Source: Actinobacteria bacterium IMCC26077 (GTDB taxonomy: Bacteria > Actinomycetota > Actinomycetes > Nanopelagicales > Nanopelagicaceae). From it: a stretch of 64,000 nucleotides of DNA. The DNA lies in NCBI GenBank assembly GCA_002284915.1, contig CP015606.1, forward strand, positions 1,426,001 through 1,490,000, read 5' to 3'. Of this stretch, positions 1 to 64,000 are shown piece after piece. Each line of letters starts with the position of its first letter. Position 1 is the stretch's first letter. Both the position numbers and the translations under genes were made by a program. The notes below the pieces were generated by a model. The model was not told the origin of the DNA. It saw only the letters and a program-made list of their open reading frames with translations, and did not search any database.

Positions 1-93
1 ACAGTTGCATACCGAAAACGCCCGGATCGCGCAGTAATAATCAGTGCAATCTTGACTGCGGTTGGAATCGCAGCGCTGAGTTTGACTGTTTAA
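1..93 (+). CDS. C-terminal end of a probable membrane protein (partial)
   Basis: An open frame enters from the left edge and ends at the TAA at 91-93. The 30 visible residues contain a basic stretch (YRKRPDR) followed by a hydrophobic helix (about VIISAILTAVGIAALSLTV), which looks like the last transmembrane segment of an integral membrane protein. A transporter subunit would fit beside the sugar-catabolism genes that follow, but the family cannot be told from this fragment. It converges on the SDR gene that ends at 110. Confidence 0.5.
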   Translation, partial: TVAYRKRPDRAVIISAILTAVGIAALSLTV

Positions 94-109
94 TTCACAA
101 GAGCGGCGA

Positions 110-874
110 TCAGTACATAAGTTGGCCGCCGGAGACGTTGATGACTGTCCCGGTGACGTAACTTGATGCCTCAGATGCTAAGAAAAGAACGGGACCAACC
201 ATCTCCTCAGGAGCAGCTAGGCGCCCCATCGGGATCATGCTGACGAATGAGGCGAGCGCCTCTGGTGTTTGATTGCCGGTCATCATCAACGTATCGACTC
301 CACCTGGTGCCACGGAGTTAACCCGCACTCCATCAGGAGCGAAGGAGCGAGCGAGACCTTTCGTCATCGACACGACGCCGCCTTTACTTCCGGCATAGAC
401 GACAGATCCGCCAAAGCCGCCAGTCCACCAACCTTGCGACGAGAAATTGATAATCGAACCCTTGGTGCCATTCTTCTTAAAGTGATCCCGGGCTGAGCGA
501 TTGAGAAAGAATGTCGCCTTCATATTGACATCTATCTGGAGATCCCAATCTTCTTCAGTGACATCATCGACTGTGGTTCGCCGGCGAAGTACCGCAGCGC
601 AGTGTGCCAACGAGACAACCTTGCCCAACTCAGCTGCCTTATCAAAGAGCGCTGCATGGCCAGAGAGGTCGGAGAGGTCGCACGGGAAAATCTGGTGACC
701 ACTGCCAGCAAGGGTTTGTAGCGTCTGTGCCAGCGCTGCACTGGGAATATCAACCAAGAAAACTTTTGACCCTGCTTCGGCGAAACCGCGAGCTACCGCG
801 CTACCAATGCCTCCAGCGGCACCTGTAACAACTGCGACGTTACCTACTAGTCCGGCATCATTTCGCCACGTCAT
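110..874 (-). CDS. Short-chain dehydrogenase/reductase (SDR)
   Basis: A classical NAD(P)-dependent SDR of 254 residues. The N-terminal Rossmann motif is TGAAGGIGSAV, the catalytic serine lies in INFSSQG, and the catalytic tyrosine and lysine form YAGSK. The C-terminus has the usual ASSYVTGTVINVSGG signature. The frame is open 24 codons further upstream, but the ATG at 874 is preceded by AGGAGA at good spacing and starts directly before the Rossmann strand, so it is preferred. The NNAG motif is replaced by AHCAA. The gene is divergent from the KduD-like SDR at 976, and the two probably share the 100-base intergenic region. A sugar or sugar-acid dehydrogenase is likely from context; the substrate is unknown. 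Confidence 0.9.
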   Translation of the reverse strand: MTWRNDAGLVGNVAVVTGAAGGIGSAVARGFAEAGSKVFLVDIPSAALAQTLQTLAGSGHQIFPCDLSDLSGHAALFDKAAELGKVVSLAHCAAVLRRRTTVDDVTEEDWDLQIDVNMKATFFLNRSARDHFKKNGTKGSIINFSSQGWWTGGFGGSVVYAGSKGGVVSMTKGLARSFAPDGVRVNSVAPGGVDTLMMTGNQTPEALASFVSMIPMGRLAAPEEMVGPVLFLASEASSYVTGTVINVSGGQLMY

Positions 875-975
875 TTTCTCTCCTAGTTCGCTCAAGCCCA
901 ACATCCTCGATGGTACGAATGTAGATATTAGGCAGGCGCTAGGCAATACTCAACCCTTGAGAGATGGAGCACTAG
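875..975. promoter_or_regulatory. Divergent promoter region between two SDR genes
   Basis: The 101 bases separate the divergent SDR starts. AGGAGA serves the minus-strand gene and GGAG the plus-strand one. No clear operator repeat or consensus promoter pair is seen. Confidence 0.3.
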
Positions 976-1743
976 ATGAGTCAGCGTAAGAACTTCTTCG
1001 ATATTTCTGGAAAACGAGTGGTCATAACCGGTGGCACGGGCGGCATCGGAGCGGGATTGGTCGATGGCTTCCTCGAGGCAGGCGCCCACATCGTCGTAAG
1101 CGCGCGAAATCGCGATTCGCTTACACAGACAACCGAGAAGTATTCGGGCACTTCGAAGATTACATTCATCGAGGCAGATCTCATGTCTGATCAATCGATC
1201 ACGGATTTCATAGCCGAAGCAGATCGAATACTTGGTGGAATCGACATTCTGATTCAAGCTCATGGAAATGTCTTTCCCGGGCCAGCAAAGGATATGACCC
1301 TTGATACTTGGCATGAACAACTACAGGTAAATCTCACTGCCACTTTCCGATTGGCACAAGCCGTAGCACCACAAATGCTCGAACGTAAAAATGGGAAAAT
1401 CATCAACATCGCCTCGATGCTCACTTTCCAAGGAGGGTTGAATGCCTCTGGATATGCTGCGGCAAAAGGTGGCGTTGGCCAGTTAACAAAAGCCCTTTCA
1501 AATGAATGGGCGCCACACGGCGTCAATGTCAACGCAATTGCGCCCGGATATATCAAGACCAAATTGAATAAACACATTTGGACCGATCCGGTACGACACG
1601 ATCAAGTATTAGCTCGACTTACGAGCGGTCGATGGGGAGAGCCGGCAGATCTTGTTGGTCCCGCTCTCTTTCTCGCATCGAGCGCCTCAGATTATTTACA
1701 CGGAGTGATACTTCCCGTAGATGGCGGTTGGCTCTCTCGATGA
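976..1743 (+). CDS. SDR similar to 2-deoxy-D-gluconate / 2-keto-3-deoxygluconate 5-dehydrogenase (KduD-like)
   Basis: A 255-residue SDR starting with the family's FDISGKRVVITGG and glycine motif TGGIGAG. The blocks KIINIASMLTFQGG, VNVNAIAPGY, GRWGEP and FLASSASDY...DGGWLSR closely resemble what I recall of KduD/gluconate 5-dehydrogenase proteins, which interconvert keto-deoxy sugar acids. The catalytic Tyr/Lys are in YAAAK. The usual NNAG is replaced by QAHG. It leads a co-directional unit with the TIM-barrel gene (4-base ATGA overlap) and a second SDR. The pathway role (uronate or deoxy-sugar-acid catabolism) is inferred from similarity and neighbours. Confidence 0.88.
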   Translation: MSQRKNFFDISGKRVVITGGTGGIGAGLVDGFLEAGAHIVVSARNRDSLTQTTEKYSGTSKITFIEADLMSDQSITDFIAEADRILGGIDILIQAHGNVFPGPAKDMTLDTWHEQLQVNLTATFRLAQAVAPQMLERKNGKIINIASMLTFQGGLNASGYAAAKGGVGQLTKALSNEWAPHGVNVNAIAPGYIKTKLNKHIWTDPVRHDQVLARLTSGRWGEPADLVGPALFLASSASDYLHGVILPVDGGWLSR

Positions 1744-2585
1744 AGTTAGGTTTGGATAGCTACAGCTTTCATCGCTTCTACGGCGAAACTACCGCGTGGG
1801 AGACTCTGCCAGTTACCAAATGGACTCTCCGTGATTTTCTCGATTTCTGCAGTGCAGAAGCGGTAAATCTTGCATCTATTCAAACCTCATATATGCCTGA
1901 TGATGAAGAGGTGATGGCAGAAATCGCTCGATGGCGAGCGGTTGATGCCGAACGAGAAGTGGTTTTCACGTGGGGGCACCCCAATGGATATAACGGTGGA
2001 AAAAATCTTGGCGCGCACCAAAGTGTTCTCCGCTATCTAGACCTAGCCGCGCGCGTTGGTGCAACCCAGATGCGGATTGTGCTCGGAAATCAGAAGAATT
2101 TTACCGACTCGATAATCGAACGTTTTGCAGTTCTCACTCCCCTGATTACTGAAGCTGCATTGAAGGCGGAGGAATTAGGAATACGACTATCGATAGAAAA
2201 TCACGCAGATTTTCCAGTTCTCCGCCTGGTAGAGCTCATTGAATCCATCGGCGTTCCCGCGCTCGGCCTATGTCTCGATACCGGGAATGCCCGCAGGGTT
2301 GGCGATGACCAATTGGAGTTACTTCGAAGCCTTGATCTCTCCAAGGTCTTCATGATTCAACTGAAAGAGACGCTCTGCTTGCCAGGTCATGAAGCCCCTA
2401 CTGGGTGGTGGCCTACTGTCTACTACGGGCAAGGCGACACGCATGCCGACGAGTGTCTGGCTATTCTGCGAGCGCGAAACTTTTCCGATCCTATTGTCAT
2501 CGAACTATCAAATCTCAATACTGGGCTCGATGAGATTGATGTGGCAAAACAAGCGATTGCTTTCGCTCGAAATGAGATGAGCTAA
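1740..2585 (+). CDS. Sugar phosphate isomerase/epimerase-type TIM barrel protein
   Basis: A 281-residue AP-endonuclease-2/xylose-isomerase-like TIM barrel. Candidate metal ligands are visible in order: E in SIENHAD, D in CLDTGNA, the K/E segment MIQLKET and E in VIELSN. The open frame extends 5', but the ATG at 1740 overlaps the upstream stop as ATGA and starts at the first barrel strand (MKLGLDSYSFHR), so it is chosen. Translational coupling with the KduD-like SDR suggests both act on the same sugar-acid intermediate. Family members isomerise or epimerise keto-sugars; the exact substrate cannot be read. Confidence 0.85.
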   Translation: MKLGLDSYSFHRFYGETTAWETLPVTKWTLRDFLDFCSAEAVNLASIQTSYMPDDEEVMAEIARWRAVDAEREVVFTWGHPNGYNGGKNLGAHQSVLRYLDLAARVGATQMRIVLGNQKNFTDSIIERFAVLTPLITEAALKAEELGIRLSIENHADFPVLRLVELIESIGVPALGLCLDTGNARRVGDDQLELLRSLDLSKVFMIQLKETLCLPGHEAPTGWWPTVYYGQGDTHADECLAILRARNFSDPIVIELSNLNTGLDEIDVAKQAIAFARNEMS

Positions 2586-2591
2586 ACGACG

Positions 2592-3329
2592 ATGTCTTTA
2601 CATGGAAAAGTAGCAGTGGTTACTGGTGCATCCAGTGGGATATGCCGTGCTGTGGCCGAACGATTTCGCGATGAGGGCATGCGCGTTATCGGAGTAGACC
2701 TTAACGAGCGCGATTTGAAATCGATTGACGGCATCGAACACCTCTCCGTTGATCTTTCAAATGATGAGGGGCGAGCAAAAGTCGTCGAAGTTGCAACTGG
2801 TGCACATGCACTAGTCAATGGGGCAGCGCTCATCCGATTGAAGAAAATCAGAGAGTTCACTACCCAAGATATTCGAGATATCTACGCGGTCAACGTCGAA
2901 GCCCCCTGGTACCTAATGAGTAAGTTAAGCGAATCGATGAATGATGGTGGCGCTATCGTCAACCTCTCTTCAGTTTCAGCTCGATTAACTGTCACCCCTG
3001 AAACCGCAATCTATGCCTCGTCGAAAACAGCGCTCCTTGCAATGACTCGTTCGTGGGCACATGTTCTAGCGCCGCGCAACATCAATGTGAATGCAGTTCT
3101 GCCAGGGATTACCAACACCCCCATGCAGGAACATGTACTTCATCGGTTATCTGAATTACGAGGAACTCCATACGCGGAAATGGAGGCGAACCGATTAGAG
3201 AGCATTCCGATGAAACGAGCGGCAGCGCCATCGGAGATTGCGGCTCTAGTCCACTTTCTCATTACCGACGAGGCTAAATACATCACAGGTCAAGCGCTCA
3301 GCCAAGATGGCGGAAGCGTGATGTTTTGA
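2592..3329 (+). CDS. Short-chain dehydrogenase/reductase (SDR)
   Basis: A 245-residue SDR with the glycine motif TGASSGICRAV, NGAA in place of NNAG, a catalytic serine in VNLSSVS and YASSK as the catalytic Tyr-Lys pair. The C-terminal signature is KYITGQALSQDGG. The cysteine in GICRA replaces the usual third glycine of TGxxxGIG, a small oddity. It starts 6 bases after the TIM-barrel gene and is the third gene of the 976-3329 unit. It probably oxidises or reduces another intermediate of the same pathway. Substrate not identified. Confidence 0.88.
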   Translation: MSLHGKVAVVTGASSGICRAVAERFRDEGMRVIGVDLNERDLKSIDGIEHLSVDLSNDEGRAKVVEVATGAHALVNGAALIRLKKIREFTTQDIRDIYAVNVEAPWYLMSKLSESMNDGGAIVNLSSVSARLTVTPETAIYASSKTALLAMTRSWAHVLAPRNINVNAVLPGITNTPMQEHVLHRLSELRGTPYAEMEANRLESIPMKRAAAPSEIAALVHFLITDEAKYITGQALSQDGGSVMF

Positions 3330-3333
3330 TTCG

Positions 3334-3789
3334 TTAGCTCTTGATTGGTTTCTGGAAGAGTTCGATGAAATATCCATCAGGATCGATCATGTAGATGACC
3401 TTTGCGCCAATATTCGGTCCGGCAACGATATCTACTGGCTTTTCGCTTCTTGAGGAATAACCTAATCTCTGCATCCTGGCGGAAATAGCTTCAATGTCAT
3501 CGACATACAAACAGAGATGGCCACCACCAAAATCTGCAGGTCGTGCAGATGCAGAATGTCGCTCCACACCCCGATATTCAAGGAGCTCGACGAATCCTGA
3601 GTTTGGGATTCGCAAGTAGACGATTCTAATTTCAGAGAATGGCATTGCGACGACTGTTCTCAGATAATCAGCGCTATTAATCACATCAAATTCGACCTCG
3701 AGCTGTAATCCATCTCGATAAAACTTAAGAGATGCTTCCATATCTTTTACTGTGATGCCGCCATGGAAAAAGCCTGTTATGTGTGTCAT
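3334..3789 (-). CDS. VOC (glyoxalase/dioxygenase-fold) family protein
   Basis: A 151-residue vicinal-oxygen-chelate protein with the two beta-alpha-beta-beta-beta modules of the fold. Typical metal-ligand positions are the H in FFHGGITVKD, the H in GGHLCLYVDD and the E in GYFIELFQ. Family members include glyoxalase I, methylmalonyl-CoA epimerase and ring-cleaving dioxygenases. It is the last gene of the minus-strand run LacI - MmgE/PrpD - alpha/beta hydrolase - VOC and overlaps the hydrolase by 4 bases, so co-expression is likely. The specific reaction is not recognisable. Confidence 0.85.
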   Translation of the reverse strand: MTHITGFFHGGITVKDMEASLKFYRDGLQLEVEFDVINSADYLRTVVAMPFSEIRIVYLRIPNSGFVELLEYRGVERHSASARPADFGGGHLCLYVDDIEAISARMQRLGYSSRSEKPVDIVAGPNIGAKVIYMIDPDGYFIELFQKPIKS

Positions 3790-4730
3790 GACACCCTCGG
3801 ATTGATGAATTCGCGGATATTCTCCGCGATATCCCTGATGGCGACTCTCGCCTCAGGAAGAAATCCCTGCATTAGACCAAATCCATGAATGAGCGAGTCA
3901 TATCTTTTCAGTACGCTACGTACCCCAGCCTCTTCTAATCTCTTTGCAAAGATCTCACCCTCATCGCGAAGAGGGTCAAGCTCTGCAGTGAGCGTGAATG
4001 TTGGTGGCAGGCCTTTGAGGTTAACTTCTGCCATCGGGCGAAAATAAGGATTAGCTAGATCGGCATCGGTCGCCATGTACTGATCCCAATACCACTTCAT
4101 GCCCTGGGTGGTAAGTGAATAACCAGTTGCGTTATCAATCATCGATGGATAATCGAATTTGTAGTCAACTGCTGGATAGAAGAGGATTTGAAATGCGATT
4201 TGAGGACCCTTTACATCTCTCGCCTTGAGCGCGACTGCAGCCGCAAGATTGCCACCGGCGCTATCACCAGCAACTCCGATCTCCTCGACGTTGATATTGA
4301 GCTCGGCAGCATTTGCGTGCACCCACTCTAAAGTGGCATAGCAATCATCAAATGGAATCGGGAACTTATGCTCAGGCGCCTTTTGATAATTGACTGCAAC
4401 GACAACCGCGCGAGCATCATGTGCGATTTGTTGATGTTGAACGGCATTGAGTTCGATATTTCCCGCAACCCAACCTCCACCATGAAAGAAGACGACCGCT
4501 GGAAAAGGTCCGATGCCTTCTGGGGTATAGATCTTCATTGGCAGCTCCGCGGTCGGTCCGGAGATGTAGCGATACTCCACTTTGGCAACAGGATCGGCAA
4601 CCCCGAGATACTCGGGCTTCCATTTTGAACTCGCGCCTGCTCGCACCTCGGCCGGAGTCGACTCCCATTGTGGTTTCGTTGGATTCTTAGCCAACATATC
4701 CTGGAACTCTTTGATCTTTGGATGTAACAC
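3786..4730 (-). CDS. Alpha/beta hydrolase, HSL-type carboxylesterase/lipase
   Basis: A 314-residue hydrolase of the hormone-sensitive-lipase group. The oxyanion motif is FFHGGGWVAGN, the nucleophile elbow GDSAGGN, the acid lies in ELDPLRDE and the catalytic histidine in LIHGFGL. The frame is open to 4769, but that region overlaps the MmgE/PrpD gene. The GTG at 4730 follows GAGGGGAG and lies two bases after the upstream TAG, so it is the more natural start. It may remove an ester or lactone from the pathway's substrate; that role is inference from its operon. Confidence 0.88.
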   Translation of the reverse strand: MLHPKIKEFQDMLAKNPTKPQWESTPAEVRAGASSKWKPEYLGVADPVAKVEYRYISGPTAELPMKIYTPEGIGPFPAVVFFHGGGWVAGNIELNAVQHQQIAHDARAVVVAVNYQKAPEHKFPIPFDDCYATLEWVHANAAELNINVEEIGVAGDSAGGNLAAAVALKARDVKGPQIAFQILFYPAVDYKFDYPSMIDNATGYSLTTQGMKWYWDQYMATDADLANPYFRPMAEVNLKGLPPTFTLTAELDPLRDEGEIFAKRLEEAGVRSVLKRYDSLIHGFGLMQGFLPEARVAIRDIAENIREFINPRVS

Positions 4731-4732
4731 GA

Positions 4733-5977
4733 CTACTCCCCTCGCAGAAATCGATCTAGCTGATGCCATGTTTCATCGGTCGAATGTTCTTTGACTAATG
4801 CCTTAGCGATTTCAACCAAAGTTTGCCAATCCTCTCCGACCATACTTCGCCATTTTTCATTACGCCATAAAATTTCTTGGGCATCAAAGAGCTCTAATCC
4901 CGGAGCTTTATCAACTAGTAATTCAAAGGCACCCGCGCTCGTCTTCCCAGTTATGTGCGCGCTACCCAACGGAACATCTCCACCTCTTGCCTGAACAAGT
5001 GGCTCAACATGTGGAGCCGGTGTCAGATTCATCGGATCTTTCGATGCCCAAGCAGCTGCGCAATTCCACTGTAAATTCCACCATCGATCCCTCGCAGGGT
5101 CATTGAGAATCGGGAAAACCCCGCTGTTGACAGTGACTACCAATTCTTCTAACTCTTCATCTGGGGCGCAATTGCTCTGTGCCAAGCGGGAGACTCCTAG
5201 CAGCGCGCTTTGAATAAACCCTGTTGCTGGAAAGGTACGAACCCGTACCGTGGCGATGCCATCCTTGATTAAGCGATTTTCGGTAACCACTGCTGCAAGA
5301 TCAAAGACTTCAATTAATCCCCGATCGCCTCTCCAAAGATTTACGATCGCTGGCACAGCTTCAGAAGCGGCCAACGTTGATGTCACGCCAAGGGCTGCTG
5401 CCGCGGCCCGATTAAATCTAGGCGTGCCCTGAAGTTCTCGAGATACTTCTCCAATCCCGCCCATATTCGTTCCAGCTAAGTGGAAGGCCTGTTTGGCTCT
5501 AGCCTGATCAAATCCCAATGCCGCTGACGCAGCGCTCACTGCGCCAAAGGTGCCGGCAGTGGCTGTGATGTGCCAACGCTTGCGATGTCCAGGGCCAAAG
5601 AAATGTGCCACTGAGGCGCTAGCGCGCATACCTGCCAGCGCAGAACGAAGGAAATTCTTCCGTACTTCGGGAAATGTAAAGGTCGTTGCGAGAGCGGATC
5701 CGAACACCACCGAACCTGGATGATTAACCGCCGACCAATCAAGGTCATCCTTATCTTCATATGCGGATTGGCTCGCTAGAAAAGCGGCAAGTCCAATCGC
5801 GCCATCTCGCTTCAAGAGCGATTTATTTTTACTTATTCGGTTAGCGCTTACGACACAGATCAGAAAATCTGCCAGTAAGACTTCTAAGCGCTCGAGGATT
5901 TCAGGGGATTTATCAAGAGTTTCAAAGTCGCACAGTTCTAAAGTCAAGCGCTCTGCTAATTCAACTTGTTCCGACAT
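4733..5977 (-). CDS. MmgE/PrpD family protein
   Basis: A 414-residue protein of the MmgE/PrpD fold, which includes 2-methylcitrate dehydratase, cis-aconitate decarboxylase and iminodisuccinate epimerase. The helical N-terminal half contains the family-like stretch GHRKRWHITATAGTFGAVSAASAALG, described here as residues around 155-180, followed by the small C-terminal alpha/beta domain. It is somewhat shorter than the usual 450-500 residues. Its start lies directly beside the LacI stop codon, and its stop is two bases from the hydrolase start, so it sits inside a tight operon. The 2-methylcitrate cycle partners (PrpB, PrpC) are absent here, so a dehydratase or epimerase for another carboxylic acid is more likely. 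Confidence 0.85.
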   Translation of the reverse strand: MSEQVELAERLTLELCDFETLDKSPEILERLEVLLADFLICVVSANRISKNKSLLKRDGAIGLAAFLASQSAYEDKDDLDWSAVNHPGSVVFGSALATTFTFPEVRKNFLRSALAGMRASASVAHFFGPGHRKRWHITATAGTFGAVSAASAALGFDQARAKQAFHLAGTNMGGIGEVSRELQGTPRFNRAAAAALGVTSTLAASEAVPAIVNLWRGDRGLIEVFDLAAVVTENRLIKDGIATVRVRTFPATGFIQSALLGVSRLAQSNCAPDEELEELVVTVNSGVFPILNDPARDRWWNLQWNCAAAWASKDPMNLTPAPHVEPLVQARGGDVPLGSAHITGKTSAGAFELLVDKAPGLELFDAQEILWRNEKWRSMVGEDWQTLVEIAKALVKEHSTDETWHQLDRFLRGE

Positions 5978-7006
5978 TTAGATCACTCCTTGGCTACTTG
6001 CCCGAGCCGTGAACTTCGTATCGATGACAGACTCACGTGGCTCGTTTCCATTGAGCACTTCGAGAATCAGATGGGCTGCTTCGCTACCAATCGCCTCTGG
6101 ATCTCGATAGACCGACGAGACCTCAGTCGCAAAGACATCGAAGAGTGGCCATTCATCGAGGGCAACGAGCGCAACATCCTTACCAATCTTCAGATTCATC
6201 TCGTTGAAGGCTCGAACCACTCCCGCAGTAGATCCGATCCCACCAGCTACGAAAGCCGTAGGTCGAGGATTCTTGAGTAAAAAGTGTCTGGCATGGATCA
6301 ATGCATATTCCGCATCAAAACCCCCGAGCGCAATCAACTTCTCTGGAAGCGCAACGCCGGCTTCAGCAAAAGCCTCACTAAATCCTTTGATTCGGTTACG
6401 TGTCGTATACACATTTGCCGCTCCAGAAATGAAAGCAATCTCGCGATGTCCGTTGTTAAGTAGATGCTTTGTTGCAGCCTTGACACCAATCGCATGGTCA
6501 GTGATTACCGCGCTTGCATTGAGCCCCTTTACATCCCGATCTAGGAGCACCAGCGGAGCGCGCAGGGAGAGGATGGTCTTCTTTACATATGGTGAGTCTT
6601 CGGCAACGAGTGAAGCAATGACGCCATCTACTCGTCGGCGTCGTAGGAGCGCAAAATTCTTCGATTCAGTTTCGACGCTTCCGTCGGAGTTCATCAGAAT
6701 CAACGAATATCCATTTCGGCGCAGCTCTTGTTCACAGGCGCGGGCGACGACTGCAAAGAGTGGATTAGCGATATCTCGGATGATGAAGCCGATGGTGCGA
6801 GTGGCGCCACTACGAAGTGATTGTGCAAGGAGATCAGGTTCGTATCCCAGTTCTGCAGCAGCGGCTTCGACCTTGGCACGCATACTCGCTGATACATCAG
6901 GGTGTCCGGAGAGAACTCGACTGACGCTCGAGAGCGCTACCCCTGCACGCGCAGCGACATCTCGAATTGTTACTGGACCTTCCACGTACCGCTCACCCCT
7001 TGACAC
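5978..7006 (-). CDS. LacI family transcriptional regulator
   Basis: A 342-residue regulator with an N-terminal LacI helix-turn-helix (VTIRDVAARAGVALSSVSRVLSG, residues about 12-34) and the hinge LAQSLRSGATRTIGFI, followed by a periplasmic-binding-protein-like effector domain. The translated start is a GTG. It heads the minus-strand unit with MmgE/PrpD, the hydrolase and VOC protein, and is divergent from the enolase-superfamily gene at 7098. The spacer holds a LacI-type near-palindrome at about 7035-7048, so local control with a sugar or sugar-acid ligand is likely. Confidence 0.93.
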   Translation of the reverse strand: MSRGERYVEGPVTIRDVAARAGVALSSVSRVLSGHPDVSASMRAKVEAAAAELGYEPDLLAQSLRSGATRTIGFIIRDIANPLFAVVARACEQELRRNGYSLILMNSDGSVETESKNFALLRRRRVDGVIASLVAEDSPYVKKTILSLRAPLVLLDRDVKGLNASAVITDHAIGVKAATKHLLNNGHREIAFISGAANVYTTRNRIKGFSEAFAEAGVALPEKLIALGGFDAEYALIHARHFLLKNPRPTAFVAGGIGSTAGVVRAFNEMNLKIGKDVALVALDEWPLFDVFATEVSSVYRDPEAIGSEAAHLILEVLNGNEPRESVIDTKFTARASSQGVI

Positions 7007-7034
7007 TGCTCGCGTATCTCTATAGGTTCCTCGA

Positions 7035-7048
7035 TGGAATCGTTACCA
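7035..7048. promoter_or_regulatory. Candidate LacI-family operator
   Basis: The spacer between the divergent LacI and enolase-superfamily genes contains TGGAATCGTTACCA. Read on the other strand it is TGGTAACGATTCCA, an imperfect palindrome (5 of 7 half-site positions match) centred on the CG step typical of LacI/GalR operators. Its position between the two starts would allow control of both directions. It is a visual match only. Confidence 0.5.
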
Positions 7049-7097
7049 GAATCTAACTCAAATTTCTGGAAAAGACGAGAGGGAATTTCTAACGACC

Positions 7098-8225
7098 ATG
7101 GATCTAACAATCACCGCAATCGAGACTGAACAAGTTCGCGTTCCACTGGCACGTACCTATAAAGGTAGCCATTACAAGATGACGCACCGTTCCACCATCA
7201 TCACCCGAGTACATACCGCTAGTGGGTTGATTGGTGAGGCTTATGCGGGTGATGAAGATGCTGGGCTCGCGGAGATTGATGGCATCATTCACGATGAGAT
7301 CGCTCCCGCGCTCCTTGGACAAGATGGCTCTGCGATTGAAAAATGTTGGGAGTTAGCTCGCCCAGCTACCTGGGACATCTTGCGCGATCGTCGCCTTGGC
7401 CTCGTTGCTTGCGCCTCGCTCGATGTCACGCTCTGGGACCTCTTCGGACGTTCATTAAATGTTCCGCTCTGGAAGCTATGGGGCGGCTATCGCTCCGCCA
7501 TTCCCGTGATCACTATCGGTGGTTATTACGGCAGCAACCTCACCATCAAAGAAGAGGTGGAGTATCTGCTCAAAGAGGAATTTGCTGGAATGAAATTTAA
7601 AATCGGTGGCCTCACGCCTGAAGAGGATGCCAAGCGATTTAAAGAGGCGCGCAAAGTCGGTGGCGAGAAATTCCGAATCGCTGTCGATGCGAATCAGGGC
7701 TACTCGACTGCAGATGCCATCAAATTCTCGCACCTCGTTGCAGACGATAATCTCCTCTGGTTCGAAGAGCCCTGCCAATGGCAGAACGATCGTCGAGCGA
7801 TGCGTGATGTGCGCTTTGCTGGCGGAGTGCCGGTGTGCGCAGGACAGAGCGAGTTCTCTGCTGCTGGTTGTCGCGATTTGATGGAGACCGGCTCGATTGA
7901 TTTCTGCAATTTCGACTCATCATGGTCTGGTGGCCCAACAGAGTGGCGAAAAGTCGCGGGTATGGCCACTGTTTACGATGTACGAATGGCTCACCACGAG
8001 GAGCCGCAAGTTGCCTCGCATTTGCTCGCCTCGATTCCTCACGGAACATACCTCGAGTACTTCCATCCAGATCGTGATCCAATTTGGCACAACATCATCG
8101 CCAATCGTCCGCGATTGAATGATGGTTATTTCCAACTCAATGATCGCCCTGGTCTTGGTTGGGAACTCGATCGGGATTACATCAACAAGTACCGGATCAA
8201 CACTCGAATCACTGAGAAGAAGTAG
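7098..8225 (+). CDS. Enolase superfamily protein, mandelate racemase subgroup (sugar-acid dehydratase candidate)
   Basis: A 375-residue MR/MLE-type protein with the N-terminal capping domain and C-terminal barrel. Visible catalytic positions are the base motif K166-F-K168, metal ligands D197 (VDAN), E223 (FEEP) and E252 (GQSE), and a His pair near 299-300 (MAHHEEP), which often belongs to the His-Asp dyad of the mandelate racemase subgroup. Members commonly dehydrate aldonic or uronic acids. It is divergently transcribed from the LacI gene and is the likely main regulated target. The substrate cannot be predicted from motifs alone. Confidence 0.9.
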   Translation: MDLTITAIETEQVRVPLARTYKGSHYKMTHRSTIITRVHTASGLIGEAYAGDEDAGLAEIDGIIHDEIAPALLGQDGSAIEKCWELARPATWDILRDRRLGLVACASLDVTLWDLFGRSLNVPLWKLWGGYRSAIPVITIGGYYGSNLTIKEEVEYLLKEEFAGMKFKIGGLTPEEDAKRFKEARKVGGEKFRIAVDANQGYSTADAIKFSHLVADDNLLWFEEPCQWQNDRRAMRDVRFAGGVPVCAGQSEFSAAGCRDLMETGSIDFCNFDSSWSGGPTEWRKVAGMATVYDVRMAHHEEPQVASHLLASIPHGTYLEYFHPDRDPIWHNIIANRPRLNDGYFQLNDRPGLGWELDRDYINKYRINTRITEKK

Positions 8226-8242
8226 TTTTTACGAGGGTAAGG

Positions 8243-8842
8243 CTACTTCGCTCGTGGAAGATTGATATTGAATTTGATGGAGAGCGCTCGGACAGCGATG
8301 ACGACCACTCCGGCAGCAATTGCCGAAATATCATTTGATAATGCGAGCGCATCCAGCCCGAGGTAGGTCAGCGCTCCTAAGACTGAGGATGTTCCGATAG
8401 TTTCCCGGTGCAGCAGAATCGGTTCGACTTGGCAGAGGACATCGCGTAATAACCCTCCAGCAACTGCGGTAGTAATTCCGAGCAGCGCTGCCGAATAAAA
8501 GGGAGCGTTTTTCTCGAGGGCAAATTGAGTCCCCGAGACAACTGCAACTGCCAATCCGAAAGAATCAATAGAGATGATGAAGGTGCCAATAGGTTTCTTC
8601 GCTGGCGCTATTACTGCAAAGAGAACAGCCGCAATGATCACAAGGAAATATTGATAGTTTTCGAGCCATGATGGCGCGATTCCTAGAAAGAGGTTTCGTA
8701 GGGTTCCACCCGTCAGCGAGGCAACCAAGGCAATCAAAATAATGCCCGCGTAATCCATCTTTCGATTGATGGCAATTCGCGCACCTACGACAGCAAAGGC
8801 AAAGGTCGCGATCAAGTCGAGCGTGAAAGCTAAAGACCCCAT
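8243..8842 (-). CDS. UPF0126/TRIC-type cation channel family membrane protein
   Basis: A 199-residue membrane protein with about seven hydrophobic helices and two similar halves, as in UPF0126 (YicG/YadS) proteins related to trimeric intracellular cation channels. The glycine-rich family motifs are DYAGIILIALVASLTGGTLRN, given here as residues about 30-50, and AVAGGLLRDVLC in the second half. It follows the TIM-barrel gene 15 bases downstream on the same strand, so it may be co-transcribed, although no catabolic role is obvious. It converges with the enolase-superfamily gene. Confidence 0.88.
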   Translation of the reverse strand: MGSLAFTLDLIATFAFAVVGARIAINRKMDYAGIILIALVASLTGGTLRNLFLGIAPSWLENYQYFLVIIAAVLFAVIAPAKKPIGTFIISIDSFGLAVAVVSGTQFALEKNAPFYSAALLGITTAVAGGLLRDVLCQVEPILLHRETIGTSSVLGALTYLGLDALALSNDISAIAAGVVVIAVRALSIKFNINLPRAK

Positions 8843-8857
8843 TGCTAAAGGATAGCT

Positions 8858-9739
8858 CTAGCCCCAGTGCTCCTTTACTTTCCGCTTGAGGAAATCAGCG
8901 CTCTCATGCATCTGCTCCATGCCATCCACGCCATCCTCGATGCTAATCCAGCCATCAAAACCGACGTCCTTAAGGGTCGAGAAAATGGCGTCGTAGTCAT
9001 TAAGGCCCTTACCGATCACGCCATGCTTAAAGAATGAGACATATCCAGCGCTCCCACCCTCTTCGCGTCGTAGGTCTTCGATAGTGCCATTAGCCAAATA
9101 TCGATCACTTGCATGCATCGTCACTACCCGATGCTTCACTTTCTCTAATAGCTCAAGCGGTTCTTCCCCGGCAGCAATCGCATTGCTCGGGTCGAAATTG
9201 ACGCCGAACCACGGTGAATCGATTCGCTCCACCAATTCGACGAATACATCCATCATTTGTGCAAACTCCGGCTCAGTCCAGAAATCATCCTTGTAATGAT
9301 TCTCAAGTATCAAAGTGATTCCTAAGCGTTCTGCTTCAGGCAAACACGCCTCAATAGATTCCACGACATATCCCAAACCCTCTTCCCGGGTGATGGTCTT
9401 CCGTCGTTGACCAGAGAGGACTCGACAATATTTCGCGCCGAGTTCAGCGCTCATTCGAATAGAAGCAATCTCTTTTGCTACCTCACGCGCCCGCCCCTCA
9501 GGTTCTGGGATCGTGAAATCGGGCGAAGCGCACATCATGGGGATGACCATGCCAGTAGCTTCAACTGCCGCCCTGATCTTGGGCCAATTCGATGGCTCTT
9601 TCACATCTGCAAAATCGTTGTAGAACTCGAGCCCATCAATCTGTAATTCAGTGGCAAGGTCGATCCACTGATAGATACTCATCTCGCCAGAGACTAATTG
9701 CTTGATGAATCCCTTGGGGAAAGCTGCAATTTTTGGCAT
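8858..9739 (-). CDS. Sugar phosphate isomerase/epimerase-type TIM barrel protein
   Basis: A 293-residue AP-endonuclease-2-like TIM barrel. Likely metal ligands are the E in LILENHY, the D in VNFDPSN, the H in VVTMHASD and the E in WISIEDG. It resembles ketose 3-epimerases, myo-inosose dehydratases and related enzymes of sugar catabolism. It abuts the SDR (9740) and lies in the 12247-to-8243 minus-strand unit with a zinc-family dehydrogenase and an HPS-like enzyme. It is only distantly similar to the TIM-barrel protein at 1740, so the region has two barrel enzymes of different type. Confidence 0.87.
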   Translation of the reverse strand: MPKIAAFPKGFIKQLVSGEMSIYQWIDLATELQIDGLEFYNDFADVKEPSNWPKIRAAVEATGMVIPMMCASPDFTIPEPEGRAREVAKEIASIRMSAELGAKYCRVLSGQRRKTITREEGLGYVVESIEACLPEAERLGITLILENHYKDDFWTEPEFAQMMDVFVELVERIDSPWFGVNFDPSNAIAAGEEPLELLEKVKHRVVTMHASDRYLANGTIEDLRREEGGSAGYVSFFKHGVIGKGLNDYDAIFSTLKDVGFDGWISIEDGVDGMEQMHESADFLKRKVKEHWG

Positions 9740-10516
9740 CTATAACTTCTCCGGGTTTCTTCCGATAATCGAGAACTGCTCCAATTCGACTACTGAGCCG
9801 GTGAATGGATAAGACTCATCGCTGAGCCAATAAATCGCTGCATGTGCCAGATTCTCTGGCGTCGACATGGCACCAAGAGGAATCGCATTCCGATCAAGGT
9901 TCTGATGCCAACCTACTTCAAGGCCGCGTGCAACTTGATCACGATCCTCGCGTTCGGTGAGAATCCAGCCAGGATTAATCAAATTGATTCGAACGCCAGT
10001 AACCCCCAGTGCATTCGCAAGGTTTCGAGTCATGGTTTGTAGCGCACCCTTGCTCATGCTGTAGGCAAGGAGCGTGGATTCACCTGCATAAGCATTAATC
10101 GAGCCGATGTTAAGTACGGAGCCCTTACTCTTCTGCAAATGCGGATGTGCGGCTTGAATGAGGAATAGTGGCGCTTTTGCATTGACCGAAATCGTGTGAT
10201 CAAATCCTTCGGGAGTTATTCCCTTGAGGTTCGAGCGCTCGATAATTGCTGCATTGTTTACTAGTCCATCGATTTTTCCGAAGGCGGCGAGCGCCGCTTC
10301 GATGATGATTTCAGGTGCGCTCTCTTCAGCCAGATCTGCGATGCAAAGAGCCGCATCTGCCCCTAGCGAGGCCACAAGATCTTCGCCTTCACGTCGGTTG
10401 ATTCCATGAATGAGGACTTTGCCCCCTTCGGCAACTATCGAACGCGCAATGGCAGCGCCGATTCCTGATGTGCCACCGGTGACGATGATTGCTTTTCCAT
10501 CGAGACGCTTAGTCAT
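9740..10516 (-). CDS. Short-chain dehydrogenase/reductase (SDR)
   Basis: A 258-residue classical SDR with TGGTSGIGAAI, the canonical NNAA motif (LVNNAAI), a catalytic serine in LNIGSIN and YSMSK. The C-terminal block is YPFTGSVVELEQFSIIG. It overlaps the upstream alcohol dehydrogenase gene by four bases and directly precedes the TIM-barrel gene, so the three are probably one transcript. Probable role: oxidation or reduction of a sugar or sugar-acid intermediate; the substrate is unknown. Confidence 0.88.
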   Translation of the reverse strand: MTKRLDGKAIIVTGGTSGIGAAIARSIVAEGGKVLIHGINRREGEDLVASLGADAALCIADLAEESAPEIIIEAALAAFGKIDGLVNNAAIIERSNLKGITPEGFDHTISVNAKAPLFLIQAAHPHLQKSKGSVLNIGSINAYAGESTLLAYSMSKGALQTMTRNLANALGVTGVRINLINPGWILTEREDRDQVARGLEVGWHQNLDRNAIPLGAMSTPENLAHAAIYWLSDESYPFTGSVVELEQFSIIGRNPEKL

Positions 10517-11535
10517 GGTTGCAACACCGCCTTGAGAATCTCTCCGGAATGCATCGCCTCAAATGCCTCTTCCCAACGCTCAAGAGGATAGATACCACCA
10601 AGGACTGGAGTAACATCAAGCTGACCGGTGCTCATCATTCGAAGAACTCGCTCCCACATCGGCCAGTTATGGCTAAAGCTTCCTTGCAAGGTCACGTTCT
10701 TCTGCACGAGTTGGTCGAGCGAGAAATCCAGTGGTTGTGGACCCCAGCCAACTTTGGCAATCCACCCCGCAGGGCGCACCAGCTCTAATGCAATCTTGAG
10801 CGTTGCTGAGATGCCAGCGGCATCAACAACACCATCTGCACCGAGTCCATCGACCGCCGTTGCCCAACTCTTCGCATCGCCAATGATGACCTCACAGCCA
10901 TACGCCTCAGCCGCTTTGAGTCGCACACGATCTCTCTCTAAACCAACGACGGCAACTTCGGCTCCAGCTAGTTTTGCCATCGCTCCACAGAGCACGCCGA
11001 TTGGCCCAGGCCCAAGCACTACAACTCGATCGCCAGGCTTGATGTAACCAGGTGCGATAACAGCGCTGTATGCGACCGAGCACGGTTCGGTCAATGCAGC
11101 ATGTTCAAAGGGAACATTATCGGGAATCTTATGTAGGCAACGCGCCGGCACCTTTACATACTTGGTCATTGCGCCATGCACACCGTAACCAAATCCCTTT
11201 CGAGATGGATCTAAGTTATATCTACCAATCCGCGTCATGGGTGAGTTCTGGTCGATGATTGCTGCAGTCTCACTGACCACACGATCGCCAATCTTCCACG
11301 AAGTGATAGCGCTTCCAACTTCGACTACTTTGCCGCCAAATTCATGCCCTAAAACCACTGGATAATTAACGGGCCAGCTATGGGTTGAAGTCCATTGATG
11401 CAGATCGCTGCCGCAGACGCTTACTGCCACGACTTCAACGAGGACATCATCGGCGCCAATGGATGGCCTTGGCACTTCACGCAGCTCGACGCTATGCGCT
11501 TCGATTCCGTAATTCACCACTCCCAAATCAGCCAT
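10513..11535 (-). CDS. Zinc-type medium-chain alcohol dehydrogenase lacking the structural-zinc cysteines
   Basis: A 340-residue MDR-superfamily enzyme. Catalytic zinc ligands are visible as C in VSVCGSD and H-E in VLGHEFGG, plus E in LTEPCSV. The Rossmann motif is VVVLGPGPIG. The lobe that normally carries four structural-zinc cysteines (after the conserved GDRV) reads SETAAIIDQNSPMTRIGRYN, with no cysteine, so the second zinc is predicted absent. Closest in feel to sorbitol, galactitol or threonine dehydrogenases. It overlaps both the SDR (4 bases) and the HPS-like gene (8 bases). Confidence 0.9.
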   Translation of the reverse strand: MADLGVVNYGIEAHSVELREVPRPSIGADDVLVEVVAVSVCGSDLHQWTSTHSWPVNYPVVLGHEFGGKVVEVGSAITSWKIGDRVVSETAAIIDQNSPMTRIGRYNLDPSRKGFGYGVHGAMTKYVKVPARCLHKIPDNVPFEHAALTEPCSVAYSAVIAPGYIKPGDRVVVLGPGPIGVLCGAMAKLAGAEVAVVGLERDRVRLKAAEAYGCEVIIGDAKSWATAVDGLGADGVVDAAGISATLKIALELVRPAGWIAKVGWGPQPLDFSLDQLVQKNVTLQGSFSHNWPMWERVLRMMSTGQLDVTPVLGGIYPLERWEEAFEAMHSGEILKAVLQP

Positions 11536-12247
11536 AGTTACGCTCCCCCTTCACTGGCACATCGCCATAGCTATGGACTCGTTCACAGATCTTTCGTAAG
11601 ACTTCTTCGACATTTCCGGCGCCTCGACTAAATGAATCGGCATCAATTGCTAGTGGCGCTCCAATAACTACCAAAGGTGCACCATACTCGGGCGTTTGAA
11701 TCGCTTGCTCCAATGTCAATCCACCGACAGCTTGTACCGGAACTGAAACGGCATCGACAACTGCCCGCAATTGATCGAGCGGGTTAGGCGCACGTTCACC
11801 GCGCGCTGCGATGCCACGACGTTCGTCATACCCGATGTGATGAATCACCATGTGGCAACCAAGCTCTTCCAACTCGCGAGCGCCCTGCACCATATCTGGA
11901 CAACCGAGGTTATCCCCCATAACAACTGCGCCGAAATCTCGCCCCGCTTGCACGACACATTTAATTGTCTCTGGATGGGATCTTGCCATCACAACAACAT
12001 GCGTTGCACCCGCTTTTGCCATCATCTCCGCCTCGAGATAACCACCATCCATCGTCTTAAGGTCGGCAACGATTGGAGTATCGGGAAACTCTTTTCGCAA
12101 CGCCTTAACGCCGTGAAGGCCTTCGGCCAGGATGAATGGTGTTCCCGCCTCTAGCCAATCGACCCCTGCACGCATCGCAGTATGAGCCATTTCCATCGCT
12201 TCGTGGATGTCGGTCAGATCTAGGGAGACTTGGACAATTGGGCGCAT
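11528..12247 (-). CDS. 3-hexulose-6-phosphate synthase / keto-gulonate-phosphate decarboxylase family
   Basis: A 239-residue barrel of the orotidine-monophosphate-decarboxylase suprafamily. The catalytic Asp-x-Lys-x-x-Asp motif is DLKTMD (about residues 62-67), the form seen in 3-hexulose-6-phosphate synthase, and the phosphate-binding end is QAVGGLT...VVIGAPL. HPS makes or cleaves D-arabino-hex-3-ulose 6-phosphate. Relatives decarboxylate 3-keto-L-gulonate 6-phosphate. No phosphohexuloisomerase gene is adjacent, and the neighbours are sugar dehydrogenases, so a sugar catabolic aldolase or decarboxylase is as likely as formaldehyde fixation. TAGGGT lies six bases before the ATG, a possible leaderless promoter. 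Confidence 0.8.
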   Translation of the reverse strand: MRPIVQVSLDLTDIHEAMEMAHTAMRAGVDWLEAGTPFILAEGLHGVKALRKEFPDTPIVADLKTMDGGYLEAEMMAKAGATHVVVMARSHPETIKCVVQAGRDFGAVVMGDNLGCPDMVQGARELEELGCHMVIHHIGYDERRGIAARGERAPNPLDQLRAVVDAVSVPVQAVGGLTLEQAIQTPEYGAPLVVIGAPLAIDADSFSRGAGNVEEVLRKICERVHSYGDVPVKGERNYG

Positions 12248-12269
12248 GTTTGAACCCTACTACTGCTTG

Positions 12270-14057
12270 CTACTTACTTTCTAGACGCTCTAAGTCGGCT
12301 AGTAGTACTAGCCACTCCTGTTCCAAATTTTCCTTCTCGGTGCGTAGCTGATCGATGTCGCCTTGGAGCTGAGTAAGGCGCGCGTAATCCGTTGCACTCC
12401 CCGCGAGTTCACTTTCAAGCTTTGCTATTTGCTCGTCGCGACGGGCAACAGAGCGTTCCACGCGCTCGAGATTCTTCTTCAATTCGCGACGATCGACTTT
12501 TTCTACTTGTACTTTTGATTCTGCCGGTTCGACTTCGACATTAACTTTCTTACTCCTAAGCTCGAAATACTGATCTAAGCCACGCGGCAAATCTCGGAGG
12601 GTGTTATCACCGACAAAACCTAACGTGATATCGCATACCCGTTCGAGAAAATACCGATCATGGGAGACGACCAAGATTGTGCCCGCAAAACTATCGAGCA
12701 AATCCTCGAGTGAGGCCAAGGTTTCGACATCAAAATCATTGGTAGGTTCATCGAGGAAGAGCACATTTGGCCCTTCCATCAACAATCGCGTTAGCTGTAA
12801 ACGACGACGTTCTCCACCAGAAAGATCGCGAACCGGAGTCCATTGCGCATCTTTGCCAAAACCGAGTCGTTCACAAAGTTGGGATGCGGAGAGCTCGCGA
12901 CCCTTTCCCAGATCAACGCTCTTGGCAACTTCCTCAACTGCTTCCAGTACTCGCCATTGTGGATTGAGCTCATCAAGATGCTGTGTGAGAAAGGCAAGCT
13001 TTACCGTCTGACCGATTTGTAAGTGGCCGGCCATCGGTTTCAAACGCCCCGCAAGCAAATGGAGGAAGGATGTCTTGCCTGCGCCATTTGCTCCGACAAT
13101 CGCGTATCGAGCCCCGGGCGCAAAGTTGACGTTGATATGTTCGGCTAAGACTCTTCCAGCAACGCCGAGGGTCAGATCATGGAGTTCAAATACCCGCTTA
13201 CCCAAGCGATTTTGGGCAAAGTTCAACAGCTCCACTGAATCACGCGGCGGAGGTTCGGCGCTAATCAGTTGATTCGCAGCGTCGACTCTAAATTTCGGTT
13301 TAGTGGTCCGTGCCGGTGCGCCACGCCGGAGCCAGGCTAACTCTTTTTTAATGAGAGCATTTCGACGACCGCTCTCTACATCCGATTGTCTAATTCGCTC
13401 AGCTTTGGCAAGGACAAATGCTGAATACCCACCTTCATACTCCTCAACTCCACCGTTGACTACCTCCCACGTTTTTTCGCTGACCTCATCGAGGAACCAC
13501 CGATCGTGAGTAATAACGACGACGGCGAGTTTTCGTTCACGCTTGATATAAGTAGCAAGCCAGTTGACTCCTTCGACATCGAGATGGTTGGTCGGCTCGT
13601 CCAAGCAGATGAGGTCGTGATCGCTCACTAGTAGTTTCGCAAGTGAAACTCTGCGCCGCTCGCCTCCCGAGAGACCAGCAATCGGCCGGTCAATCTCCTC
13701 TGGGCGGTGGGAGCCAAAGAGTCCTTCGAGGACATCGCGCGCCTTGGGATCACTCGCCCACGAATGGGTCGCGCTCGTACCAAAGATGGCGGAGAGAATC
13801 GTTGCGTCAGGTTCGAAAGTGTCGATCTGCGCTAGGTAGCCGAGTGAAAGGCCACTTAAGAGTGAGACTCGCCCTGAATCTGGCGCTTCGGCACCGACCA
13901 GAATCCGGAGCAACGTGCTTTTTCCACCGCCATTGCGTCCTACGATGCCGATTCGTTCGCCGCGCAATACACCGAGTGAGACATCCTTGAGTACATCGCC
14001 TTTACCGTAATTCTTCTCGATGTTCTCTGCGCTGATCAGCCCCTGGGCGCTATTCAT
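12270..14057 (-). CDS. ABC-F family ATPase (Uup-like)
   Basis: A 595-residue soluble protein with two ABC ATPase domains and no membrane part. Walker A motifs are GRNGGGKST and GANGAGKTS, signature motifs LSGGERRRVSLA and LSGGERRRLQLT, and Walker B motifs LICLDEPTNHLD and VLFLDEPTNDFD. A charged C-terminal coiled coil (about residues 515-593) is of the Uup type. ABC-F proteins act at the ribosome or on DNA structures. TATGAT lies eight bases before the ATG at 14057, so a leaderless start is possible. It is divergent from the Ste24-like protease with only about 16 bases between the starts. Confidence 0.93.
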   Translation of the reverse strand: MNSAQGLISAENIEKNYGKGDVLKDVSLGVLRGERIGIVGRNGGGKSTLLRILVGAEAPDSGRVSLLSGLSLGYLAQIDTFEPDATILSAIFGTSATHSWASDPKARDVLEGLFGSHRPEEIDRPIAGLSGGERRRVSLAKLLVSDHDLICLDEPTNHLDVEGVNWLATYIKRERKLAVVVITHDRWFLDEVSEKTWEVVNGGVEEYEGGYSAFVLAKAERIRQSDVESGRRNALIKKELAWLRRGAPARTTKPKFRVDAANQLISAEPPPRDSVELLNFAQNRLGKRVFELHDLTLGVAGRVLAEHINVNFAPGARYAIVGANGAGKTSFLHLLAGRLKPMAGHLQIGQTVKLAFLTQHLDELNPQWRVLEAVEEVAKSVDLGKGRELSASQLCERLGFGKDAQWTPVRDLSGGERRRLQLTRLLMEGPNVLFLDEPTNDFDVETLASLEDLLDSFAGTILVVSHDRYFLERVCDITLGFVGDNTLRDLPRGLDQYFELRSKKVNVEVEPAESKVQVEKVDRRELKKNLERVERSVARRDEQIAKLESELAGSATDYARLTQLQGDIDQLRTEKENLEQEWLVLLADLERLESK

Positions 14058-14073
14058 AGAGCTTTATCATACG

Positions 14074-15297
14074 ATGTCTCCCATGCTTACGCTGCTTATC
14101 TCTCTGGTGATACTCAACTATCTGGTGGAATCGCTCATCAAGATTCTTAATTATCGAGAGAGCAAGAAGCCGCTTCATCCTACGTTAGCCAATTTGTACA
14201 GTGAGAGTGAATATCGACGTTCGCTTCAGTATTCCCAAGCGAATTTTGCGCTCTCAATCATCAATTCCACTTACTCCATCATCATCATGATTGTGGCATT
14301 GGCTGCAGGTTTATTTGGCAAGGTAGATTCTTTTGTCCGCGAGCGCATACAGTCTGAGATTCTCATCGCGATCCTCTTCTTCGCCATCATTGGTCTAGTC
14401 TCAGATTTGTTGGATCTGCCGTTTGATATCTATGGCACCTTCGTCGTCGAGTCAAAATTCGGTTTTAACAAAACTACTCCGGCCACCTTCCTATTCGACA
14501 AAATGAAGGGGTATCTCCTCGCCGGTGGAATTGGTGGCGCTTTGCTCGCGCTAATCATCTTCATTTACCAAGAGACTGGTGGCGCATTCTGGTTCCTCGG
14601 ATGGCTGCTGCTCTCGCTCTTCTCCCTAGTCATGTTCATGTTCGGGACTACGTTGATACTTCCCCTCTTCAATAAGTTAAAACCGCTCGAAGAAGGTGAA
14701 CTCAAAGAAGAGATTCTCAAGTACTGCGCTAAAGAGGGATATTCGATTGGCAGACTTTTTGTGATGGATGCCTCCAAACGATCAAGCAAGGCAAATGCCT
14801 TCTTTGCCGGCTTAGGCAAGAGCAAGACCATCGTCCTCTTTGATACCTTGATTGAGAAGTTAAGTACGAGAGAGATTATGGCGGTACTTGCGCATGAAAT
14901 CGGCCACTACAAGAGGAAGCACACTCTCTTTGGCTTCGTGCTCTCAATCACGCAATCACTTGCCATCTTTGCTGTACTCGGTTGGGCGCTTCGCTTTCCT
15001 GAGCTATCAACTGCGCTTGGATCAGATGTTAAGAGTTTCCATCTATCGATTCTCGCATTTTTCATCATCTTCAGTCCGCTCTCATTTGCTCTCGATTTAA
15101 TCACCAATAGCATCTCGCGACGGAATGAGTATGAGGCAGATCAATTTGCGAAAGAGACATATGATGGCGAGCCGCTCAAGAGTGGGCTGATCACTATTGC
15201 TACCGATAGCTTGGCTAACCTTTCACCTCATCCATTAGCGGTGAAGGTCTACGCAACGCACCCACCACTACTGCAACGGTTAACTGCGTTAGATTAA
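14074..15297 (+). CDS. M48 family zinc metalloprotease, Ste24 type
   Basis: A polytopic membrane protease of about 407 residues. The zinc motif HEIGH is in LAHEIGHYKRKH, and the third ligand E in NEYEADQFA lies about 70 residues later, with transmembrane helices before and between. The N-terminal region fits the CAAX-protease-1/Ste24 domain that precedes M48. The frame opens at 14020, but that start overlaps the divergent ABC-F gene. ATG at 14074 (MSPM) or 14083 is preferred; TACGAT lies seven bases before 14083, which would suit a leaderless start there. Bacterial members probably degrade or process membrane proteins. Confidence 0.9.
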   Translation: MSPMLTLLISLVILNYLVESLIKILNYRESKKPLHPTLANLYSESEYRRSLQYSQANFALSIINSTYSIIIMIVALAAGLFGKVDSFVRERIQSEILIAILFFAIIGLVSDLLDLPFDIYGTFVVESKFGFNKTTPATFLFDKMKGYLLAGGIGGALLALIIFIYQETGGAFWFLGWLLLSLFSLVMFMFGTTLILPLFNKLKPLEEGELKEEILKYCAKEGYSIGRLFVMDASKRSSKANAFFAGLGKSKTIVLFDTLIEKLSTREIMAVLAHEIGHYKRKHTLFGFVLSITQSLAIFAVLGWALRFPELSTALGSDVKSFHLSILAFFIIFSPLSFALDLITNSISRRNEYEADQFAKETYDGEPLKSGLITIATDSLANLSPHPLAVKVYATHPPLLQRLTALD

Positions 15298-15810
15298 ATC
15301 CTTACCAAGTACATCGATGGAGATTTCTGGGTAATCTCGATGATGAAGGAATTCATATCCACGTTTCTGATAGAACTCTCGCTCATCCTGGGTCCAGAGA
15401 TAAAGCCGCTCTATTCCAAAATTGCGCGCGCGCTCTTCTAGCGCAGTGAGCATTTGCGAACCGATTCCGGTGCCACGCCTAGCAGGGTCCACGACGAAAG
15501 CAGCGACCCATGGTTTGAGGTGGCGGAACTCTTCGACATCATCGAAATCGACGAGAGCGATTACCCCCACTACCTCGTCCGAATCGAGCGCCAGATAGAT
15601 CAGCTCTTGATCGACCCCAGCGCCATCCCAGAGCGCATAGTCGGCGAGCGCGCCCCGGTCGTAAAAGGAGCGCCAGTCTTCGGCAGAGAACCACGGGTTC
15701 CCCGTGCCCCAGAGATCAAGGCTCCATTGGAGCGGCTTGCGACCCATGGCGGGTTTGTCAGCCAAGGGAACCAGAATCAGACCGGACACGTCGATAAGGG
15801 TAGTCCGCAT
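15289..15810 (-). CDS. GNAT family N-acetyltransferase
   Basis: A 173-residue GNAT enzyme. The acetyl-CoA-binding motif A is AAFVDPARRGTGIGSQML (R/Q-x-x-G-x-G/A), followed by helix ALEERARNFGIERLYLWT and motif B at FYQKRGYEF. The frame is open far upstream, but the ATG at 15810 (MRTTLIDV) gives the usual length and avoids a non-homologous basic leader. It converges with the Ste24-like gene and overlaps its end by nine bases. The acceptor substrate is unknown. Confidence 0.85.
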   Translation of the reverse strand: MRTTLIDVSGLILVPLADKPAMGRKPLQWSLDLWGTGNPWFSAEDWRSFYDRGALADYALWDGAGVDQELIYLALDSDEVVGVIALVDFDDVEEFRHLKPWVAAFVVDPARRGTGIGSQMLTALEERARNFGIERLYLWTQDEREFYQKRGYEFLHHRDYPEISIDVLGKDLI

Positions 15811-15892
15811 CGGCGGAAACCACCTTTTGCGGCATATGGAAGATATGTGATGAAGCGCGATAAAGTTCGCTCCAATTCGGGAGGTGTTTTTC

Positions 15893-16666
15893 GTGATTAA
15901 CGAACGTATCGCCGACTTCGTTGCTCGCCTTGCCAACGTAGACCTCACCGAAGATGAAATCTGCGAATATCTCACCACCACTACCTGTACTTTCCTCGAT
16001 GTCGAACACGCGTGGATCTCTGAAATCACCAACCGCAAGACCGTTCGAGCGCGCGCCTCGTATGGCGTTAATCAAGATTTATATGCCGAGTGGCAGGAGT
16101 TTCCTCTCGAGTGGAAATTGCCAGTTACTGATGCGCTGACCGAACAACGCCTCGTCTGGATCAATAGCCTTCCCGAATGGCCTGCCGAATATCCACTTCT
16201 TAAAGATGTCTCTTTTGGCGCACCGGTTCGCACCCAAATAATTATCCCTATTTTGAAATTCAACTCTCCAGTCGCCTGCATTGGCCTCGTCTCATCTGCT
16301 CAACTCATCCCAGATGAGGAGCTCGAGCTCTTCTTCAGAACTCTTGCCAACTTGGTATCGCTCCACCTATTTCGACAGGCACGTGATCGGAAGAAACTCG
16401 AATCGCCTAACGTCGGCTCGCTCACTGATCGCCAAGTCCAAATTTTGGCGTATATCGCCGAAAAGAAGACCAATATCGAAATCGCCGACATCATGGGCTA
16501 TAGCGAGTCCACTATTCGCCAAGAGACCATTCGAATCTTCGATAAATTAAAGGTCAATGGTCGGAATGAAGCTCGCAACTACTTTCTGGAAAACCGAGAG
16601 AAGCTTGGTTATCGCGGTCGAGCAAAGAGCGATGTGCCATCCTCGCGCGAGGAATTTGCTCATTAA
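15893..16666 (+). CDS. GAF-domain LuxR-type transcriptional regulator
   Basis: A regulator of 257 residues. The N-terminal 170 residues form a GAF-like sensor domain. The C-terminus carries a LuxR/GerE helix-turn-helix, SLTDRQVQILAYIAEKKTN, then IEIADIMGYSESTIRQ (about residues 190-235). The frame also contains an upstream GTG at 15884, but GGGAGG sits correctly spaced before the GTG at 15893. The stop overlaps the next gene's start (TAATG), so the SGNH hydrolase is translated with it. The ligand of the GAF domain is unknown. Confidence 0.88.
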   Translation: MINERIADFVARLANVDLTEDEICEYLTTTTCTFLDVEHAWISEITNRKTVRARASYGVNQDLYAEWQEFPLEWKLPVTDALTEQRLVWINSLPEWPAEYPLLKDVSFGAPVRTQIIIPILKFNSPVACIGLVSSAQLIPDEELELFFRTLANLVSLHLFRQARDRKKLESPNVGSLTDRQVQILAYIAEKKTNIEIADIMGYSESTIRQETIRIFDKLKVNGRNEARNYFLENREKLGYRGRAKSDVPSSREEFAH

Positions 16667-17820
16667 TGGCTAGCCTGCAGCGGAACGCAATCCTCGAATC
16701 GCCAGTAGAAGTTCTCGGACCATACGACCATCAAATCTCTGACGATGGTTGGGTAACTTTCTCGCGGCTACCGCTCTGGACCTGGAAGCAATTTGGGGTC
16801 AGTGGGCTACACCGCTGGACTCGATTTCCCTCTGGAGTCCGACTTCGCTTCCGAACCAACGCATCAACGATTGCCCTCGAAGTCCATGTAATGCCGCTGA
16901 CCATCGCTAGGGTTATCGAGGAGCCTCGCACCGCTCGATTCGATCTAGTTATCGATGGTAAAGAATCTCAAACCCAAGCCGCCGAAAAAGGAGGGCAGAT
17001 TCGCCTCGAGATGGATGGACCGCTCGTCACCAGTGAGGAATTCATCCGTGGCGAGGGCGAAGAGATTCTCTTTAGCAACCTCGGCTCCGAGATGAAAGAA
17101 ATTGAAATCTGGCTACCTGCTGGTGCCATGGTCGAGCTGCGCTCCATTGCAGTAGCTGGCGAACTTCTTGCGCCGACGCCATCAACGAAGAAGCGTTGGG
17201 TTCATTATGGAAGTTCAATCAGCCAATGCGCCGAAACTGATCGACCATTGGATATTTGGTCGGTACACGCCAGTCGGCTCCTTGGCCTAGAGATCAAAAA
17301 TCTAGGGCTGGCTGGTGAGGCGCATGTCGATGGATTCGTCGCTCGCACGATTGCCGCAACGCCCGCCGATTTCATCTCATTGAAGCTCGGAATCAATGTC
17401 GTCAATGGCGACAGTATGCGAGAGCGCACTTTCATCCCTGCCATTCATAATTTTCTCGACACGATCCGCGAGCAGAAACCAACGACGCCTATTTTGCTCA
17501 TCTCGCCGATCTACTGCCCATTCCATGAGGTCAATCCAGGTCCCACGTTGATTGGTGAATCTGGACTGACGTCGATGGAGCGGCCTCATGCCCTAGCCGC
17601 TGGTGCGCTCAATCTGCCCAAGATCCGCACGATTCTCGAAAAGATTGTGAGCGAGCGGGGCGATGCAAATCTCTACTTTATGAATGGTCTTGAACTCTTC
17701 AATGACGGTGATATCGATTTGATGCCTGATCTATTACACCCTAATTCAGCTGGCTACCGATTGATGGGCGAGCGCTTTGCTGCCCTTAAGGGCGCTTTTA
17801 TTTCCCAAGTAGTTCGCTAA
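16666..17820 (+). CDS. SGNH/GDSL-family hydrolase with N-terminal beta domain
   Basis: A 384-residue protein. The first 175 residues look like a beta-sandwich accessory domain. A C-terminal SGNH hydrolase follows with nucleophile serine in HYGSSIS, Gly in GLAGEAH, Asn in KLGINVVN and the Asp-x-x-His pair in DLLHPN. The arrangement recalls SsfX3-like or carbohydrate-esterase GDSL proteins that deacylate glycosides. No clear signal peptide is seen, so it is probably cytoplasmic. It is coupled to the GAF-LuxR regulator by TAATG. It converges with arsC and overlaps it by 23 bases. Confidence 0.87.
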   Translation: MASLQRNAILESPVEVLGPYDHQISDDGWVTFSRLPLWTWKQFGVSGLHRWTRFPSGVRLRFRTNASTIALEVHVMPLTIARVIEEPRTARFDLVIDGKESQTQAAEKGGQIRLEMDGPLVTSEEFIRGEGEEILFSNLGSEMKEIEIWLPAGAMVELRSIAVAGELLAPTPSTKKRWVHYGSSISQCAETDRPLDIWSVHASRLLGLEIKNLGLAGEAHVDGFVARTIAATPADFISLKLGINVVNGDSMRERTFIPAIHNFLDTIREQKPTTPILLISPIYCPFHEVNPGPTLIGESGLTSMERPHALAAGALNLPKIRTILEKIVSERGDANLYFMNGLELFNDGDIDLMPDLLHPNSAGYRLMGERFAALKGAFISQVVR

Positions 17821-18202
17821 CCAGCGCTGCCACTCGAGCCTTAATCTCGTCACGAATCACTCGAACCTCTTCAATTCCTTTTCCCGCCGGATCGGCCAAT
17901 ACCCAATCTTCATAACGCTTACCCGGGAAATATGGACAGGTATCGCCACAGCCCATCGTGATCACAACATCTGATGCTTGGACTGCATCCACGGTGAGGA
18001 TTTTCGGGGTGTTATTGGCGATGTCGATTCCAACCTCAGCCATCGCCGCAACCGCCACTGGGTTAATTGCATCTTTGGGTGCTGAGCCTGCCGAGAGCAC
18101 CTGAATCGCCCCTTGCGCAAGATGCTCCATAAATCCTGCCGCCATCTGTGAACGACCGGCATTGTGAACACAGACAAAAAGCACTGATGGTTTTACTTCC
18201 AT
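17798..18202 (-). CDS. arsC: Arsenate reductase, low-molecular-weight phosphatase fold
   Basis: A 134-residue protein with the P-loop VCVHNAGRSQMA (Cys-x5-Arg) and the downstream redox-cysteine segment MGCGDTCPYFPGK, followed by DWVLADPAG with the catalytic Asp. This is the thioredoxin- or mycothiol-linked ArsC type that reduces arsenate to arsenite, rather than a tyrosine phosphatase, which lacks the extra cysteines. It lies eight bases after the aquaporin gene on the same strand. No ArsR or ArsB/Acr3 is present, so the aquaporin is the likely arsenite exit route. Confidence 0.9.
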   Translation of the reverse strand: MEVKPSVLFVCVHNAGRSQMAAGFMEHLAQGAIQVLSAGSAPKDAINPVAVAAMAEVGIDIANNTPKILTVDAVQASDVVITMGCGDTCPYFPGKRYEDWVLADPAGKGIEEVRVIRDEIKARVAALVSELLGK

Positions 18203-18210
18203 GGCTACCT

Positions 18211-18855
18211 CTATTTCTTCGTCAACGCTCGAGCAATGCCTAGACCCAAGAATCCCCCAAGGAGTTGAACTCCAATGAACAAGAGAGCAGATGTCGGGTT
18301 AATTCCAGAGAAGTTATCGGTAAATACTCGCGAGATGGTTACCGCCGGGTTAGCAAAGCTCGTCGAAACGGTCGCAAAGTATGCAGTTCCGATCCATGCG
18401 GGAACTAGGTAGTGGAGCGCTCCTGTTCTCTGCTGATAAATGGTGAGCATAATCACCAGGATCAGGATTGAGGTCGCAATCAGCTCACCTAGGTAATGTG
18501 TTCCGAAGGCGCGGGTTTTACTCGATATCACTATCAGTTTGCTCTCGAACATCAAGTTCGCCAGCGCTACTCCGAAAATGCCGCCAGCAATCTGGGCACT
18601 GATGTAACTGAGAATCTCAGTACTGGTGATTTTTCGCTCAATGGCAAGCACGAGAGTGACAACAGGGTTGAAATGAGCTCCGCTAATTGGAGCGAAAATA
18701 GCGATGACAAGTGTCAGCGTCAGCACAGTCGCCATTGCATTGACCAGAAGTTGTACCAGTCCATCATCTGACAGGCTTATCGCCATGAAAGCTGAGCCGA
18801 CGACCGCGAGCGAAATTAAACCAGTGCCCAGCGCCTCAGCTAGCCACTTTTTCAC
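18211..18855 (-). CDS. MIP family channel (aquaporin/aquaglyceroporin), probable arsenite channel
   Basis: A 214-residue six-helix membrane protein. The two half-helix motifs are SGAHFNPVV (NPV in place of NPA) and SFANPAVT. The total length and internal duplication fit the MIP family. Its direct linkage to arsC parallels the AqpS arrangement known from Sinorhizobium meliloti, where a channel replaces ArsB for downhill arsenite efflux. The function is inferred from context; a water or small-solute channel is the alternative. Confidence 0.87.
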   Translation of the reverse strand: MKKWLAEALGTGLISLAVVGSAFMAISLSDDGLVQLLVNAMATVLTLTLVIAIFAPISGAHFNPVVTLVLAIERKITSTEILSYISAQIAGGIFGVALANLMFESKLIVISSKTRAFGTHYLGELIATSILILVIMLTIYQQRTGALHYLVPAWIGTAYFATVSTSFANPAVTISRVFTDNFSGINPTSALLFIGVQLLGGFLGLGIARALTKK

Positions 18856-18864
18856 CTGCCAATA

Positions 18865-20052
18865 CTAGCGAGCGTATACGGCAGAGATCTGAGCCTTAGC
18901 CAAAATTTTGTCAGCCATTGCTTTTTCGAGCGACGAGAGTGTGGCTTCACCAGCTCCAAGGTCGAGGCGGGAAGAGAGGGCGTAGATGGTGAAAGAGTAT
19001 TTCTTCGCTCCGGGACCTTGCGAGCAGGGAGGGGTGTATCCCGCCTTCTTTCCCAGAAAATTCTGCCCGAGAGTTCCCACCCCTGGTTCGCCTTTGAGAA
19101 TCTTTACTGCATCGCTTGGGATATTGAACACAGTGAGATAAAAGTGCTTTCCTGTGTTCGACTCCCCCGGACGTGGTGGGCCAGGCTCTGAATCCATGAT
19201 GATGGCGAAGCTCTTCGATCCTGCAGGTGGGTTTTGCCAGGACAGTGGCGGAGAGATTCCCGCGCCGTCGCAGGTAAATTCCTTAGGCAGCGCACCGCCA
19301 TCGACAAATTCACTACTCGTCAGACGAAAGGAGTTCGAATCTGTGGAGATTGATGCGCTGGCCGCGGAGGCAGTACTCGATTTTATTGGCGTCGATATTC
19401 GAATACGAAGCACAATCGTATTATCGAGGCGTAAATCTGACGACCAAATAAACTCGACCTTGGAACTCCAATTGATGTCAAAGTACCCCTCTTTGACCCC
19501 CACTTCTTCGGCGCTAAAAGTTCGCGCATTCGTCCAATTCTTATCTTGATAGGAACTGCTTGCCCAATTCTTCGGTAACGAGATGTTCTTGTGACGGCAC
19601 TCTGTTAATGGATCACTCGACGTTACACACTCCTCGTTTAAAGGAGCCTTATCGATTACCAGAACTTTCCAGGAACTATTTGAATATGCAACTAATCGCT
19701 TCGAGGTAACTTCACTGACCTGTATCGCTATCCCGGCATCACCTATCTGCTGATTTGATTTACCAATATATTCAAGCCCCGAGGCATTCTCGACATAATC
19801 TTTCGCAATTACCGCAATGGTAAGCGGATAACTTGCTTTAAAGTTGATGGTTTCACTATTGAACGAGCGCTCAGTCTTTATTGAGACCGAGTCTTCGCCC
19901 ACTTTCTTGCCATTGACGTAGAGGGCAAACCAATTGTCGGCCCAAATTTCGGCCTTAAAGGAGAGCGTTTTTGAGGTTGCGGCAATCGCGGAGCTGCTCA
20001 TTGATGAGAGAAGTAAAGGTACGAGAGCTATCAGGAGGGTTAAGCGCTTCAT
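18865..20052 (-). CDS. Exported YbhB/PEBP-domain protein with N-terminal ligand-binding-like domain
   Basis: A 395-residue protein with a Sec signal peptide (about residues 1-24, ending SSAIAA). Residues 25-210 form a beta-rich domain that resembles the galactose-binding-like N-terminal modules of glycosidases (EIWADNWFALYVNGKKVGED). Residues about 240-395 are a phosphatidylethanolamine-binding/YbhB domain (FTCDGAGISPPLSWQNPP, GKHFYLTVFNIP, PPCSQGPGAKKYSFTIYAL). It is the last gene of the exported four-gene operon and overlaps the metallophosphoesterase by 4 bases. Known bacterial YbhB proteins have poorly defined roles. Confidence 0.88.
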   Translation of the reverse strand: MKRLTLLIALVPLLLSSMSSSAIAATSKTLSFKAEIWADNWFALYVNGKKVGEDSVSIKTERSFNSETINFKASYPLTIAVIAKDYVENASGLEYIGKSNQQIGDAGIAIQVSEVTSKRLVAYSNSSWKVLVIDKAPLNEECVTSSDPLTECRHKNISLPKNWASSSYQDKNWTNARTFSAEEVGVKEGYFDINWSSKVEFIWSSDLRLDNTIVLRIRISTPIKSSTASAASASISTDSNSFRLTSSEFVDGGALPKEFTCDGAGISPPLSWQNPPAGSKSFAIIMDSEPGPPRPGESNTGKHFYLTVFNIPSDAVKILKGEPGVGTLGQNFLGKKAGYTPPCSQGPGAKKYSFTIYALSSRLDLGAGEATLSSLEKAMADKILAKAQISAVYAR

Positions 20053-21335
20053 TGCGCCACCCGTTGATAGGAGTCAGCGATAGTCCCATCATGTTTGATG
20101 AAATCAACGAATGCGGTATCGCCCTCAGTGCGAACCTTTAGAAATCCCGATCCACCGACGCCTTTCCCAGAGAGGTAGCCGTATTGCTTAACATCCAATT
20201 TATCTCCTGGATGGCTCGGCTGTGGAAGCGTTTGATACACAATGCCATCTAAATCTTGCTTTACATACAGGTGATCATGTCCTTTGAAAACGAAACCCAC
20301 CTTGTTCTCAAGCAAGATCTGATGAACCGGCTGACCCCACCCTGGCCGAAATTGGTCAAAGCCATAGCTGCCGTCAACGTTCTTCCCGCCCCATTCATTA
20401 AGGTGAGCGATTTCCACTCCCCCTCGAGATTGAGCATTGCCTACAAGCAAGTGGTGAATATAGAGAAACTTATGGCGCGCTTCTGATTCTTTCAAAGTTT
20501 TCTTCAACCACTCATATTGGACCTTGCCCAATGTCCATTGCCACCCATCATCTTTTGGATTCTCCATGGTGTAGGTAAATGGATCGAGCACCACATGCAA
20601 TTGGTCAGGGCCTTCAAATGAATAATAGGCGAGCTCTCCGGTCTGCTCTGGAAAGTACTCTCGTCGATAGTTCTTGGTATTGAATTTGCTATACCCCAAT
20701 TCCCCATCATGATTTCCTAGAGTGATTCGCAGCGGTACGTTTTCTAGTTTTGCGTAATAACTTTTCATCAACTCGAAGCGGGAACGGATATTCGCCTCGC
20801 TCTTATCTTGGAGTTTATCGACCATGAAGATATCGCCGAGATCCATCAGGAAGGCTGGAGCGGCTGCCACAACCTGCTTCAAAGTGTTGAGATATGCCTC
20901 GGCACTGGAATTCTGATCCATGTGTGGATCGGCCTGGACTGCAAAAGTAGCTGTCGAGAGGAGCTGGGTAGTCCGAGCACTACTAATAGGAGTCGCGAGA
21001 TAACTTCTACTCTTTCCGAGAAGGAAGCGTACCCGGTAATAAAGGAGCGTATTGGCCTGCAGATTGCGAAGCTCGAAGGTCAACGGTTTATTTGCCGAAA
21101 TCTTAGTGATAGCGCTTTTTGTTACCAATTGCTCCTTCGTAGCGCCATACTCGAGATAAAAGCTTCCTGAAGCAGTAGCTGTTAACGTGAAACTTAGCGA
21201 ATTGGTGGATTTCTTCGATAGCTGGATCTTGATAGGGGAAGCAGCAGCCATCGCAAATTTTGGGGTAAGCACCGCAAAGAACGCTATGAGCGAACCCTTT
21301 AACATATGTCTTCGAGTAAGAAAGTAATCTCTCAT
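20049..21335 (-). CDS. Exported metallophosphoesterase (purple-acid-phosphatase-like)
   Basis: A 428-residue protein with a twin-arginine-like leader (RRHMLKGSLIAFFAVLTPKFAMA). A fibronectin-like domain follows (about 35-125), then a calcineurin-type phosphoesterase domain with VQADPHMD, DLGDIF, LGNHDGE, YIHHLLVG and FKGHDHLY metal-binding motifs. It resembles the other phosphoesterase of the operon (22285-23820), so the two are probably paralogues. It overlaps both the PEBP and YHYH genes by 4 bases. It probably hydrolyses phosphate esters outside the membrane; substrate unknown. Confidence 0.9.
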   Translation of the reverse strand: MRDYFLTRRHMLKGSLIAFFAVLTPKFAMAAASPIKIQLSKKSTNSLSFTLTATASGSFYLEYGATKEQLVTKSAITKISANKPLTFELRNLQANTLLYYRVRFLLGKSRSYLATPISSARTTQLLSTATFAVQADPHMDQNSSAEAYLNTLKQVVAAAPAFLMDLGDIFMVDKLQDKSEANIRSRFELMKSYYAKLENVPLRITLGNHDGELGYSKFNTKNYRREYFPEQTGELAYYSFEGPDQLHVVLDPFTYTMENPKDDGWQWTLGKVQYEWLKKTLKESEARHKFLYIHHLLVGNAQSRGGVEIAHLNEWGGKNVDGSYGFDQFRPGWGQPVHQILLENKVGFVFKGHDHLYVKQDLDGIVYQTLPQPSHPGDKLDVKQYGYLSGKGVGGSGFLKVRTEGDTAFVDFIKHDGTIADSYQRVAQ

Positions 21336-22288
21336 CGTCGGTAAATCTCACTCCTACTCGCTCCAGCGCTATCGATGAATTCGAGTTGAACCTCACTTAA
21401 CGAGGCGCTGTATTTCACATGGTAATTTTCGCCAGATAATTGGTAAGTCAGATCAAATGAATTCGCACCGGTGCGCTCAAAGCCCGTGATACTTGCCCCT
21501 CGAAGCGGTTCACCCGGTGGGCGAAAAGGTCGAGTTGAGGCCTGAGGATCCACCTGTCCCTCCCGCTCGATGACCTCTCCTTTAAATCCCCCATTGATAT
21601 ATGGATAGCTCTTGGTTCCGTGATAGTGATACTTCTTATTGGCGTCGAAATGTCCATTGAATTCATCGAGACCTTTAATCGCTTTCCCATCGATCTCGGT
21701 ATCTCCATAAATAGGAAATCCGTCGAGCGCATAGGCAATGGGGACTTTCCGACCGACGATGCTTTTTAAATGAAGTGGCGCGATGTGATAGTGGTAGTCA
21801 TCGGCTCGACCGCAATGACCTCCCCAGTCATCAAGTTCTCCGACAAGGTAAGCATCATCACCTCTATTATTCAGAGCATTGAATATTGGAACTCCATTGA
21901 CCGCAATTGCGATTGCGCCGCGGAGAAAATGGTTTTTTGCAGAAATCGGCGATTTACTGATTACCGGCTTGATTGGGATTGGCCAGGCATTCGCTCCGGT
22001 ATATGGCTGCGGTGTTGGTATCTGTTGTTGCCAACTTTTGATTCCCACCATCATGGAATGTGCGGGAAGCCCAGAGCTCTCGACTAGATAATATTTTGAG
22101 TTCTTCGTCACCTTCACAGAATCTGCAAACTTAGCGAAACCTGCAAGTGAAGTCGTTGCCGCGCTGGCACTGCCATTTACGAGAAGTTCTCCGAAGAGAG
22201 CTAGTCCGGTACTTAGTCCAGCAACTTGTAAGAATTTTCGGCGATCTACTTCAGCGAGATGTCGAACTTCATGGCCATGGGTGCTCAT
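21332..22288 (-). CDS. Exported YHYH-domain protein
   Basis: A 318-residue protein with a twin-arginine leader (DRRKFLQVAGLSTGLALFGE). The YHYH signature appears twice in its family context: HCGRADDYHYHIAP and KKYHYHGTKSYPYINGG, with the intervening DGFPIYG. YHYH proteins are widespread in environmental bacteria and have no established function; the histidines suggest metal binding. The gene lies between the two metallophosphoesterases, with 4-base overlaps on both sides, and probably acts with them in the periplasm or at the cell surface. Confidence 0.9.
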   Translation of the reverse strand: MSTHGHEVRHLAEVDRRKFLQVAGLSTGLALFGELLVNGSASAATTSLAGFAKFADSVKVTKNSKYYLVESSGLPAHSMMVGIKSWQQQIPTPQPYTGANAWPIPIKPVISKSPISAKNHFLRGAIAIAVNGVPIFNALNNRGDDAYLVGELDDWGGHCGRADDYHYHIAPLHLKSIVGRKVPIAYALDGFPIYGDTEIDGKAIKGLDEFNGHFDANKKYHYHGTKSYPYINGGFKGEVIEREGQVDPQASTRPFRPPGEPLRGASITGFERTGANSFDLTYQLSGENYHVKYSASLSEVQLEFIDSAGASRSEIYRR

Positions 22289-23820
22289 GACTTGGGCGAA
22301 ACCTTATATGTGTGAGCTAAATCGAGATTCTTTCGACCAGTATCAGTTGCCCGAGCAGCGAGGAAATATTCAACGGTGGCCGCTTCGGGTTCGATAGTTA
22401 CACGTACATGACCGGTGTTTGGCGCCTTCGTGCCACTCTTGTAGGCGGCATCATTGAAGTATGAGAAGGTATCGTCGGCAGGATTGGGCATCGACTGATA
22501 AATCAAACCATCACGCTCTTGCGTGACGAAGATATGGTCATGCCCTTGGAAAAATATCGATACCTTGTTCTTGACCATCAAATCATGGATGGGCAGCTCC
22601 CAATTGGGGCGTTCTTTCGCGAACGTTGTCTCGCCTTTGGGATCCACTCCACCCCATTCGTACGTCGTCGATACTTCGACTCCGCCGCGACCAGTTCCTA
22701 AAACGTGATGGGCAAAGACAAATTTGTATTTGGCATTGCTCTCTTCAAGCACTTTCTTGAGCCATAGATATTGAGTGTCTCCGATTCCTACTTTCCAGAG
22801 ATCGCGAGCGCCTTTACCTCCGCTCTTGCCGCCACCTTTCCCGCCACCACCAGTTGCTGGCGCCTCGCCCCCCTTTTCATCTCCAGCGACATTGTCGACC
22901 GCAGCCGATGAGTGCCAGTAAGGATCGAGCGTGACGAAAAGTGCATCTCCCCAAGTCCAGGAATAGTAATCGCGAGGTAAACCTACGGCAGGAATCTCTT
23001 CTTGATTGCCACTGTAGAAAGCATTTGGTGCTGGCAATGGATAGAACTTGTTCCGCGCATTTCCTGCCAAGACGGCTGGGTTTGTGCTCGTGCCATCAAG
23101 AAGGTAGGCGGCTGCTTGTTCATGGTTACCATTTACCAGAAAGATCGATGTAGTACTACCGGGAATTGTCAGCCAATCGCGATGAGTTTTATAAATCTTC
23201 TCGACATTCTGTTGCGTCGCTTGACCTTTGCTAATCAAAGGATCGATGCTGAAATCATCACCCATAAGGATATGGAAATCTGGAAGCTGGGATGCAATAT
23301 TTGCCATAGTTACGTAATACAAATCGGAGCGAAACATTTTCCCCACTCGTTCAGGGTGCGTATCGCCCTGGACTGTGAATGAAAATTTTGAACCAGGGGT
23401 TCGAGCGGTCATAAATGAGTATTGCTTCCCTGAAGCAAAGCTCTTTCCATCTTTGCTCTTGAAACGGACTCGATAGTAAACCCGTGCGTTACTCTTCAAA
23501 TTCGTGATATCGATAACCAACGGCTGAGCGGGAACTGCAGAATATACCTTTGACTTTTGTGAGTACTTACTCTTGCTATACCCATATTCAATATAGATAG
23601 TTAACGGTTCGGATGAAATCAGACTTAACGAGACTGAATTTGTTGTTGGTCGCCCAAGGATCTGTGTAAATACGGGATTCGTGACGCCAAATGCTCGCCC
23701 AATTGCTCCTTGAGTCAAGGCAGCTAAAAAAGTCGAACCAAGCAGAGTTCGGCGCGTGATGGGTGTCTTGATTAACCCACCCAGTTCAGAGAGATTCTTT
23801 GGGCTTCGTTCCAGATCCAT
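22285..23820 (-). CDS. Exported metallophosphoesterase with Gly/Lys-rich insert
   Basis: A 511-residue calcineurin-type phosphoesterase with a twin-arginine leader (TRRTLLGSTFLAALTQG). A fibronectin-like domain (about 55-140) is followed by catalytic motifs VQGDTHPE, LMGDDFS, VNGNHEQ, FAHHVLG and FQGHDHIF. Between the GNHE and HH motifs lies a low-complexity insert rich in Gly and Lys (about residues 320-340). It is the promoter-proximal gene of the exported operon. TACCCT lies six bases before the ATG, which fits a leaderless transcript. Its substrate is unknown. Confidence 0.9.
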   Translation of the reverse strand: MDLERSPKNLSELGGLIKTPITRRTLLGSTFLAALTQGAIGRAFGVTNPVFTQILGRPTTNSVSLSLISSEPLTIYIEYGYSKSKYSQKSKVYSAVPAQPLVIDITNLKSNARVYYRVRFKSKDGKSFASGKQYSFMTARTPGSKFSFTVQGDTHPERVGKMFRSDLYYVTMANIASQLPDFHILMGDDFSIDPLISKGQATQQNVEKIYKTHRDWLTIPGSTTSIFLVNGNHEQAAAYLLDGTSTNPAVLAGNARNKFYPLPAPNAFYSGNQEEIPAVGLPRDYYSWTWGDALFVTLDPYWHSSAAVDNVAGDEKGGEAPATGGGGKGGGKSGGKGARDLWKVGIGDTQYLWLKKVLEESNAKYKFVFAHHVLGTGRGGVEVSTTYEWGGVDPKGETTFAKERPNWELPIHDLMVKNKVSIFFQGHDHIFVTQERDGLIYQSMPNPADDTFSYFNDAAYKSGTKAPNTGHVRVTIEPEAATVEYFLAARATDTGRKNLDLAHTYKVSPKS

Positions 23821-23895
23821 GGGAAGAGGGTATGGAGGCTTCTCTCGTAGATGGGTTCTAGATGTCTAAGGGTTCTCTGTGAAATTTGGGGTGAA

Positions 23896-24690
23896 TTACT
23901 CTCCCAACAGCTCTCGCATATTTCGATAAATCAACCAGGCAGCCAGCTTCGGGTTGATTCGACTGAGCATTTTTAGTGACTTCGAGTCTGCCCCTATAAA
24001 TATTTGATCGCGCTCGCTCTCGATTCCAGCGACCATCTGTTTTGCAGCCACCTTCGCGTCAGTGGTTTTGATGGCCATCTTTGAGGCGCTTGTTGCTGGC
24101 ACGTTGATGCCGGAATTCGCAGCGATATTAGTATTTATCGCTCCCGGGTAGACGGTAGTCACTCCAATGTGGGTGCGCTGTAATTCCGATCGGAGCCCAT
24201 CGCTCAACTGAGCGATAGCTGCTTTAGACGCGCCATAGACGCTCTGCCCAGGAACAGGTGCATACGCACCCATCGAAGAGACATTAACAATATGGGCTTC
24301 CGGTCTTGAAATGAGTATCGGCAAAAAGGCTTTGATTAACATCAAAGGTCCGGTGAAATTCACCGCCACCACTCGATTGGCATCGTTGAGCGACAATTCC
24401 GCTACCTTCACGAAGGGCTGGATTATTCCTGCGTTGTTAATTAACCCATCAATAGACGGAAAATGTTGGAGCACTCTGTCAGGAAGCGCAGCTACCGCGG
24501 CGGGATCAGTCACATCGAGAGGAAAGGTCTCAGCGTTTTCGCCAGCGAGTGCTTTAGTCTCAGCTAACGCATCCGCACGGATATCGACTGCTGCCACGTG
24601 CGCACCTCGTCTAATTAATTCAAGGGTAAGTTCCCGGCCCATCCCACTACCTGCTCCGGTAACTACGAAGACCTTTCCTTTAACTTTCAT
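23896..24690 (-). CDS. Short-chain dehydrogenase/reductase (SDR)
   Basis: A 264-residue SDR with TGAGSGMGREL, INNAGII, a catalytic serine in VNVSSMG and YGASK. The longer C-terminus (MVAGIESERDQIFIGADSKSLKMLSRINPKLAAWL) is typical of acyl or lipid-type SDRs that start MKVKGKVFVVTGA. The ATG is well placed after GGTAGGAGG. It is separated by 75 bases from the exported operon. It may be a ketoacyl or lipid-metabolism reductase; the substrate is not identifiable. Confidence 0.88.
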   Translation of the reverse strand: MKVKGKVFVVTGAGSGMGRELTLELIRRGAHVAAVDIRADALAETKALAGENAETFPLDVTDPAAVAALPDRVLQHFPSIDGLINNAGIIQPFVKVAELSLNDANRVVAVNFTGPLMLIKAFLPILISRPEAHIVNVSSMGAYAPVPGQSVYGASKAAIAQLSDGLRSELQRTHIGVTTVYPGAINTNIAANSGINVPATSASKMAIKTTDAKVAAKQMVAGIESERDQIFIGADSKSLKMLSRINPKLAAWLIYRNMRELLGE

Positions 24691-24753
24691 TTGAGCGCCT
24701 CCTACCCTTCAAGGTTCGATAGTACCCAATGGCTCTGGGATAGCCTTCCGCTT

Positions 24754-25470
24754 ATGAGAGCCGAAGATTTCCTGAGCGCACTTCAAGAGGAAGCAAGCCC
24801 GCGTAAAGCTCGCGAGCTGCAACGGTTTTTCAAAACTGGCGTTGGTGAATATGCCCACGGAGATATTTTCCTCGGAATCACCGTTCCGACTACACGTAAG
24901 TTAGTCCGAAACTATTTCGAACTCACGCTCCCGGAGGTACGAAAACTCATGAAATCGCAATTCCATGAGGCGCGTTTTTCTGCACTGGTGATTTTGGTGC
25001 ATAAATTCAAACGCGCCAACTCTCATGAGGAGCAAGAGCAAATTTTCGATTTCTATATGGCGGAGCTGCGAAAAGGAAGAATCAACAACTGGGATTTGGT
25101 AGATGTCTCTGCCCCAACTATTGGTGCGCACCTTCTCGATATGCGTGGGGCTCGCACATATCTTCAATCGATGGCTGAGGATGCGAATCTCTGGATACGA
25201 CGGACTTCGATCCTCTTCACCTTCGCTTCATTGAAAATTGGTGATCGAAAACCTACGCTGACAATCTGCACGAAGCTCCTAAGCGATGACCACGATTTAA
25301 TTCATAAAGCTGTCGGCTGGGCGCTCCGTGAGGCCGGCAAGCAGAGCCCTAGTGAGCTCCGTGCATATCTTGAGAAATACGGCAGAAAGATGTCGCGGAC
25401 CACGCTTCGTTACGCGATTGAGAAATTCCCTATCGACGAGCGAAAGCAGTGGCTTGAGCGCACTCGTTAG
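24754..25470 (+). CDS. DNA alkylation repair protein (AlkD-like)
   Basis: A protein of 238 residues built of HEAT-like helical repeats. Family blocks are ITVPTTRKLVRNYFEL, NNWDLVDVSAPTIGAHLL, LWIRRTSILFTFASL, DLIHKAVGWALREAGK and the C-terminal SRTTLRYAIEKFP, as in AlkD/AlkC-type glycosylases that excise N3- and N7-alkylpurines. The frame opens at 24691 on a TTG, but the ATG at 24754 does not abut the divergent SDR start and has TAGCCT seven bases upstream. The WDLVD block is conserved, so activity is plausible. Confidence 0.9.
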   Translation: MRAEDFLSALQEEASPRKARELQRFFKTGVGEYAHGDIFLGITVPTTRKLVRNYFELTLPEVRKLMKSQFHEARFSALVILVHKFKRANSHEEQEQIFDFYMAELRKGRINNWDLVDVSAPTIGAHLLDMRGARTYLQSMAEDANLWIRRTSILFTFASLKIGDRKPTLTICTKLLSDDHDLIHKAVGWALREAGKQSPSELRAYLEKYGRKMSRTTLRYAIEKFPIDERKQWLERTR

Positions 25471-26471
25471 CTCTTAGTCTGCTCATCTTTATCGGGATGT
25501 GCCGCAGTCACTCGACCTGCGTGCGCTATCGCACTTGGATCGCGCTTTGCTTTGATCAAGCTGGCGACTGTCGAGACGATGAGAATCAACGCAATGACAG
25601 CCAAGCTCCACAAAGTTGGAATCTTAGGAACTTCTTTATAAATCTCATGCACGAAAGTGAGTATCAACTTGAATCCAATGAAGATCAAAATGATTGAGAG
25701 GCCTAGCGATAGGTAAATCAACTTATCTAAGAGCCCCTTGAGTAAGAAATAGAGCGCTCGTAGCCCTAGTAGGGCAAAGGCATTGGCGGCAAAGACCAAA
25801 AAGGCCTCAGAAGTCACGCCAAAGGTCGCAGGAATTGAATCCAGCGCGAAGAGCAAATCGGTTGCACCGATCGAGATCATTACGAGGAACATCGGCGTTG
25901 CAAAACGCTTCCCATTAAGGCGCACAAAGAGTTTTGTCCCGTGGTACTCATCGACGGTCGCCATCCGCTTACGTACTCGCTTGACGAGGAAATTCTCACC
26001 TGGATCTGGATCTTCATCCCAGTGTCTAAAGAGTCCGACGCCAGTCCAAATCAAAATCGCCCCAAAGATCACGAAGGTGAAGCTGAAGGCTGCGAGGGCG
26101 GCTGCTCCAACTGCGATGAAGATAGCCCGGAGCGCTAGCGCCAAGATCACACCAACGAGCAAAACTCTTTGGTGATAGATAGATGGCACCGCGAATTGAG
26201 CCAGGATTATGACGAATACAAAGAGGTTATCTACCGATAACGATTTTTCAACGAGGTAGGCCGCGAAGTATTCCGTTCCAAATTGCGAGCCATATGCAGA
26301 CCAGACCCACATGCCGAAGATGACGGCAATGCCGATATAAAAAATCGACCAGAGCGTCGCCTCTTTGAACATCACATCGTGAGGCTTGCTGCTGACTGTA
26401 AAGAGATCTACCAGGATAAGAGCGGCAATCACACCGATGGTGACTGCCCAAGCCAGGTTGGAGACATCCAT
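25467..26471 (-). CDS. terC: TerC family integral membrane protein
   Basis: A 334-residue polytopic membrane protein with the TerC/Alx hallmarks: EYFAAYLVEKSLSVDNLFVF near helix 3 and ATDLLFALDSIPATFGVT in the second half, each carrying the conserved acidic residues. TerC/Alx proteins are linked to manganese export and metal homeostasis or to tellurite resistance. No ter operon is nearby, so a metal-handling housekeeping role is more likely. It converges with the AlkD-like gene with a 4-base overlap. Confidence 0.92.
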   Translation of the reverse strand: MDVSNLAWAVTIGVIAALILVDLFTVSSKPHDVMFKEATLWSIFYIGIAVIFGMWVWSAYGSQFGTEYFAAYLVEKSLSVDNLFVFVIILAQFAVPSIYHQRVLLVGVILALALRAIFIAVGAAALAAFSFTFVIFGAILIWTGVGLFRHWDEDPDPGENFLVKRVRKRMATVDEYHGTKLFVRLNGKRFATPMFLVMISIGATDLLFALDSIPATFGVTSEAFLVFAANAFALLGLRALYFLLKGLLDKLIYLSLGLSIILIFIGFKLILTFVHEIYKEVPKIPTLWSLAVIALILIVSTVASLIKAKRDPSAIAHAGRVTAAHPDKDEQTKS

Positions 26472-26589
26472 TATTAACGGGACCCTTTCGAAGGTCGAGG
26501 TACCTCAGATGCTATTGGTTTATCTCCAGCGCTTCCTGTTGAAAACTAGCTACAAAAATCGAGTAGCTAAATTGACCAAAATGTTTTGG

Positions 26590-26760
26590 CTAGCGACCGA
26601 AGAGTCGATTGAGAAGTCCAGCACTTTTAGGAGCGCTCGAGCCTTCGTGACCTTGGCAGCGATCCTGCATTGCAACTCCGGCAAGGGCTACTTCAATATG
26701 TTCACCACAGCCAGACCAAGTTGGCTTGCCGCACTGCCGACAGATGACTTTGCTACACAT
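26590..26760 (-). CDS. Small conserved zinc-ribbon-like protein (56 aa)
   Basis: A 56-codon frame starts at the ATG at 26760 after AAGGAAA and ends with TAG at 26590-26592. The N-terminus MCSKVICRQCGKPTWSGCG with a later CQGH gives a Cys-rich cluster (Cys 2, 7, 10, 18, 35 and His 38) that could bind one zinc ion. The pattern 'C..CGKPTW.GCG.H' is one I recall from small conserved hypothetical proteins of many bacteria. The tail is basic (NRLFGR). Function unknown. Confidence 0.75.
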   Translation of the reverse strand: MCSKVICRQCGKPTWSGCGEHIEVALAGVAMQDRCQGHEGSSAPKSAGLLNRLFGR

Positions 26761-26809
26761 CGAAGTTTCCTTTCATTGCTAAGGCCTTGATTCTAAACCA
26801 CATCAATGC

Positions 26810-27316
26810 CTATTGCTTGCGGATCCAATATCGCCGCAATGGCTTTCCCTCGAAATCGACCTTATTTTCGAGCTGTCCACCAGCCGCTTCAATGACTGCT
26901 GCTGATCCGATGTTCTCGTCAAAACAAGTCATGAGTACATCATCAACGCCTAGCCCTCGGATGTAGTCCAAAGACTGGCGAAGGATTTCGGTTGCACACC
27001 CGCGGCGGCGAAATTGTGGCCTGACGCCATAACCAATATGGCCGCCATAATTTGTGAGAAAAGTGTTGAGCTCGTGGCGAATTGATGCCCGCCCGATGAT
27101 CTCGCCATCAACCTCCGCGATAAAGAAAGTTGCTGGCACTCGACCTTTTGGCAGATTGATTCCCAGTCGGTGGTCACGGCAGCGCAAAACATAATCGTGC
27201 CAGGTAATTTCGGGTGTATGTAAAAGAAGGAATTCCCAATCAGGAAACTCGCTATGTGCAGCCAGCGCCTCGCGCTCATCATCATCCTGAAGTTCGCGAA
27301 GATTCAATCTCATCAC
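26810..27316 (-). CDS. GNAT family N-acetyltransferase
   Basis: A 168-residue acetyltransferase. The core strand FFIAEVDGEIIGRASIRHEL is followed by motif A VRPQFRRRGCATEIL (Q/R-x-x-G-x-A) and motif B in FDENIGSAAVIEAAGGQLENK. Its length is that of RimJ/RimL-like or YitI-type GNATs. The ATG at 27313, one codon inside the frame, is an equally possible start. It is divergent from the small PH-like protein gene at 27377. The substrate is unknown. Confidence 0.87.
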   Translation of the reverse strand: MMRLNLRELQDDDEREALAAHSEFPDWEFLLLHTPEITWHDYVLRCRDHRLGINLPKGRVPATFFIAEVDGEIIGRASIRHELNTFLTNYGGHIGYGVRPQFRRRGCATEILRQSLDYIRGLGVDDVLMTCFDENIGSAAVIEAAGGQLENKVDFEGKPLRRYWIRKQ

Positions 27317-27376
27317 ATCATCGTGCCATATATATTTGAAGTTCGGCGGGAGGGATTTATCGCTACCCTTTACGTT

Positions 27377-27691
27377 ATGGCAAGGGTCGAATTGGTGGGT
27401 GACGAGTACATCCTCCGCCTCTCACGGTGGGAGCGTTTCTTTGCGCTACATCATGAGCCGCATGCCCCAAAAGAGTCGCTGGAATCGGTGACAAGAATTT
27501 CTGATCCCTGGAATCGCCAGACCTTACGAGGGGTGAGGGCGCCAGGGACGGGTATTCCATTTGTGCTCTTACTCGGTACGATGAGATTCCGAGGTGGCAA
27601 GGACTTCACTGCTATCTATAAACGAAAACCGGCAGACGTGTATACATTCTCCGCTGGAGAATTCAAACGTTGGATTGTGAGCGCAAAATGA
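27377..27691 (+). CDS. Conserved hypothetical protein, probable PH-like fold
   Basis: A 104-residue protein beginning MARVELVGDEYILRLS. The block LRGVRAPGTGIPFVLLLGTMRFRGGKDFTAIYKRKPADVYTFS resembles a family of small actinobacterial proteins with the motif 'RAPGT..P......G.....G...F......' and a beta-rich, PH-like pattern. The frame is open further 5', but this ATG fits the family's length and has TACCCT seven bases upstream. Its stop overlaps the next start (ATGA), so it is co-translated with the Gfo/Idh/MocA gene. Function unknown. Confidence 0.7.
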   Translation: MARVELVGDEYILRLSRWERFFALHHEPHAPKESLESVTRISDPWNRQTLRGVRAPGTGIPFVLLLGTMRFRGGKDFTAIYKRKPADVYTFSAGEFKRWIVSAK

Positions 27692-28686
27692 CCGAGACCA
27701 AACCTTTCCGTTGGGGAATCCTGAGCACTGGTGGAATTGCCCAGCAATTCGCGCGCGATCTACACCGCCTACCCGACCATAAAATCGTCGCAGTTGGTTC
27801 CCGGACTCAAGAGAAAGCCGACTGGTTTGGTGATCTCTTCAACGTAGCAAACAGGTATGCCTCGTATCAGGAGCTCGTGAACGATCCCAATGTCGATGGC
27901 ATCTATGTTGCCACCCACCACCCAATGCATAAGCGCGACACAATCCTCGCCCTCAATGCTGGTAAAGCGGTGCTCTGTGAGAAGCCATTCGCGATGAGCG
28001 CCACCGAGACTGAAGAGATGATTGCGGTTGCTCGCTCGAAGAATTTATTACTGATGGAGGCTATGTGGGCGCGGTTCTTGCCACATATGTTCGCTGTCCG
28101 CGAGGTCATCAAAAGCGGTGTGCTCGGTGAGATCATCAGCGTTCGCGCAGATCATGGTCAGTGGTTCAACTTGGATCCAGAATTTCGACTCTTTAAGCCT
28201 GAGCTTGGCGGTGGCGCCCTCTTTGATCTGGGCATCTACCCCGTTTCCTTCGCATCGATGGTCCTTGGCACCCCAAGTGCAATCACCGCTCGGAGCACAA
28301 AGGCATTCACGGGCGTCGATGGACAGACGTCAATCATCCTCGAGTACCCCAATGGCGCGCAGGCGCTACTAAATACGACCAATCTCGCCGCGACGCCTAA
28401 TCGCGCGTTGATTGTTGGCACGCAAGCGCGCATCGAGATTGACCGTACTTTCTACGCACCAAGCACCTTCAAAGTTATCAATAATAAGGATGAGGTTATC
28501 GGCGGCTTGGCGAAGAAGTACCAAGGCCACGGCTTGCGCGAACAAGCAGTTGAATTTGCTCGTTGCTTCCGCGCCGGCTTAACGGAATCTCCGATTCTGC
28601 CGCTCGATGAAACGCTCGCAATCATGAAGACGATGACTGAGATTGCTCGGCAGATAGGTCTGACCTATCCGAAATTCGCTGAGTAG
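27688..28686 (+). CDS. Gfo/Idh/MocA family oxidoreductase
   Basis: A 332-residue NAD(P)-dependent dehydrogenase. The Rossmann motif is GILSTGGIAQQFARD and the conserved catalytic-site lysine lies in LCEKPFAMS (EKP motif). The C-terminal substrate domain contains LGGGALFDLGIYPVSFA. It resembles trans-1,2-dihydrobenzene-1,2-diol dehydrogenase and glucose-fructose oxidoreductase relatives. The ATG at 27688 overlaps the previous stop and is preferred over the start six codons upstream. Sugar or inositol oxidation is likely; substrate not identifiable. Confidence 0.9.
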   Translation: MTETKPFRWGILSTGGIAQQFARDLHRLPDHKIVAVGSRTQEKADWFGDLFNVANRYASYQELVNDPNVDGIYVATHHPMHKRDTILALNAGKAVLCEKPFAMSATETEEMIAVARSKNLLLMEAMWARFLPHMFAVREVIKSGVLGEIISVRADHGQWFNLDPEFRLFKPELGGGALFDLGIYPVSFASMVLGTPSAITARSTKAFTGVDGQTSIILEYPNGAQALLNTTNLAATPNRALIVGTQARIEIDRTFYAPSTFKVINNKDEVIGGLAKKYQGHGLREQAVEFARCFRAGLTESPILPLDETLAIMKTMTEIARQIGLTYPKFAE

Positions 28687-28706
28687 TCGGCTAATTTTCA
28701 ACCACT

Positions 28707-29078
28707 ATGTCCGAGGTCAATCAATACGAAGCTGAAGTGCAAGAGCGTTGGGGCGATACTGAAGCGTTTCGAGAATCGAAGGCGCGAACTTCTCGATATT
28801 CAAAGGCCGATTTTGAAGCAGCCAAGAGAGATCAAGAGGCCGCTACCGAGTTGTATGTGAGCGCTTTTGGTAACCACCTGCCCCATACTTCAGAACAAGC
28901 TCAGGAGGCGGTACGCGCGCATCGTGAGGCGATTTCGAAATGGTTTTACGAGTGTTCGGTGGAGATGCAGAAGAATTTAGCAGCGATGTATTTGGCTGAT
29001 CCAAGATTTAAAGAGTACTACGAGGGTCGAGTACGTGGGTTAGCCCAGTATGTACACGATGCCATCATCTCCCAATAA
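28707..29078 (+). CDS. Stand-alone TipAS antibiotic-recognition domain protein
   Basis: A 123-residue all-alpha protein matching the TipAS domain: NQYEAEVQERWGDTEAFRES at the N-terminus and KWFYECSVEMQKNLAAMYLADPRFKEYYE...GLAQYVHDAI at the C-terminus. In TipA and related regulators this domain follows a MerR helix-turn-helix and binds thiopeptides. Here the DNA-binding part is absent, so it may sequester a ligand, as TipAS does in Streptomyces. Its end overlaps the convergent mannosyltransferase gene by 14 bases. Confidence 0.85.
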   Translation: MSEVNQYEAEVQERWGDTEAFRESKARTSRYSKADFEAAKRDQEAATELYVSAFGNHLPHTSEQAQEAVRAHREAISKWFYECSVEMQKNLAAMYLADPRFKEYYEGRVRGLAQYVHDAIISQ

Positions 29079-29787
29079 TTCGTAGCAGCCCCCACTTGGT
29101 CACTTTGATCAAAGCCTCGCGGATTATCCGTCCACTCATCTTGCTCACGCCGAACTCTCGTTCCACAAAGAGAATGGGAACCTCACAAATCTTCGCCTCG
29201 CTTCTCACCGCGGCTCGAGTCATCTCAATTTGAAAGGCATAACCTTCTGAGGAGATTGTTTCCAACTGCATCTTGCTGAGCAGTTCGCTTCGGTAGATTC
29301 GAAATCCAGCAGTGCTATCGCGCACGGTGAGCCCAAGGGCAAGTTGTGAATATAAGTTGGCAGTTCGTGAGAGTAGCTCTCGAGACTTAGGCCAGTTCTG
29401 AACCGCGCCTCCTTTGGTCCAGCGTGAACCAATGATGAGATCACACTCTGGATTGTCACTGTGAAAATCGAGCATCGCCCGCAGGTCGGCGACACGATGT
29501 GATCCATCGGCATCCATTTGAATAATCAGCTGGTACCCCTGTGGCAGCACGTCTGCGAAACCATCTCGATATGCGCTGCCAAGCCCGAGCTTTCTTGGCC
29601 TCGCAAAGAGGGTAACTCGCTCGGACTGCCCTTGGAATTTCGCAACTACCTGTTGGGTGCCATCTGTCGAAGCATCATCAACTATCAAAATATCGAGCGG
29701 AAGTTCAAGGAGTGGTGGTAGCAAACGTCGAAGATTCTCTGCCTCGTTAAAGGTTGGAATAACGACGATAGCGGGGTGGGTAGGCAC
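29065..29787 (-). CDS. Polyprenol-phosphate mannosyltransferase (Ppm1/DPM1-like GT2)
   Basis: A 240-residue family 2 glycosyltransferase. Key motifs are VIPTFNEAENL, the nucleotide-binding LIVDDASTDGT, the metal motif QMDADGSH and the acceptor-site block RSEAKICEVPILFVERE. Such enzymes transfer mannose from GDP-mannose to polyprenyl phosphate for actinobacterial lipoglycans and protein mannosylation. There is no membrane domain, unlike the Ppm1-Lnt fusion, so it is a catalytic subunit only. It starts on GTG and is divergent from the aldehyde dehydrogenase with 17 bases between the starts. Confidence 0.92.
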   Translation of the reverse strand: MPTHPAIVVIPTFNEAENLRRLLPPLLELPLDILIVDDASTDGTQQVVAKFQGQSERVTLFARPRKLGLGSAYRDGFADVLPQGYQLIIQMDADGSHRVADLRAMLDFHSDNPECDLIIGSRWTKGGAVQNWPKSRELLSRTANLYSQLALGLTVRDSTAGFRIYRSELLSKMQLETISSEGYAFQIEMTRAAVRSEAKICEVPILFVEREFGVSKMSGRIIREALIKVTKWGLLRIIGR

Positions 29788-29804
29788 CGGAGTATTCTCT
29801 CGCT

Positions 29805-31319
29805 ATGGCATCGCCAATCCAAGGGAAAATGCAATCGTTATCAAACTGCCTCTTTGTAGCTAATCAATATCTCCCAAGCTCCGGGATGTCCCACGAGATC
29901 GTAGACCCAGCCACTGAAGAGAGTGTGGGTCACTACGCGCTAGCTACCGCGGATGAGATTGAAAGAGCGGTCTCAGCTGCACATCGAGCGCAGCGCGAAT
30001 GGTGGGCAATAAGCGCCCTCGATCGTGCCACGGCGCTTCATAAAGTTGCTGATCGAATGATTGAGTACTCAGCTAATACCGGTGAGTGCCTTACTCGTGA
30101 AATGGGTAAGCCATTCCGGGAATCGAATTGGGAAGGTGGCGCCGCAGCCTCGTCCTTTCGCTACTACGCAGAGATTGCGCGCAGCGAGCAAGGGCGGGTT
30201 GCAGGCCCAGCAATCGCAGGTCAACTGCAGATGGTCATCAAAGAACCATTAGGAACCCTGGTTTCGATAGTTCCGTATAACTTTCCGATGTTGCTCGCTG
30301 GGTGGCAAGCAGCGGCGGCGCTCGCTGCTGGGAATGCTGTCATCATCAAACCCTCTGAGCTCACTTCGCTCACCTTGCTGATGTGGATGGAAGCTTTTGA
30401 TCACCTTCCTGCTGGGCTGGTGCAAGTTATTACTGGAGGCGCCGAAGTGGGAGCACGCCTTGTTGAGCATCCTGACACCCACGCCATTGCTTTCACTGGA
30501 AGTGTTCCCGCAGCACAGGCAGTCGCGAAGGCGGCAGCGCACCGCTTCAAACCTGCTTTGATTGAGGCATCAGGAAATGATGCCTTCATCGTCATGCCAT
30601 CTGCTGATATTGATACTGCGGCGCGGGGTGCGGCTTTTGCAGCTTTTCTTAATTGTGGGCAAGTATGCACCTCTGCCGAAAGATTTTACGTTCATGAAGA
30701 TGTGTACGAAGCGTTTACCACCCGCTTATCTCAACTTGCAAAAGAATTGCGAATCGGCAGCGGATTAACGAAAGTCGATATTGGACCAATGGCATCTAAG
30801 CGTGAGCTAGAGCGATTTGAGAAAGTTGTTGCGCGAGCAAAAAATCAAGGTGCCGAGATAATTACAGGGGGACGCCGTCCGCCATCGCTGAGCAAAGGTT
30901 GGTTCTATGAACCAACAGTTATGAAAGTGACCCATGACATGGATGTCATGCATGGTGAATGTTTTGGTCCACTTGCGCCGATTTCAAAAGTGAAGGACCT
31001 TGATGAAGCGATAGCCAAAGCTAATGATTCTGATCTTGGTTTGGGCGCCAACATCTACACCAACCACCTAGAAGAGGCTTTTCGCGCGGTAAACGAAATA
31101 GAGACTGGAATTGTGTGGGTTAACACTCCCCTTAATGACAACGATGCGGTGCCATTTGGAGGGCGCAAGTTCACCGGATCCGGACGTGAATTAGGGACTG
31201 AGGGTCTAGATCAATTCCGCAGGTCGAAGATGGTGATGATTGCTCCGAAGGCAGAAGCTGATCCCGAGTGGTTCCCCTATCCAGATGGAGATGCTTTTAG
31301 CGAACAAGCCGATTCATGA
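29805..31319 (+). CDS. NAD(P)-dependent aldehyde dehydrogenase
   Basis: A 504-residue ALDH of the succinate-semialdehyde/lactaldehyde type. The active site has the general base in LIEASGND (Glu) and the nucleophile in NCGQVCTSAE (Cys). The cofactor motif is AFTGSVPAAQ, and the C-terminal VNTPLNDNDAVPFGGRKFTGSGRE is typical. The ATG at 29805 has TATTCT six bases upstream, which supports a leaderless start; an ATG eight codons later is possible. Its stop overlaps the start of the putative metalloprotease gene. The aldehyde substrate is unknown. Confidence 0.92.
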   Translation: MASPIQGKMQSLSNCLFVANQYLPSSGMSHEIVDPATEESVGHYALATADEIERAVSAAHRAQREWWAISALDRATALHKVADRMIEYSANTGECLTREMGKPFRESNWEGGAAASSFRYYAEIARSEQGRVAGPAIAGQLQMVIKEPLGTLVSIVPYNFPMLLAGWQAAAALAAGNAVIIKPSELTSLTLLMWMEAFDHLPAGLVQVITGGAEVGARLVEHPDTHAIAFTGSVPAAQAVAKAAAHRFKPALIEASGNDAFIVMPSADIDTAARGAAFAAFLNCGQVCTSAERFYVHEDVYEAFTTRLSQLAKELRIGSGLTKVDIGPMASKRELERFEKVVARAKNQGAEIITGGRRPPSLSKGWFYEPTVMKVTHDMDVMHGECFGPLAPISKVKDLDEAIAKANDSDLGLGANIYTNHLEEAFRAVNEIETGIVWVNTPLNDNDAVPFGGRKFTGSGRELGTEGLDQFRRSKMVMIAPKAEADPEWFPYPDGDAFSEQADS

Positions 31320-31855
31320 TGACAGGACGTGGCGAGAATAAAATTATCGAGTTAAAAATCGGTGGCCGCTATCGTGAAGTACCTATTTGGGCTACCAAAT
31401 TGCGTTTTGAAGTTCGGCCCAACGATAAATTTGATAATCGAGCTTGGAAGCTTTGGAAACCAACTCTCTTACTCATGGATGAAGTTGTAAGAAGAGAGAA
31501 AATTTCCATCAAGTGGGTTCGAATTCACTCCCACTTTAATCTGAGAGGCGATCTACCGCACCCAATGGGATGGATGAGCGATGTCGAAAAAGGTGTCTTT
31601 CTCTGCCATTTCGATAAAGAGACGATGCTCCATGAGATGGCGCACGCTAAATCGCCTGGATTCCACGGTGATCCTTGGGCGAAAAACACGTGGAAGCTCT
31701 ATGACAAATACCTGAAAGGCAACGAGCTTACTTTGGCGAGAAATAATCTCTGTCAGTACCTCTCTGGAAGGCGTCAGTACAAGAAGAACCTAGACAAGAT
31801 CCCGCCAAAATTCACGGACTCAAAAAGTATCTGGTGGCATTTAGCACCAAAATAA
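31316..31855 (+). CDS. Small putative zinc metallopeptidase (SprT-like HEMAH protein)
   Basis: A 179-residue protein with the zincin motif LHEMAHAKSPGFHGDPW (about residues 106-122): HExxH, then HG-x-x-W seven residues on. That spacing resembles SprT/YgjP-type metallopeptidases, where the third ligand is the histidine of an HG-x-x-F/W motif. The remainder is basic and has no recognised domain. The start overlaps the aldehyde dehydrogenase stop (ATGA). The predicted activity rests on the motif only; a non-catalytic metal-binding protein is also possible. Confidence 0.65.
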   Translation: MMTGRGENKIIELKIGGRYREVPIWATKLRFEVRPNDKFDNRAWKLWKPTLLLMDEVVRREKISIKWVRIHSHFNLRGDLPHPMGWMSDVEKGVFLCHFDKETMLHEMAHAKSPGFHGDPWAKNTWKLYDKYLKGNELTLARNNLCQYLSGRRQYKKNLDKIPPKFTDSKSIWWHLAPK

Positions 31856-31893
31856 AAAGGCTTTCTTTTCAGTTTGGATGCAGTTCTCCGGAG

Positions 31894-33045
31894 TCATCCG
31901 AGAAGGCCCGCATCCTTCGCTCGACCATAGACCGTTCCCAATCGCTTGGTGGGCTGAGCGGATGGTGCGTGGCTTGCCAGATACTGTTCATCAAATTCGA
32001 TGCCGGCACCAGGAGTGTTGTTAAGGACGATACAGCCATTCTCGATGTCGAGAGGATTGATGAGTGCGGCTTCTCTGCCCATCTCAAAAACCTCCATCAT
32101 GACATGGTGTTTCCACGTCGATGAGAGGTGGGCCATGCTATTTCCGACATCAGGACCAGTGACCACAGGACGATCAAATGCAGCAGCCATCTCGGCCACG
32201 ATATTTGCTCCGGTGAATCCTGAGACGTGCGATGCGATCTGGATGACATCACCGGCACCATGTTGGAATAGTGGAACAAACTCTTGTGGGTCGGTGAAGT
32301 TCTCACCGGTTGCGATGGGAGCACGCACGGCCTCGGAGACGCGTCGAAGTCCATCGAAATTCTGCCTCGGAATTGGCTCTTCAACCCAGAGGAAGTCGAA
32401 GTGTCGCTCTAGTTGGGCCACACGTTGGATCGCCTGCTTTGTCGACCAGTACTCGTTTGCATCAATAATTACTTGAGCGCGACCGCCGTGTGAACTTAGC
32501 GCCTCAATCATTACTCTAATCCGCCGCTCATCGTCTTCGGGATTACGTCCTACTTTGAGCTTTCCTGCCGTGACACCCTTTGCTGCAAGGCTTTCGTAGA
32601 ACTTGTAGAGCTCATCATCGCTCAATGGAGAATCTAACCCGCTGGCATAAGCGCGAACTGGTCTGCCATCTCCGCCAAATTCCTTCCATAGCGGAACTCC
32701 ATGGATCTTGGCACGTAAATCCCATAACGCGCGATCAATCGCAGAGATGCCTGCCGACATTGGGCCGTGGTTGCCAGCCTTGAATGCTTTAGCTGTCATC
32801 TGATTCCAGGCGCTTCGAACTGAGCGAGGATCTGTGCCGACCACCAAATCGGCGAGAGCAGGAATCGTTTGGGTGGCGCTATCTACTCCGACCGAACAAC
32901 CTGTGATGCCTTCATCTGTCTGGATGAAAACAGCAAGTTCCATTCCGGCATCGACACCCTCGGGCAGATTTACATCCCCGATCTTTCGAAGCATCCGGTA
33001 TGTATATGGTCTGAATGAAATATCTGTGACGATCAATTGCCCCAC
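31894..33045 (-). CDS. Enolase superfamily protein (mandelate racemase/muconate lactonizing type)
   Basis: A 383-residue MR/MLE-type barrel. Catalytic positions are K162-L-K164 (GKLKVG), metal ligands D195 (IIDAN), E222 (VEEP) and E248 (TGEN), with the C-terminal TGPDVGNSMAHLSS segment. It has no close resemblance to the enzyme at 7098 beyond the fold. GGAGG lies eight bases before a TTG three codons inside the frame (about 33036), so that TTG may be the true start. It borders the left end of the rnpB-linked array and probably belongs to the pre-existing chromosome. The substrate is unknown. Confidence 0.88.
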   Translation of the reverse strand: MGQLIVTDISFRPYTYRMLRKIGDVNLPEGVDAGMELAVFIQTDEGITGCSVGVDSATQTIPALADLVVGTDPRSVRSAWNQMTAKAFKAGNHGPMSAGISAIDRALWDLRAKIHGVPLWKEFGGDGRPVRAYASGLDSPLSDDELYKFYESLAAKGVTAGKLKVGRNPEDDERRIRVMIEALSSHGGRAQVIIDANEYWSTKQAIQRVAQLERHFDFLWVEEPIPRQNFDGLRRVSEAVRAPIATGENFTDPQEFVPLFQHGAGDVIQIASHVSGFTGANIVAEMAAAFDRPVVTGPDVGNSMAHLSSTWKHHVMMEVFEMGREAALINPLDIENGCIVLNNTPGAGIEFDEQYLASHAPSAQPTKRLGTVYGRAKDAGLLG

Positions 33046-33060
33046 CTCCGAGGTTCCATA

Positions 33061-33426
33061 CTACATGTCCGACTTTGAGCGAAGAATCTTTTCGAGTGGT
33101 CGACCCTTTGCCAGCTCGTCCACCAACTTATCCATGTACCTAATTTTCTTCATTAGAGGATCTTCGATTTCCTCTATTTTCACACCACATATTGTGCCCG
33201 TTATAAGTTTTGCATTCGGGTTCAGCTTAGCTCCCTTAAAAAATTCTCTAAAGGACGTCTCTTTCTTCAAATGACTCTTGATTAACTTTGCATCAAATCC
33301 AGTGAGCCATGCGAGCACTGTTAAAAGTTCTGCTTCGGTGCGATCCTTGCGTGTAATTTTTGTGAGGTACAGTGGGTATACCGCAGCGAATGGCATCTCG
33401 AAAAGCTTTTGCTCCCTAGTAGCCAT
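33061..33426 (-). CDS. DUF2200 family protein
   Basis: A 121-residue protein that matches the DUF2200 pattern along its whole length: MPFAAVYPLYLTKITRKDRTEAEL, AWLTGFDA, and the highly typical EEIEDPLMKKIRYMDKLVDELAKG near the C-terminus. The function of DUF2200 is unknown. It follows the DUF4287 gene by two bases, so they form a unit. Both sit beyond the outermost rnpB-end repeat and may be the oldest cassette, although no repeat marks their left end. TAA/TAG spacing and AT-rich codons resemble the other array genes. Confidence 0.85.
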   Translation of the reverse strand: MATREQKLFEMPFAAVYPLYLTKITRKDRTEAELLTVLAWLTGFDAKLIKSHLKKETSFREFFKGAKLNPNAKLITGTICGVKIEEIEDPLMKKIRYMDKLVDELAKGRPLEKILRSKSDM

Positions 33427-33428
33427 GG

Positions 33429-33641
33429 CTACAGGTTGTTCTTCTGACGGAAAACCGCAACAATCGCATTTGCGTGACCGTGTCCCATCTCAAAATTGGT
33501 TTTCAAATGTGAAACTTGCTCCATGTGAGCAAGCTTTGCAACCTTCTTAAGTTCCTTCATCCAGAACTCAATTGGTTTTCCATATCTCTTCTCGATTGAT
33601 GGGAAATAGGATGCAGGGCCCATGAGTTTCTTCTCAGCCAT
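33429..33641 (-). CDS. DUF4287 domain protein (70 aa)
   Basis: A 70-residue protein with the DUF4287 pattern: FPSIEKRYGKPIEFWM, then HLKTNFEMGHGHANAIVAVFRQ. The function is unknown; the domain often occurs alone in small accessory genes. The open frame extends to 33779, but that extension reads through the repeat copy at 33676-33699 and is not homologous to anything, so the ATG at 33641 is chosen. TACGAT lies exactly six bases upstream of it, a leaderless promoter. Probably one transcription unit with DUF2200. Confidence 0.82.
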   Translation of the reverse strand: MAEKKLMGPASYFPSIEKRYGKPIEFWMKELKKVAKLAHMEQVSHLKTNFEMGHGHANAIVAVFRQKNNL

Positions 33642-33647
33642 ATTGGG

Positions 33648-33653
33648 ATCGTA
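33648..33653 (-). promoter_or_regulatory. -10 box of the DUF4287 gene (leaderless)
   Basis: On the minus strand TACGAT CCCAAT ATG places a -10-like hexamer six bases before the start codon, and there is no ribosome binding site. No convincing -35 element is seen. It lies about 22 bases downstream of the repeat copy. Confidence 0.4.
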
Positions 33654-33675
33654 CTTTAAACAGTTCGAGAAATAA

Positions 33676-33699
33676 AGAAGAGTCGCCCTATAAGCCGGA
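33676..33699 (-). repeat. Direct copy 1 of the rnpB 3' end
   Basis: This copy matches the authentic rnpB 3' end at 37297-37320 perfectly over 24 bases; the core is GAGTCGCCCTATAAGCCGGA on the plus strand. It is the outermost copy, 461 bases from copy 2, and contains the 3' strand of the RNase P P1 helix but none of the rest of the RNA. It is a candidate attachment site. Confidence 0.9.
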
Positions 33700-33712
33700 C
33701 GCATCATAGGCA

Positions 33713-34123
33713 TTAATTCATCAGAATTAGTGCCACTGCGGCTAGATCGACATAAATACATGCCCCTGCGTACCACCAAGGCACGTATCTCTTCTCAGTA
33801 GCCAGATGCCACAAATCCCAAATTGCATGAACGGACAATCCCAATGCGACAAAAAAGGTTTTCCCAGTGGCTATAGATATTCCTAGAAGCGATAGCGCGG
33901 CAATCAATTGAGCATTAGTAAGTGGCAGGAATTTTCTATCCCAGATCAAAGAGAAGGCCACGTACACAACAGCAGCAAGAACGAGTAATACTCGTGCCCA
34001 CATGAGGCTCGCGCCGGCTCCAAAAAGGGGTTGATAAAGGGAGATGAAACCTAAAACTATGGCACCGATTAACCCTCTGATGCCTAATCCGATTTTTAAG
34101 CCCTTGCTGGAAAACGACTCCAT
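33713..34123 (-). CDS. Small multi-pass membrane protein (cassette D)
   Basis: A 136-residue protein with about four hydrophobic helices (around residues 13-30, 42-60, 70-90 and 118-134) and a charged loop HAIWDLWHLATEKRYVPWWY between helices 3 and 4. I do not recognise the family. The open frame runs upstream to 34234 through the repeat copy, but the ATG at 34123 has TATAAT six bases before it and gives a clean membrane protein. It is the only gene between repeat copies 1 and 2, and its stop lies 14 bases before copy 1. Confidence 0.75.
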   Translation of the reverse strand: MESFSSKGLKIGLGIRGLIGAIVLGFISLYQPLFGAGASLMWARVLLVLAAVVYVAFSLIWDRKFLPLTNAQLIAALSLLGISIATGKTFFVALGLSVHAIWDLWHLATEKRYVPWWYAGACIYVDLAAVALILMN

Positions 34124-34129
34124 TTCGAA

Positions 34130-34135
34130 ATTATA
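34130..34135 (-). promoter_or_regulatory. -10 box of cassette D gene (leaderless)
   Basis: On the minus strand TATAAT TTCGAA ATG gives a consensus -10 hexamer six bases before the start codon. It begins two bases after the end of repeat copy 2, so any -35 would lie inside the repeat; none is obvious there. Confidence 0.55.
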
Positions 34136-34136
34136 A

Positions 34137-34160
34137 AGAAGAGTCGCCCTATAAGCCGGA
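34137..34160 (-). repeat. Direct copy 2 of the rnpB 3' end
   Basis: A perfect 24-base match to the rnpB 3' terminus (core GAGTCGCCCTATAAGCCGGA, plus strand), followed on the minus strand by the AT-rich promoter of cassette D. Distances are 461 bases to copy 1 and 1334 bases to copy 3. Confidence 0.92.
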
Positions 34161-34230
34161 GACGAACCTGTTATGCGTGTAGTTGCGCACAAAACGAACC
34201 ACTGCCCCCAATTTTGCCCCCAAATATCTA

Positions 34231-35457
34231 TCAAAGACTAGAAGCTTTGATTGGAAGAACCTTCCAGTAAGTAATACATCGCCACACCCATTCAAGCGGT
34301 CCAAAGCGAAACTTTCGTAGCCAGAGGTCGCTGATGGCAACTTGCATGGCGAACAGTCCAACACATATGCCAAGAACTTCAAATCCATTTAGCCTTAGTG
34401 CCAAGCCCAATCCCCAGCCATACGAGAGAAAAGTGAGCACGAGAGACTGGGTGAGGTAGTTGGTTAGCGCCATCCTGCCAACTTTAGAAAAGTAGTCGAA
34501 AACTCTTCGTCGCGGGTTATTGACGAAGGCAAGAGTAAGCGCAGCTGCATAGCCCAGACAGAGTGTGGGGCCTGCAAGATATTGATCCTCGATTATTGCT
34601 ACTAGCGCACTTACGGTTGGCAAGAATTTTGTTCCAGCAACTATAAGCAACATGAGTGCAAACCCAACGAAAAGTCCCCAAAATCTAACTCTCTTTAGTA
34701 CTTCGATTTTCTCGGGCAATTCGCGAATAAAGTTGCTACGGCCTAGGTAAAGTCCAAGTAGAAACATAGCCAATACAGTTGGGATTCGCGAGAAAAGCAG
34801 TGGTGAAAGTTCCCCAAATGCGCGAATCCGCTCGCCGATACTCTCAACAAAACCGCTCTGGAGCAGCGCTTGAGTGGCATCCGTATTGGCAAATTCTTTA
34901 GCTAGTGAACGATCACTCTCTGCAAAAGTTCTTGAACCAGCCGGTGTTAAGCGAGCTGCCAAAGTGTAGATAAAAATCAAGAACACTAAAGTCCCTGGAA
35001 TTGCCAATAAGGAAATTACCCACTTCTTTAACCTAGAGAATGCTGTTTTGCGAAATGCAATCAGAATTGAGCCAGTAATTGCGTAAATGACCAAGATATC
35101 GCCATCCCACAGCAACAAAATGTGGAGTGCGCCAAAGATAAGTAAACCGAGCATTCTGCGTGAAATTCGAAGCAAGAATTTTGCTCCCTGTCTTTCTGCA
35201 CTCTGTATCTGGATTGCAAAACCAATTCCAAAGAGCAGTGAGAAAAGTGTGAAGAACTTGGACTCTACAAAAAAGAGAATGAGATCCTGAAGAAGTCTGT
35301 CTAGAAAAGGGATATCCACTGTAAAAGCCGGTGTCGAACCTTTCACCGCGAGAATGGACATAGCATTAATGAGCAAGATTCCTAAAAGCGCAAAGCCTCT
35401 TAATACATCGAGAACTTGAACTCTATCTCGTGCATATTCGGTATTAATGGATGTCAT
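34231..35457 (-). CDS. DUF418 family membrane protein (cassette C)
   Basis: A 408-residue polytopic membrane protein of the DUF418/YeiB type. The N-terminal family motif is RVQVLDVLRGFALLGILLIN, and the C-terminal DUF418 block is GRMALTNYLTQSLVLTFLSYG...WLRKFRFGPLEWVWRCITY. These proteins are probable transporters related to acyltransferase-3 membrane domains; their substrates are unknown. It is the sole gene between repeat copies 2 and 3. The ATG has TATAAT six bases upstream and no ribosome binding site. Base composition is visibly AT-richer than the flanking catabolic genes. Confidence 0.9.
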   Translation of the reverse strand: MTSINTEYARDRVQVLDVLRGFALLGILLINAMSILAVKGSTPAFTVDIPFLDRLLQDLILFFVESKFFTLFSLLFGIGFAIQIQSAERQGAKFLLRISRRMLGLLIFGALHILLLWDGDILVIYAITGSILIAFRKTAFSRLKKWVISLLAIPGTLVFLIFIYTLAARLTPAGSRTFAESDRSLAKEFANTDATQALLQSGFVESIGERIRAFGELSPLLFSRIPTVLAMFLLGLYLGRSNFIRELPEKIEVLKRVRFWGLFVGFALMLLIVAGTKFLPTVSALVAIIEDQYLAGPTLCLGYAAALTLAFVNNPRRRVFDYFSKVGRMALTNYLTQSLVLTFLSYGWGLGLALRLNGFEVLGICVGLFAMQVAISDLWLRKFRFGPLEWVWRCITYWKVLPIKASSL

Positions 35458-35463
35458 AGAAGA

Positions 35464-35469
35464 ATTATA
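35464..35469 (-). promoter_or_regulatory. -10 box of cassette C gene (leaderless)
   Basis: On the minus strand TATAAT TCTTCT ATG has six bases between the hexamer and the start codon. It starts two bases after repeat copy 3, the same geometry as in cassette D. Confidence 0.55.
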
Positions 35470-35470
35470 G

Positions 35471-35494
35471 AGAAGAGTCGCCCTATATGCCGGA
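35471..35494 (-). repeat. Direct copy 3 of the rnpB 3' end (one mismatch)
   Basis: Matches the rnpB 3' terminus at 23 of 24 bases. The plus strand reads CCCTATATGCCGGA where the others read CCCTATAAGCCGGA. It separates the DUF418 cassette from the efflux cassette. The change lies outside the P1-derived segment. Confidence 0.9.
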
Positions 35495-35608
35495 CTATTT
35501 CCTTTTTGAAAGATAGGAAATAAGTATTACTACTCCGCCGCCAACTACCATTATCCAAAATTCAATGGGCACTTGTTGTCACCTTCACCCTTCCTGCGAT
35601 TCGTCGCG
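35495..35608. other. Non-coding tail of cassette B with inverted repeat
   Basis: The 114 bases between repeat copy 3 and the SMR stop codon hold no convincing gene. Next to the repeat lies an inverted repeat, TATTTCC and GGAAATA, separated by about 13 bases (around 35497-35523). It could end transcription of the efflux cassette, but no T-run makes it a clear intrinsic terminator. Confidence 0.4.
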
Positions 35609-35932
35609 TTAATGTGCTGCGCCGCCAAGATTCATGACAACTACGCCAGCAATGATGATTCCCATTCCGAAAATAGTCATCTTCGATAACTGCTGATCAA
35701 AGAAAATAACTCCACCGATCGCTGCCCCCACGATGCCGACACCGGACCAGATTGCGTAAGTGACTCCAACATCTAGCTTTTTCAGAGACATGGCCATAAG
35801 AGTAAATGCCGTTGCGTATCCAATTAATACTCCTGTGGATGGCCATAATTTACTTAACCCCTCACTAGCCTTGAGGGAAAGCGTGCCAACGATTTCAGCA
35901 AAGATTGCAATGCCAAGCAATACCCAAGCCAA
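35609..35932 (-). CDS. SMR family multidrug efflux protein
   Basis: A 107-residue four-helix membrane protein of the small multidrug resistance family. The essential glutamate is in FAEIVGTLSLKAS (residue 14), and the second-helix and third-helix blocks are TAFTLMAMSLKKLDVGVTYAIWSGVG and GVIFFDQQLS. EmrE-like drug export or SugE/Gdx-like guanidinium export are both possible. It is the last gene of the three-gene cassette B and starts directly at the stop of the upstream membrane protein gene. Confidence 0.93.
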   Translation of the reverse strand: MAWVLLGIAIFAEIVGTLSLKASEGLSKLWPSTGVLIGYATAFTLMAMSLKKLDVGVTYAIWSGVGIVGAAIGGVIFFDQQLSKMTIFGMGIIIAGVVVMNLGGAAH

Positions 35933-36451
35933 CTAAATCTCATCCTCTCCTTTATCAAGCCAAGCAACCACCATTGATGGAAGCCCAGCCATGAGCATGA
36001 TTAATGAAAACCAAGTTCCGGTTCCCCACCAATCTGAAATATCAAAAGCATTTTCCGAAAGATCAATTCGAATGAAGAGGGCTACTAGCGCTATGGCGAA
36101 TACACTTGAAATGATGCGGTAAGAGTGGAGATAGCTACGATCTCGAAGGGCTATTTGCCTCTCATCTAGTAACTCATCCGGCGAATCAGCAATATGTCGG
36201 ACAGAAGTACGAATGAGAAGGTAACCACCCAACAGGAAAAATCCACCTAATGTGCCGACATATGATGATGCCTTTGTTGGCAAAGCTGAGGAAAGCGCTA
36301 CCAGAATGGTTAGGGTCGAGAGCGCAGCAATCATCCATCTGCGAGATTTACGAGTTCGCAGAAAATTAAAACGTGTGTCACTCTGCGATTTTAAGACCTC
36401 GTTTCGTGTAACACCTTCGATAGGCCAGAACTTCTTTTCTTTCTTTGCCAT
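35933..36451 (-). CDS. Membrane protein of unknown function linked to an XRE regulator (cassette B)
   Basis: A 172-residue protein with a basic N-terminus and four predicted helices (about 40-58, 64-80, 112-130 and 145-163). The loop motif DELLDERQIALRDRSYLHSYRI recalls the 'DERQ...' signature found in small membrane proteins encoded beside short XRE regulators (DUF2178-like), where such pairs are common. It overlaps the regulator gene by one base and abuts the SMR gene, so all three are co-expressed. Function unknown. Confidence 0.72.
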   Translation of the reverse strand: MAKKEKKFWPIEGVTRNEVLKSQSDTRFNFLRTRKSRRWMIAALSTLTILVALSSALPTKASSYVGTLGGFFLLGGYLLIRTSVRHIADSPDELLDERQIALRDRSYLHSYRIISSVFAIALVALFIRIDLSENAFDISDWWGTGTWFSLIMLMAGLPSMVVAWLDKGEDEI

Positions 36452-36687
36452 TACTTTGATTCCTTTCTAAATGGCTTGGTTGAGAAAATTTGAGAGACTT
36501 CAACTTTCAAAGCCTTGGCTAGCTTTAGAGCGAGAGCAAGACTGGGGTTATATTCCCCGCGTTCTATGTAGCCGATAGTTTGGTAGTGAACGCCAACCGC
36601 CGATGCTAAGTCACTTCGAGAGAGACCTAGGAGTCCGCGAGCCTCCTCCACCCTGTTGTACAGGGGATCTTCCTGATTTCTACTCAC
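36451..36687 (-). CDS. Short XRE-family DNA-binding protein (78 aa)
   Basis: A 78-residue Cro/C1-type helix-turn-helix protein: ARGLLGLSRSDLASAVGVHYQTIGYIERGEYNPSLALALKLAKALKVEVSQIF. It is almost only the DNA-binding domain, as in YozG-like regulators. It starts on GTG (36687), six bases after TATGCT, and a perfect 14-base palindrome overlaps this -10 box, so it probably represses its own cassette (regulator, DERQ membrane protein, SMR pump). Confidence 0.9.
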   Translation of the reverse strand: MSRNQEDPLYNRVEEARGLLGLSRSDLASAVGVHYQTIGYIERGEYNPSLALALKLAKALKVEVSQIFSTKPFRKESK

Positions 36688-36692
36688 AAATG

Positions 36693-36706
36693 TAGCATAT
36701 ATGCTA
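36693..36706. promoter_or_regulatory. Palindromic operator TAGCATATATGCTA over the cassette B -10 box
   Basis: A perfect 14-base palindrome sits just before the XRE gene start and overlaps its -10 hexamer TATGCT (36694-36699, minus strand). Upstream TTGCAT (36717-36722) is a fair -35 with a 17-base spacer. The geometry is that of an autorepression site for the adjacent XRE protein. Confidence 0.65.
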
Positions 36707-36730
36707 TGTAGTATTAATGCAACAATATAA

Positions 36731-36754
36731 AGAAGAGTCGCCCTATAAGCCGGA
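36731..36754 (-). repeat. Direct copy 4 of the rnpB 3' end
   Basis: A perfect 24-base match to the rnpB 3' terminus. It supplies the end of the preceding cassette gene: on the minus strand TCC GGC TTA TAG of the repeat encodes the last residues Ser-Gly-Leu and the stop codon of the HEAT-like protein. Distance to the authentic rnpB end is 566 bases. Confidence 0.92.
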
Positions 36755-37279
36755 TAGAACTTTCTTGGCCTTCATAGCTACAGCTTTCCTGGGATCTTTC
36801 TGAAGCCTTTTCGCTACAGCTATGACCTCAGGTTGAATCGTTGGGTCAATTTTGGCTAACTTCTCAAGCAATTTGAGACCTTGGGCAAGAATCATCCAAT
36901 CTTCACTTTCTTCCATCCATTTCAAAGTCAATGTCTTAATTCGCTTCAACTCAGATGATGAGAATTCTTTGATGAAATCGAAGTACAGAGTGATTAATCC
37001 TAGTTTCACCACATTGTGTTTAGTCTTTGAGTAAACTTTTATTAGTGACTCCTTTTGTGAGTCAAAGAAATCCTTGTCTGCTCGCATTAGACGCTTTGTG
37101 CCGTTCATGGCTCGCATGGCCACAAGGGAATCTTTATGGAGTAGCAGTTTCAAAAGTTGAGGATATTTCTTTGGATCTGACTCGACTATCTTCACAATCT
37201 TGAGGGTGTTGCCCAGTGAGTTAGGTTTTCCCATGGCTAACTCGGTTGCAAAGTCCACTCTTGTTTTTTCACTTGCCAT
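36743..37279 (-). CDS. Hypothetical HEAT-like helical protein (cassette A)
   Basis: A 178-residue, lysine-rich, all-helical protein with a repeating helix-pair pattern (about residues 35-70, 75-110, 110-140, 145-175), suggesting a HEAT/ARM-like array; I do not recognise a named family. The open frame continues upstream into rnpB, which is not plausible. The ATG at 37279 has TATAAT six bases upstream, just past the 3' end of rnpB. The last three codons and the stop lie inside repeat copy 4, so the gene fills its cassette exactly from repeat to repeat. Confidence 0.78.
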   Translation of the reverse strand: MASEKTRVDFATELAMGKPNSLGNTLKIVKIVESDPKKYPQLLKLLLHKDSLVAMRAMNGTKRLMRADKDFFDSQKESLIKVYSKTKHNVVKLGLITLYFDFIKEFSSSELKRIKTLTLKWMEESEDWMILAQGLKLLEKLAKIDPTIQPEVIAVAKRLQKDPRKAVAMKAKKVLSGL

Positions 37280-37285
37280 ATTGAA

Positions 37286-37291
37286 ATTATA
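37286..37291 (-). promoter_or_regulatory. -10 box of cassette A gene, next to the rnpB 3' end
   Basis: On the minus strand TATAAT TTCAAT ATG places a consensus -10 hexamer five bases after the repeat and six bases before the start codon. Transcription would start at or next to the A of ATG. Confidence 0.55.
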
Positions 37292-37296
37292 TGAAA

Positions 37297-37320
37297 AGAA
37301 GAGTCGCCCTATAAGCCGGA
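37297..37320 (-). repeat. Authentic rnpB 3' terminus (copy 5 of the direct repeat)
   Basis: This is the only copy attached to a full RNase P RNA gene. Core GAGTCGCCCTATAAGCCGGA on the plus strand. It contains the 3' strand of P1 and the preceding conserved CCGGCUUAUA segment of the RNA. Confidence 0.93.
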
Positions 37321-37645
37321 TTCTGTCGTGAACCATCATCCCTCTAGCAGCGCCATTGCTGACGCCGTCATGCGGTCTACCCGATAACTCGAGCGAGCAG
37401 CTCTCAAACGTTATCTGCGTGACCTTGCTCCCAGTGGGGTTTACCTAGCTACAAGAATTACTTCTTGCACTGGTGGTCTCTTACACCACCGTTTCACCCT
37501 TACCTGTTATTGCTAACAGGCGGTCTATTCTCTGTGGCACTTTCCCGCCGGTTTCCCGGGGTGGGCGTTACCCACCACTGCGCTCTGCGGAGTCCGGACT
37601 TTCCTCGATGTATTGCTACACCGCGATGGTTCGGGCGACTCTTAC
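37298..37645 (-). ncRNA. rnpB: RNase P RNA (bacterial type A)
   Basis: The catalytic RNA of RNase P, about 345 nt, read on the minus strand. The 5' end carries the P1 strand AGTCGCCC and the conserved GAGGAAAGTCCGGACTCC block. The middle has the AGGGTGAAACGG region of the specificity domain. Near the 3' end GAGCAAGGTCA precedes AGACCGC and ACAGAATCCGGCTTATAGGG, closing P1 with GGGCGACTC. It starts about ten bases after the pnuC stop. Its 3' end has been duplicated four times downstream, so it appears to be an insertion target. The ends are set by P1 pairing, with a few bases uncertain. Confidence 0.95.
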
Positions 37646-37653
37646 TTTGAAGT

Positions 37654-38319
37654 TTAGAGCCCTTTCTCTACCTTGTAAATTTTCCGCCAAGAAAAGAAGC
37701 CCCACGCTACAAGCGGTAAGTAGAAGGCGTAGAGCGTGCCGGTTGGGTAATAACCATTAGCAAAAGCGAAGGGAACCCCGACAAGATCCACTGCCACCCA
37801 AACTAGCCAGAACTCGATGTAACCACGACTCATGCCAAATGTTGCGAGCGCGGTGCCAGTAAATATCCAGGTATCGACCAGCAACCAATTACCCGTTTCG
37901 CCCAGCGCCTTGAAGATCTGCATGGCGATCAGGAAAAATATGATGATTGCTGGAATAAGAACCATCTTCTCTTTTGTGGTCGTCCAACGGGGCGAGACTG
38001 GCGGTCGCTCCTGCGCCCCACTTCTTCGGTGCTGCGTCCAACGAATCCAGCCGTAAACGCTGACGATAATCAGAAGGAGGTTGCGGCTTGCTTGGCCATA
38101 GAAATTCGCATCGTTATCACTGTAAGCAAAAACGGCTCCCAGGAAGACAGTAAAGAGCATCGCATCGGCGAATATCCCAACCGGCCAGGCCGCGACTTTT
38201 CGTTTCATCCCTAGATAAGCGCTCGTAATGCCAAGAGCCCCGCCAAGAACCTCTCGAAGTGGAATCGATTTACTTCCGAAGTGGAGGTTTGTTTCAAATA
38301 ACCAAGTTAACGCATTCAT
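37654..38319 (-). CDS. pnuC: Nicotinamide riboside/mononucleotide transporter PnuC
   Basis: A 221-residue membrane protein with about seven helices. PnuC signatures are the repeated Trp-rich motifs SVYGWIRWTQHR in the first half and VDTWIFTGTALATFGMSRGYIEFWLVWVAVDLVGVPFAF in the second, ending TGTLYAFYLPLVAWGFFSWR. It facilitates uptake of the NAD precursor nicotinamide riboside, a salvage route common in streamlined bacteria. It lies directly upstream of rnpB on the same strand, so read-through into rnpB is possible. Confidence 0.94.
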   Translation of the reverse strand: MNALTWLFETNLHFGSKSIPLREVLGGALGITSAYLGMKRKVAAWPVGIFADAMLFTVFLGAVFAYSDNDANFYGQASRNLLLIIVSVYGWIRWTQHRRSGAQERPPVSPRWTTTKEKMVLIPAIIIFFLIAMQIFKALGETGNWLLVDTWIFTGTALATFGMSRGYIEFWLVWVAVDLVGVPFAFANGYYPTGTLYAFYLPLVAWGFFSWRKIYKVEKGL

Positions 38320-38328
38320 ATTTTCATC

Positions 38329-39207
38329 CTATAACTCCCTTGGATCGTCGAGATTCAAGTATCTCAAGGCGTCAGCATGAATGATTCCCTCGATCCTCTC
38401 GAGCGGAATCTTTGGCATCGAAGTACCCGCAACCACATCATTCACGGCGCGAAGTCGCTCCATCGCATAATCAGGTGTCGTAATCGGGAAATCACTGCCA
38501 AAGAGGAGCTTGTGCATCGCCCCCCACTCCCATGCCATCACCAGCGCTTCATACGTCATCCATGGGCGGGTGTATATCGCCGACACATCGGAGTAGACAT
38601 TCGGGTGCTTCCTAATGACGGCGACAGTCTCGCGAACCCAAGGGTGTCCAATATGGGCCATGACGATCTTCAAGTCCGGAAAAGCAATAGCAATTTCATC
38701 TATCGTCAATGGATGGGCGTTCTTCAGTGGAGCTCCAGCAATTGGTGATGCCCCGATATGAAAGAGAATGGGAAGGCCATCTTTATTGGCTCTCCGATAC
38801 AGCTCAAACGCTTCCCTTCCCAATGGGTCGAATCGCTGATAGTTCGCACCTAATTTGATTCCTTTTAACCCTAGAGATTTCGCGCGCTCGTACTCATCCA
38901 GGTAATCAGCGCGATTGGGATCGACCGACATGAAACCTATCCGTGAGCGATCCGCGGATACGAAGGCAGCCGTTGAATCATTTATTCGAGATGCATCGCC
39001 AGATATACCTACATATTTCTCTACATCAGGAACATGGATGTTGAAGACAATCGAGATGTCCGCGGCTTTCATTCCACTTTGGTAATCAGCCCAACTATTA
39101 GTCGTCGAAACTGGATCGCCAGAATGCCACCCCGTGAAGACCTTCTTCTCTTCAGCTGGGACTTCAACTTCATGAGTCGGGGTGTGCGTATGAACATCAA
39201 TTATCAC
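38329..39207 (-). CDS. Amidohydrolase family protein (amidohydrolase 2 type)
   Basis: A TIM-barrel hydrolase of about 292 residues. The metal-site N-terminus is IIDVHTHTP, with later catalytic candidates in FHIGASP, MAHIGHPW and FGSDFP. This is the ACMS-decarboxylase/amidohydrolase-2 group, which includes decarboxylases and lactonases of aromatic or sugar acids. The frame opens with a TTG at 39219, but GGAGG sits five bases before the GTG at 39207, so that is preferred. It is divergent from ridA. The substrate is unknown. Confidence 0.87.
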   Translation of the reverse strand: MIIDVHTHTPTHEVEVPAEEKKVFTGWHSGDPVSTTNSWADYQSGMKAADISIVFNIHVPDVEKYVGISGDASRINDSTAAFVSADRSRIGFMSVDPNRADYLDEYERAKSLGLKGIKLGANYQRFDPLGREAFELYRRANKDGLPILFHIGASPIAGAPLKNAHPLTIDEIAIAFPDLKIVMAHIGHPWVRETVAVIRKHPNVYSDVSAIYTRPWMTYEALVMAWEWGAMHKLLFGSDFPITTPDYAMERLRAVNDVVAGTSMPKIPLERIEGIIHADALRYLNLDDPREL

Positions 39208-39261
39208 GACGACCTCCAATAATCTCCCATGCTATCCTCACTCAGACCCTAGGAGGAATAC

Positions 39262-39720
39262 ATGAGCGCAGACCAGAAACTCGCAAACCTTTCGGCAAAG
39301 CCGCACGGAAATTACAAGGTGACTTTGGCACCAATCCGCAATCTCAACAACAGCTTCTACGCATCAGGTCAGGTTGCCCGTCGTGGTGATCAGATGATTG
39401 CAACTGGATTAGTCGGGCGCGAAGTCAACATGGAGCTTGCCCAAGAGTGCGCATGGCAGTGCGCGATCAATGTTCTCGAGAGCGTTCAGAAAGAGATTGG
39501 GTCCCTCGACAAGATCGAATATGTCGCCAGATTAGGCATCTACGTTGCAAGTGCAGATGATTTCTCTGATCAACACCTCGTTGGTCACGGTGCGAGCCAA
39601 GTAATCCTTGATGTCTTCGGACCTGAGGTTGGGCTACATACCCGCACTGCAATCGGTGTGAAGTCACTTCCACTCAACAGCCCAGTAGAGGTCGACGCAA
39701 TCTTCGTTCTCAAGAAGTAA
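39262..39720 (+). CDS. ridA: RidA family protein
   Basis: A 152-residue YjgF/YER057c/UK114 protein. RidA hydrolyses reactive enamine/imine intermediates from PLP enzymes, or related substrates in other subgroups. The family fold is visible through YASGQVARRGDQMIATG, the helix LAQECAWQCAINVLESVQKEIGSLDKI and the C-terminal RTAIGVKSLPLNSPVEVDAIF. The conserved arginine near residue 134 (HTRTAIG) suggests an active deaminase subgroup. A strong AGGAGGA precedes the ATG. It is longer than canonical RidA (about 128 residues) and converges with the acetoacetyl-CoA synthetase gene. Confidence 0.9.
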   Translation: MSADQKLANLSAKPHGNYKVTLAPIRNLNNSFYASGQVARRGDQMIATGLVGREVNMELAQECAWQCAINVLESVQKEIGSLDKIEYVARLGIYVASADDFSDQHLVGHGASQVILDVFGPEVGLHTRTAIGVKSLPLNSPVEVDAIFVLKK

Positions 39721-41629
39721 TCAAATACTTCTCAATCTCCCGTAATGATTCTGGATTGGCCAGTGACGCTAAGTTGCGCACTGGCCGTCCATGAGCAACA
39801 TCTGCAACGGCAATCTCCGCCAACTTTCCATTGAATGTGCGTGGCAAATCTGAAACATAGAAAATCGCTCCTGGTACATGACGTGGCGACGTTCGCTTTC
39901 TAATAACCGTCTTAACTTCGGCGGTGAAATCTGCGCTCGTCTCTTTTGATATCAGGAAAAGAACGATTCGTTGATCGCCATCCCATGGTTGCGCCACTGC
40001 AAGCGCGCCTGTGATTGCAGAAATACCATCAAGAGCCGAATAGATCTCGCTCGTGCCAATACGCACTCCCGAGATGTTAAGTGTTGCATCCGACCTGCCA
40101 TGGATGATGATTCCACCGTGTTCAGTTTTTGATGTGAGATCACCATGGACCCACACCCCTGGCCAGGTATGGAAATACGTCGCAGTAAAGCGCGCTCGAT
40201 CGCGATCGCCCCAAATCCCTAGTGGAACGCTTGGGAAAGGTTGTTTACAAACAAGCTCGCCCATTTGATCTACACCGAGAGAGCGACCTTCCTCATCAAA
40301 GACATCAACATCCATCCCAAGTAGTGGCCCCTGCATCTCACCAGGAAAATATGGCAGCAGCGGATTTGGTCCGGTGAAACTCCCTGCGATATCCGTGCCA
40401 CCAGAAAACGGTGCAAGAAAAATATTGCCATCAAATTGATCGCTCACCCATTGAGCTGTGCTTGCAGAGAGCGGTGAACCCGTGACCATGATGGTCCGCA
40501 AATTCGGCATCACGCCCACTTCTTTTATGGAACGACCAGATTCTTTGATGACATCCAATAAGCGAGCAGAAAGTCCTAAATGCGTAAGGCGCTGCTCTTT
40601 CGCAAAATGAAAGAGTCGGAGCACATCTGGAAAACTCGGCGACCCATCAAAGAGCACAAGCTCTGCGCCTGTTGCCAGAATAGATATCTCCCAATTCCAC
40701 ATCATCCAACCCGTAGTCGTGTAAAAACTGACTCGATCCCCCGGGCGAATATCACAATGCAATTTCTGTTCTAATAGATGCTTGAGTAGTACGCCGCCAG
40801 AGCGATGAATCAACCCTTTCGGTACCCCTGTAGTTCCTGAAGTGAAGAGCACGTATGCCGGATGATCAAAACTTCTCCGCGTAATTGTGATTGGTTCTTC
40901 CGTGCTCAACTCGCGCCACGCGCTGACCGTTACGCCAGATGGAGCGTTAACCTCTTTCGGATTGCCCACCACGACAAGATGTGTGATTGAAGGGATCTCT
41001 GCCAGCACTCGTTCGATCGTCTCTCGTCGATCGAAAACTTTTCCATTCCACTCATATTCAGTAGTCGCTACTAAAACCTTCGGTTCGAGCTGGCTAAAAC
41101 GGGCAATTATTGCGCTATCCCCAAATTCCGGTGATGCTCCGGCGACTGTGGCACCAACGCCAAATCCGGCTAATAAGAACGAGAGGACTTCAAATCCAAT
41201 AGGCAGAATCGATACCACTCGATCCCCCTCAACAACACCCGCCTCCCGAAAAACACCAAGCATCTTCGCGATATTTTCTTTCAGTTCTGCGTGGGTGAGC
41301 TCGCTTCCCTTATTTGTCAGGTCGGATTCGCTGACAAGCGTGACAGATGTTTTCGGGTGCAGCAGGTTCTCTAAGTAACTGACTTGGGCATCGGGAAAGA
41401 AATGTGAATCTGGCAAAGCGCTCTCTTGAAGAACGCGCGCTCCTTTTTCACCGATGACCGAGAGAAAATCCCAGAGCGCACCCCAAAACTCTTCTGGCTT
41501 CTCCACCGACCAACGCTGGAGATCTGCAGCGGTTTCGCCACCATGAAATTTCTTCGTAGAAACAAGGAATTTGTTGAGCGCTGTCGCTTCGAGGTCGTGC
41601 GGAGTCCATGCTGGAGCCAATTGGCTCAT
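39710..41629 (-). CDS. Acetoacetyl-CoA synthetase
   Basis: A 639-residue acyl-adenylate-forming enzyme. It has the ACS N-terminal region, the AMP-binding motif LFTSGTTGVPKGLIHRSGG, the motif FYTTGWMMWNW typical of acetoacetate-CoA ligases, the hinge region YFHTWPGVWVHGDL and a C-terminal HVPGAIFYVSDLPRTFNGKLAE with the catalytic lysine. It activates acetoacetate to acetoacetyl-CoA. The start at 41629 overlaps the preceding 3-hydroxybutyrate dehydrogenase gene, which supplies acetoacetate, so the pair forms a ketone-body or 3-hydroxybutyrate utilisation route. Confidence 0.93.
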   Translation of the reverse strand: MSQLAPAWTPHDLEATALNKFLVSTKKFHGGETAADLQRWSVEKPEEFWGALWDFLSVIGEKGARVLQESALPDSHFFPDAQVSYLENLLHPKTSVTLVSESDLTNKGSELTHAELKENIAKMLGVFREAGVVEGDRVVSILPIGFEVLSFLLAGFGVGATVAGASPEFGDSAIIARFSQLEPKVLVATTEYEWNGKVFDRRETIERVLAEIPSITHLVVVGNPKEVNAPSGVTVSAWRELSTEEPITITRRSFDHPAYVLFTSGTTGVPKGLIHRSGGVLLKHLLEQKLHCDIRPGDRVSFYTTTGWMMWNWEISILATGAELVLFDGSPSFPDVLRLFHFAKEQRLTHLGLSARLLDVIKESGRSIKEVGVMPNLRTIMVTGSPLSASTAQWVSDQFDGNIFLAPFSGGTDIAGSFTGPNPLLPYFPGEMQGPLLGMDVDVFDEEGRSLGVDQMGELVCKQPFPSVPLGIWGDRDRARFTATYFHTWPGVWVHGDLTSKTEHGGIIIHGRSDATLNISGVRIGTSEIYSALDGISAITGALAVAQPWDGDQRIVLFLISKETSADFTAEVKTVIRKRTSPRHVPGAIFYVSDLPRTFNGKLAEIAVADVAHGRPVRNLASLANPESLREIEKYLITS

Positions 41630-42375
41630 CGAGCAACCCATCCATTATCAATACCGAAAGAAGAGCCAGTAATTGACTGTGAGTTTGGCCCGCATAAGAA
41701 GAGAGCGAGTGCCGACACTTCCTCAGGTTCAATCAAACGTTTGACCGCCGCAGGTGCCAACATAATCTGATCAATGACCTCTTCATTACTCAAGCCATTT
41801 ACCTCTGCTTGGTTTGCAATCTGCTTCTCCACTAGCGGAGTGCGCACATAAGAAGGTGCAATCGTGTTTGCCGTTACTCCGTGCGCCCCACCCTCTAACG
41901 CGATCGCCTTATGTAAACCTTCAAGGCCGTGCTTGGTCGTGACATAAATAGATTTAAATGGTGAGGCAACATGGCCATGGATACTCGAAATACCAATGAT
42001 GCGCCCCCATTTGGATTTATACATATGAGGTAAGACTTTTTGGGTGAGATAAAACGGTGTGCGCAACATCAAGGAGAGCATGAAATCTGCCTGTTCAATC
42101 GGAAAATCCTCGATAGGTGCGACATGTTGTACGCCGGCATTGTTAATGAGGATGTCCACCTCGAGATTATCCGGAAAGAATCGCTCTGGATCTGAAAGGT
42201 CTGCCACCACAGTAGTTATCTGGCCTGAAGCTAACTTAGCTAAGGCAATCTCATCGCGATCTACCGCGATTACTTTTGCTCCGGCGCTAGCGAACTCGAA
42301 CACGCATGCTTTACCAATGCCAGAACCGGCTCCCGTTATCAGAGCAGTCTTGCCAATCAAAGAAGTGCCAGGCAT
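41626..42375 (-). CDS. 3-hydroxybutyrate dehydrogenase
   Basis: A 249-residue SDR with TGAGSGIGKAC, the characteristic NNAGVQHVAPIEDFP, a catalytic Ser in GISSIHG, YVTTK in the active site and the substrate-loop block APSYVRTPLVEKQI. These are the specific marks of bacterial D-3-hydroxybutyrate dehydrogenases, which oxidise D-3-hydroxybutyrate to acetoacetate with NAD. The acetoacetyl-CoA synthetase gene follows with a 4-base overlap. Polyhydroxybutyrate genes are not seen in the window, so scavenged 3-hydroxybutyrate is a possible source. Confidence 0.92.
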   Translation of the reverse strand: MPGTSLIGKTALITGAGSGIGKACVFEFASAGAKVIAVDRDEIALAKLASGQITTVVADLSDPERFFPDNLEVDILINNAGVQHVAPIEDFPIEQADFMLSLMLRTPFYLTQKVLPHMYKSKWGRIIGISSIHGHVASPFKSIYVTTKHGLEGLHKAIALEGGAHGVTANTIAPSYVRTPLVEKQIANQAEVNGLSNEEVIDQIMLAPAAVKRLIEPEEVSALALFLCGPNSQSITGSSFGIDNGWVAR

Positions 42376-42388
42376 GCCGCGATTCTAA

Positions 42389-43069
42389 CTAGAGGAATAT
42401 CGCAACGGAACCAAGGATTATCGAGGTGATGTACAGGCGTTGCATCAAGCCATGGTGGAGGCTGATCGCGGCGCTTGCGCCAAATCGCTTGTGATTGAAA
42501 GTCCCCATGATCGTTGCAATTACCGGGTAGGTGGAGAAGCCACCGGTAAGTGCGGCGCCGAGCGTTTGTGAGAATTCGGATAGGACGAAAACCAAGGTGA
42601 TGACAAGTGCAATTCGTAAATAGAGCTCCCACCTGGGTGATGAGAGCGGAGTAGTTATCGGCTCGTACTTGGGCCAGAACTTATTGACGAGAAAGAGCGC
42701 TGTCCCCAAGAGAATAAAAGTCAACCAGAGTGGAACATGTATCAAGCTCACAAGATAAACAGAACCAATGAACGTCACCGTCGCGCACGCGATAGATATG
42801 TACCACGGGGCACGGAGCGCAACGAGCGCATAGCTCCATGCGAAAGCAATTAACGATATCTGACCTAAGAGCGCGCCATGAGCAGTCTTCGCGGCGAAGT
42901 CAGCACCGTCTTGCAAGAAGATGATGAAAATAATTGGCCCGGTGACAAGTGGCCACCCCATAAACCTGCCGCCGGCATGTGCGCTCGATCTGGCTTGTAA
43001 CCAGGTGACAATCAACATCAGAAGCGGCGAGAGAAAAATCTTCAGCGCTAGGAGGACACCCTCATTCAC
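42389..43069 (-). CDS. Conserved multi-pass membrane protein
   Basis: A 226-residue protein with about seven hydrophobic helices. The N-terminal half contains GGRFMGWPLVTGPIIFIIFLQDG, a 'GG....P.TSGP....' motif shared by a family of small membrane proteins of unknown function. The C-terminal half has GGFSTYPVIATIMGTFNHKR. It lies between the 3-hydroxybutyrate dehydrogenase and RNase HI genes on the same strand. I cannot assign a function; a small transporter is possible. Confidence 0.75.
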   Translation of the reverse strand: MNEGVLLALKIFLSPLLMLIVTWLQARSSAHAGGRFMGWPLVTGPIIFIIFLQDGADFAAKTAHGALLGQISLIAFAWSYALVALRAPWYISIACATVTFIGSVYLVSLIHVPLWLTFILLGTALFLVNKFWPKYEPITTPLSSPRWELYLRIALVITLVFVLSEFSQTLGAALTGGFSTYPVIATIMGTFNHKRFGASAAISLHHGLMQRLYITSIILGSVAIFL

Positions 43070-43071
43070 CG

Positions 43072-44169
43072 TTACTCAGAACCTCGGTGATGACCGACCT
43101 CACTGAACGAACGTAAAATGCGAAGTCCATCGCGATGCCAAACTGAGAGCGTAGTAATACTGCACGGATCGATATCTACGTGAAACGCCGCATGGCTTGG
43201 CGCAGAGAGAGTCAGTCGCACGATCTGGCGAATAACTACATTGTGTGTGACAACGCAAATCTTCTGCTCTGGATATAGCGCAACAAGTGCATCGATTGCA
43301 GGGTCGATTCGCTCTCCCACTTGGTCGTATGACTCGCCACCAGGGGGTGCAAAAGCAGTGGAAGAGAGCCATTCTTGGGCGTCCTTTGGGTATTGCGTTT
43401 TCACATCATCAAAGGTCATGCCATCCCATTTGCCAAATGCAATCTCTATCCAAGAGTCATCTTCGATGATCGAAAGTCCAGTGGTATTACTAATGGCAGC
43501 GGCAGTTTGCATGGTGCGAGTAAGTGGTGATGAAATTAAAATGTCTGGTTTGATCTTCGCCATTTCGCGCGCAACATTCTGTGCCTGTTGCAACCCGAGC
43601 GCATTGAGCGCGGGATCATTCCCATCACCACCAGAGAAACGGCGATTTGGTGTGAAATCTGTTGTGCCATGCCGTACGAAATAAATAGTGGTTGCCTTCT
43701 CGGTTCCCGTGAGTCGTTCAGTGAGGAAGTTGATCTGCTTCTTAGGCGCAATCTCTGCAACCGCAATGCCATCGAGAGCCTTATTTGCCAACGAATCCGC
43801 ATGCGAATTCTCAGCTCTTGGTATCCACTCATATGTAATCAGCGCTCGGTCGTGAATGTTTCTCGCCTTGAGTGCAAGTTCGCGCATATCAGGATGCTTT
43901 ATCTGCCAACGCCCCGACATTTGTTCAATGACAAGCTTGCTATCCATACGAACTGTTATTTCTGCACTCGGGTCGATTTCGTGCGCTGCACTTAATCCAG
44001 CGATTAGCCCGCTGTACTCGGCGACGTTGTTCGATGCAACGCCGATCGTCTCAGCAATCTCACGGAGTAACTCGCCGCTTTTGCCATCGCGCACTAGTGC
44101 GCCAAAACCCGCTGGCCCTGGATTTCCTCGGGAGCCTCCGTCAGCTTCAACTATTAAAAAACGAGCCAT
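43072..44169 (-). CDS. Bifunctional RNase HI / histidine phosphatase
   Basis: A 365-residue fusion. The N-terminal RNase HI domain (about 1-135) has VEADGGSRGNPGPAGFG, NNVAEYSGLIAGL, RMDSKLVIEQM and HADSLANKA with the catalytic acidic residues. The C-terminal domain (about 165-365) is a phosphoglycerate-mutase-like phosphatase with YFVRHGTTDFTP (catalytic His) and FAPPGGESYDQV plus VVTHNVVIR. This fusion is typical of actinobacteria; the phosphatase is related to alpha-ribazole phosphatase. ATG at 44169 overlaps the upstream stop as TAATG. Confidence 0.94.
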   Translation of the reverse strand: MARFLIVEADGGSRGNPGPAGFGALVRDGKSGELLREIAETIGVASNNVAEYSGLIAGLSAAHEIDPSAEITVRMDSKLVIEQMSGRWQIKHPDMRELALKARNIHDRALITYEWIPRAENSHADSLANKALDGIAVAEIAPKKQINFLTERLTGTEKATTIYFVRHGTTDFTPNRRFSGGDGNDPALNALGLQQAQNVAREMAKIKPDILISSPLTRTMQTAAAISNTTGLSIIEDDSWIEIAFGKWDGMTFDDVKTQYPKDAQEWLSSTAFAPPGGESYDQVGERIDPAIDALVALYPEQKICVVTHNVVIRQIVRLTLSAPSHAAFHVDIDPCSITTLSVWHRDGLRILRSFSEVGHHRGSE

Positions 44170-44909
44170 TAGAGCCCTGAATCTGCAGTTCGAACCAAGA
44201 TGCGACGACATTCCTCGCACCGAATGACTTCATCCGCTGCAGAAGCAGCAAATCGCGCAGCATCGGCTGCTGTGAGATCGAGTTGGCAACCAGTGCATCT
44301 GCGCCGGATGATCTCTGCGGCGCCCATTCCATCGCGGTCGCTTCGGATTTTCTCGTACAACTTGATTAACTCGCCATCGATTGTTGATGAGAGGTCTTTG
44401 CGATCGGCAACTAACTTCACTAACTCATCTTTTATCTCTGCTAATTTCGTATTTACTACCTCGTCAATTGCGGATTTTTCACTCTCTAATGCACTGATCT
44501 TCTCGGCGAGCGCGGAGAGTGCCTGCCCTGCCTCTTCGAAGCGAACCATGACTCCTAACTCAACTTCTTCTAAGGCGGCGATTCGGCGATCAAGGGTCGC
44601 CACTTCATGTTGCAAATTCTCGAGATCTTTCGCGCTACCCGTTCCCGAAGCTAATCGCGCTTCATCTTTCTTCTTGCGCGTACGTACTTGTTCGACATCT
44701 TCCTCGGCCTTAGCCAACTCTCTTTTGATGTCGCTATGTTCAACTGCCTGCTCATCACGCTGGCGGGATAGCTCAGCTATCTCGTCTGAGAGGCGAGTGA
44801 TTTCTGCTAATTCGGGAAGGCTTTTTCGGCGATGCTCTGCTTGCAAGATCTGAGTATCGATCTTCTGCAGCTCCAGGAGTCGTTCTTGGTCGAGCGGGGT
44901 CGCCTTCAT
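44169..44909 (-). CDS. Coiled-coil zinc-ribbon protein (CT398/CdsZ-like)
   Basis: A 246-residue protein. A long antiparallel coiled coil (about 1-180) begins ATPLDQERLLELQKIDTQILQAEHRRKSLPEL. A C-terminal C4 zinc ribbon follows: CTGCQLDLTAAD and CEECRRILVRT. In actinobacteria this protein lies next to Nif3 and RNase HI, as here. Its role is unclear. The frame opens at 45023, but the ATG at 44909 overlaps the Nif3 stop by 4 bases and precedes the conserved coiled coil. Confidence 0.92.
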   Translation of the reverse strand: MKATPLDQERLLELQKIDTQILQAEHRRKSLPELAEITRLSDEIAELSRQRDEQAVEHSDIKRELAKAEEDVEQVRTRKKKDEARLASGTGSAKDLENLQHEVATLDRRIAALEEVELGVMVRFEEAGQALSALAEKISALESEKSAIDEVVNTKLAEIKDELVKLVADRKDLSSTIDGELIKLYEKIRSDRDGMGAAEIIRRRCTGCQLDLTAADAARFAASAADEVIRCEECRRILVRTADSGL

Positions 44910-45724
44910 CGCACCCGCCAAGGGTCTGTTGAAATCTTCGATATTTTCATCTCGGGTTGAGCGTACCCGCACTCCTCGAGGTCCTCTGCCAAAAGCCGCG
45001 CAGCCTGAGGCAACCAGGGCCATTCGGTGGCGAAATGGCCAGCATCAATGAGTACCGGGGCTCCCCCGGCCAGCGCTTCACTGACACGATGATGCTTCAA
45101 ATCAGAGGTTAAGTACGCATCAACCCCCAGCCCCTGCACGATCTCAAAACGATCATCACCTGAGCCACCACAGAGTGCAATGCGCTTAATGAGTTGTTGC
45201 GAATCTCCAGTTGCTCTCACCCCATTGGCGCCAACCGGAATACTTCGCGAAATCTGTTCGACAAACTTCTGCAATGGAACTGGGCGCACTACTTCGCCCA
45301 CGCGACCTAAGCCCTCTGGCATCTCGACCACATTAATCAGACCGAGCGCCTGCGCAAGTGCATCACTTACTCCAGGGTTGGCAACATCAGCATTGGTGTG
45401 AAGAATTAATAAAACAGCGCCAGATATTTCTAATTGTGCCGCGAGTTGACTCTTCCACGGTGCAATTGGAAGTGGCTCTTCCCCAGGCGCAGGTTCCGCT
45501 AATTCGAAAAGAAAGAGTGGATGGTGCGCAATAAAGAAATCTGCGCCCCATTCAATCGCTTCGGCAACAGTTTCCGGGAGAACATCGACTGCAAAGTAAA
45601 TTCTCTTCGCTGAACCTGAAAGATCACCTAGTGCGACGCCTACTCGATCCCACTCTTGAGCCGTTTCGGGAGGGTAGCGACGGTGCAAAATCTCGACTAC
45701 TTCGCCGGCCGTCGCTGATTTCAC
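44906..45724 (-). CDS. Nif3-like dinuclear metal centre protein
   Basis: A 272-residue member of the NIF3/YbgI (GTP cyclohydrolase I type 2-like) family. The metal-binding histidines are visible in FIAHHPLFLF and LHTNADV, with the C-terminal DAYLTSDLKHHRVSEAL, ending IDAGHFATEWPWL. The family forms a hexameric toroid with a dinuclear site; the substrate remains disputed. It is the first gene of the Nif3 - zinc ribbon - RNase HI unit, all overlapping. Confidence 0.93.
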   Translation of the reverse strand: MKSATAGEVVEILHRRYPPETAQEWDRVGVALGDLSGSAKRIYFAVDVLPETVAEAIEWGADFFIAHHPLFLFELAEPAPGEEPLPIAPWKSQLAAQLEISGAVLLILHTNADVANPGVSDALAQALGLINVVEMPEGLGRVGEVVRPVPLQKFVEQISRSIPVGANGVRATGDSQQLIKRIALCGGSGDDRFEIVQGLGVDAYLTSDLKHHRVSEALAGGAPVLIDAGHFATEWPWLPQAARLLAEDLEECGYAQPEMKISKISTDPWRVR

Positions 45725-45759
45725 ATGCCAAGTCTACTGGGTTGAAGTATCCTGAAAAT

Positions 45760-46170
45760 ATGGCTTTTCCAAGGGTTTCTGGCATGCGTGGGATTGAGTT
45801 CGGCACCCCGGGCGCTAGTCGAATCAAACTTACCAATTTAGTTCTCCATGGAAACAAACGTGCCACTGCTGGCCTACTCAGCGAATATCACGACGAGGGC
45901 GAAGAGGTGGAACACGTTGGTGAGTTACTTGCGCTCATTGATAACGACGGAAAACATGTTGGCACACTCAAGGTTACGCGCGTTGATGTCTGTGAATTTA
46001 AAAACGTGCCAGATGAGTTCGCCATATCAGAGAATGAAGGAGATCTATCTGCGGAAGATTTTCGAAAGAGTCATTTGGCGTACTGGAATCGAGTTGGTGA
46101 AGATGTTGATGATGAAACGCCAGTAGTGCAAGTTTATTTTGAAGTGTTGAAAGTAGAGAAAACACCTTGA
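45760..46170 (+). CDS. ASCH domain protein
   Basis: A 136-residue protein with the ASCH beta-barrel pattern: KRATAGLLSEYHDEGEEVEHVGELLALIDNDGKHVGTLKVTRVDVCEFKNV, then AYWNRVG and a C-terminal FEVLK. ASCH domains resemble PUA domains and act in RNA binding or as N4-acetylcytidine amidohydrolases. The ATG at 45760 has TATCCT six bases upstream, so a leaderless start is likely; longer frames overlap the divergent Nif3 gene. The substrate is unknown. Confidence 0.88.
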   Translation: MAFPRVSGMRGIEFGTPGASRIKLTNLVLHGNKRATAGLLSEYHDEGEEVEHVGELLALIDNDGKHVGTLKVTRVDVCEFKNVPDEFAISENEGDLSAEDFRKSHLAYWNRVGEDVDDETPVVQVYFEVLKVEKTP

Positions 46171-46286
46171 TTTCCGTCCTAAATATGTAGGACAAAAAAA
46201 CTCCATTCTCTTAAAAACATGCCCAGATAGAGCGATTTCCCTATCTTCGTAGAAAGGTAAATCCATATGTTCCATAGAATTTAGCC
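46171..46286 (+). promoter_or_regulatory. Leader region of the giant surface-protein gene
   Basis: The 116 bases hold two hairpin-forming inverted repeats: GTCCTA/TAGGAC around 46177-46193, followed by an A-run, and AGATAG/CTATCT around 46227-46248. TAGAAT lies exactly six bases before the ATG at 46287 and there is no ribosome binding site, so a leaderless start is likely and the inverted repeats would lie upstream of transcription as possible operators. Neither has a T-run that would make it a terminator. Confidence 0.45.
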
Positions 46287-49200
46287 ATGGAAATTCCGAG
46301 TTATCTTCAGAGATTCTTCAAGTCTCTTACTCGGTTTTTGATCGCTTTTTTATTTGGATTACTACTTTCAATAATGAACCAAGTTAGCTCTTCAGCTGCA
46401 CTTCTCAGCACAACTTCCACCAACACTCCAGTGATAAATCCTGGAGGAGGATCTCAAAATGGCGCAGCTAGCTGTGCTGCAGATCAAGTAGTCGTAGGTT
46501 TTCGTTGGTCGGGAGGAACTTCAACCTCTTCGCCTTATTCCATTTTTTGTCGAGCTCTCAATTTGGATGGCACTATTCCTGAAACTCAATCTAATGCGAC
46601 CAATTCCACAGCTGTAGCCGTTTACGTAAATGCAAGTGCTGCCAACGTTGAATGGTGTCCCGCAGGAACCGTTGCGACTGGTGTAAGGCATCGTGGCTGG
46701 GCTGACTTCTCACTAATCTGCAATACCCCGCCTGGATTGGACTCGACTCCCACCTACTCCCACGCCGTCTCAGGCACCACGACAGATCGTTCGTGCACAG
46801 CGGGTTCATTACTGACCGGAATGGGTACCTGGACAGGAGCATGGCTCGATTCGCTTTATGGAGTATGTAAGGCATTTGGCACGAACACGCTTACCTACAA
46901 CGTCAATGGCGGATCAGGAACAGCTCCCCCCAGTGTTTCGCCAAGCTCCCTCACGCCTACAGTTGCAACATCAACTGCGTATACAGGCACTCGCGCTGGC
47001 TTCACTTTTGCGGGGTGGAATACCCTGGCGAATGGGACTGGAACCAATTATTCAAATGGCGCGACCATTTCAGTTACAGCGCCAATAACGCTTTACGCCC
47101 AGTGGAATTCTACTGTGACCTATGATGCAAATGGCGCGACAGGGGGCACAGTTCCAAATACTCAAACCATCACTGGTGCGAGTGGAACAACAAATTTAGC
47201 CTCAAATTCCGGCTCGCTAGTTCGAACCAACTTTACTTTCGCTGGTTGGAACACCAGAGCCGATGGAACCGGCACCACCTATTCTGTGGGGGCTTCATAC
47301 ACCACCACAGGAAATATAACTTTATATGCAAGGTGGCAAGCAACAATTACCTTTGATGGAAATGGTGGTTCTGGCGCAGCGAGCCCTTCGACACAAACCT
47401 CTTCGACTGCTAATTACACCCTTTCAACACAAGGAACGCTGAGCAAAACTCCGCAAACTTTCGCCGGCTGGGGAAGTAATGCAACTGGTACTGGTACTAA
47501 TCTCGGCGCAGGCGTGAGCGTAGTAAATGCTGGAAATACGACCTGGTATGCCCTCTGGAACTCGACGCCAAATATCCCAGATCTCGACGCCAGCTCTGAT
47601 ACTGGAACTTCGAGCACCGATAACAACACGAGCGATCAAACTCCCACATTTATCGCATCGGGTTTAACCGTAAACGCTCTCGTAACAATCGAACTTCGAA
47701 ATGGCTCTGGAGGACTAGTTGGAAATTGCTCCTTTACAGCAACAAGCACAACTGGTTCGTGCACCATCGCATTAGTCCCTCCATTAAGTGCGTTAACCAC
47801 TGCGAGTACCTACTACGCGCAAGTCACGCAACAATTTGGCACGTCAACGACTACCTCTGCTCAGCTCAGTTCCATCACGATAGATGCGACCGGACCCACA
47901 CCACAAATTACGGTTTCTTCTGGCACATCCATTATTTGGACTACAAGAGATACTGGTCAGGTTACTGCTACTGAAACTGGCTCTCTTTACTTAGTACGCA
48001 ACTCTTTAACAGTGACAGATGAAGCGTCAATAACCTCGGCTTCGACGAATCTTTGGAAGAAAATCACGATATCTTCTGCCTCCGTTAACACCAATATTGT
48101 GCTCTCGGGGCTACTTGGTGGCACGTATCGAGCCTACGCATTTGATCAACATGGAAATATGGGCGGGCCATCCACCAATTCCATGAATATTTTCTCGCAA
48201 CCGGGTGCTGCAACAGCTCTCATCGCCACCCCTGGAGTTGGAACCATGGGTCCAAAAATAGACTTGTCTTGGACTGCCCCAGTGGACAATGGAGGGGGGA
48301 TTAATTACTACAACGTTGAATATTCAACTAATGGCGGAACAACGTGGCTTGCATTTCCGAATAAGGCTCCATCCAACAGCCCGTTCAGCATCTATCCCGT
48401 TAATTACGAAACCGATTACATCTTCCGAATTACTCCAGTAAATCTATGGGGCGTCGGAACGACCTCTGATATCTCGAATATTGCAAATGTTGCGATACCA
48501 GCGTGTTCGCCTGCCATGTCACCAAACGGTAAGACACACATCTTCCCCGTTGGCGCTTGTGCGTGGACAGTTCCCTCGGGAGTAACTTCCATCAACATTG
48601 ATGCCCGAGGTGGTCAGGGTGGATGGGGCGTTTACGGATACTCAAATGGCGGAGGTCAACTCACCGGAACGCTCACGGTAACACCAGGAGAAACTCTCTA
48701 TTTATATGTCGGAGATCAAGGAACTATTCCTGCTGGAGTTTTTAACAGCATCGCCGGTCGCCCAGGATTTAACGGTGGTGGTTGGGGTGGATCCACCACA
48801 TCTACTGCCTCAACTAGCAGCGCAATAACCGGTGGTGGCGGTGGTGGCTCAACTGATATTCGAACAAGCAACGCTCTCGCATCACGAATTGCAGTGGCTG
48901 GGGCCGCTGGAGGATCAGCGCACCCACAGGGGAACTCCTGTTGCGTCAACGTTGGGTTTGGAGGCTCGGGAGGTGGAACAACGGGAGGAATCATTGTGAC
49001 TTCAGATGGGCGATCTGGCTCTGCGGGCACACAAAGTTCTGGCGGTGGGCAATCGGGCAGTTTCGGTTCTGCAGGCGCTCTTGGCGTAGGTGGCAATGGT
49101 TCTCACATTGGCACAACGACAACCCTCACATACGCCGGTGGTGGTGGCGGAGGTGGGTACTACGGCGGTGGTGGTGGAAATGCCAACCCGAATTGGGCCA

Positions 49201-52200
49201 CTGGCGGTGGCGGAGGTTCTTCATTCGCAACACATCCACGATTTACCCGAACTGCAGATAACCAAGGGGTCAACTGTGCGCCCGGATTCTTAGCTATCAC
49301 TGTTGGAAATGACCTAACTCAAGTTCCGGGTTTTACTCGCCCATGTATGGCTGCAGCCGATGTCACTCCACCAGTCATCTCTACCCAGACCGTAAGCACA
49401 GATGGAAGAACTATCACTCTTACTTACACCGATGTAAATAACATGAGCAGCACCTACTTCGATCCAACGCTCTTCACCGTCACCAGTGGTGGCACCAATA
49501 TCGCAATCTCTTCCATCAGTGCTACCGGTAAAACTCTTGTGATCACCTTGGCGCGCAACATTGTGCCAGGTGCAACAACGACAATCTCTTACACGGAGCC
49601 CAGCGCGAGCGATGATTTTTACACGGTGCAAGATGCCTTTGGTAATGATGCCATTTCATTCACTAATCGAAGTATTGTCACTACAGGGATAACAGTAGCT
49701 ACTCCTACTTCAATCGATCTCTTAGCTACATCTGATAGTGGCTCTTCAAATACCGATAACAAGACAAATGACACGACGCCAACAATAAGTGCAAGCTCAC
49801 TAGTCATCGGTGCCACCGTCACTTTCTCGGCGCGAATCGGAACTGGAGCTCCCGTCACCTGCACAATTGTTGCGACGGCGACTACCGATTCCTGCACTTT
49901 CGCGACTTTGCCAGTTGGTGTTTACAGCGTCACTGCCACTCAAACAAGTGGCACAACAACAAGTTCAGTCTCTGTCGCGCTAAGTACTCTAGACATCCAG
50001 ACCGCCGGCCCTACTGTCGTGAGCCTTACTAATGACTGGTATGCAAACAATGCCAAAGCTACTACTACGGGAGCGACAACTTTCACGATCACCTTCAGCG
50101 CTGCTGTAACTGGTCTCGAGCGCGCTGATATTGAAAAAACCGGTAATAATTGGGTTTTGGGCGCCACGCTTTCGGGCTCTGGAGCGCAATACGGCATCAC
50201 TGCCACAAATAGCACCGGTGCTTCAGGCAGCGAAGGAATTCTCACTTTCAGAATCCCAGCAAACGTCGCTGTCGATGTCTATGGAAATGGCAATCAAGCC
50301 TCAATTACGTTCACTATCAATCAAGTCACCACAATCACTTTTAACTCCAATTCGGGCGGTAGTGCACCGGCTGCAATGACACAGAGCTCTTCGACTGCGG
50401 CAATCTCGCTACCTGGGGTAGGCGTGATGGCAAAAACGGGGCATTCTTTCTCGGGATGGGCTACGACATCAACCGGCACCACTTCGGTTGGCGCAACCTT
50501 CACGCCTACAAGCAACACAACGTTGTATGCAATCTGGACTCCTGCTGTCTACGTCGTTACGTACAACGCTAATGGTGGCGTCGGTCTACCTTCTCGATCA
50601 ACAGATAGTTATACCTATGGCACGACTGCACTCACTTTGCCAGCAGTTGGCACGCTAACCCGCCAAGGATTCACATTCCGCGGTTGGGGAACGGCAACTA
50701 ACACTGCAGTTGCCTCAGCTATGACGAATACCTACACCCCAACTGCCTCAATTACTTTATATGCAATTTGGCAGGGCAATCCATACACCGTCACTTTTAA
50801 TAAGAATGAAACCTCAGCGACTGGCACGATGAGTACGCAAGCAATAACAGGTGGAACAGCGGTGAATGCGACGGCAAACGCATTTGCTCGAGTGGGATAC
50901 ACCTTTGGCTCATGGAATACCGCAGCCGATGGAACAGGTACGACGGTTACAAATAGCGGATCGATGACGTTCTTTGACAACACCACGCTTTATGCGCAAT
51001 GGGTGGTCGTTGCGCCAGGGGCGCCTACGGTTTCATCAATTACATCAGGAAACACCACTGCTACCGTAACGGTGACAGGCGTTGCGGCGAGCGGAACTAC
51101 CGTTGGTCCAACCGCATCCTTCACGATTCAAGCGTTCGATAGCGCAGGCACAAATGCGATTGCTGGAAGAACTTGCACAATTCTCGCCTCTGCCTCTCCA
51201 CTCAGTTGCCAAGTAACGGGGCTAACAAATAACACTACTTACAAATTTAAAGCTACTGCTGTCAATGCGACTGGTTCTGCAACTGGCGCAATCAGTACCG
51301 CCTCCGCCACCCCGTTGCCGTTTGTCATTACCTACGCAGTTGATGGCGGAACGCTCACACCCACCACTGTAAACTTTAATCTCGGCACTCCCGTAGTACT
51401 CCCAAATCCAACAAAAACAGGAAATACGTTTGTAGGTTGGAACAACCCTTCAAACGTCCTTGTGGGTATTAATGGCGCAAGTTATTCGCCTCCTTCAAAC
51501 ATTACGCTCACCGCACAATGGTCGCCATTTGTCTATAACGTTTTTTACAACGGGAATGGTTCAACCACTGGAACTGTGCCGAGCACTGCAACGTATACGC
51601 ATGGATCTACCTACAGCATTGCTGCTAAAGGAACTATGGCGAAGACCGGCTACCGCTTCTCGGGCTGGAGCGCGCAAATCGATGGAAGTGGCACCCGTTA
51701 TGCAAGCGCAGCCGATGCGATTGCATCATCGAGTGCAACCTTCTCGAGCAATACCGATCTCACGCTTTATGCGCAATGGACAGCCGAGGTCTACACCATC
51801 ACTTACAACACAAACGGAGGCACTGGCGCTCCCGCGCGCGCAAGCGACTCCTACACTTACGGCACATCGGGAATCGCACTGCCTGCAGGAACTGGCCTAT
51901 CCCGAACTGGTTACACCTTCGGGGGTTGGTCTGAGTCGACAACCGGTATCGCAGTCAATAACCCGTATACAACTTCGCAAAGTCGGACGCTCTATGCCCT
52001 GTGGAGTGGAATTCAATATTCGATTTCCTATGATGCTAATGGTGGGAGCGGGTTAATTGCTGATGCCAGCTACACCACTGGTGATTCCGGCATCACCCTT
52101 AACAACGGCGGAACGCTCTCACGCACTGGCTATACCTTTGGTGGTTGGAAAACGCTCAACGGCACCATCGTTAGCGGTGCGCCATTTACCACGACAGAGA

Positions 52201-55200
52201 ATCTCACGCTCTATGCAATCTGGAACCCTAAGAGCGTTTCCGTCCAATACAACAAGGGCGATGCCACTACGACCATCAAGTTCCCGACTGGCTCACCTGC
52301 CAATTTCGGATCAAATCTCACTCTCGCTGCAGCGAACACTGTAGATACAACAACAACTATCAATGGGGATACGTATGCTTTCGCGGGATGGAGTATTGGT
52401 GGGGTTATCTATCAACCGGGTGATCCTTATCGGATCACTAGCGAATCGCCATTAACAGTTACGGCCCAGTGGCTCCGACTATTTGATGTGCGCTACAACC
52501 TCAATGGCGGCACACACGCCTCAGGTGATACGAGCACCGAGAGCGAATGTGTGACAAGTGGGTTGTGCGCAGATACTCAAGTAATTACCCTCAACAGCGC
52601 TCCATTACGAACAGGATTTATCTTCAATGGTTGGGTCGATCAGAGTGGAGCCGCAAGCGTTGATGCTAACGGCACACTCCCGGGAACTCAAACTGCTTTA
52701 AATGACTCCCGCTACATCTTCTACGCATCGTGGACACCCAGCACCTTTACTTTTACCTTCGCACCGGGAATCGGAAGTAATGGCGCTGCAACGCTCCCTA
52801 CCGCTTCATATGGCGATACCGTGACCTTGCCATTGAGCACCGGATACACCGTCGCAGGATCGAAATTCAGCGGTTGGTTAATTGGGACCACTCTCTATCC
52901 GGCAGGATCGCTCTACACAGTCGGCGCAGATTCCTCACCCATTACAGCGACCGCACAATTTGTGAACAACACATTCAAAATTTTCTACAACACCAACGGC
53001 GCAAATACCGGATCCACCCCATCGCCGACAACTGCGCAGGAGGGCGCCGCTATTACCTTGGATGGAGCGACTGGTTTCGGTCGCACGGGATACACCTTCG
53101 ATGGTTGGAGCGATGGCACCAACAAACGCGCAGCAAACTTCGCTACGACGATGCCCGGACAAAACTCCACTCTCGTTGCACAATGGGTAATTGCAGCGCC
53201 GAGTGCGCCAACAATCTCTTCCGTGACTGCCGGCGACTCAGGAGCAACAATCTCGGTGGCGCCAGGAGCTACCGGTGGCGCTCCGGCTTCGTACACCGTT
53301 ACCGCGACCCCTGGTGGTGCAACGTGCACGATAATCTCACCCGCAACAAGTTGCTCTATCACTCCGCTGACAAATGGAACTGCCTACACCTTCAGCGCCA
53401 CTGCAACGAACTCAACGGGAACTTCTGTCGCCACCAACTCATCTTCCATTACTCCAGCAGGTGTTCCGGCGGCTCCTACCGGACTTAGTGCGGTCCGTGG
53501 AAACACCACCGCAACCGTTTCACTCACACCCGTACCTGATGGGTCTACCGGTGGCAAGGCAATAACTTCGTACACCATTACTGCTTATGACGCTTCGGGA
53601 AATGCAGCAGGAACACCCTGCTCTGTTATCCCCGCCGCAACCAGTTGCACAGTTACCGGCTTAACGAATGGATCGGCCTACACATTCAAAGCGACTGCGA
53701 CAAATGGCGTCTACACATCGAGCCTTTCCACTGCATCATCAGCGATTACTCCTGCGACGGTACCTAATCCACCAACTTCTCTCGTTGCTGTGACCACCTC
53801 ACCAAATTCCGCAAATATTACGTTTGTCACCCCAGTTAATAATGGTGGCGATGCGGTCACCAGTTACACCGTCACATCATCGCCAGGTGGGTTTACCTGC
53901 ACTGTGGCCGCACCTGGAACAAGTTGCGCAATTACTGGCTCACTCACAAATGGTGTCGCCTATACATTTACCGCTACGGCAACTAACGGTGTTGGCGCTT
54001 CAACTCCATCGGTTGCCTCCGCACCCATAACACCAATCGGACCGCCAGCCGCGCCATCGAACGTAACTGCTACTGCAGGAGATGGCGGTGCCACTATTTC
54101 TTTCACCGCTCCTAACGCTAATGGCTCTGCAATTACGGGTTATCTTGTTACCGCACTAGATCAAAATGGTGTGCCGTTGAACCCCGCCGTGACCTGCACG
54201 CCAGCACCTGGGGTCACCACATGTGAAATCACCACAGGATTAACAAATGGTGTTCCATACAAATTCTCCGTGGTCGCAACAAACAACGTTGGCCCTTCAC
54301 TAGCTGGAATTACTTCGGCGACTACAACACCGCAGCCGCGAGTCACACCTTCATTGCTCCTTAATGGAACACCTTCCGGTACAACTGCAATTAATAGAAC
54401 CCTCACCGCCCCGCAAGTATTTGACGGTATTCCTGCGCCAACAATTGCTTACCAGTGGCAACGCTGCACTTCACCAACTGATTTCAGCACGTGCACGAAT
54501 ATCACCGGTGCTACTGCGGCGACGTATCAGTTAGCGTTGGCAGATGTCGATGATTACATCAGAGTATCGGCAACAGCAAGCAATACAGTGGCGCCCAATC
54601 TCACGGTTATTTCTGATATCACTGATCTAATTACGGGCGCTCCGCAAGCAACAACGCCAACGACTGGATTGACTGCAAACATCAACGAAAGTTACACCTT
54701 AGCTACTGCAGCTTTTGGTGGCGCCGTCCCGCTCACGTATGCAGTAACAAGTGGCACGCTCCCAACTGGACTAACAATCGATCCATTAACGGGAAACATC
54801 ACCGGCACGCCAACTACTGTCGGGACTGCAACCGTGACGATTACTGCAACGGATCAAAAAGGCACCACTGGCAGCATCACCTTTACGCTTACCGTTGTCG
54901 ATCCCACTCCAGCGCCGTCTGCACCGACTTCACCACCTCCAACTGCACCCTCTGCTCCGCTTAATCCAGGCGCAGATGATGCTGCGCGAGCCGCCGCCGA
55001 GAAAGCAGCGGCCGAGAAAGCAGCCGCCGATGCCGCTGCGAAAGCCGCCGCCGAAAAAGCAACCGCCGATGCCGCTGCGAAAGCAGCCGCCGATGCCGCT
55101 GCAAAAGTAATCGCTGACAAAGCAGCGGCTGATGCCGCGGCACGTGCTGCCGCTGAGAAAAAGAGCGCTGCTAGCCAGGCGCAAGCTGCAGCTCTGGCCG

Positions 55201-56246
55201 CTTCACAAGCGGCAGCCGCAAGAGCCACGGCAGCAGAGGCTGCACGCAAAGCGGCAGCAGATGCCGCTGCGCGAGCAGCAGCTCTCTCACGAAGTAATTT
55301 AGTGAGCGCTGCAGCAAAGCAAACTGCAGCGGCGCAAGCTGCTGCCGCAGAAGCGCGCGCTGTTGCGGCAGTGAAAAACGCTGCGCAAGCAGCGAGCGTT
55401 GCAAATTCAGCAAATGCAAATGCTGCTGCAGCCTCCAAGGAAGTATCGATTTCCATAGGTGCACTAACTTCGGCTCAAGCAGCTGCTGAAAAATCCGCTG
55501 CGTTTGAAGCCCAAGCAAATGCTGCGAAGTCAGCAGCAAAAGCTGCTGCAGAGAGTGCCGCAGCACAAGCACAGCTAGAACGTGATCGCGCAGCTACTGC
55601 CACCAAAGCTGCTGCAGATGCGCTAGCAGCTGCAGCAGAGAAGCAACGAGCTGCTGCGGATGCGGCGGCGGCGGCGCAAGCTGAATCCGCCCGCCTTGCA
55701 CAAGCATCAGCAGAGCGCGCCACGGCAAAAGTTAATGCCGAGAAGGCAGCCAGTGAGGTCGCCGCCATTCTCTCTGAACAAGCAAAACTCTCTGAACAGT
55801 TGATGAGCTCCAAAGATCCAGAACAAATCGCCAAGACGCAAGCTGCCCTTGAAGAACTAAGTGCAAAATTGGAGAGTGCTCAAGAAGTTCTCGATGATGC
55901 AGTAGATACAGTTGAGTCCACTACCGCCCAGGAGAATTCAATCGCGGAAAACGCACGTGTTGCTATTGCACGAGCAGAGTCCACCGTAAAGAGCGCCAAA
56001 AAAGCAAAATCTGAGGCTGCAAAAACACGCGCAGAGGCGCGGGAAGTCGTTACTCAGGCCCTAGTTTCTGAAAGAGCAGCCAAGTCGGCAGCGGCGGCAG
56101 TAAAGACTGTAACTCCGCCTAAAGCACCTACCGCCGCTCCCGCAAGTGCAAAGAAAGTTGATGCTGTCTTTAATGTTGGTGGCCTCAAGCCAGGGCAGAA
56201 AATTAGAGTGATTGTCAAAGTCAACGTCAAAGTCAACGTCAAATGA
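46287..56246 (+). CDS. Giant exported multi-domain repeat protein (3319 aa), probable surface adhesin
   Basis: The N-terminus has a signal peptide or anchor helix (about 14-31). A short Cys-containing domain (50-195) precedes three InlB-type beta-grasp repeats (Listeria-Bacteroides repeat; ...F.GWNT..DG.G..Y....LYAQW) at about 200-428. Then come Ig-like and Fn3 domains (430-740), a Gly-rich block (750-990), Ig-like/SwmB-like domains (1020-1348), three more InlB repeats (1350-1572), an Fn3 domain, eight InlB repeats (1680-2305), four Fn3 domains (2302-2683), an Ig-like and a putative-Ig domain (to 2873), a Pro-rich linker, and an Ala-rich coiled coil (2899-3285). The end is VIVKVNVKVNVK. No LPxTG sorting motif is present. 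A cell-surface adhesin is likely. Confidence 0.88.
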   Translation: MEIPSYLQRFFKSLTRFLIAFLFGLLLSIMNQVSSSAALLSTTSTNTPVINPGGGSQNGAASCAADQVVVGFRWSGGTSTSSPYSIFCRALNLDGTIPETQSNATNSTAVAVYVNASAANVEWCPAGTVATGVRHRGWADFSLICNTPPGLDSTPTYSHAVSGTTTDRSCTAGSLLTGMGTWTGAWLDSLYGVCKAFGTNTLTYNVNGGSGTAPPSVSPSSLTPTVATSTAYTGTRAGFTFAGWNTLANGTGTNYSNGATISVTAPITLYAQWNSTVTYDANGATGGTVPNTQTITGASGTTNLASNSGSLVRTNFTFAGWNTRADGTGTTYSVGASYTTTGNITLYARWQATITFDGNGGSGAASPSTQTSSTANYTLSTQGTLSKTPQTFAGWGSNATGTGTNLGAGVSVVNAGNTTWYALWNSTPNIPDLDASSDTGTSSTDNNTSDQTPTFIASGLTVNALVTIELRNGSGGLVGNCSFTATSTTGSCTIALVPPLSALTTASTYYAQVTQQFGTSTTTSAQLSSITIDATGPTPQITVSSGTSIIWTTRDTGQVTATETGSLYLVRNSLTVTDEASITSASTNLWKKITISSASVNTNIVLSGLLGGTYRAYAFDQHGNMGGPSTNSMNIFSQPGAATALIATPGVGTMGPKIDLSWTAPVDNGGGINYYNVEYSTNGGTTWLAFPNKAPSNSPFSIYPVNYETDYIFRITPVNLWGVGTTSDISNIANVAIPACSPAMSPNGKTHIFPVGACAWTVPSGVTSINIDARGGQGGWGVYGYSNGGGQLTGTLTVTPGETLYLYVGDQGTIPAGVFNSIAGRPGFNGGGWGGSTTSTASTSSAITGGGGGGSTDIRTSNALASRIAVAGAAGGSAHPQGNSCCVNVGFGGSGGGTTGGIIVTSDGRSGSAGTQSSGGGQSGSFGSAGALGVGGNGSHIGTTTTLTYAGGGGGGGYYGGGGGNANPNWATGGGGGSSFATHPRFTRTADNQGVNCAPGFLAITVGNDLTQVPGFTRPCMAAADVTPPVISTQTVSTDGRTITLTYTDVNNMSSTYFDPTLFTVTSGGTNIAISSISATGKTLVITLARNIVPGATTTISYTEPSASDDFYTVQDAFGNDAISFTNRSIVTTGITVATPTSIDLLATSDSGSSNTDNKTNDTTPTISASSLVIGATVTFSARIGTGAPVTCTIVATATTDSCTFATLPVGVYSVTATQTSGTTTSSVSVALSTLDIQTAGPTVVSLTNDWYANNAKATTTGATTFTITFSAAVTGLERADIEKTGNNWVLGATLSGSGAQYGITATNSTGASGSEGILTFRIPANVAVDVYGNGNQASITFTINQVTTITFNSNSGGSAPAAMTQSSSTAAISLPGVGVMAKTGHSFSGWATTSTGTTSVGATFTPTSNTTLYAIWTPAVYVVTYNANGGVGLPSRSTDSYTYGTTALTLPAVGTLTRQGFTFRGWGTATNTAVASAMTNTYTPTASITLYAIWQGNPYTVTFNKNETSATGTMSTQAITGGTAVNATANAFARVGYTFGSWNTAADGTGTTVTNSGSMTFFDNTTLYAQWVVVAPGAPTVSSITSGNTTATVTVTGVAASGTTVGPTASFTIQAFDSAGTNAIAGRTCTILASASPLSCQVTGLTNNTTYKFKATAVNATGSATGAISTASATPLPFVITYAVDGGTLTPTTVNFNLGTPVVLPNPTKTGNTFVGWNNPSNVLVGINGASYSPPSNITLTAQWSPFVYNVFYNGNGSTTGTVPSTATYTHGSTYSIAAKGTMAKTGYRFSGWSAQIDGSGTRYASAADAIASSSATFSSNTDLTLYAQWTAEVYTITYNTNGGTGAPARASDSYTYGTSGIALPAGTGLSRTGYTFGGWSESTTGIAVNNPYTTSQSRTLYALWSGIQYSISYDANGGSGLIADASYTTGDSGITLNNGGTLSRTGYTFGGWKTLNGTIVSGAPFTTTENLTLYAIWNPKSVSVQYNKGDATTTIKFPTGSPANFGSNLTLAAANTVDTTTTINGDTYAFAGWSIGGVIYQPGDPYRITSESPLTVTAQWLRLFDVRYNLNGGTHASGDTSTESECVTSGLCADTQVITLNSAPLRTGFIFNGWVDQSGAASVDANGTLPGTQTALNDSRYIFYASWTPSTFTFTFAPGIGSNGAATLPTASYGDTVTLPLSTGYTVAGSKFSGWLIGTTLYPAGSLYTVGADSSPITATAQFVNNTFKIFYNTNGANTGSTPSPTTAQEGAAITLDGATGFGRTGYTFDGWSDGTNKRAANFATTMPGQNSTLVAQWVIAAPSAPTISSVTAGDSGATISVAPGATGGAPASYTVTATPGGATCTIISPATSCSITPLTNGTAYTFSATATNSTGTSVATNSSSITPAGVPAAPTGLSAVRGNTTATVSLTPVPDGSTGGKAITSYTITAYDASGNAAGTPCSVIPAATSCTVTGLTNGSAYTFKATATNGVYTSSLSTASSAITPATVPNPPTSLVAVTTSPNSANITFVTPVNNGGDAVTSYTVTSSPGGFTCTVAAPGTSCAITGSLTNGVAYTFTATATNGVGASTPSVASAPITPIGPPAAPSNVTATAGDGGATISFTAPNANGSAITGYLVTALDQNGVPLNPAVTCTPAPGVTTCEITTGLTNGVPYKFSVVATNNVGPSLAGITSATTTPQPRVTPSLLLNGTPSGTTAINRTLTAPQVFDGIPAPTIAYQWQRCTSPTDFSTCTNITGATAATYQLALADVDDYIRVSATASNTVAPNLTVISDITDLITGAPQATTPTTGLTANINESYTLATAAFGGAVPLTYAVTSGTLPTGLTIDPLTGNITGTPTTVGTATVTITATDQKGTTGSITFTLTVVDPTPAPSAPTSPPPTAPSAPLNPGADDAARAAAEKAAAEKAAADAAAKAAAEKATADAAAKAAADAAAKVIADKAAADAAARAAAEKKSAASQAQAAALAASQAAAARATAAEAARKAAADAAARAAALSRSNLVSAAAKQTAAAQAAAAEARAVAAVKNAAQAASVANSANANAAAASKEVSISIGALTSAQAAAEKSAAFEAQANAAKSAAKAAAESAAAQAQLERDRAATATKAAADALAAAAEKQRAAADAAAAAQAESARLAQASAERATAKVNAEKAASEVAAILSEQAKLSEQLMSSKDPEQIAKTQAALEELSAKLESAQEVLDDAVDTVESTTAQENSIAENARVAIARAESTVKSAKKAKSEAAKTRAEAREVVTQALVSERAAKSAAAAVKTVTPPKAPTAAPASAKKVDAVFNVGGLKPGQKIRVIVKVNVKVNVK
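56214..56243 (+). repeat. 12-bp tandem repeat at the end of the giant gene
   Basis: The final codons repeat GTCAAAGTCAAC about two and a half times, encoding alternating Val-Lys and Val-Asn residues (VKVNVKVNVK). It lies just before the stop codon and the start of the next gene, so slippage here would change the C-terminus without breaking the frame. Confidence 0.7.
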
Positions 56247-57955
56247 TGCTGAGAAAAACCATGAAGAAAACAGCGCTGCTTATAGCGGTCATTACTCTCA
56301 ATTTTATGGCATTTCCTGCTTGGGCTGAAGGTGAAGTTATTCTTGATCGATTAACAAAAGAGCAAGCGGAAGAGCTAAACATTGTGATTCCAAAGAAAAC
56401 ACCACCAGGTTTTCATTCGCTGACTATTGAAGTCTATGACGACAATGGGGTTGTCAAAGATAAGGAGATTCCATTCTGCAAAAACTTAATTGGTGAAATT
56501 AATTGGGATAACAAATGCCCAGATGTAGCGAAGCTGCAAACTTTTGACCAACTCATGAAAATCAAAGTTCGAGAGGATTTACCGCCATACAAACCCGCTC
56601 AAGAGCCAGAGAAAACTAGTGGTTTGCAGATAGCAGCGCTTGCACTTCTGGCAGCCCTTGCTGGCGCTAAAAAGCAAGATAACCAAACTTCGCCGAAAGA
56701 TTCGGATTCGCCAGAAAGCTCGGAGCCACAACAAGAGGAGTTGTCATCGATTGATGCTGGCAAATTAACTCGTGTAGAGCGAGAAATTGGTTGGGGTGAT
56801 ACGTCGAAAACTTGGCAGACACCTTTTACTACCACAACCGATCATTTATTCTCATCAACTGCCCTCTACTTAAGTCATTACTCACCACTGCTGGCCCGCA
56901 CGGTCGCAGACGGCAGCTACCTCAGAGCGATTTTTGGAGGCTACTGCCTCGGGCTTTTACCAATTGCTTTTTTACTTGGGATCAAAGCGCTCATCGATAC
57001 CAGCGCTCAAGCGATGGCCCCTGCCCTGATAACGATATTGGCGATAGTTGCGATTGCGATTCTCGATGCAGCTGCGGGTGCTGTAGCGGCCACGATTTTC
57101 ATCGTTGGCAACTTATTGGCTGGTGGAATTTCCAGCCGTTCTGAAGCGCTTACCGTCTTAGGTGTAGCTGCGATATTTGTCGCACCTGCATTGCTGGCAA
57201 GTGCGATTCGTCCCCTTCGCCGAATGGTCATCGACTCTGATGGTCGCTGGGAGCGGATCACCGACTACGCGTTAACAACGCTTTTGACCGGATGGATTGT
57301 CGAGAAGATGGTTAATGCTCTAAATGGACTTTCAGGGGTGCAGCTGGCAGTCACCTACCAGGCGAGAACTATCGCAATTCTCGCGGCAACTTTCATATTC
57401 ATCCGCATGGTTGGCGAAGATGTAGCTACATATTTTTATCCGGCTCGAATGCGAAAAGTAGATGTAGAGCTAGCAGATCCCACCCGAAGGCAGAAAGTTG
57501 TTTCCAGCACCATCAGGGTTGGTTTCTTTATTTTGCTTGCCACTCCGTATGTTGGCCTCCACCTGCAGTTACTTATCGCTGGAGTAATCTTCATAATTCC
57601 ATTAATTGCGAACTTCACTTTCGCTGATGCTTTGCCGAAGTTTGAGAAGTTACACCAATTTTTACCGAAGGCAACCTTCAAATTAGTACTGCTTACAATA
57701 GTTGGCGCCCTCTTGGCTACGTACTTGCAGGAGCGCATTACTAATCCAACAGAATTCTTACGTTGGTGTTTTGTTGTCGTTGCGATTCCTGGATTACTTA
57801 TTGCAATTATGGAATGGTTCACAGTGGAACCTACTCGGGATTGGAAAGCATCAAATAGTGGACGCTGGATCTACCGTCTTGGTGGAGTGGTAATTTTCTT
57901 GACGACAATTCAAATTGTTCGTGGTGTAGACATCACAAGTTGGATCAATAACTAA
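56243..57955 (+). CDS. Polytopic membrane protein paired with the giant surface protein
   Basis: A 570-residue protein. A signal peptide (MKKTALLIAVITLNFMAFPAWA, about residues 7-28) precedes an extracytoplasmic part of about 110 residues and an acidic, Ser/Gln-rich stretch (140-170). About nine transmembrane helices follow from residue 215 onward. I recognise no family. The start overlaps the giant gene's stop (ATGA), so the two are translated together. ATGs at 56246 and 56261 are alternative starts. It may export, anchor or sense the giant protein; that is inferred from coupling only. Confidence 0.82.
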   Translation: MMLRKTMKKTALLIAVITLNFMAFPAWAEGEVILDRLTKEQAEELNIVIPKKTPPGFHSLTIEVYDDNGVVKDKEIPFCKNLIGEINWDNKCPDVAKLQTFDQLMKIKVREDLPPYKPAQEPEKTSGLQIAALALLAALAGAKKQDNQTSPKDSDSPESSEPQQEELSSIDAGKLTRVEREIGWGDTSKTWQTPFTTTTDHLFSSTALYLSHYSPLLARTVADGSYLRAIFGGYCLGLLPIAFLLGIKALIDTSAQAMAPALITILAIVAIAILDAAAGAVAATIFIVGNLLAGGISSRSEALTVLGVAAIFVAPALLASAIRPLRRMVIDSDGRWERITDYALTTLLTGWIVEKMVNALNGLSGVQLAVTYQARTIAILAATFIFIRMVGEDVATYFYPARMRKVDVELADPTRRQKVVSSTIRVGFFILLATPYVGLHLQLLIAGVIFIIPLIANFTFADALPKFEKLHQFLPKATFKLVLLTIVGALLATYLQERITNPTEFLRWCFVVVAIPGLLIAIMEWFTVEPTRDWKASNSGRWIYRLGGVVIFLTTIQIVRGVDITSWINN

Positions 57956-57960
57956 TCAAC

Positions 57961-58197
57961 TCACCACACAGTAGGAATCTCAGTGCGCCCGATATCTTCG
58001 AACGCCCTGAGAAATTGATTGATTATGGGCGAAGCGTCGTAGTAATTAACTTTCCGCCTACGTAAAGCGGAGTGAATCTCTGAAGTATCCATCTCCCAGA
58101 TGCCCAACCGCTTGAGGTCTTTGAGATAGGAGATACGAGTTTGGTATTTATAGGGACGGCGGTTGATTTCTGCGGTAGCGAATTCGGAGACTTTCAT
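57961..58197 (-). CDS. Hypothetical basic protein (78 aa) downstream of tRNA-Val
   Basis: A 78-residue basic protein (MKVSEFATAEINRRPYKYQ...). The segment RISYLKDLKRLGIWEMDTSEIHSALRRRK is helical and Arg/Lys-rich. I do not recognise a family; a helical nucleic-acid-binding fragment is possible. The open frame extends into the tRNA gene, but the ATG at 58197 follows AGGAAAGGG at good spacing. A hairpin covers this ribosome binding site. It converges with the giant-protein operon six bases away. Confidence 0.55.
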   Translation of the reverse strand: MKVSEFATAEINRRPYKYQTRISYLKDLKRLGIWEMDTSEIHSALRRRKVNYYDASPIINQFLRAFEDIGRTEIPTVW

Positions 58198-58198
58198 G

Positions 58199-58224
58199 AT
58201 GACCCTTTCCTGTTGCAGGGTCAT
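58199..58224 (-). promoter_or_regulatory. Hairpin over the ribosome binding site of the 78-aa gene
   Basis: On the minus strand ATGACCC and GGGTCAT form a perfect 7-bp stem whose loop and 3' arm contain AGGAAAGGG, the ribosome binding site of the ATG at 58197. It could limit translation until opened. Confidence 0.45.
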
Positions 58225-58232
58225 ATCTGAAA

Positions 58233-58253
58233 TACCGCCCCTAATGGGCGGTA
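58233..58253 (-). terminator. Probable terminator after tRNA-Val
   Basis: On the minus strand TACCGCCC and GGGCGGTA form an 8-bp GC-rich stem with a five-base loop, followed by TTTC. It lies about 35 bases after the tRNA 3' end. The T-run is short, so termination may be partial and allow read-through into the 78-aa gene. Confidence 0.5.
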
Positions 58254-58287
58254 AGTGAGCAGAACTACCGACTTTTCCTAGAACTTG

Positions 58288-58359
58288 TGGGCGGTGAGGG
58301 TTTCGAACCCCCGACATCCTCGGTGTAAGCGAGGCGCTCTACCGCTGAGCTAACCACCC
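58288..58359 (-). tRNA. tRNA-Val (anticodon TAC)
   Basis: A 72-nt cloverleaf on the minus strand. The acceptor stem is GGGTGGT with ACCGCCC (one G-U pair), the D-arm TTAGCTCAGC, the anticodon stem CTCGC/GCGAG-type pairing around TTACACC, and the T-arm GGGGGTTCGAAACCC. The discriminator base is A and CCA is not encoded. It lies 56 bases after the peroxiredoxin gene on the same strand. Confidence 0.95.
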
Positions 58360-58415
58360 AATGGAGCAACTCCCAAAGTCTAACCTATGCGGCAACCCGG
58401 AAAATTAGCGCCAAA

Positions 58416-58877
58416 TTAGAGCGCAGCTAAGGCTGCCTTGTATGCGGCGATATCGCGAGCTTCACCAGGGCCATTCAAAACGCTCCAAGCGATTTTCCCG
58501 CTCTTATCGATAATGAATGTGCCACGAGAAGCCATGCCGCGCTCGGGCATGAATACGCCGTAAGCCTTCGCTACATCACCATGTGGCCAGAAGTCAGCAA
58601 GGAGCGAGAACTTGTAGCCCTCATGCTCAGCAAATGCCTTGAGGCTAAACATTGGATCGCAAGAAATCGCAAGAAGCTCAACGCTCTCATTCTGAAATGC
58701 GGAGAGATCATCACGGAGCGAACAGAGTTCACCAGTGCAGATTCCGGAGAATGCAAATGGATAGAAGATGACAACTACATTCTTCTTTCCTCGAAAAGAG
58801 GCAAGGGAAACTTTCTCGCCATGTTGATTGATTAATTCAAACTCTGGTGCCATTGTCCCGACTGCTGGTGCTGACAT
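58416..58877 (-). CDS. Peroxiredoxin (AhpE-like)
   Basis: A 153-residue thiol peroxidase. The active site is YPFAFSGICTGELC, with the peroxidatic Cys in GICT preceded by the conserved Pro and Thr context, and the later catalytic Arg in MASRGTFIID. The pattern is that of the actinobacterial AhpE group, reduced by mycothiol/mycoredoxin in relatives. The second cysteine four residues on (ELC) might act as resolving residue. It lies between DUF3052 and tRNA-Val on the same strand. Confidence 0.92.
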   Translation of the reverse strand: MSAPAVGTMAPEFELINQHGEKVSLASFRGKKNVVVIFYPFAFSGICTGELCSLRDDLSAFQNESVELLAISCDPMFSLKAFAEHEGYKFSLLADFWPHGDVAKAYGVFMPERGMASRGTFIIDKSGKIAWSVLNGPGEARDIAAYKAALAAL

Positions 58878-58913
58878 GTCATCTCCTGTCTAGTGGGGTA
58901 AGTATGGTGGTAA

Positions 58914-59321
58914 TTACCGCCGACCGCCTTTTGGAGCGGTCAATTTGGTAGCGCTCCATTGAGCAGATGCGGCAAAGGTGGAAGTTTGGGTAAGACCCGC
59001 AGTTTGCGCGCTCTCTTGAATATCGCTCGGTTCAACATGTCCGGCGCGACCCATCTTGGGCGTGAATAACCAAATCACACCCTGCGCATCGAGAAAGGTC
59101 AGCGAATCCACTAAGGAATCAACGAGATCACCATCATCCTCGCGCCACCACAGTAGGACGACATCAACAACCTCTTGCGAGCCGTCATCAACTGGCGCAG
59201 CGCCAGCGGCGGTAAAAATCTCACTCCGGAGAGCATCGTCAGCGTCCTCGCGCTTACCGCTCTCCAGGATCACATCTCCCGGCTTAATCCCCAACCGGGC
59301 AGCCATTCCCATGCTGCTCAC
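58914..59321 (-). CDS. DUF3052 family protein
   Basis: A 135-residue acidic protein of the actinobacterial DUF3052 family: AARLGIKPGDVI, DVVLLWWREDDGDLVDSLVDSLTFL, GVIWLFTPKMGRAGHVEPSDIQESAQTAGL and SAQWSATKL. Function unknown. It is conserved beside aceE in many actinobacteria and lies divergent from it here. The start is a GTG at 59321, preceded by AAGGGAA at short spacing; an ATG three codons later is an alternative. Confidence 0.92.
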   Translation of the reverse strand: MSSMGMAARLGIKPGDVILESGKREDADDALRSEIFTAAGAAPVDDGSQEVVDVVLLWWREDDGDLVDSLVDSLTFLDAQGVIWLFTPKMGRAGHVEPSDIQESAQTAGLTQTSTFAASAQWSATKLTAPKGGRR

Positions 59322-59516
59322 TCACTTCCCTTCGACAGCTCCATCACGACCGTAGCGACCACGGCTGCCTTAATCCCACTACCAAAGGCGAAGGTTGGCA
59401 AGAGGGCGCCCCCAAGAAGCTTCGCGCCCCGATTATGAACCGAGGGGGTTTAGGGGGATGATTAGGCGCTAGCGGGAACGCTCAACTCAACCAAACCGAC
59501 CAGAAGCAGGAGCGAC
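59322..59516. promoter_or_regulatory. Divergent DUF3052/aceE intergenic region
   Basis: The 195 bases hold no gene. AGGAG sits five bases before the aceE ATG. An inverted repeat GGGCGC/GCGCCC, separated by about 15 bases, lies around 59405-59433 and could be an operator or attenuator. I see no clear -35/-10 pair for either direction. Confidence 0.4.
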
Positions 59517-62240
59517 ATGTCTCGGGAACTCCCCAAAGACACTGATATCCAGTTGATTGATCAACTGGTTGATAGCGACCCTGAAGAGACCGCCGAATGG
59601 CACCAATCCCTCGATGCCGCCCTTAAGAGCGACGGCCCAGAACGAGTTCGCTACCTCTTATTAAGTATGTTGCAACGTGCCCGCGAAAATGGCGTTGGCG
59701 TTGCATCCTTGCGGACCACCGATTACATCAACACCATCCCACCAGATCGGGAACCTGAATTTCCTGGCGATGAATTCTTAGAACGACGAATCCGCGCGTA
59801 TATCCGATGGAACGCAGCGATCACCGTCCATCGCGCACAACGCCCCGGCGTCGGAGTCGGCGGCCACATCTCCACCTATGCATCCTCTGCCTCTTTATAT
59901 GAAGTTGGCTTCAATCACTTCTTCCGCGGACCAGAACATTCTGGTGGCGGCGATCAAATCTTCTTCCAAGGTCATGCCTCGCCTGGCGTATATGGTCGCG
60001 CGTTCGTCGAAGGGCGACTGACCGAACAACAGATGGATGGATTCCGCCAAGAACTCTCCCACGCAGGTGGTGGACTCTCCTCATATCCACATCCGCGTCT
60101 TATGCCTGACTTCTGGCAATTCCCCACTGTCTCGATGGGGCTTGGACCGCTCAATGCGATCTACCAAGCTCGCTTCAATCGCTACTTACATAACCGTGGT
60201 ATCAAAGATACAAGCAATCAACGTGTCTGGGCATTCCTCGGTGATGGTGAAATCGATGAACCAGAGAGCATTAGCGCACTCGCGCTCGCAGCGCGAGAAC
60301 GGCTCGATAATTTAACTTTCGTTGTGAACTGCAACTTGCAACGACTCGATGGACCAGTACGTGGCAATGGGAAAATTATCCAAGAACTTGAATCTCTCTT
60401 CGGTGGCGCCGGCTGGAATGTCATCAAAGTTGTCTGGGGTCGGGAATGGGATGAACTCCTCTCCCAAGATCGCGAAGGCGCGCTCGTTAACATCATGAAC
60501 ACCACACTTGATGGCGACTTCCAAACCTATAAAGCAGAAGATGGTGGATTCATCCGAGAGCACTTCTTCGGAAAAGATCCTCGAACAGCCGCAATGGTTG
60601 CAAACTGGAGCGATGAGAAAATTTGGAACCTCAAGCGCGGTGGCCATGATTATCGGAAGCTCTACGCTGCATATCAAGCAGCCGTTACACATACTGGACA
60701 GCCAACCGTCATCCTCGCAAAGACCATCAAGGGCTGGACGCTCGGCTCCCACTTCGAGGGACGTAATGCCACACACCAGATGAAGAAGATGACCGCTGAC
60801 GATCTCAAAGAGTTCCGCGATCGCCTTCAGCTCCCGGTAAAGGATGAGGAGCTCGATCCATATCTGCCCCCTTACCTCTCCCTCCCGGAAGGCTCGAAAG
60901 AGCGCGAATACCTCATGGAACGCCGGAAGGCTCTTGGCGGCTTTGTCCCTGCGCGTCGGGCCACCTCGCGCCCCCTTCCAGCGCCTGCGGAATCGGCATT
61001 TGAGAGCGCTGCACGAGGCTCAGGGCAACAGAGCGTGGCGACCACGATGGCATTTGTACGCCTGCTCAAGGATCTCGCCAAGGATCCCGGCATTGGATCG
61101 CGCATCGTTCCGATCATCCCCGATGAGGCGCGCACCTTCGGCATGGACTCCCTCTTCCCCACGATGAAGATCTATTCACCTCATGGCCAGAAGTACACCG
61201 CAGTCGATCGCGAGTTGATGCTCTCGTATAAAGAATCAACATCTGGCGTAATCCTCCATGAAGGTATCAACGAGGCAGGTTCAGTTGCTTCATTTACCGC
61301 GGTAGGAAGTTCCTACTCAACTCATAACGAACCGATGATTCCGATCTACATCTTCTACTCGATGTTCGGTTTCCAACGCACGGGTGATTCATTCTGGGCG
61401 GCAGCTGATCAACTCGTTCGAGGTTTTGTATTAGGCGCTACCGCTGGAAGAACTACACTCAACGGTGAAGGCCTTCAGCACGAGGATGGACACTCACATC
61501 TACTTGCCTCAACAAATCCCGCAGTCGTCGCCTACGACCCAGCTTTCGCATACGAGGTTGGGCACATCATCAAAGATGGAATCAGACGAATGTATGGTGA
61601 GAATAGCGAGAACATCTATTACTACCTCACCGTGTACAACGAGCCTTATATCCAACCCGCTCAGCCAGAGAATTTAGATGTTGAAGGATTACTCAAAGGC
61701 ATCTATCACCTCAAGGCTGGCGGCGGTGCAGAGCTGAGCGCACAAATCCTTGCCTCTGGCGTTGCAGTCAACTGGGCGCTCAAGGCGCAAGAGTTGTTGC
61801 TCAGCGATTGGAAAGTAAGCGCTGACGTCTGGTCAGTGACTTCATGGAACGAATTACGCCGCGATGGGCTCGCAGTCGATCGCCACAACATGATGCACCC
61901 AGAGAGCCTTGAAGAGGCTTACATCACGAAGAAGCTTGCTGGCACCTCAGGCCCGATTGTCGCGGTGAGTGATTTCATGCGCAGCGTGCAAGATCAGATT
62001 GCACCATGGCTCGGCACCCGCTTTGCCTCACTAGGCACAGATGGATTTGGGCTCTCTGATACTCGCGGCGCACTTCGACGCCACTTCCGCGTTGATGCTG
62101 AATCAATCGTGGTCGCCACGCTCTCTCGCCTTGCGCTCGAGGGCAAGATTGCTGCCTCAGTTGTCCAAGAGGCGCTCGATAAATATGCCCTCCACGATGT
62201 ATCCGCTGCAGATCCAGGGAATACTGAAGGTTCTGGTTAA
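59517..62240 (+). CDS. aceE: Pyruvate dehydrogenase E1 component, homodimeric
   Basis: A 907-residue alpha2-type E1 enzyme, the thiamine-diphosphate decarboxylase of the pyruvate dehydrogenase complex. The N-terminal half has [35 protein letters not shown] and the ThDP motif [16 protein letters not shown]...VVNCNLQ. The middle domain contains [15 protein letters not shown] and the C-terminal part [20 protein letters not shown]. It converts pyruvate to acetyl groups on E2 lipoyl domains. E2 and E3 genes are not adjacent, as is usual in actinobacteria. An AGGAG sits before the ATG. Confidence 0.97.
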
Positions 62241-63439
62241 ACGCTCGCGCGTCTGAAGAAATACCCAACGAACATCAACATGATGCATGGGATGAGCAGC
62301 GCAATCGGAAGTCCAAAGAGACCAGCTGCGATGGCGACGATATTTTTCACGACAAAGACTGCCAGGTTCTGAAAGAGCGCTAGTTGCGAAATCACCGCGC
62401 TCGTTCCAAGATCGCTCCGCTCAATACCGCGCAGGTTAAATACCGCCCACATAAAGGAGAGCCCATAACCGCCACCGGCAACTCCGATGCCACAGACGAC
62501 TAAGCCAAGAATCGGAGATGTGCCAGCTACTACTTTGCCAAAGATGATTCCAAGTCCCATTGAGAGACCGCCGGCAATGCCGAAAACCGTGACCAGCTTC
62601 TCTAGGTTGTATCGCTTCTCTAATCGACTGAAATTAAATCGCCCGATGATCATTGCAAAGATAAATACAAAGTATGGAACGACGCTGAGCGAGGCGTCGA
62701 GCCCTAACTCTTCGCGGCCATAGATTGAAGACCAATCTGCAGTAATAAACTCAAGGATGCTCCCAAAGAGCAGACCGAAGGCGACAATCCAATCCACTTT
62801 GAGACTGGTAAAGAATTTTGCTAGGACAAAAGCATCTTTCTCGGCAGCTTGCGGATTCTTTCCTAAAAATAGCGGAGATAATTTTCGAATAATGATTAGA
62901 GTCACGATTGTCACAACAGCGCTTAGCGCCGTGACATGAACTTCTATCGACAGCAACTTAGCGACGATAATCGAGATGACTGAAGTTAAGAGCGCGCCAA
63001 TCGACCACACGCCAGACATGCGCGATGCAAACCCATTTTGAAGGCGCTCCTGCATCCACATCGTTTGCGTAGTAATGGAAACGTGGAAGCCCGAGATGGA
63101 AGCAGCAATGAAAATATTGACGAACATGAAAAAGACTGGGCTAGTCACCCAGGTCGCCGCCGCAATCAGGGTGAAAGTTGCGATCGAACTAATCGTGAGG
63201 ATTCGGCGAACACCGTGAACATGGACTAAGTGCCCCATCACGAGGAAGGCAGTCAAAGATCCGATAGTGCCTAACGTTAGGAGTGAACCGAATTCCGCAT
63301 TACTGAGGCCGAGATTTCGTTTTACATCCACGAACCTGGTGACCCAACTCATGATTCCAAGGCCAAAGAGGAAATGTAGGCTCGAAAAGAGACGCTGTTG
63401 CCCTCGAGTTATCCCAGAGGATTGTTCGCTACTACTCAA
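62237..63439 (-). CDS. MFS transporter
   Basis: A 400-residue transporter with twelve hydrophobic helices and the major-facilitator pattern: [36 protein letters not shown] (loop 2-3 motif weakly conserved), and the central charged loop around residues 190-215. It resembles fucose-type or cyanate-type MFS proteins in size only; the substrate is unknown. It overlaps the YbbN-like gene by 4 bases and converges with aceE. Confidence 0.9.
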
Positions 63440-64000
63440 AATAAAGCCCTCGCCAATGCACTTCTCGCCTTTACCAATTCAGGATCATCTGGTTCTAACA
63501 TCGCAAAAAGAGACAATACCTGAAGTCGTATCGATTCCCGCTCATCTGCCTCTGTGAGTTGTATGAGATTGATCAATCGAGCGAATGCACCCGGAATATC
63601 ACCAGATAAAAATTGAAAATCGGCAGCTAATTTTTGGAGGGTGTGATTTGCTGGATCAGCCTCCGCTTTTGTCATCACCTCCACTCCGTCGTGTCCGGTG
63701 ATTCGTTCTAGTAATTCGATGTTGGCAATGCCGGCAACAGCATCTTTATCATTTGGTTTACGCGCGAGTAACTTGGCGAACTCCGATTTCGCACGATTTA
63801 AGTCATTTGCTGCCAACGCTCCGTGCGCTGCAGTCACCTCAGGTTCTTCGGTCTCTGCGCTCTCCTTAGAAGTGCCGCTCTCGGATAATCCCTGCTTCCG
63901 GGCGAGGGCGACTACTTTCTCTAATAACTCCGTGAGTTGTTCCACCGGAAGTAAGCCCTCAAAGAGCGGCGCCACTTGCCCGGCAATCAGCGCGATTGTC
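63436..64000 (-). CDS. YbbN/CnoX-like thioredoxin-TPR chaperone, C-terminal part (partial)
   Basis: The visible 187 residues run into the right edge in frame (TIALIAGQVAPLFEGLLPVEQL...), which matches the end of a thioredoxin domain (xGQxxxxFxGxxPxxQL). A helical region with TPR-like units follows: HGALAANDLNRAKSEFAKLLARKPNDKDAVAGIANIELL. The arrangement is that of YbbN/CnoX, which binds oxidised or unfolded clients and cooperates with GroEL. The GTG at 63975 is not the real start, because homology continues past the edge. It overlaps the MFS gene by 4 bases. Confidence 0.85.
   Translation of the reverse strand, partial: TIALIAGQVAPLFEGLLPVEQLTELLEKVVALARKQGLSESGTSKESAETEEPEVTAAHGALAANDLNRAKSEFAKLLARKPNDKDAVAGIANIELLERITGHDGVEVMTKAEADPANHTLQKLAADFQFLSGDIPGAFARLINLIQLTEADERESIRLQVLSLFAMLEPDDPELVKARSALARALF

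Follow-up and report, generated by a model that had tools for sequence, protein, structure and literature searches.

How is a secreted protein of 3319 residues kept on the surface of a cell without a sortase, and what is done by the membrane protein encoded directly behind it? These questions were raised by a locus in a window of 64,000 nucleotides, the whole stretch of DNA that we analysed (G000:C1:1426001-1490000 of a closed 1.55-Mb genome). The order 'Ca. Nanopelagicales' (acI) includes some of the most abundant bacteria of fresh water, and its members have very small genomes. We found no description in the open-access PMC literature of how acI bacteria hold large surface proteins. The source genome belongs to the same family as the cultured 'Ca. 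Planktophila' LanE-43, which has been published as 'Ca. Planktophila landstejnensis' of the order 'Ca. Nanopelagicales' (PMC10202952). From sequence comparisons across this family, we consider it probable that the locus encodes a two-gene surface-display system made from one Ig-like domain that is split between two proteins.

The passenger gene and its membrane partner

Both genes of the locus start with ATG and lie on the forward strand. The first (46287..56246, +), identified by ORF and Pfam analysis, encodes the 3319-residue protein, here called the passenger, and the second (56243..57955, +) encodes a partner of 570 residues with a signal peptide, a putative extracellular half-Ig domain, and a polytopic membrane domain. 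The genes share the four nucleotides ATGA (56243..56246, +; ...GTCAAATGATGCTG...), indicating translational coupling. In the passenger, Pfam detected 12 significant List_Bact/InlB repeats and a divergent one (13 F.GW repeat cores were counted), six fn3 domains, SWM and Big_13 Ig-like domains, and a Gly-rich domain at residues 771-984. Its sole hydrophobic helix in a hydropathy scan was the N-terminal signal peptide (residues 10-36; 46314..46394, +). The partner has an N-terminal signal helix followed by about 9-10 hydrophobic helices. A preliminary description of this DNA had reported the ATGA overlap, the InlB-type repeats with Fn3, Ig-like, and Gly-rich regions, a membrane protein with a signal peptide and about nine helices, and no sortase motif. 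The ORF, domain, and helix data agree with that description, and therefore its observation was right. The passenger has no LPxT[GANS] motif, and PF04203 had no match in the closed genome while the controls were positive. Thus, with neither an LPXTG-like motif nor a sortase, the locus does not belong to the LPXTG/sortase systems.

An Ala-rich coil had been described as the C-terminal end of the passenger. The coil is present (about residues 2896-3275; 54972..56111, +), but it is not at the extreme C-terminus, since about 30 residues (NVGGLKPGQKIRVIVKVNVKVNVK) come after it, and these are the conserved part. We call residues 3290-3319 (KVDAVFNVGGLKPGQKIRVIVKVNVKVNVK; 56154..56243, +) the C-terminal tag, which is the putative first half of the split Ig-like domain. 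The tag of the window has a charge of +6, and the N-domain of the 570-residue protein a charge of −5.

No match to the 570-residue protein was found in Pfam or NCBIfam. Its acidic N-domain (residues ~30-80, ..ILDRLTKEQAEELNIVIPKKTPPGFHSLTIEVYDDNGVVKDKEIPF; 56330..56482, +) is predicted to be extracellular and to form the second half of the split Ig-like domain. Directly after this half-Ig is an FCK...WDNKC motif (F78, C79, K80, W88, and C92; 56474..56518, +). These residues are invariant or nearly so across the close clade, and C79 and C92, which are invariant, possibly form a disulfide. In an AF2 model of the protein (mean pLDDT 64.6), the N-domain was a lone two-strand hairpin (strands 56-66 and 69-80), which may be expected of an incomplete domain and is not proof of one. 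In the polytopic membrane domain (residues ~181-570; 56783..57952, +), D223, R228, D275, R323, R326, R327, R338, D341, R388, E392, R402, and R545 are conserved. This conservation exceeds the needs of a passive anchor, and the charged residues hint at a role beyond anchoring. Foldseek and VIA-align gave nothing clear on the fold of the whole protein or of the membrane domain alone, and the Foldseek matches included nothing significant. The ECF transporter S-components RibU, ThiT, and FolT were among the best structural rows (Z 6.1-7.8 over ~133-141 residues), at scores below the reliability limit of the tool, and we take the apparent resemblance as a weak, unreliable lead.

Conserved pairing and exchangeable passengers

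The family of the 570-residue protein was found in 62 of the 296 genomes of the host's family, in nine of 17 genera, and was absent from the four congeners searched. The named matches were lake MAGs and the isolate LanE-43. An alignment query of the genome contig collection returned 20 named loci; a single-protein scan of the same collection returned no match, and neither did the viral contig collection. We fetched about 40 homologue neighbourhoods and examined the gene junction in 26 pairs. The overlap was 4 nt in 19 pairs, 1 nt in five, and 8 nt in one, and the two genes of one pair were spaced by 2 nt (a −4 or −1 overlap in 24 of 26). The frame offset was the same in 25 of the 26 pairs, as it would be if a programmed frameshift at the overlap produced one fused polypeptide and restored the ancestral chain. 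However, reinitiation, too, typically occurs at −4 and −1 overlaps, the joints show no conserved slippery sequence, the downstream gene encodes a separate signal peptide, and one pair lies 8 kb apart. A frameshift is thus extremely improbable.

Among close homologues with intact upstream sequence, the passenger gene was almost always directly 5' of the membrane gene. The exceptions in the loci read were G267, in which the partner is 8 kb away, and G192, which has no tagged neighbour. The preliminary description had suggested that a membrane protein widespread without such partners would argue against the pairing, and in the close clade we saw no such pattern beyond these two loci. It had also asked whether the family always follows a giant protein with an Ala-rich tail, and this is not the case. 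Complete passengers have 257-3632 residues and unrelated Pfam architectures, including Ice_binding (DUF3494-like) proteins, TIG/He_PIG proteins, BspA LRR_5 proteins with DUF4082, Laminin_G_3 proteins with a Gly-rich domain, and InlB/fn3 giants; the passenger of 257 residues is mostly disordered. LanE-43 (G272) encodes two nearly identical membrane proteins, and their passengers, of 2014 and 3452 residues, align over fn3-like segments only. Among the partners, Ala makes up from 3 to 40 % of the final 300 residues. On this variation we reject the Ala-rich coil as a conserved partner-binding element, and the link through the coil suggested earlier finds no support, since what the passengers share is the tag after the coil.

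The tag, approximately GLKPGQKIKVTVKVK, is 20-30 residues long, follows the Ala-rich coil in the window, and has the consensus N.A....GLKPGQKIKVTVK.. at the extreme C-terminus. Its sequence differs between subclades, with KPGQK in one and KVGSK or VIGQ in others. A profile search of the 296 genomes found 34 strong instances in 28 genomes. Of these, 29 abut a membrane gene, as in the gene adjacency of PEP-CTERM-type systems, four are additional copies a short way upstream within one ORF, and one is displaced by 8 kb, although the adjacency counts hold partly by construction because most of the tails in the profile came from neighbours of membrane genes, in related species. The informative results of the search are two. 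There were no strong tags elsewhere in the 296 genomes, and hence no trans-acting tagged passengers were seen; and five tag-bearing genomes had contributed nothing to the profile.

As a separate observation, the tag occurs twice in some passengers, with one copy internal, and this doubling is not explained by pure 1:1 anchoring.

Natural fusions and a probable split Ig-like domain

In some genomes, the passenger and the membrane domain are parts of one chain, with the surface passenger as the N-terminal part and the membrane domain as the C-terminus. Such fusions were found in the host's family (L066 and L151, from G130 and G150) and, within the class, also in further families (G612, 2377 residues; G591, 1138 and 800 residues; G513; G550; G543; and G441). 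Eight fusion regions have one continuous Ig-like domain directly before the membrane domain (for example, L180, ..VSVSAAGLKPGSTVQIQVYSAEQVIGSATADGSGSAVIAATMPSDLPPGTQTIMAVGTGPDGQPVQSVGGF...). In its first third this domain is similar to the tag, and in its second part to the N-domain of the 570-residue protein (EELNIVIPKKTPPGFHSLTIEVYDDNGVVKDKEIPF). L173 and L174-L176 differ in lacking a recognisable Ig domain at the fused joint.

For 19 natural pairs, we joined the tag to the N-domain in the order of their genes and compared the profile of these concatenations with the Ig domains of the fusions by hhalign. The alignment (Prob 95.7, P 8.4e-9, score 46.8) spanned residues 2 to 76, with a gap of three residues at the split. 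The reversed order scored 29.7 and aligned through the N-domain only, and when the tag columns were shuffled 300 times, the highest score was 34.9, so that none of the shuffles came near the natural score. When the pieces were aligned separately, the tag matched fusion positions 8-26 and the N-domain positions 50-79. A smaller set with three fusions gave 30.0, compared with a maximum of 18.9 in 200 shuffles and 17.1 in reversed order. Thus, at the level of profiles, the tag and the N-domain, taken in gene order, match a continuous Ig-like domain better than the controls do, and this shows their homology to its two halves.

Pfam gave a similar picture at lower scores. The best concatenation aligned across Big_13 (PF19077) with 25.5 bits, just under the curated cut-off of 27 bits, compared with 19.3 bits for its N-domain alone and at most 23.0 over nine shuffles. 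Big_13 matched 13 of the 19 concatenations in gene order and eight of 19 in reversed order; the window's own tag and N-domain scored 16.3 bits. The fusion joints matched Big_3_5 (PF16640) weakly, and a PDB sequence search with the profile of tag and N-domain returned nothing useful. Unlike the domains of these two Pfam families, the Ig-like domain here appears to be encoded in two pieces on two genes.

Since the tag and the N-domain correspond to the two halves of the fusion's Ig domain, an ancestral fusion was probably cut inside that domain. In a tree of the membrane domain, the split genes formed one group that requires one change (support 90/98), and fused forms fell at several places; the root of this tree is not fixed and some branches are long, and the direction of the change depends on the root. 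A single fission in a fused ancestor, with later acquisition of a signal peptide by the downstream half, would fit this tree.

The halves could also be non-interacting relics of the fission, with the overlap merely serving to co-express the adhesin and a membrane protein that works independently of it. Overlapping genes as such are common, and membrane-domain homologues without tagged partners do exist, namely a clade in SipW-like operons and a clade of 650-residue proteins. However, relics would decay, yet the passengers retain LKPGQK at their very end although everything before it turns over, conservation of the N-domain keeps pace with that of the tag, and the displaced pair of G267 retains both halves. 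These patterns make the relic explanation very improbable.

In the split-domain system that we favour, the upstream gene would encode the secreted passenger, which may have any architecture as long as its end is a short basic β-hairpin tag, the first strands of the Ig fold. The downstream gene would encode a membrane anchor of ~9-10 helices, and a signal peptide on this second protein would place its acidic, incomplete Ig half-domain outside the cell. After export of both proteins, the tag would complete the half-domain by strand complementation, and the completed domain would retain the passenger on the cell non-covalently, with neither a sortase nor a covalent link to the wall. Overlapping translation would make both partners at one time and place. 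Docking, strand complementation, and anchoring are thus what the homology of the halves suggests. The preliminary description had named secretion, anchoring, or sensing of the first protein as possible functions of the second; of these roles, anchoring is favoured by the conservation of the pair across many species and by the fusions, which hold both parts in one chain. The membrane protein might instead act mainly as a dedicated factor for secretion or insertion, which would bind the tag during export and release the passenger afterwards, and both the conserved charged residues of the polytopic domain and the translational coupling would be in keeping with such a factor. But each protein has its own Sec-type signal helix, and in the fusions the passenger and the membrane domain form a single chain, an arrangement more in line with retention than with release. 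We therefore regard a secretion factor as quite unlikely.

Comparison with known systems and implications

The layout of a C-terminal tag with a dedicated membrane partner is of a known kind. As in PEP-CTERM/exosortase and GlyGly-CTERM/rhombosortase systems, and also LPXTG/sortase, C-terminal homology occurs on otherwise unrelated secreted proteins and, as in genomes with a single target, the polytopic partner is encoded next door (PMC3237569). On this likeness, the tag could be a processed sorting signal and the membrane protein an exosortase-, rhombosortase-, or sortase-like enzyme that cleaves and transfers the passenger. The LPXTG, PEP-CTERM, and GlyGly-CTERM signals, however, consist of a motif, a transmembrane helix, and a basic cluster (PMC3237569), whereas the tag is a basic β-hairpin without a transmembrane helix. 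With no hydrophobic helix at the passenger C-terminus, the locus does not belong to the PEP-CTERM/exosortase type. Nor does the partner resemble a catalytic exosortase (Cys) or rhomboid (Ser/His): in the split clade, the membrane domain has neither a conserved Cys nor a conserved His (best Cys column 2/24, best His column 11/24), and S214, which is conserved in 23/24, has no His partner. Moreover, tags can be doubled and internal, each membrane gene has strictly one passenger, and fused homologues exist that have an intact Ig domain at the corresponding place. A sorting enzyme is thus unlikely.

In the donor-strand complementation of chaperone-usher pili, a short strand of one protein completes the incomplete Ig-like fold of another. 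We propose that the tag similarly completes the Ig-like fold of its partner. Unlike in those pili, the acceptor would be on a membrane anchor, the tag would be the N-terminal part of an Ig domain, and the ancestor would be fused. The closest relatives are the fused proteins of other actinobacterial families (G612, G591, G513, G550, G543, and G441 above), which have the same membrane domain and, in several cases, the same Ig-like domain before it, whereas here there are two polypeptides and a free C-terminal tag. We found no description of such a pairing of tag and half-domain in the open-access PMC literature, and a new display mechanism is plausible.

If the proposal is true, it would give a concrete mechanism of sortase-free anchoring and a functional context for a family without a Pfam entry. 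The tag could also be of use for non-covalent display, as a natural sequence able to complete a split Ig domain. Two phages have been isolated for LanE-43 (PMC10202952), and surface variation, in phage receptors, defence against grazing, or adhesion, would be testable in this isolate, which has two copies of the system. More tentatively, the split Ig domain may be a genetically encoded snap fastener, in which a portable tag and a membrane half-domain allow streamlined planktonic actinobacteria to keep one anchor and swap the giant, variable surface proteins that it carries, and the conserved charged membrane domain might use the docked state for sensing, energised display, or release.

The interval downstream of the pair

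A tRNA gene lies on the reverse strand (58288-58359), 0.3 kb downstream of the passenger and membrane-protein genes. The 118-aa ORF at 57961-58317, also on the reverse strand, overlaps this tRNA gene; no family match was found for it, and it is probably not a real gene. At the corresponding locus of a congener (L187, genome G003, contig C57), the interval between NIF3 and this tRNA is occupied by other genes, including a 720-aa catalase-peroxidase-like ORF, and by a 25-nt stretch that nearly repeats the end of the tRNA. Therefore, the pair seems to be a cassette within a variable island at the tRNA.

Variation among the passengers

In some passengers (at loci L040, L043, L050, and L053), the C-terminal tag is present as a tandem pair, with the copies 40-70 residues apart. 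The passengers of one membrane-protein subclade (L051, L056, L057, and L058) are DUF3494 ice-binding-like proteins carried on Pro/Thr-rich stalks.

Other homologues of the membrane protein

Homologues of about 650 aa form another clade (L070, L071, L072, L073, and L083), and they are single genes with no obvious passenger. Distant homologues were also identified within a different conserved cluster (L067, L068, L069, L077, and L152). The other genes of this cluster encode a signal peptidase (Peptidase_S26/SipW-like), small exported proteins, and a DnaJ-domain protein; in L069, the DnaJ-domain protein bears collagen-type repeats. This SipW-like cluster is possibly a second surface-fibre system.
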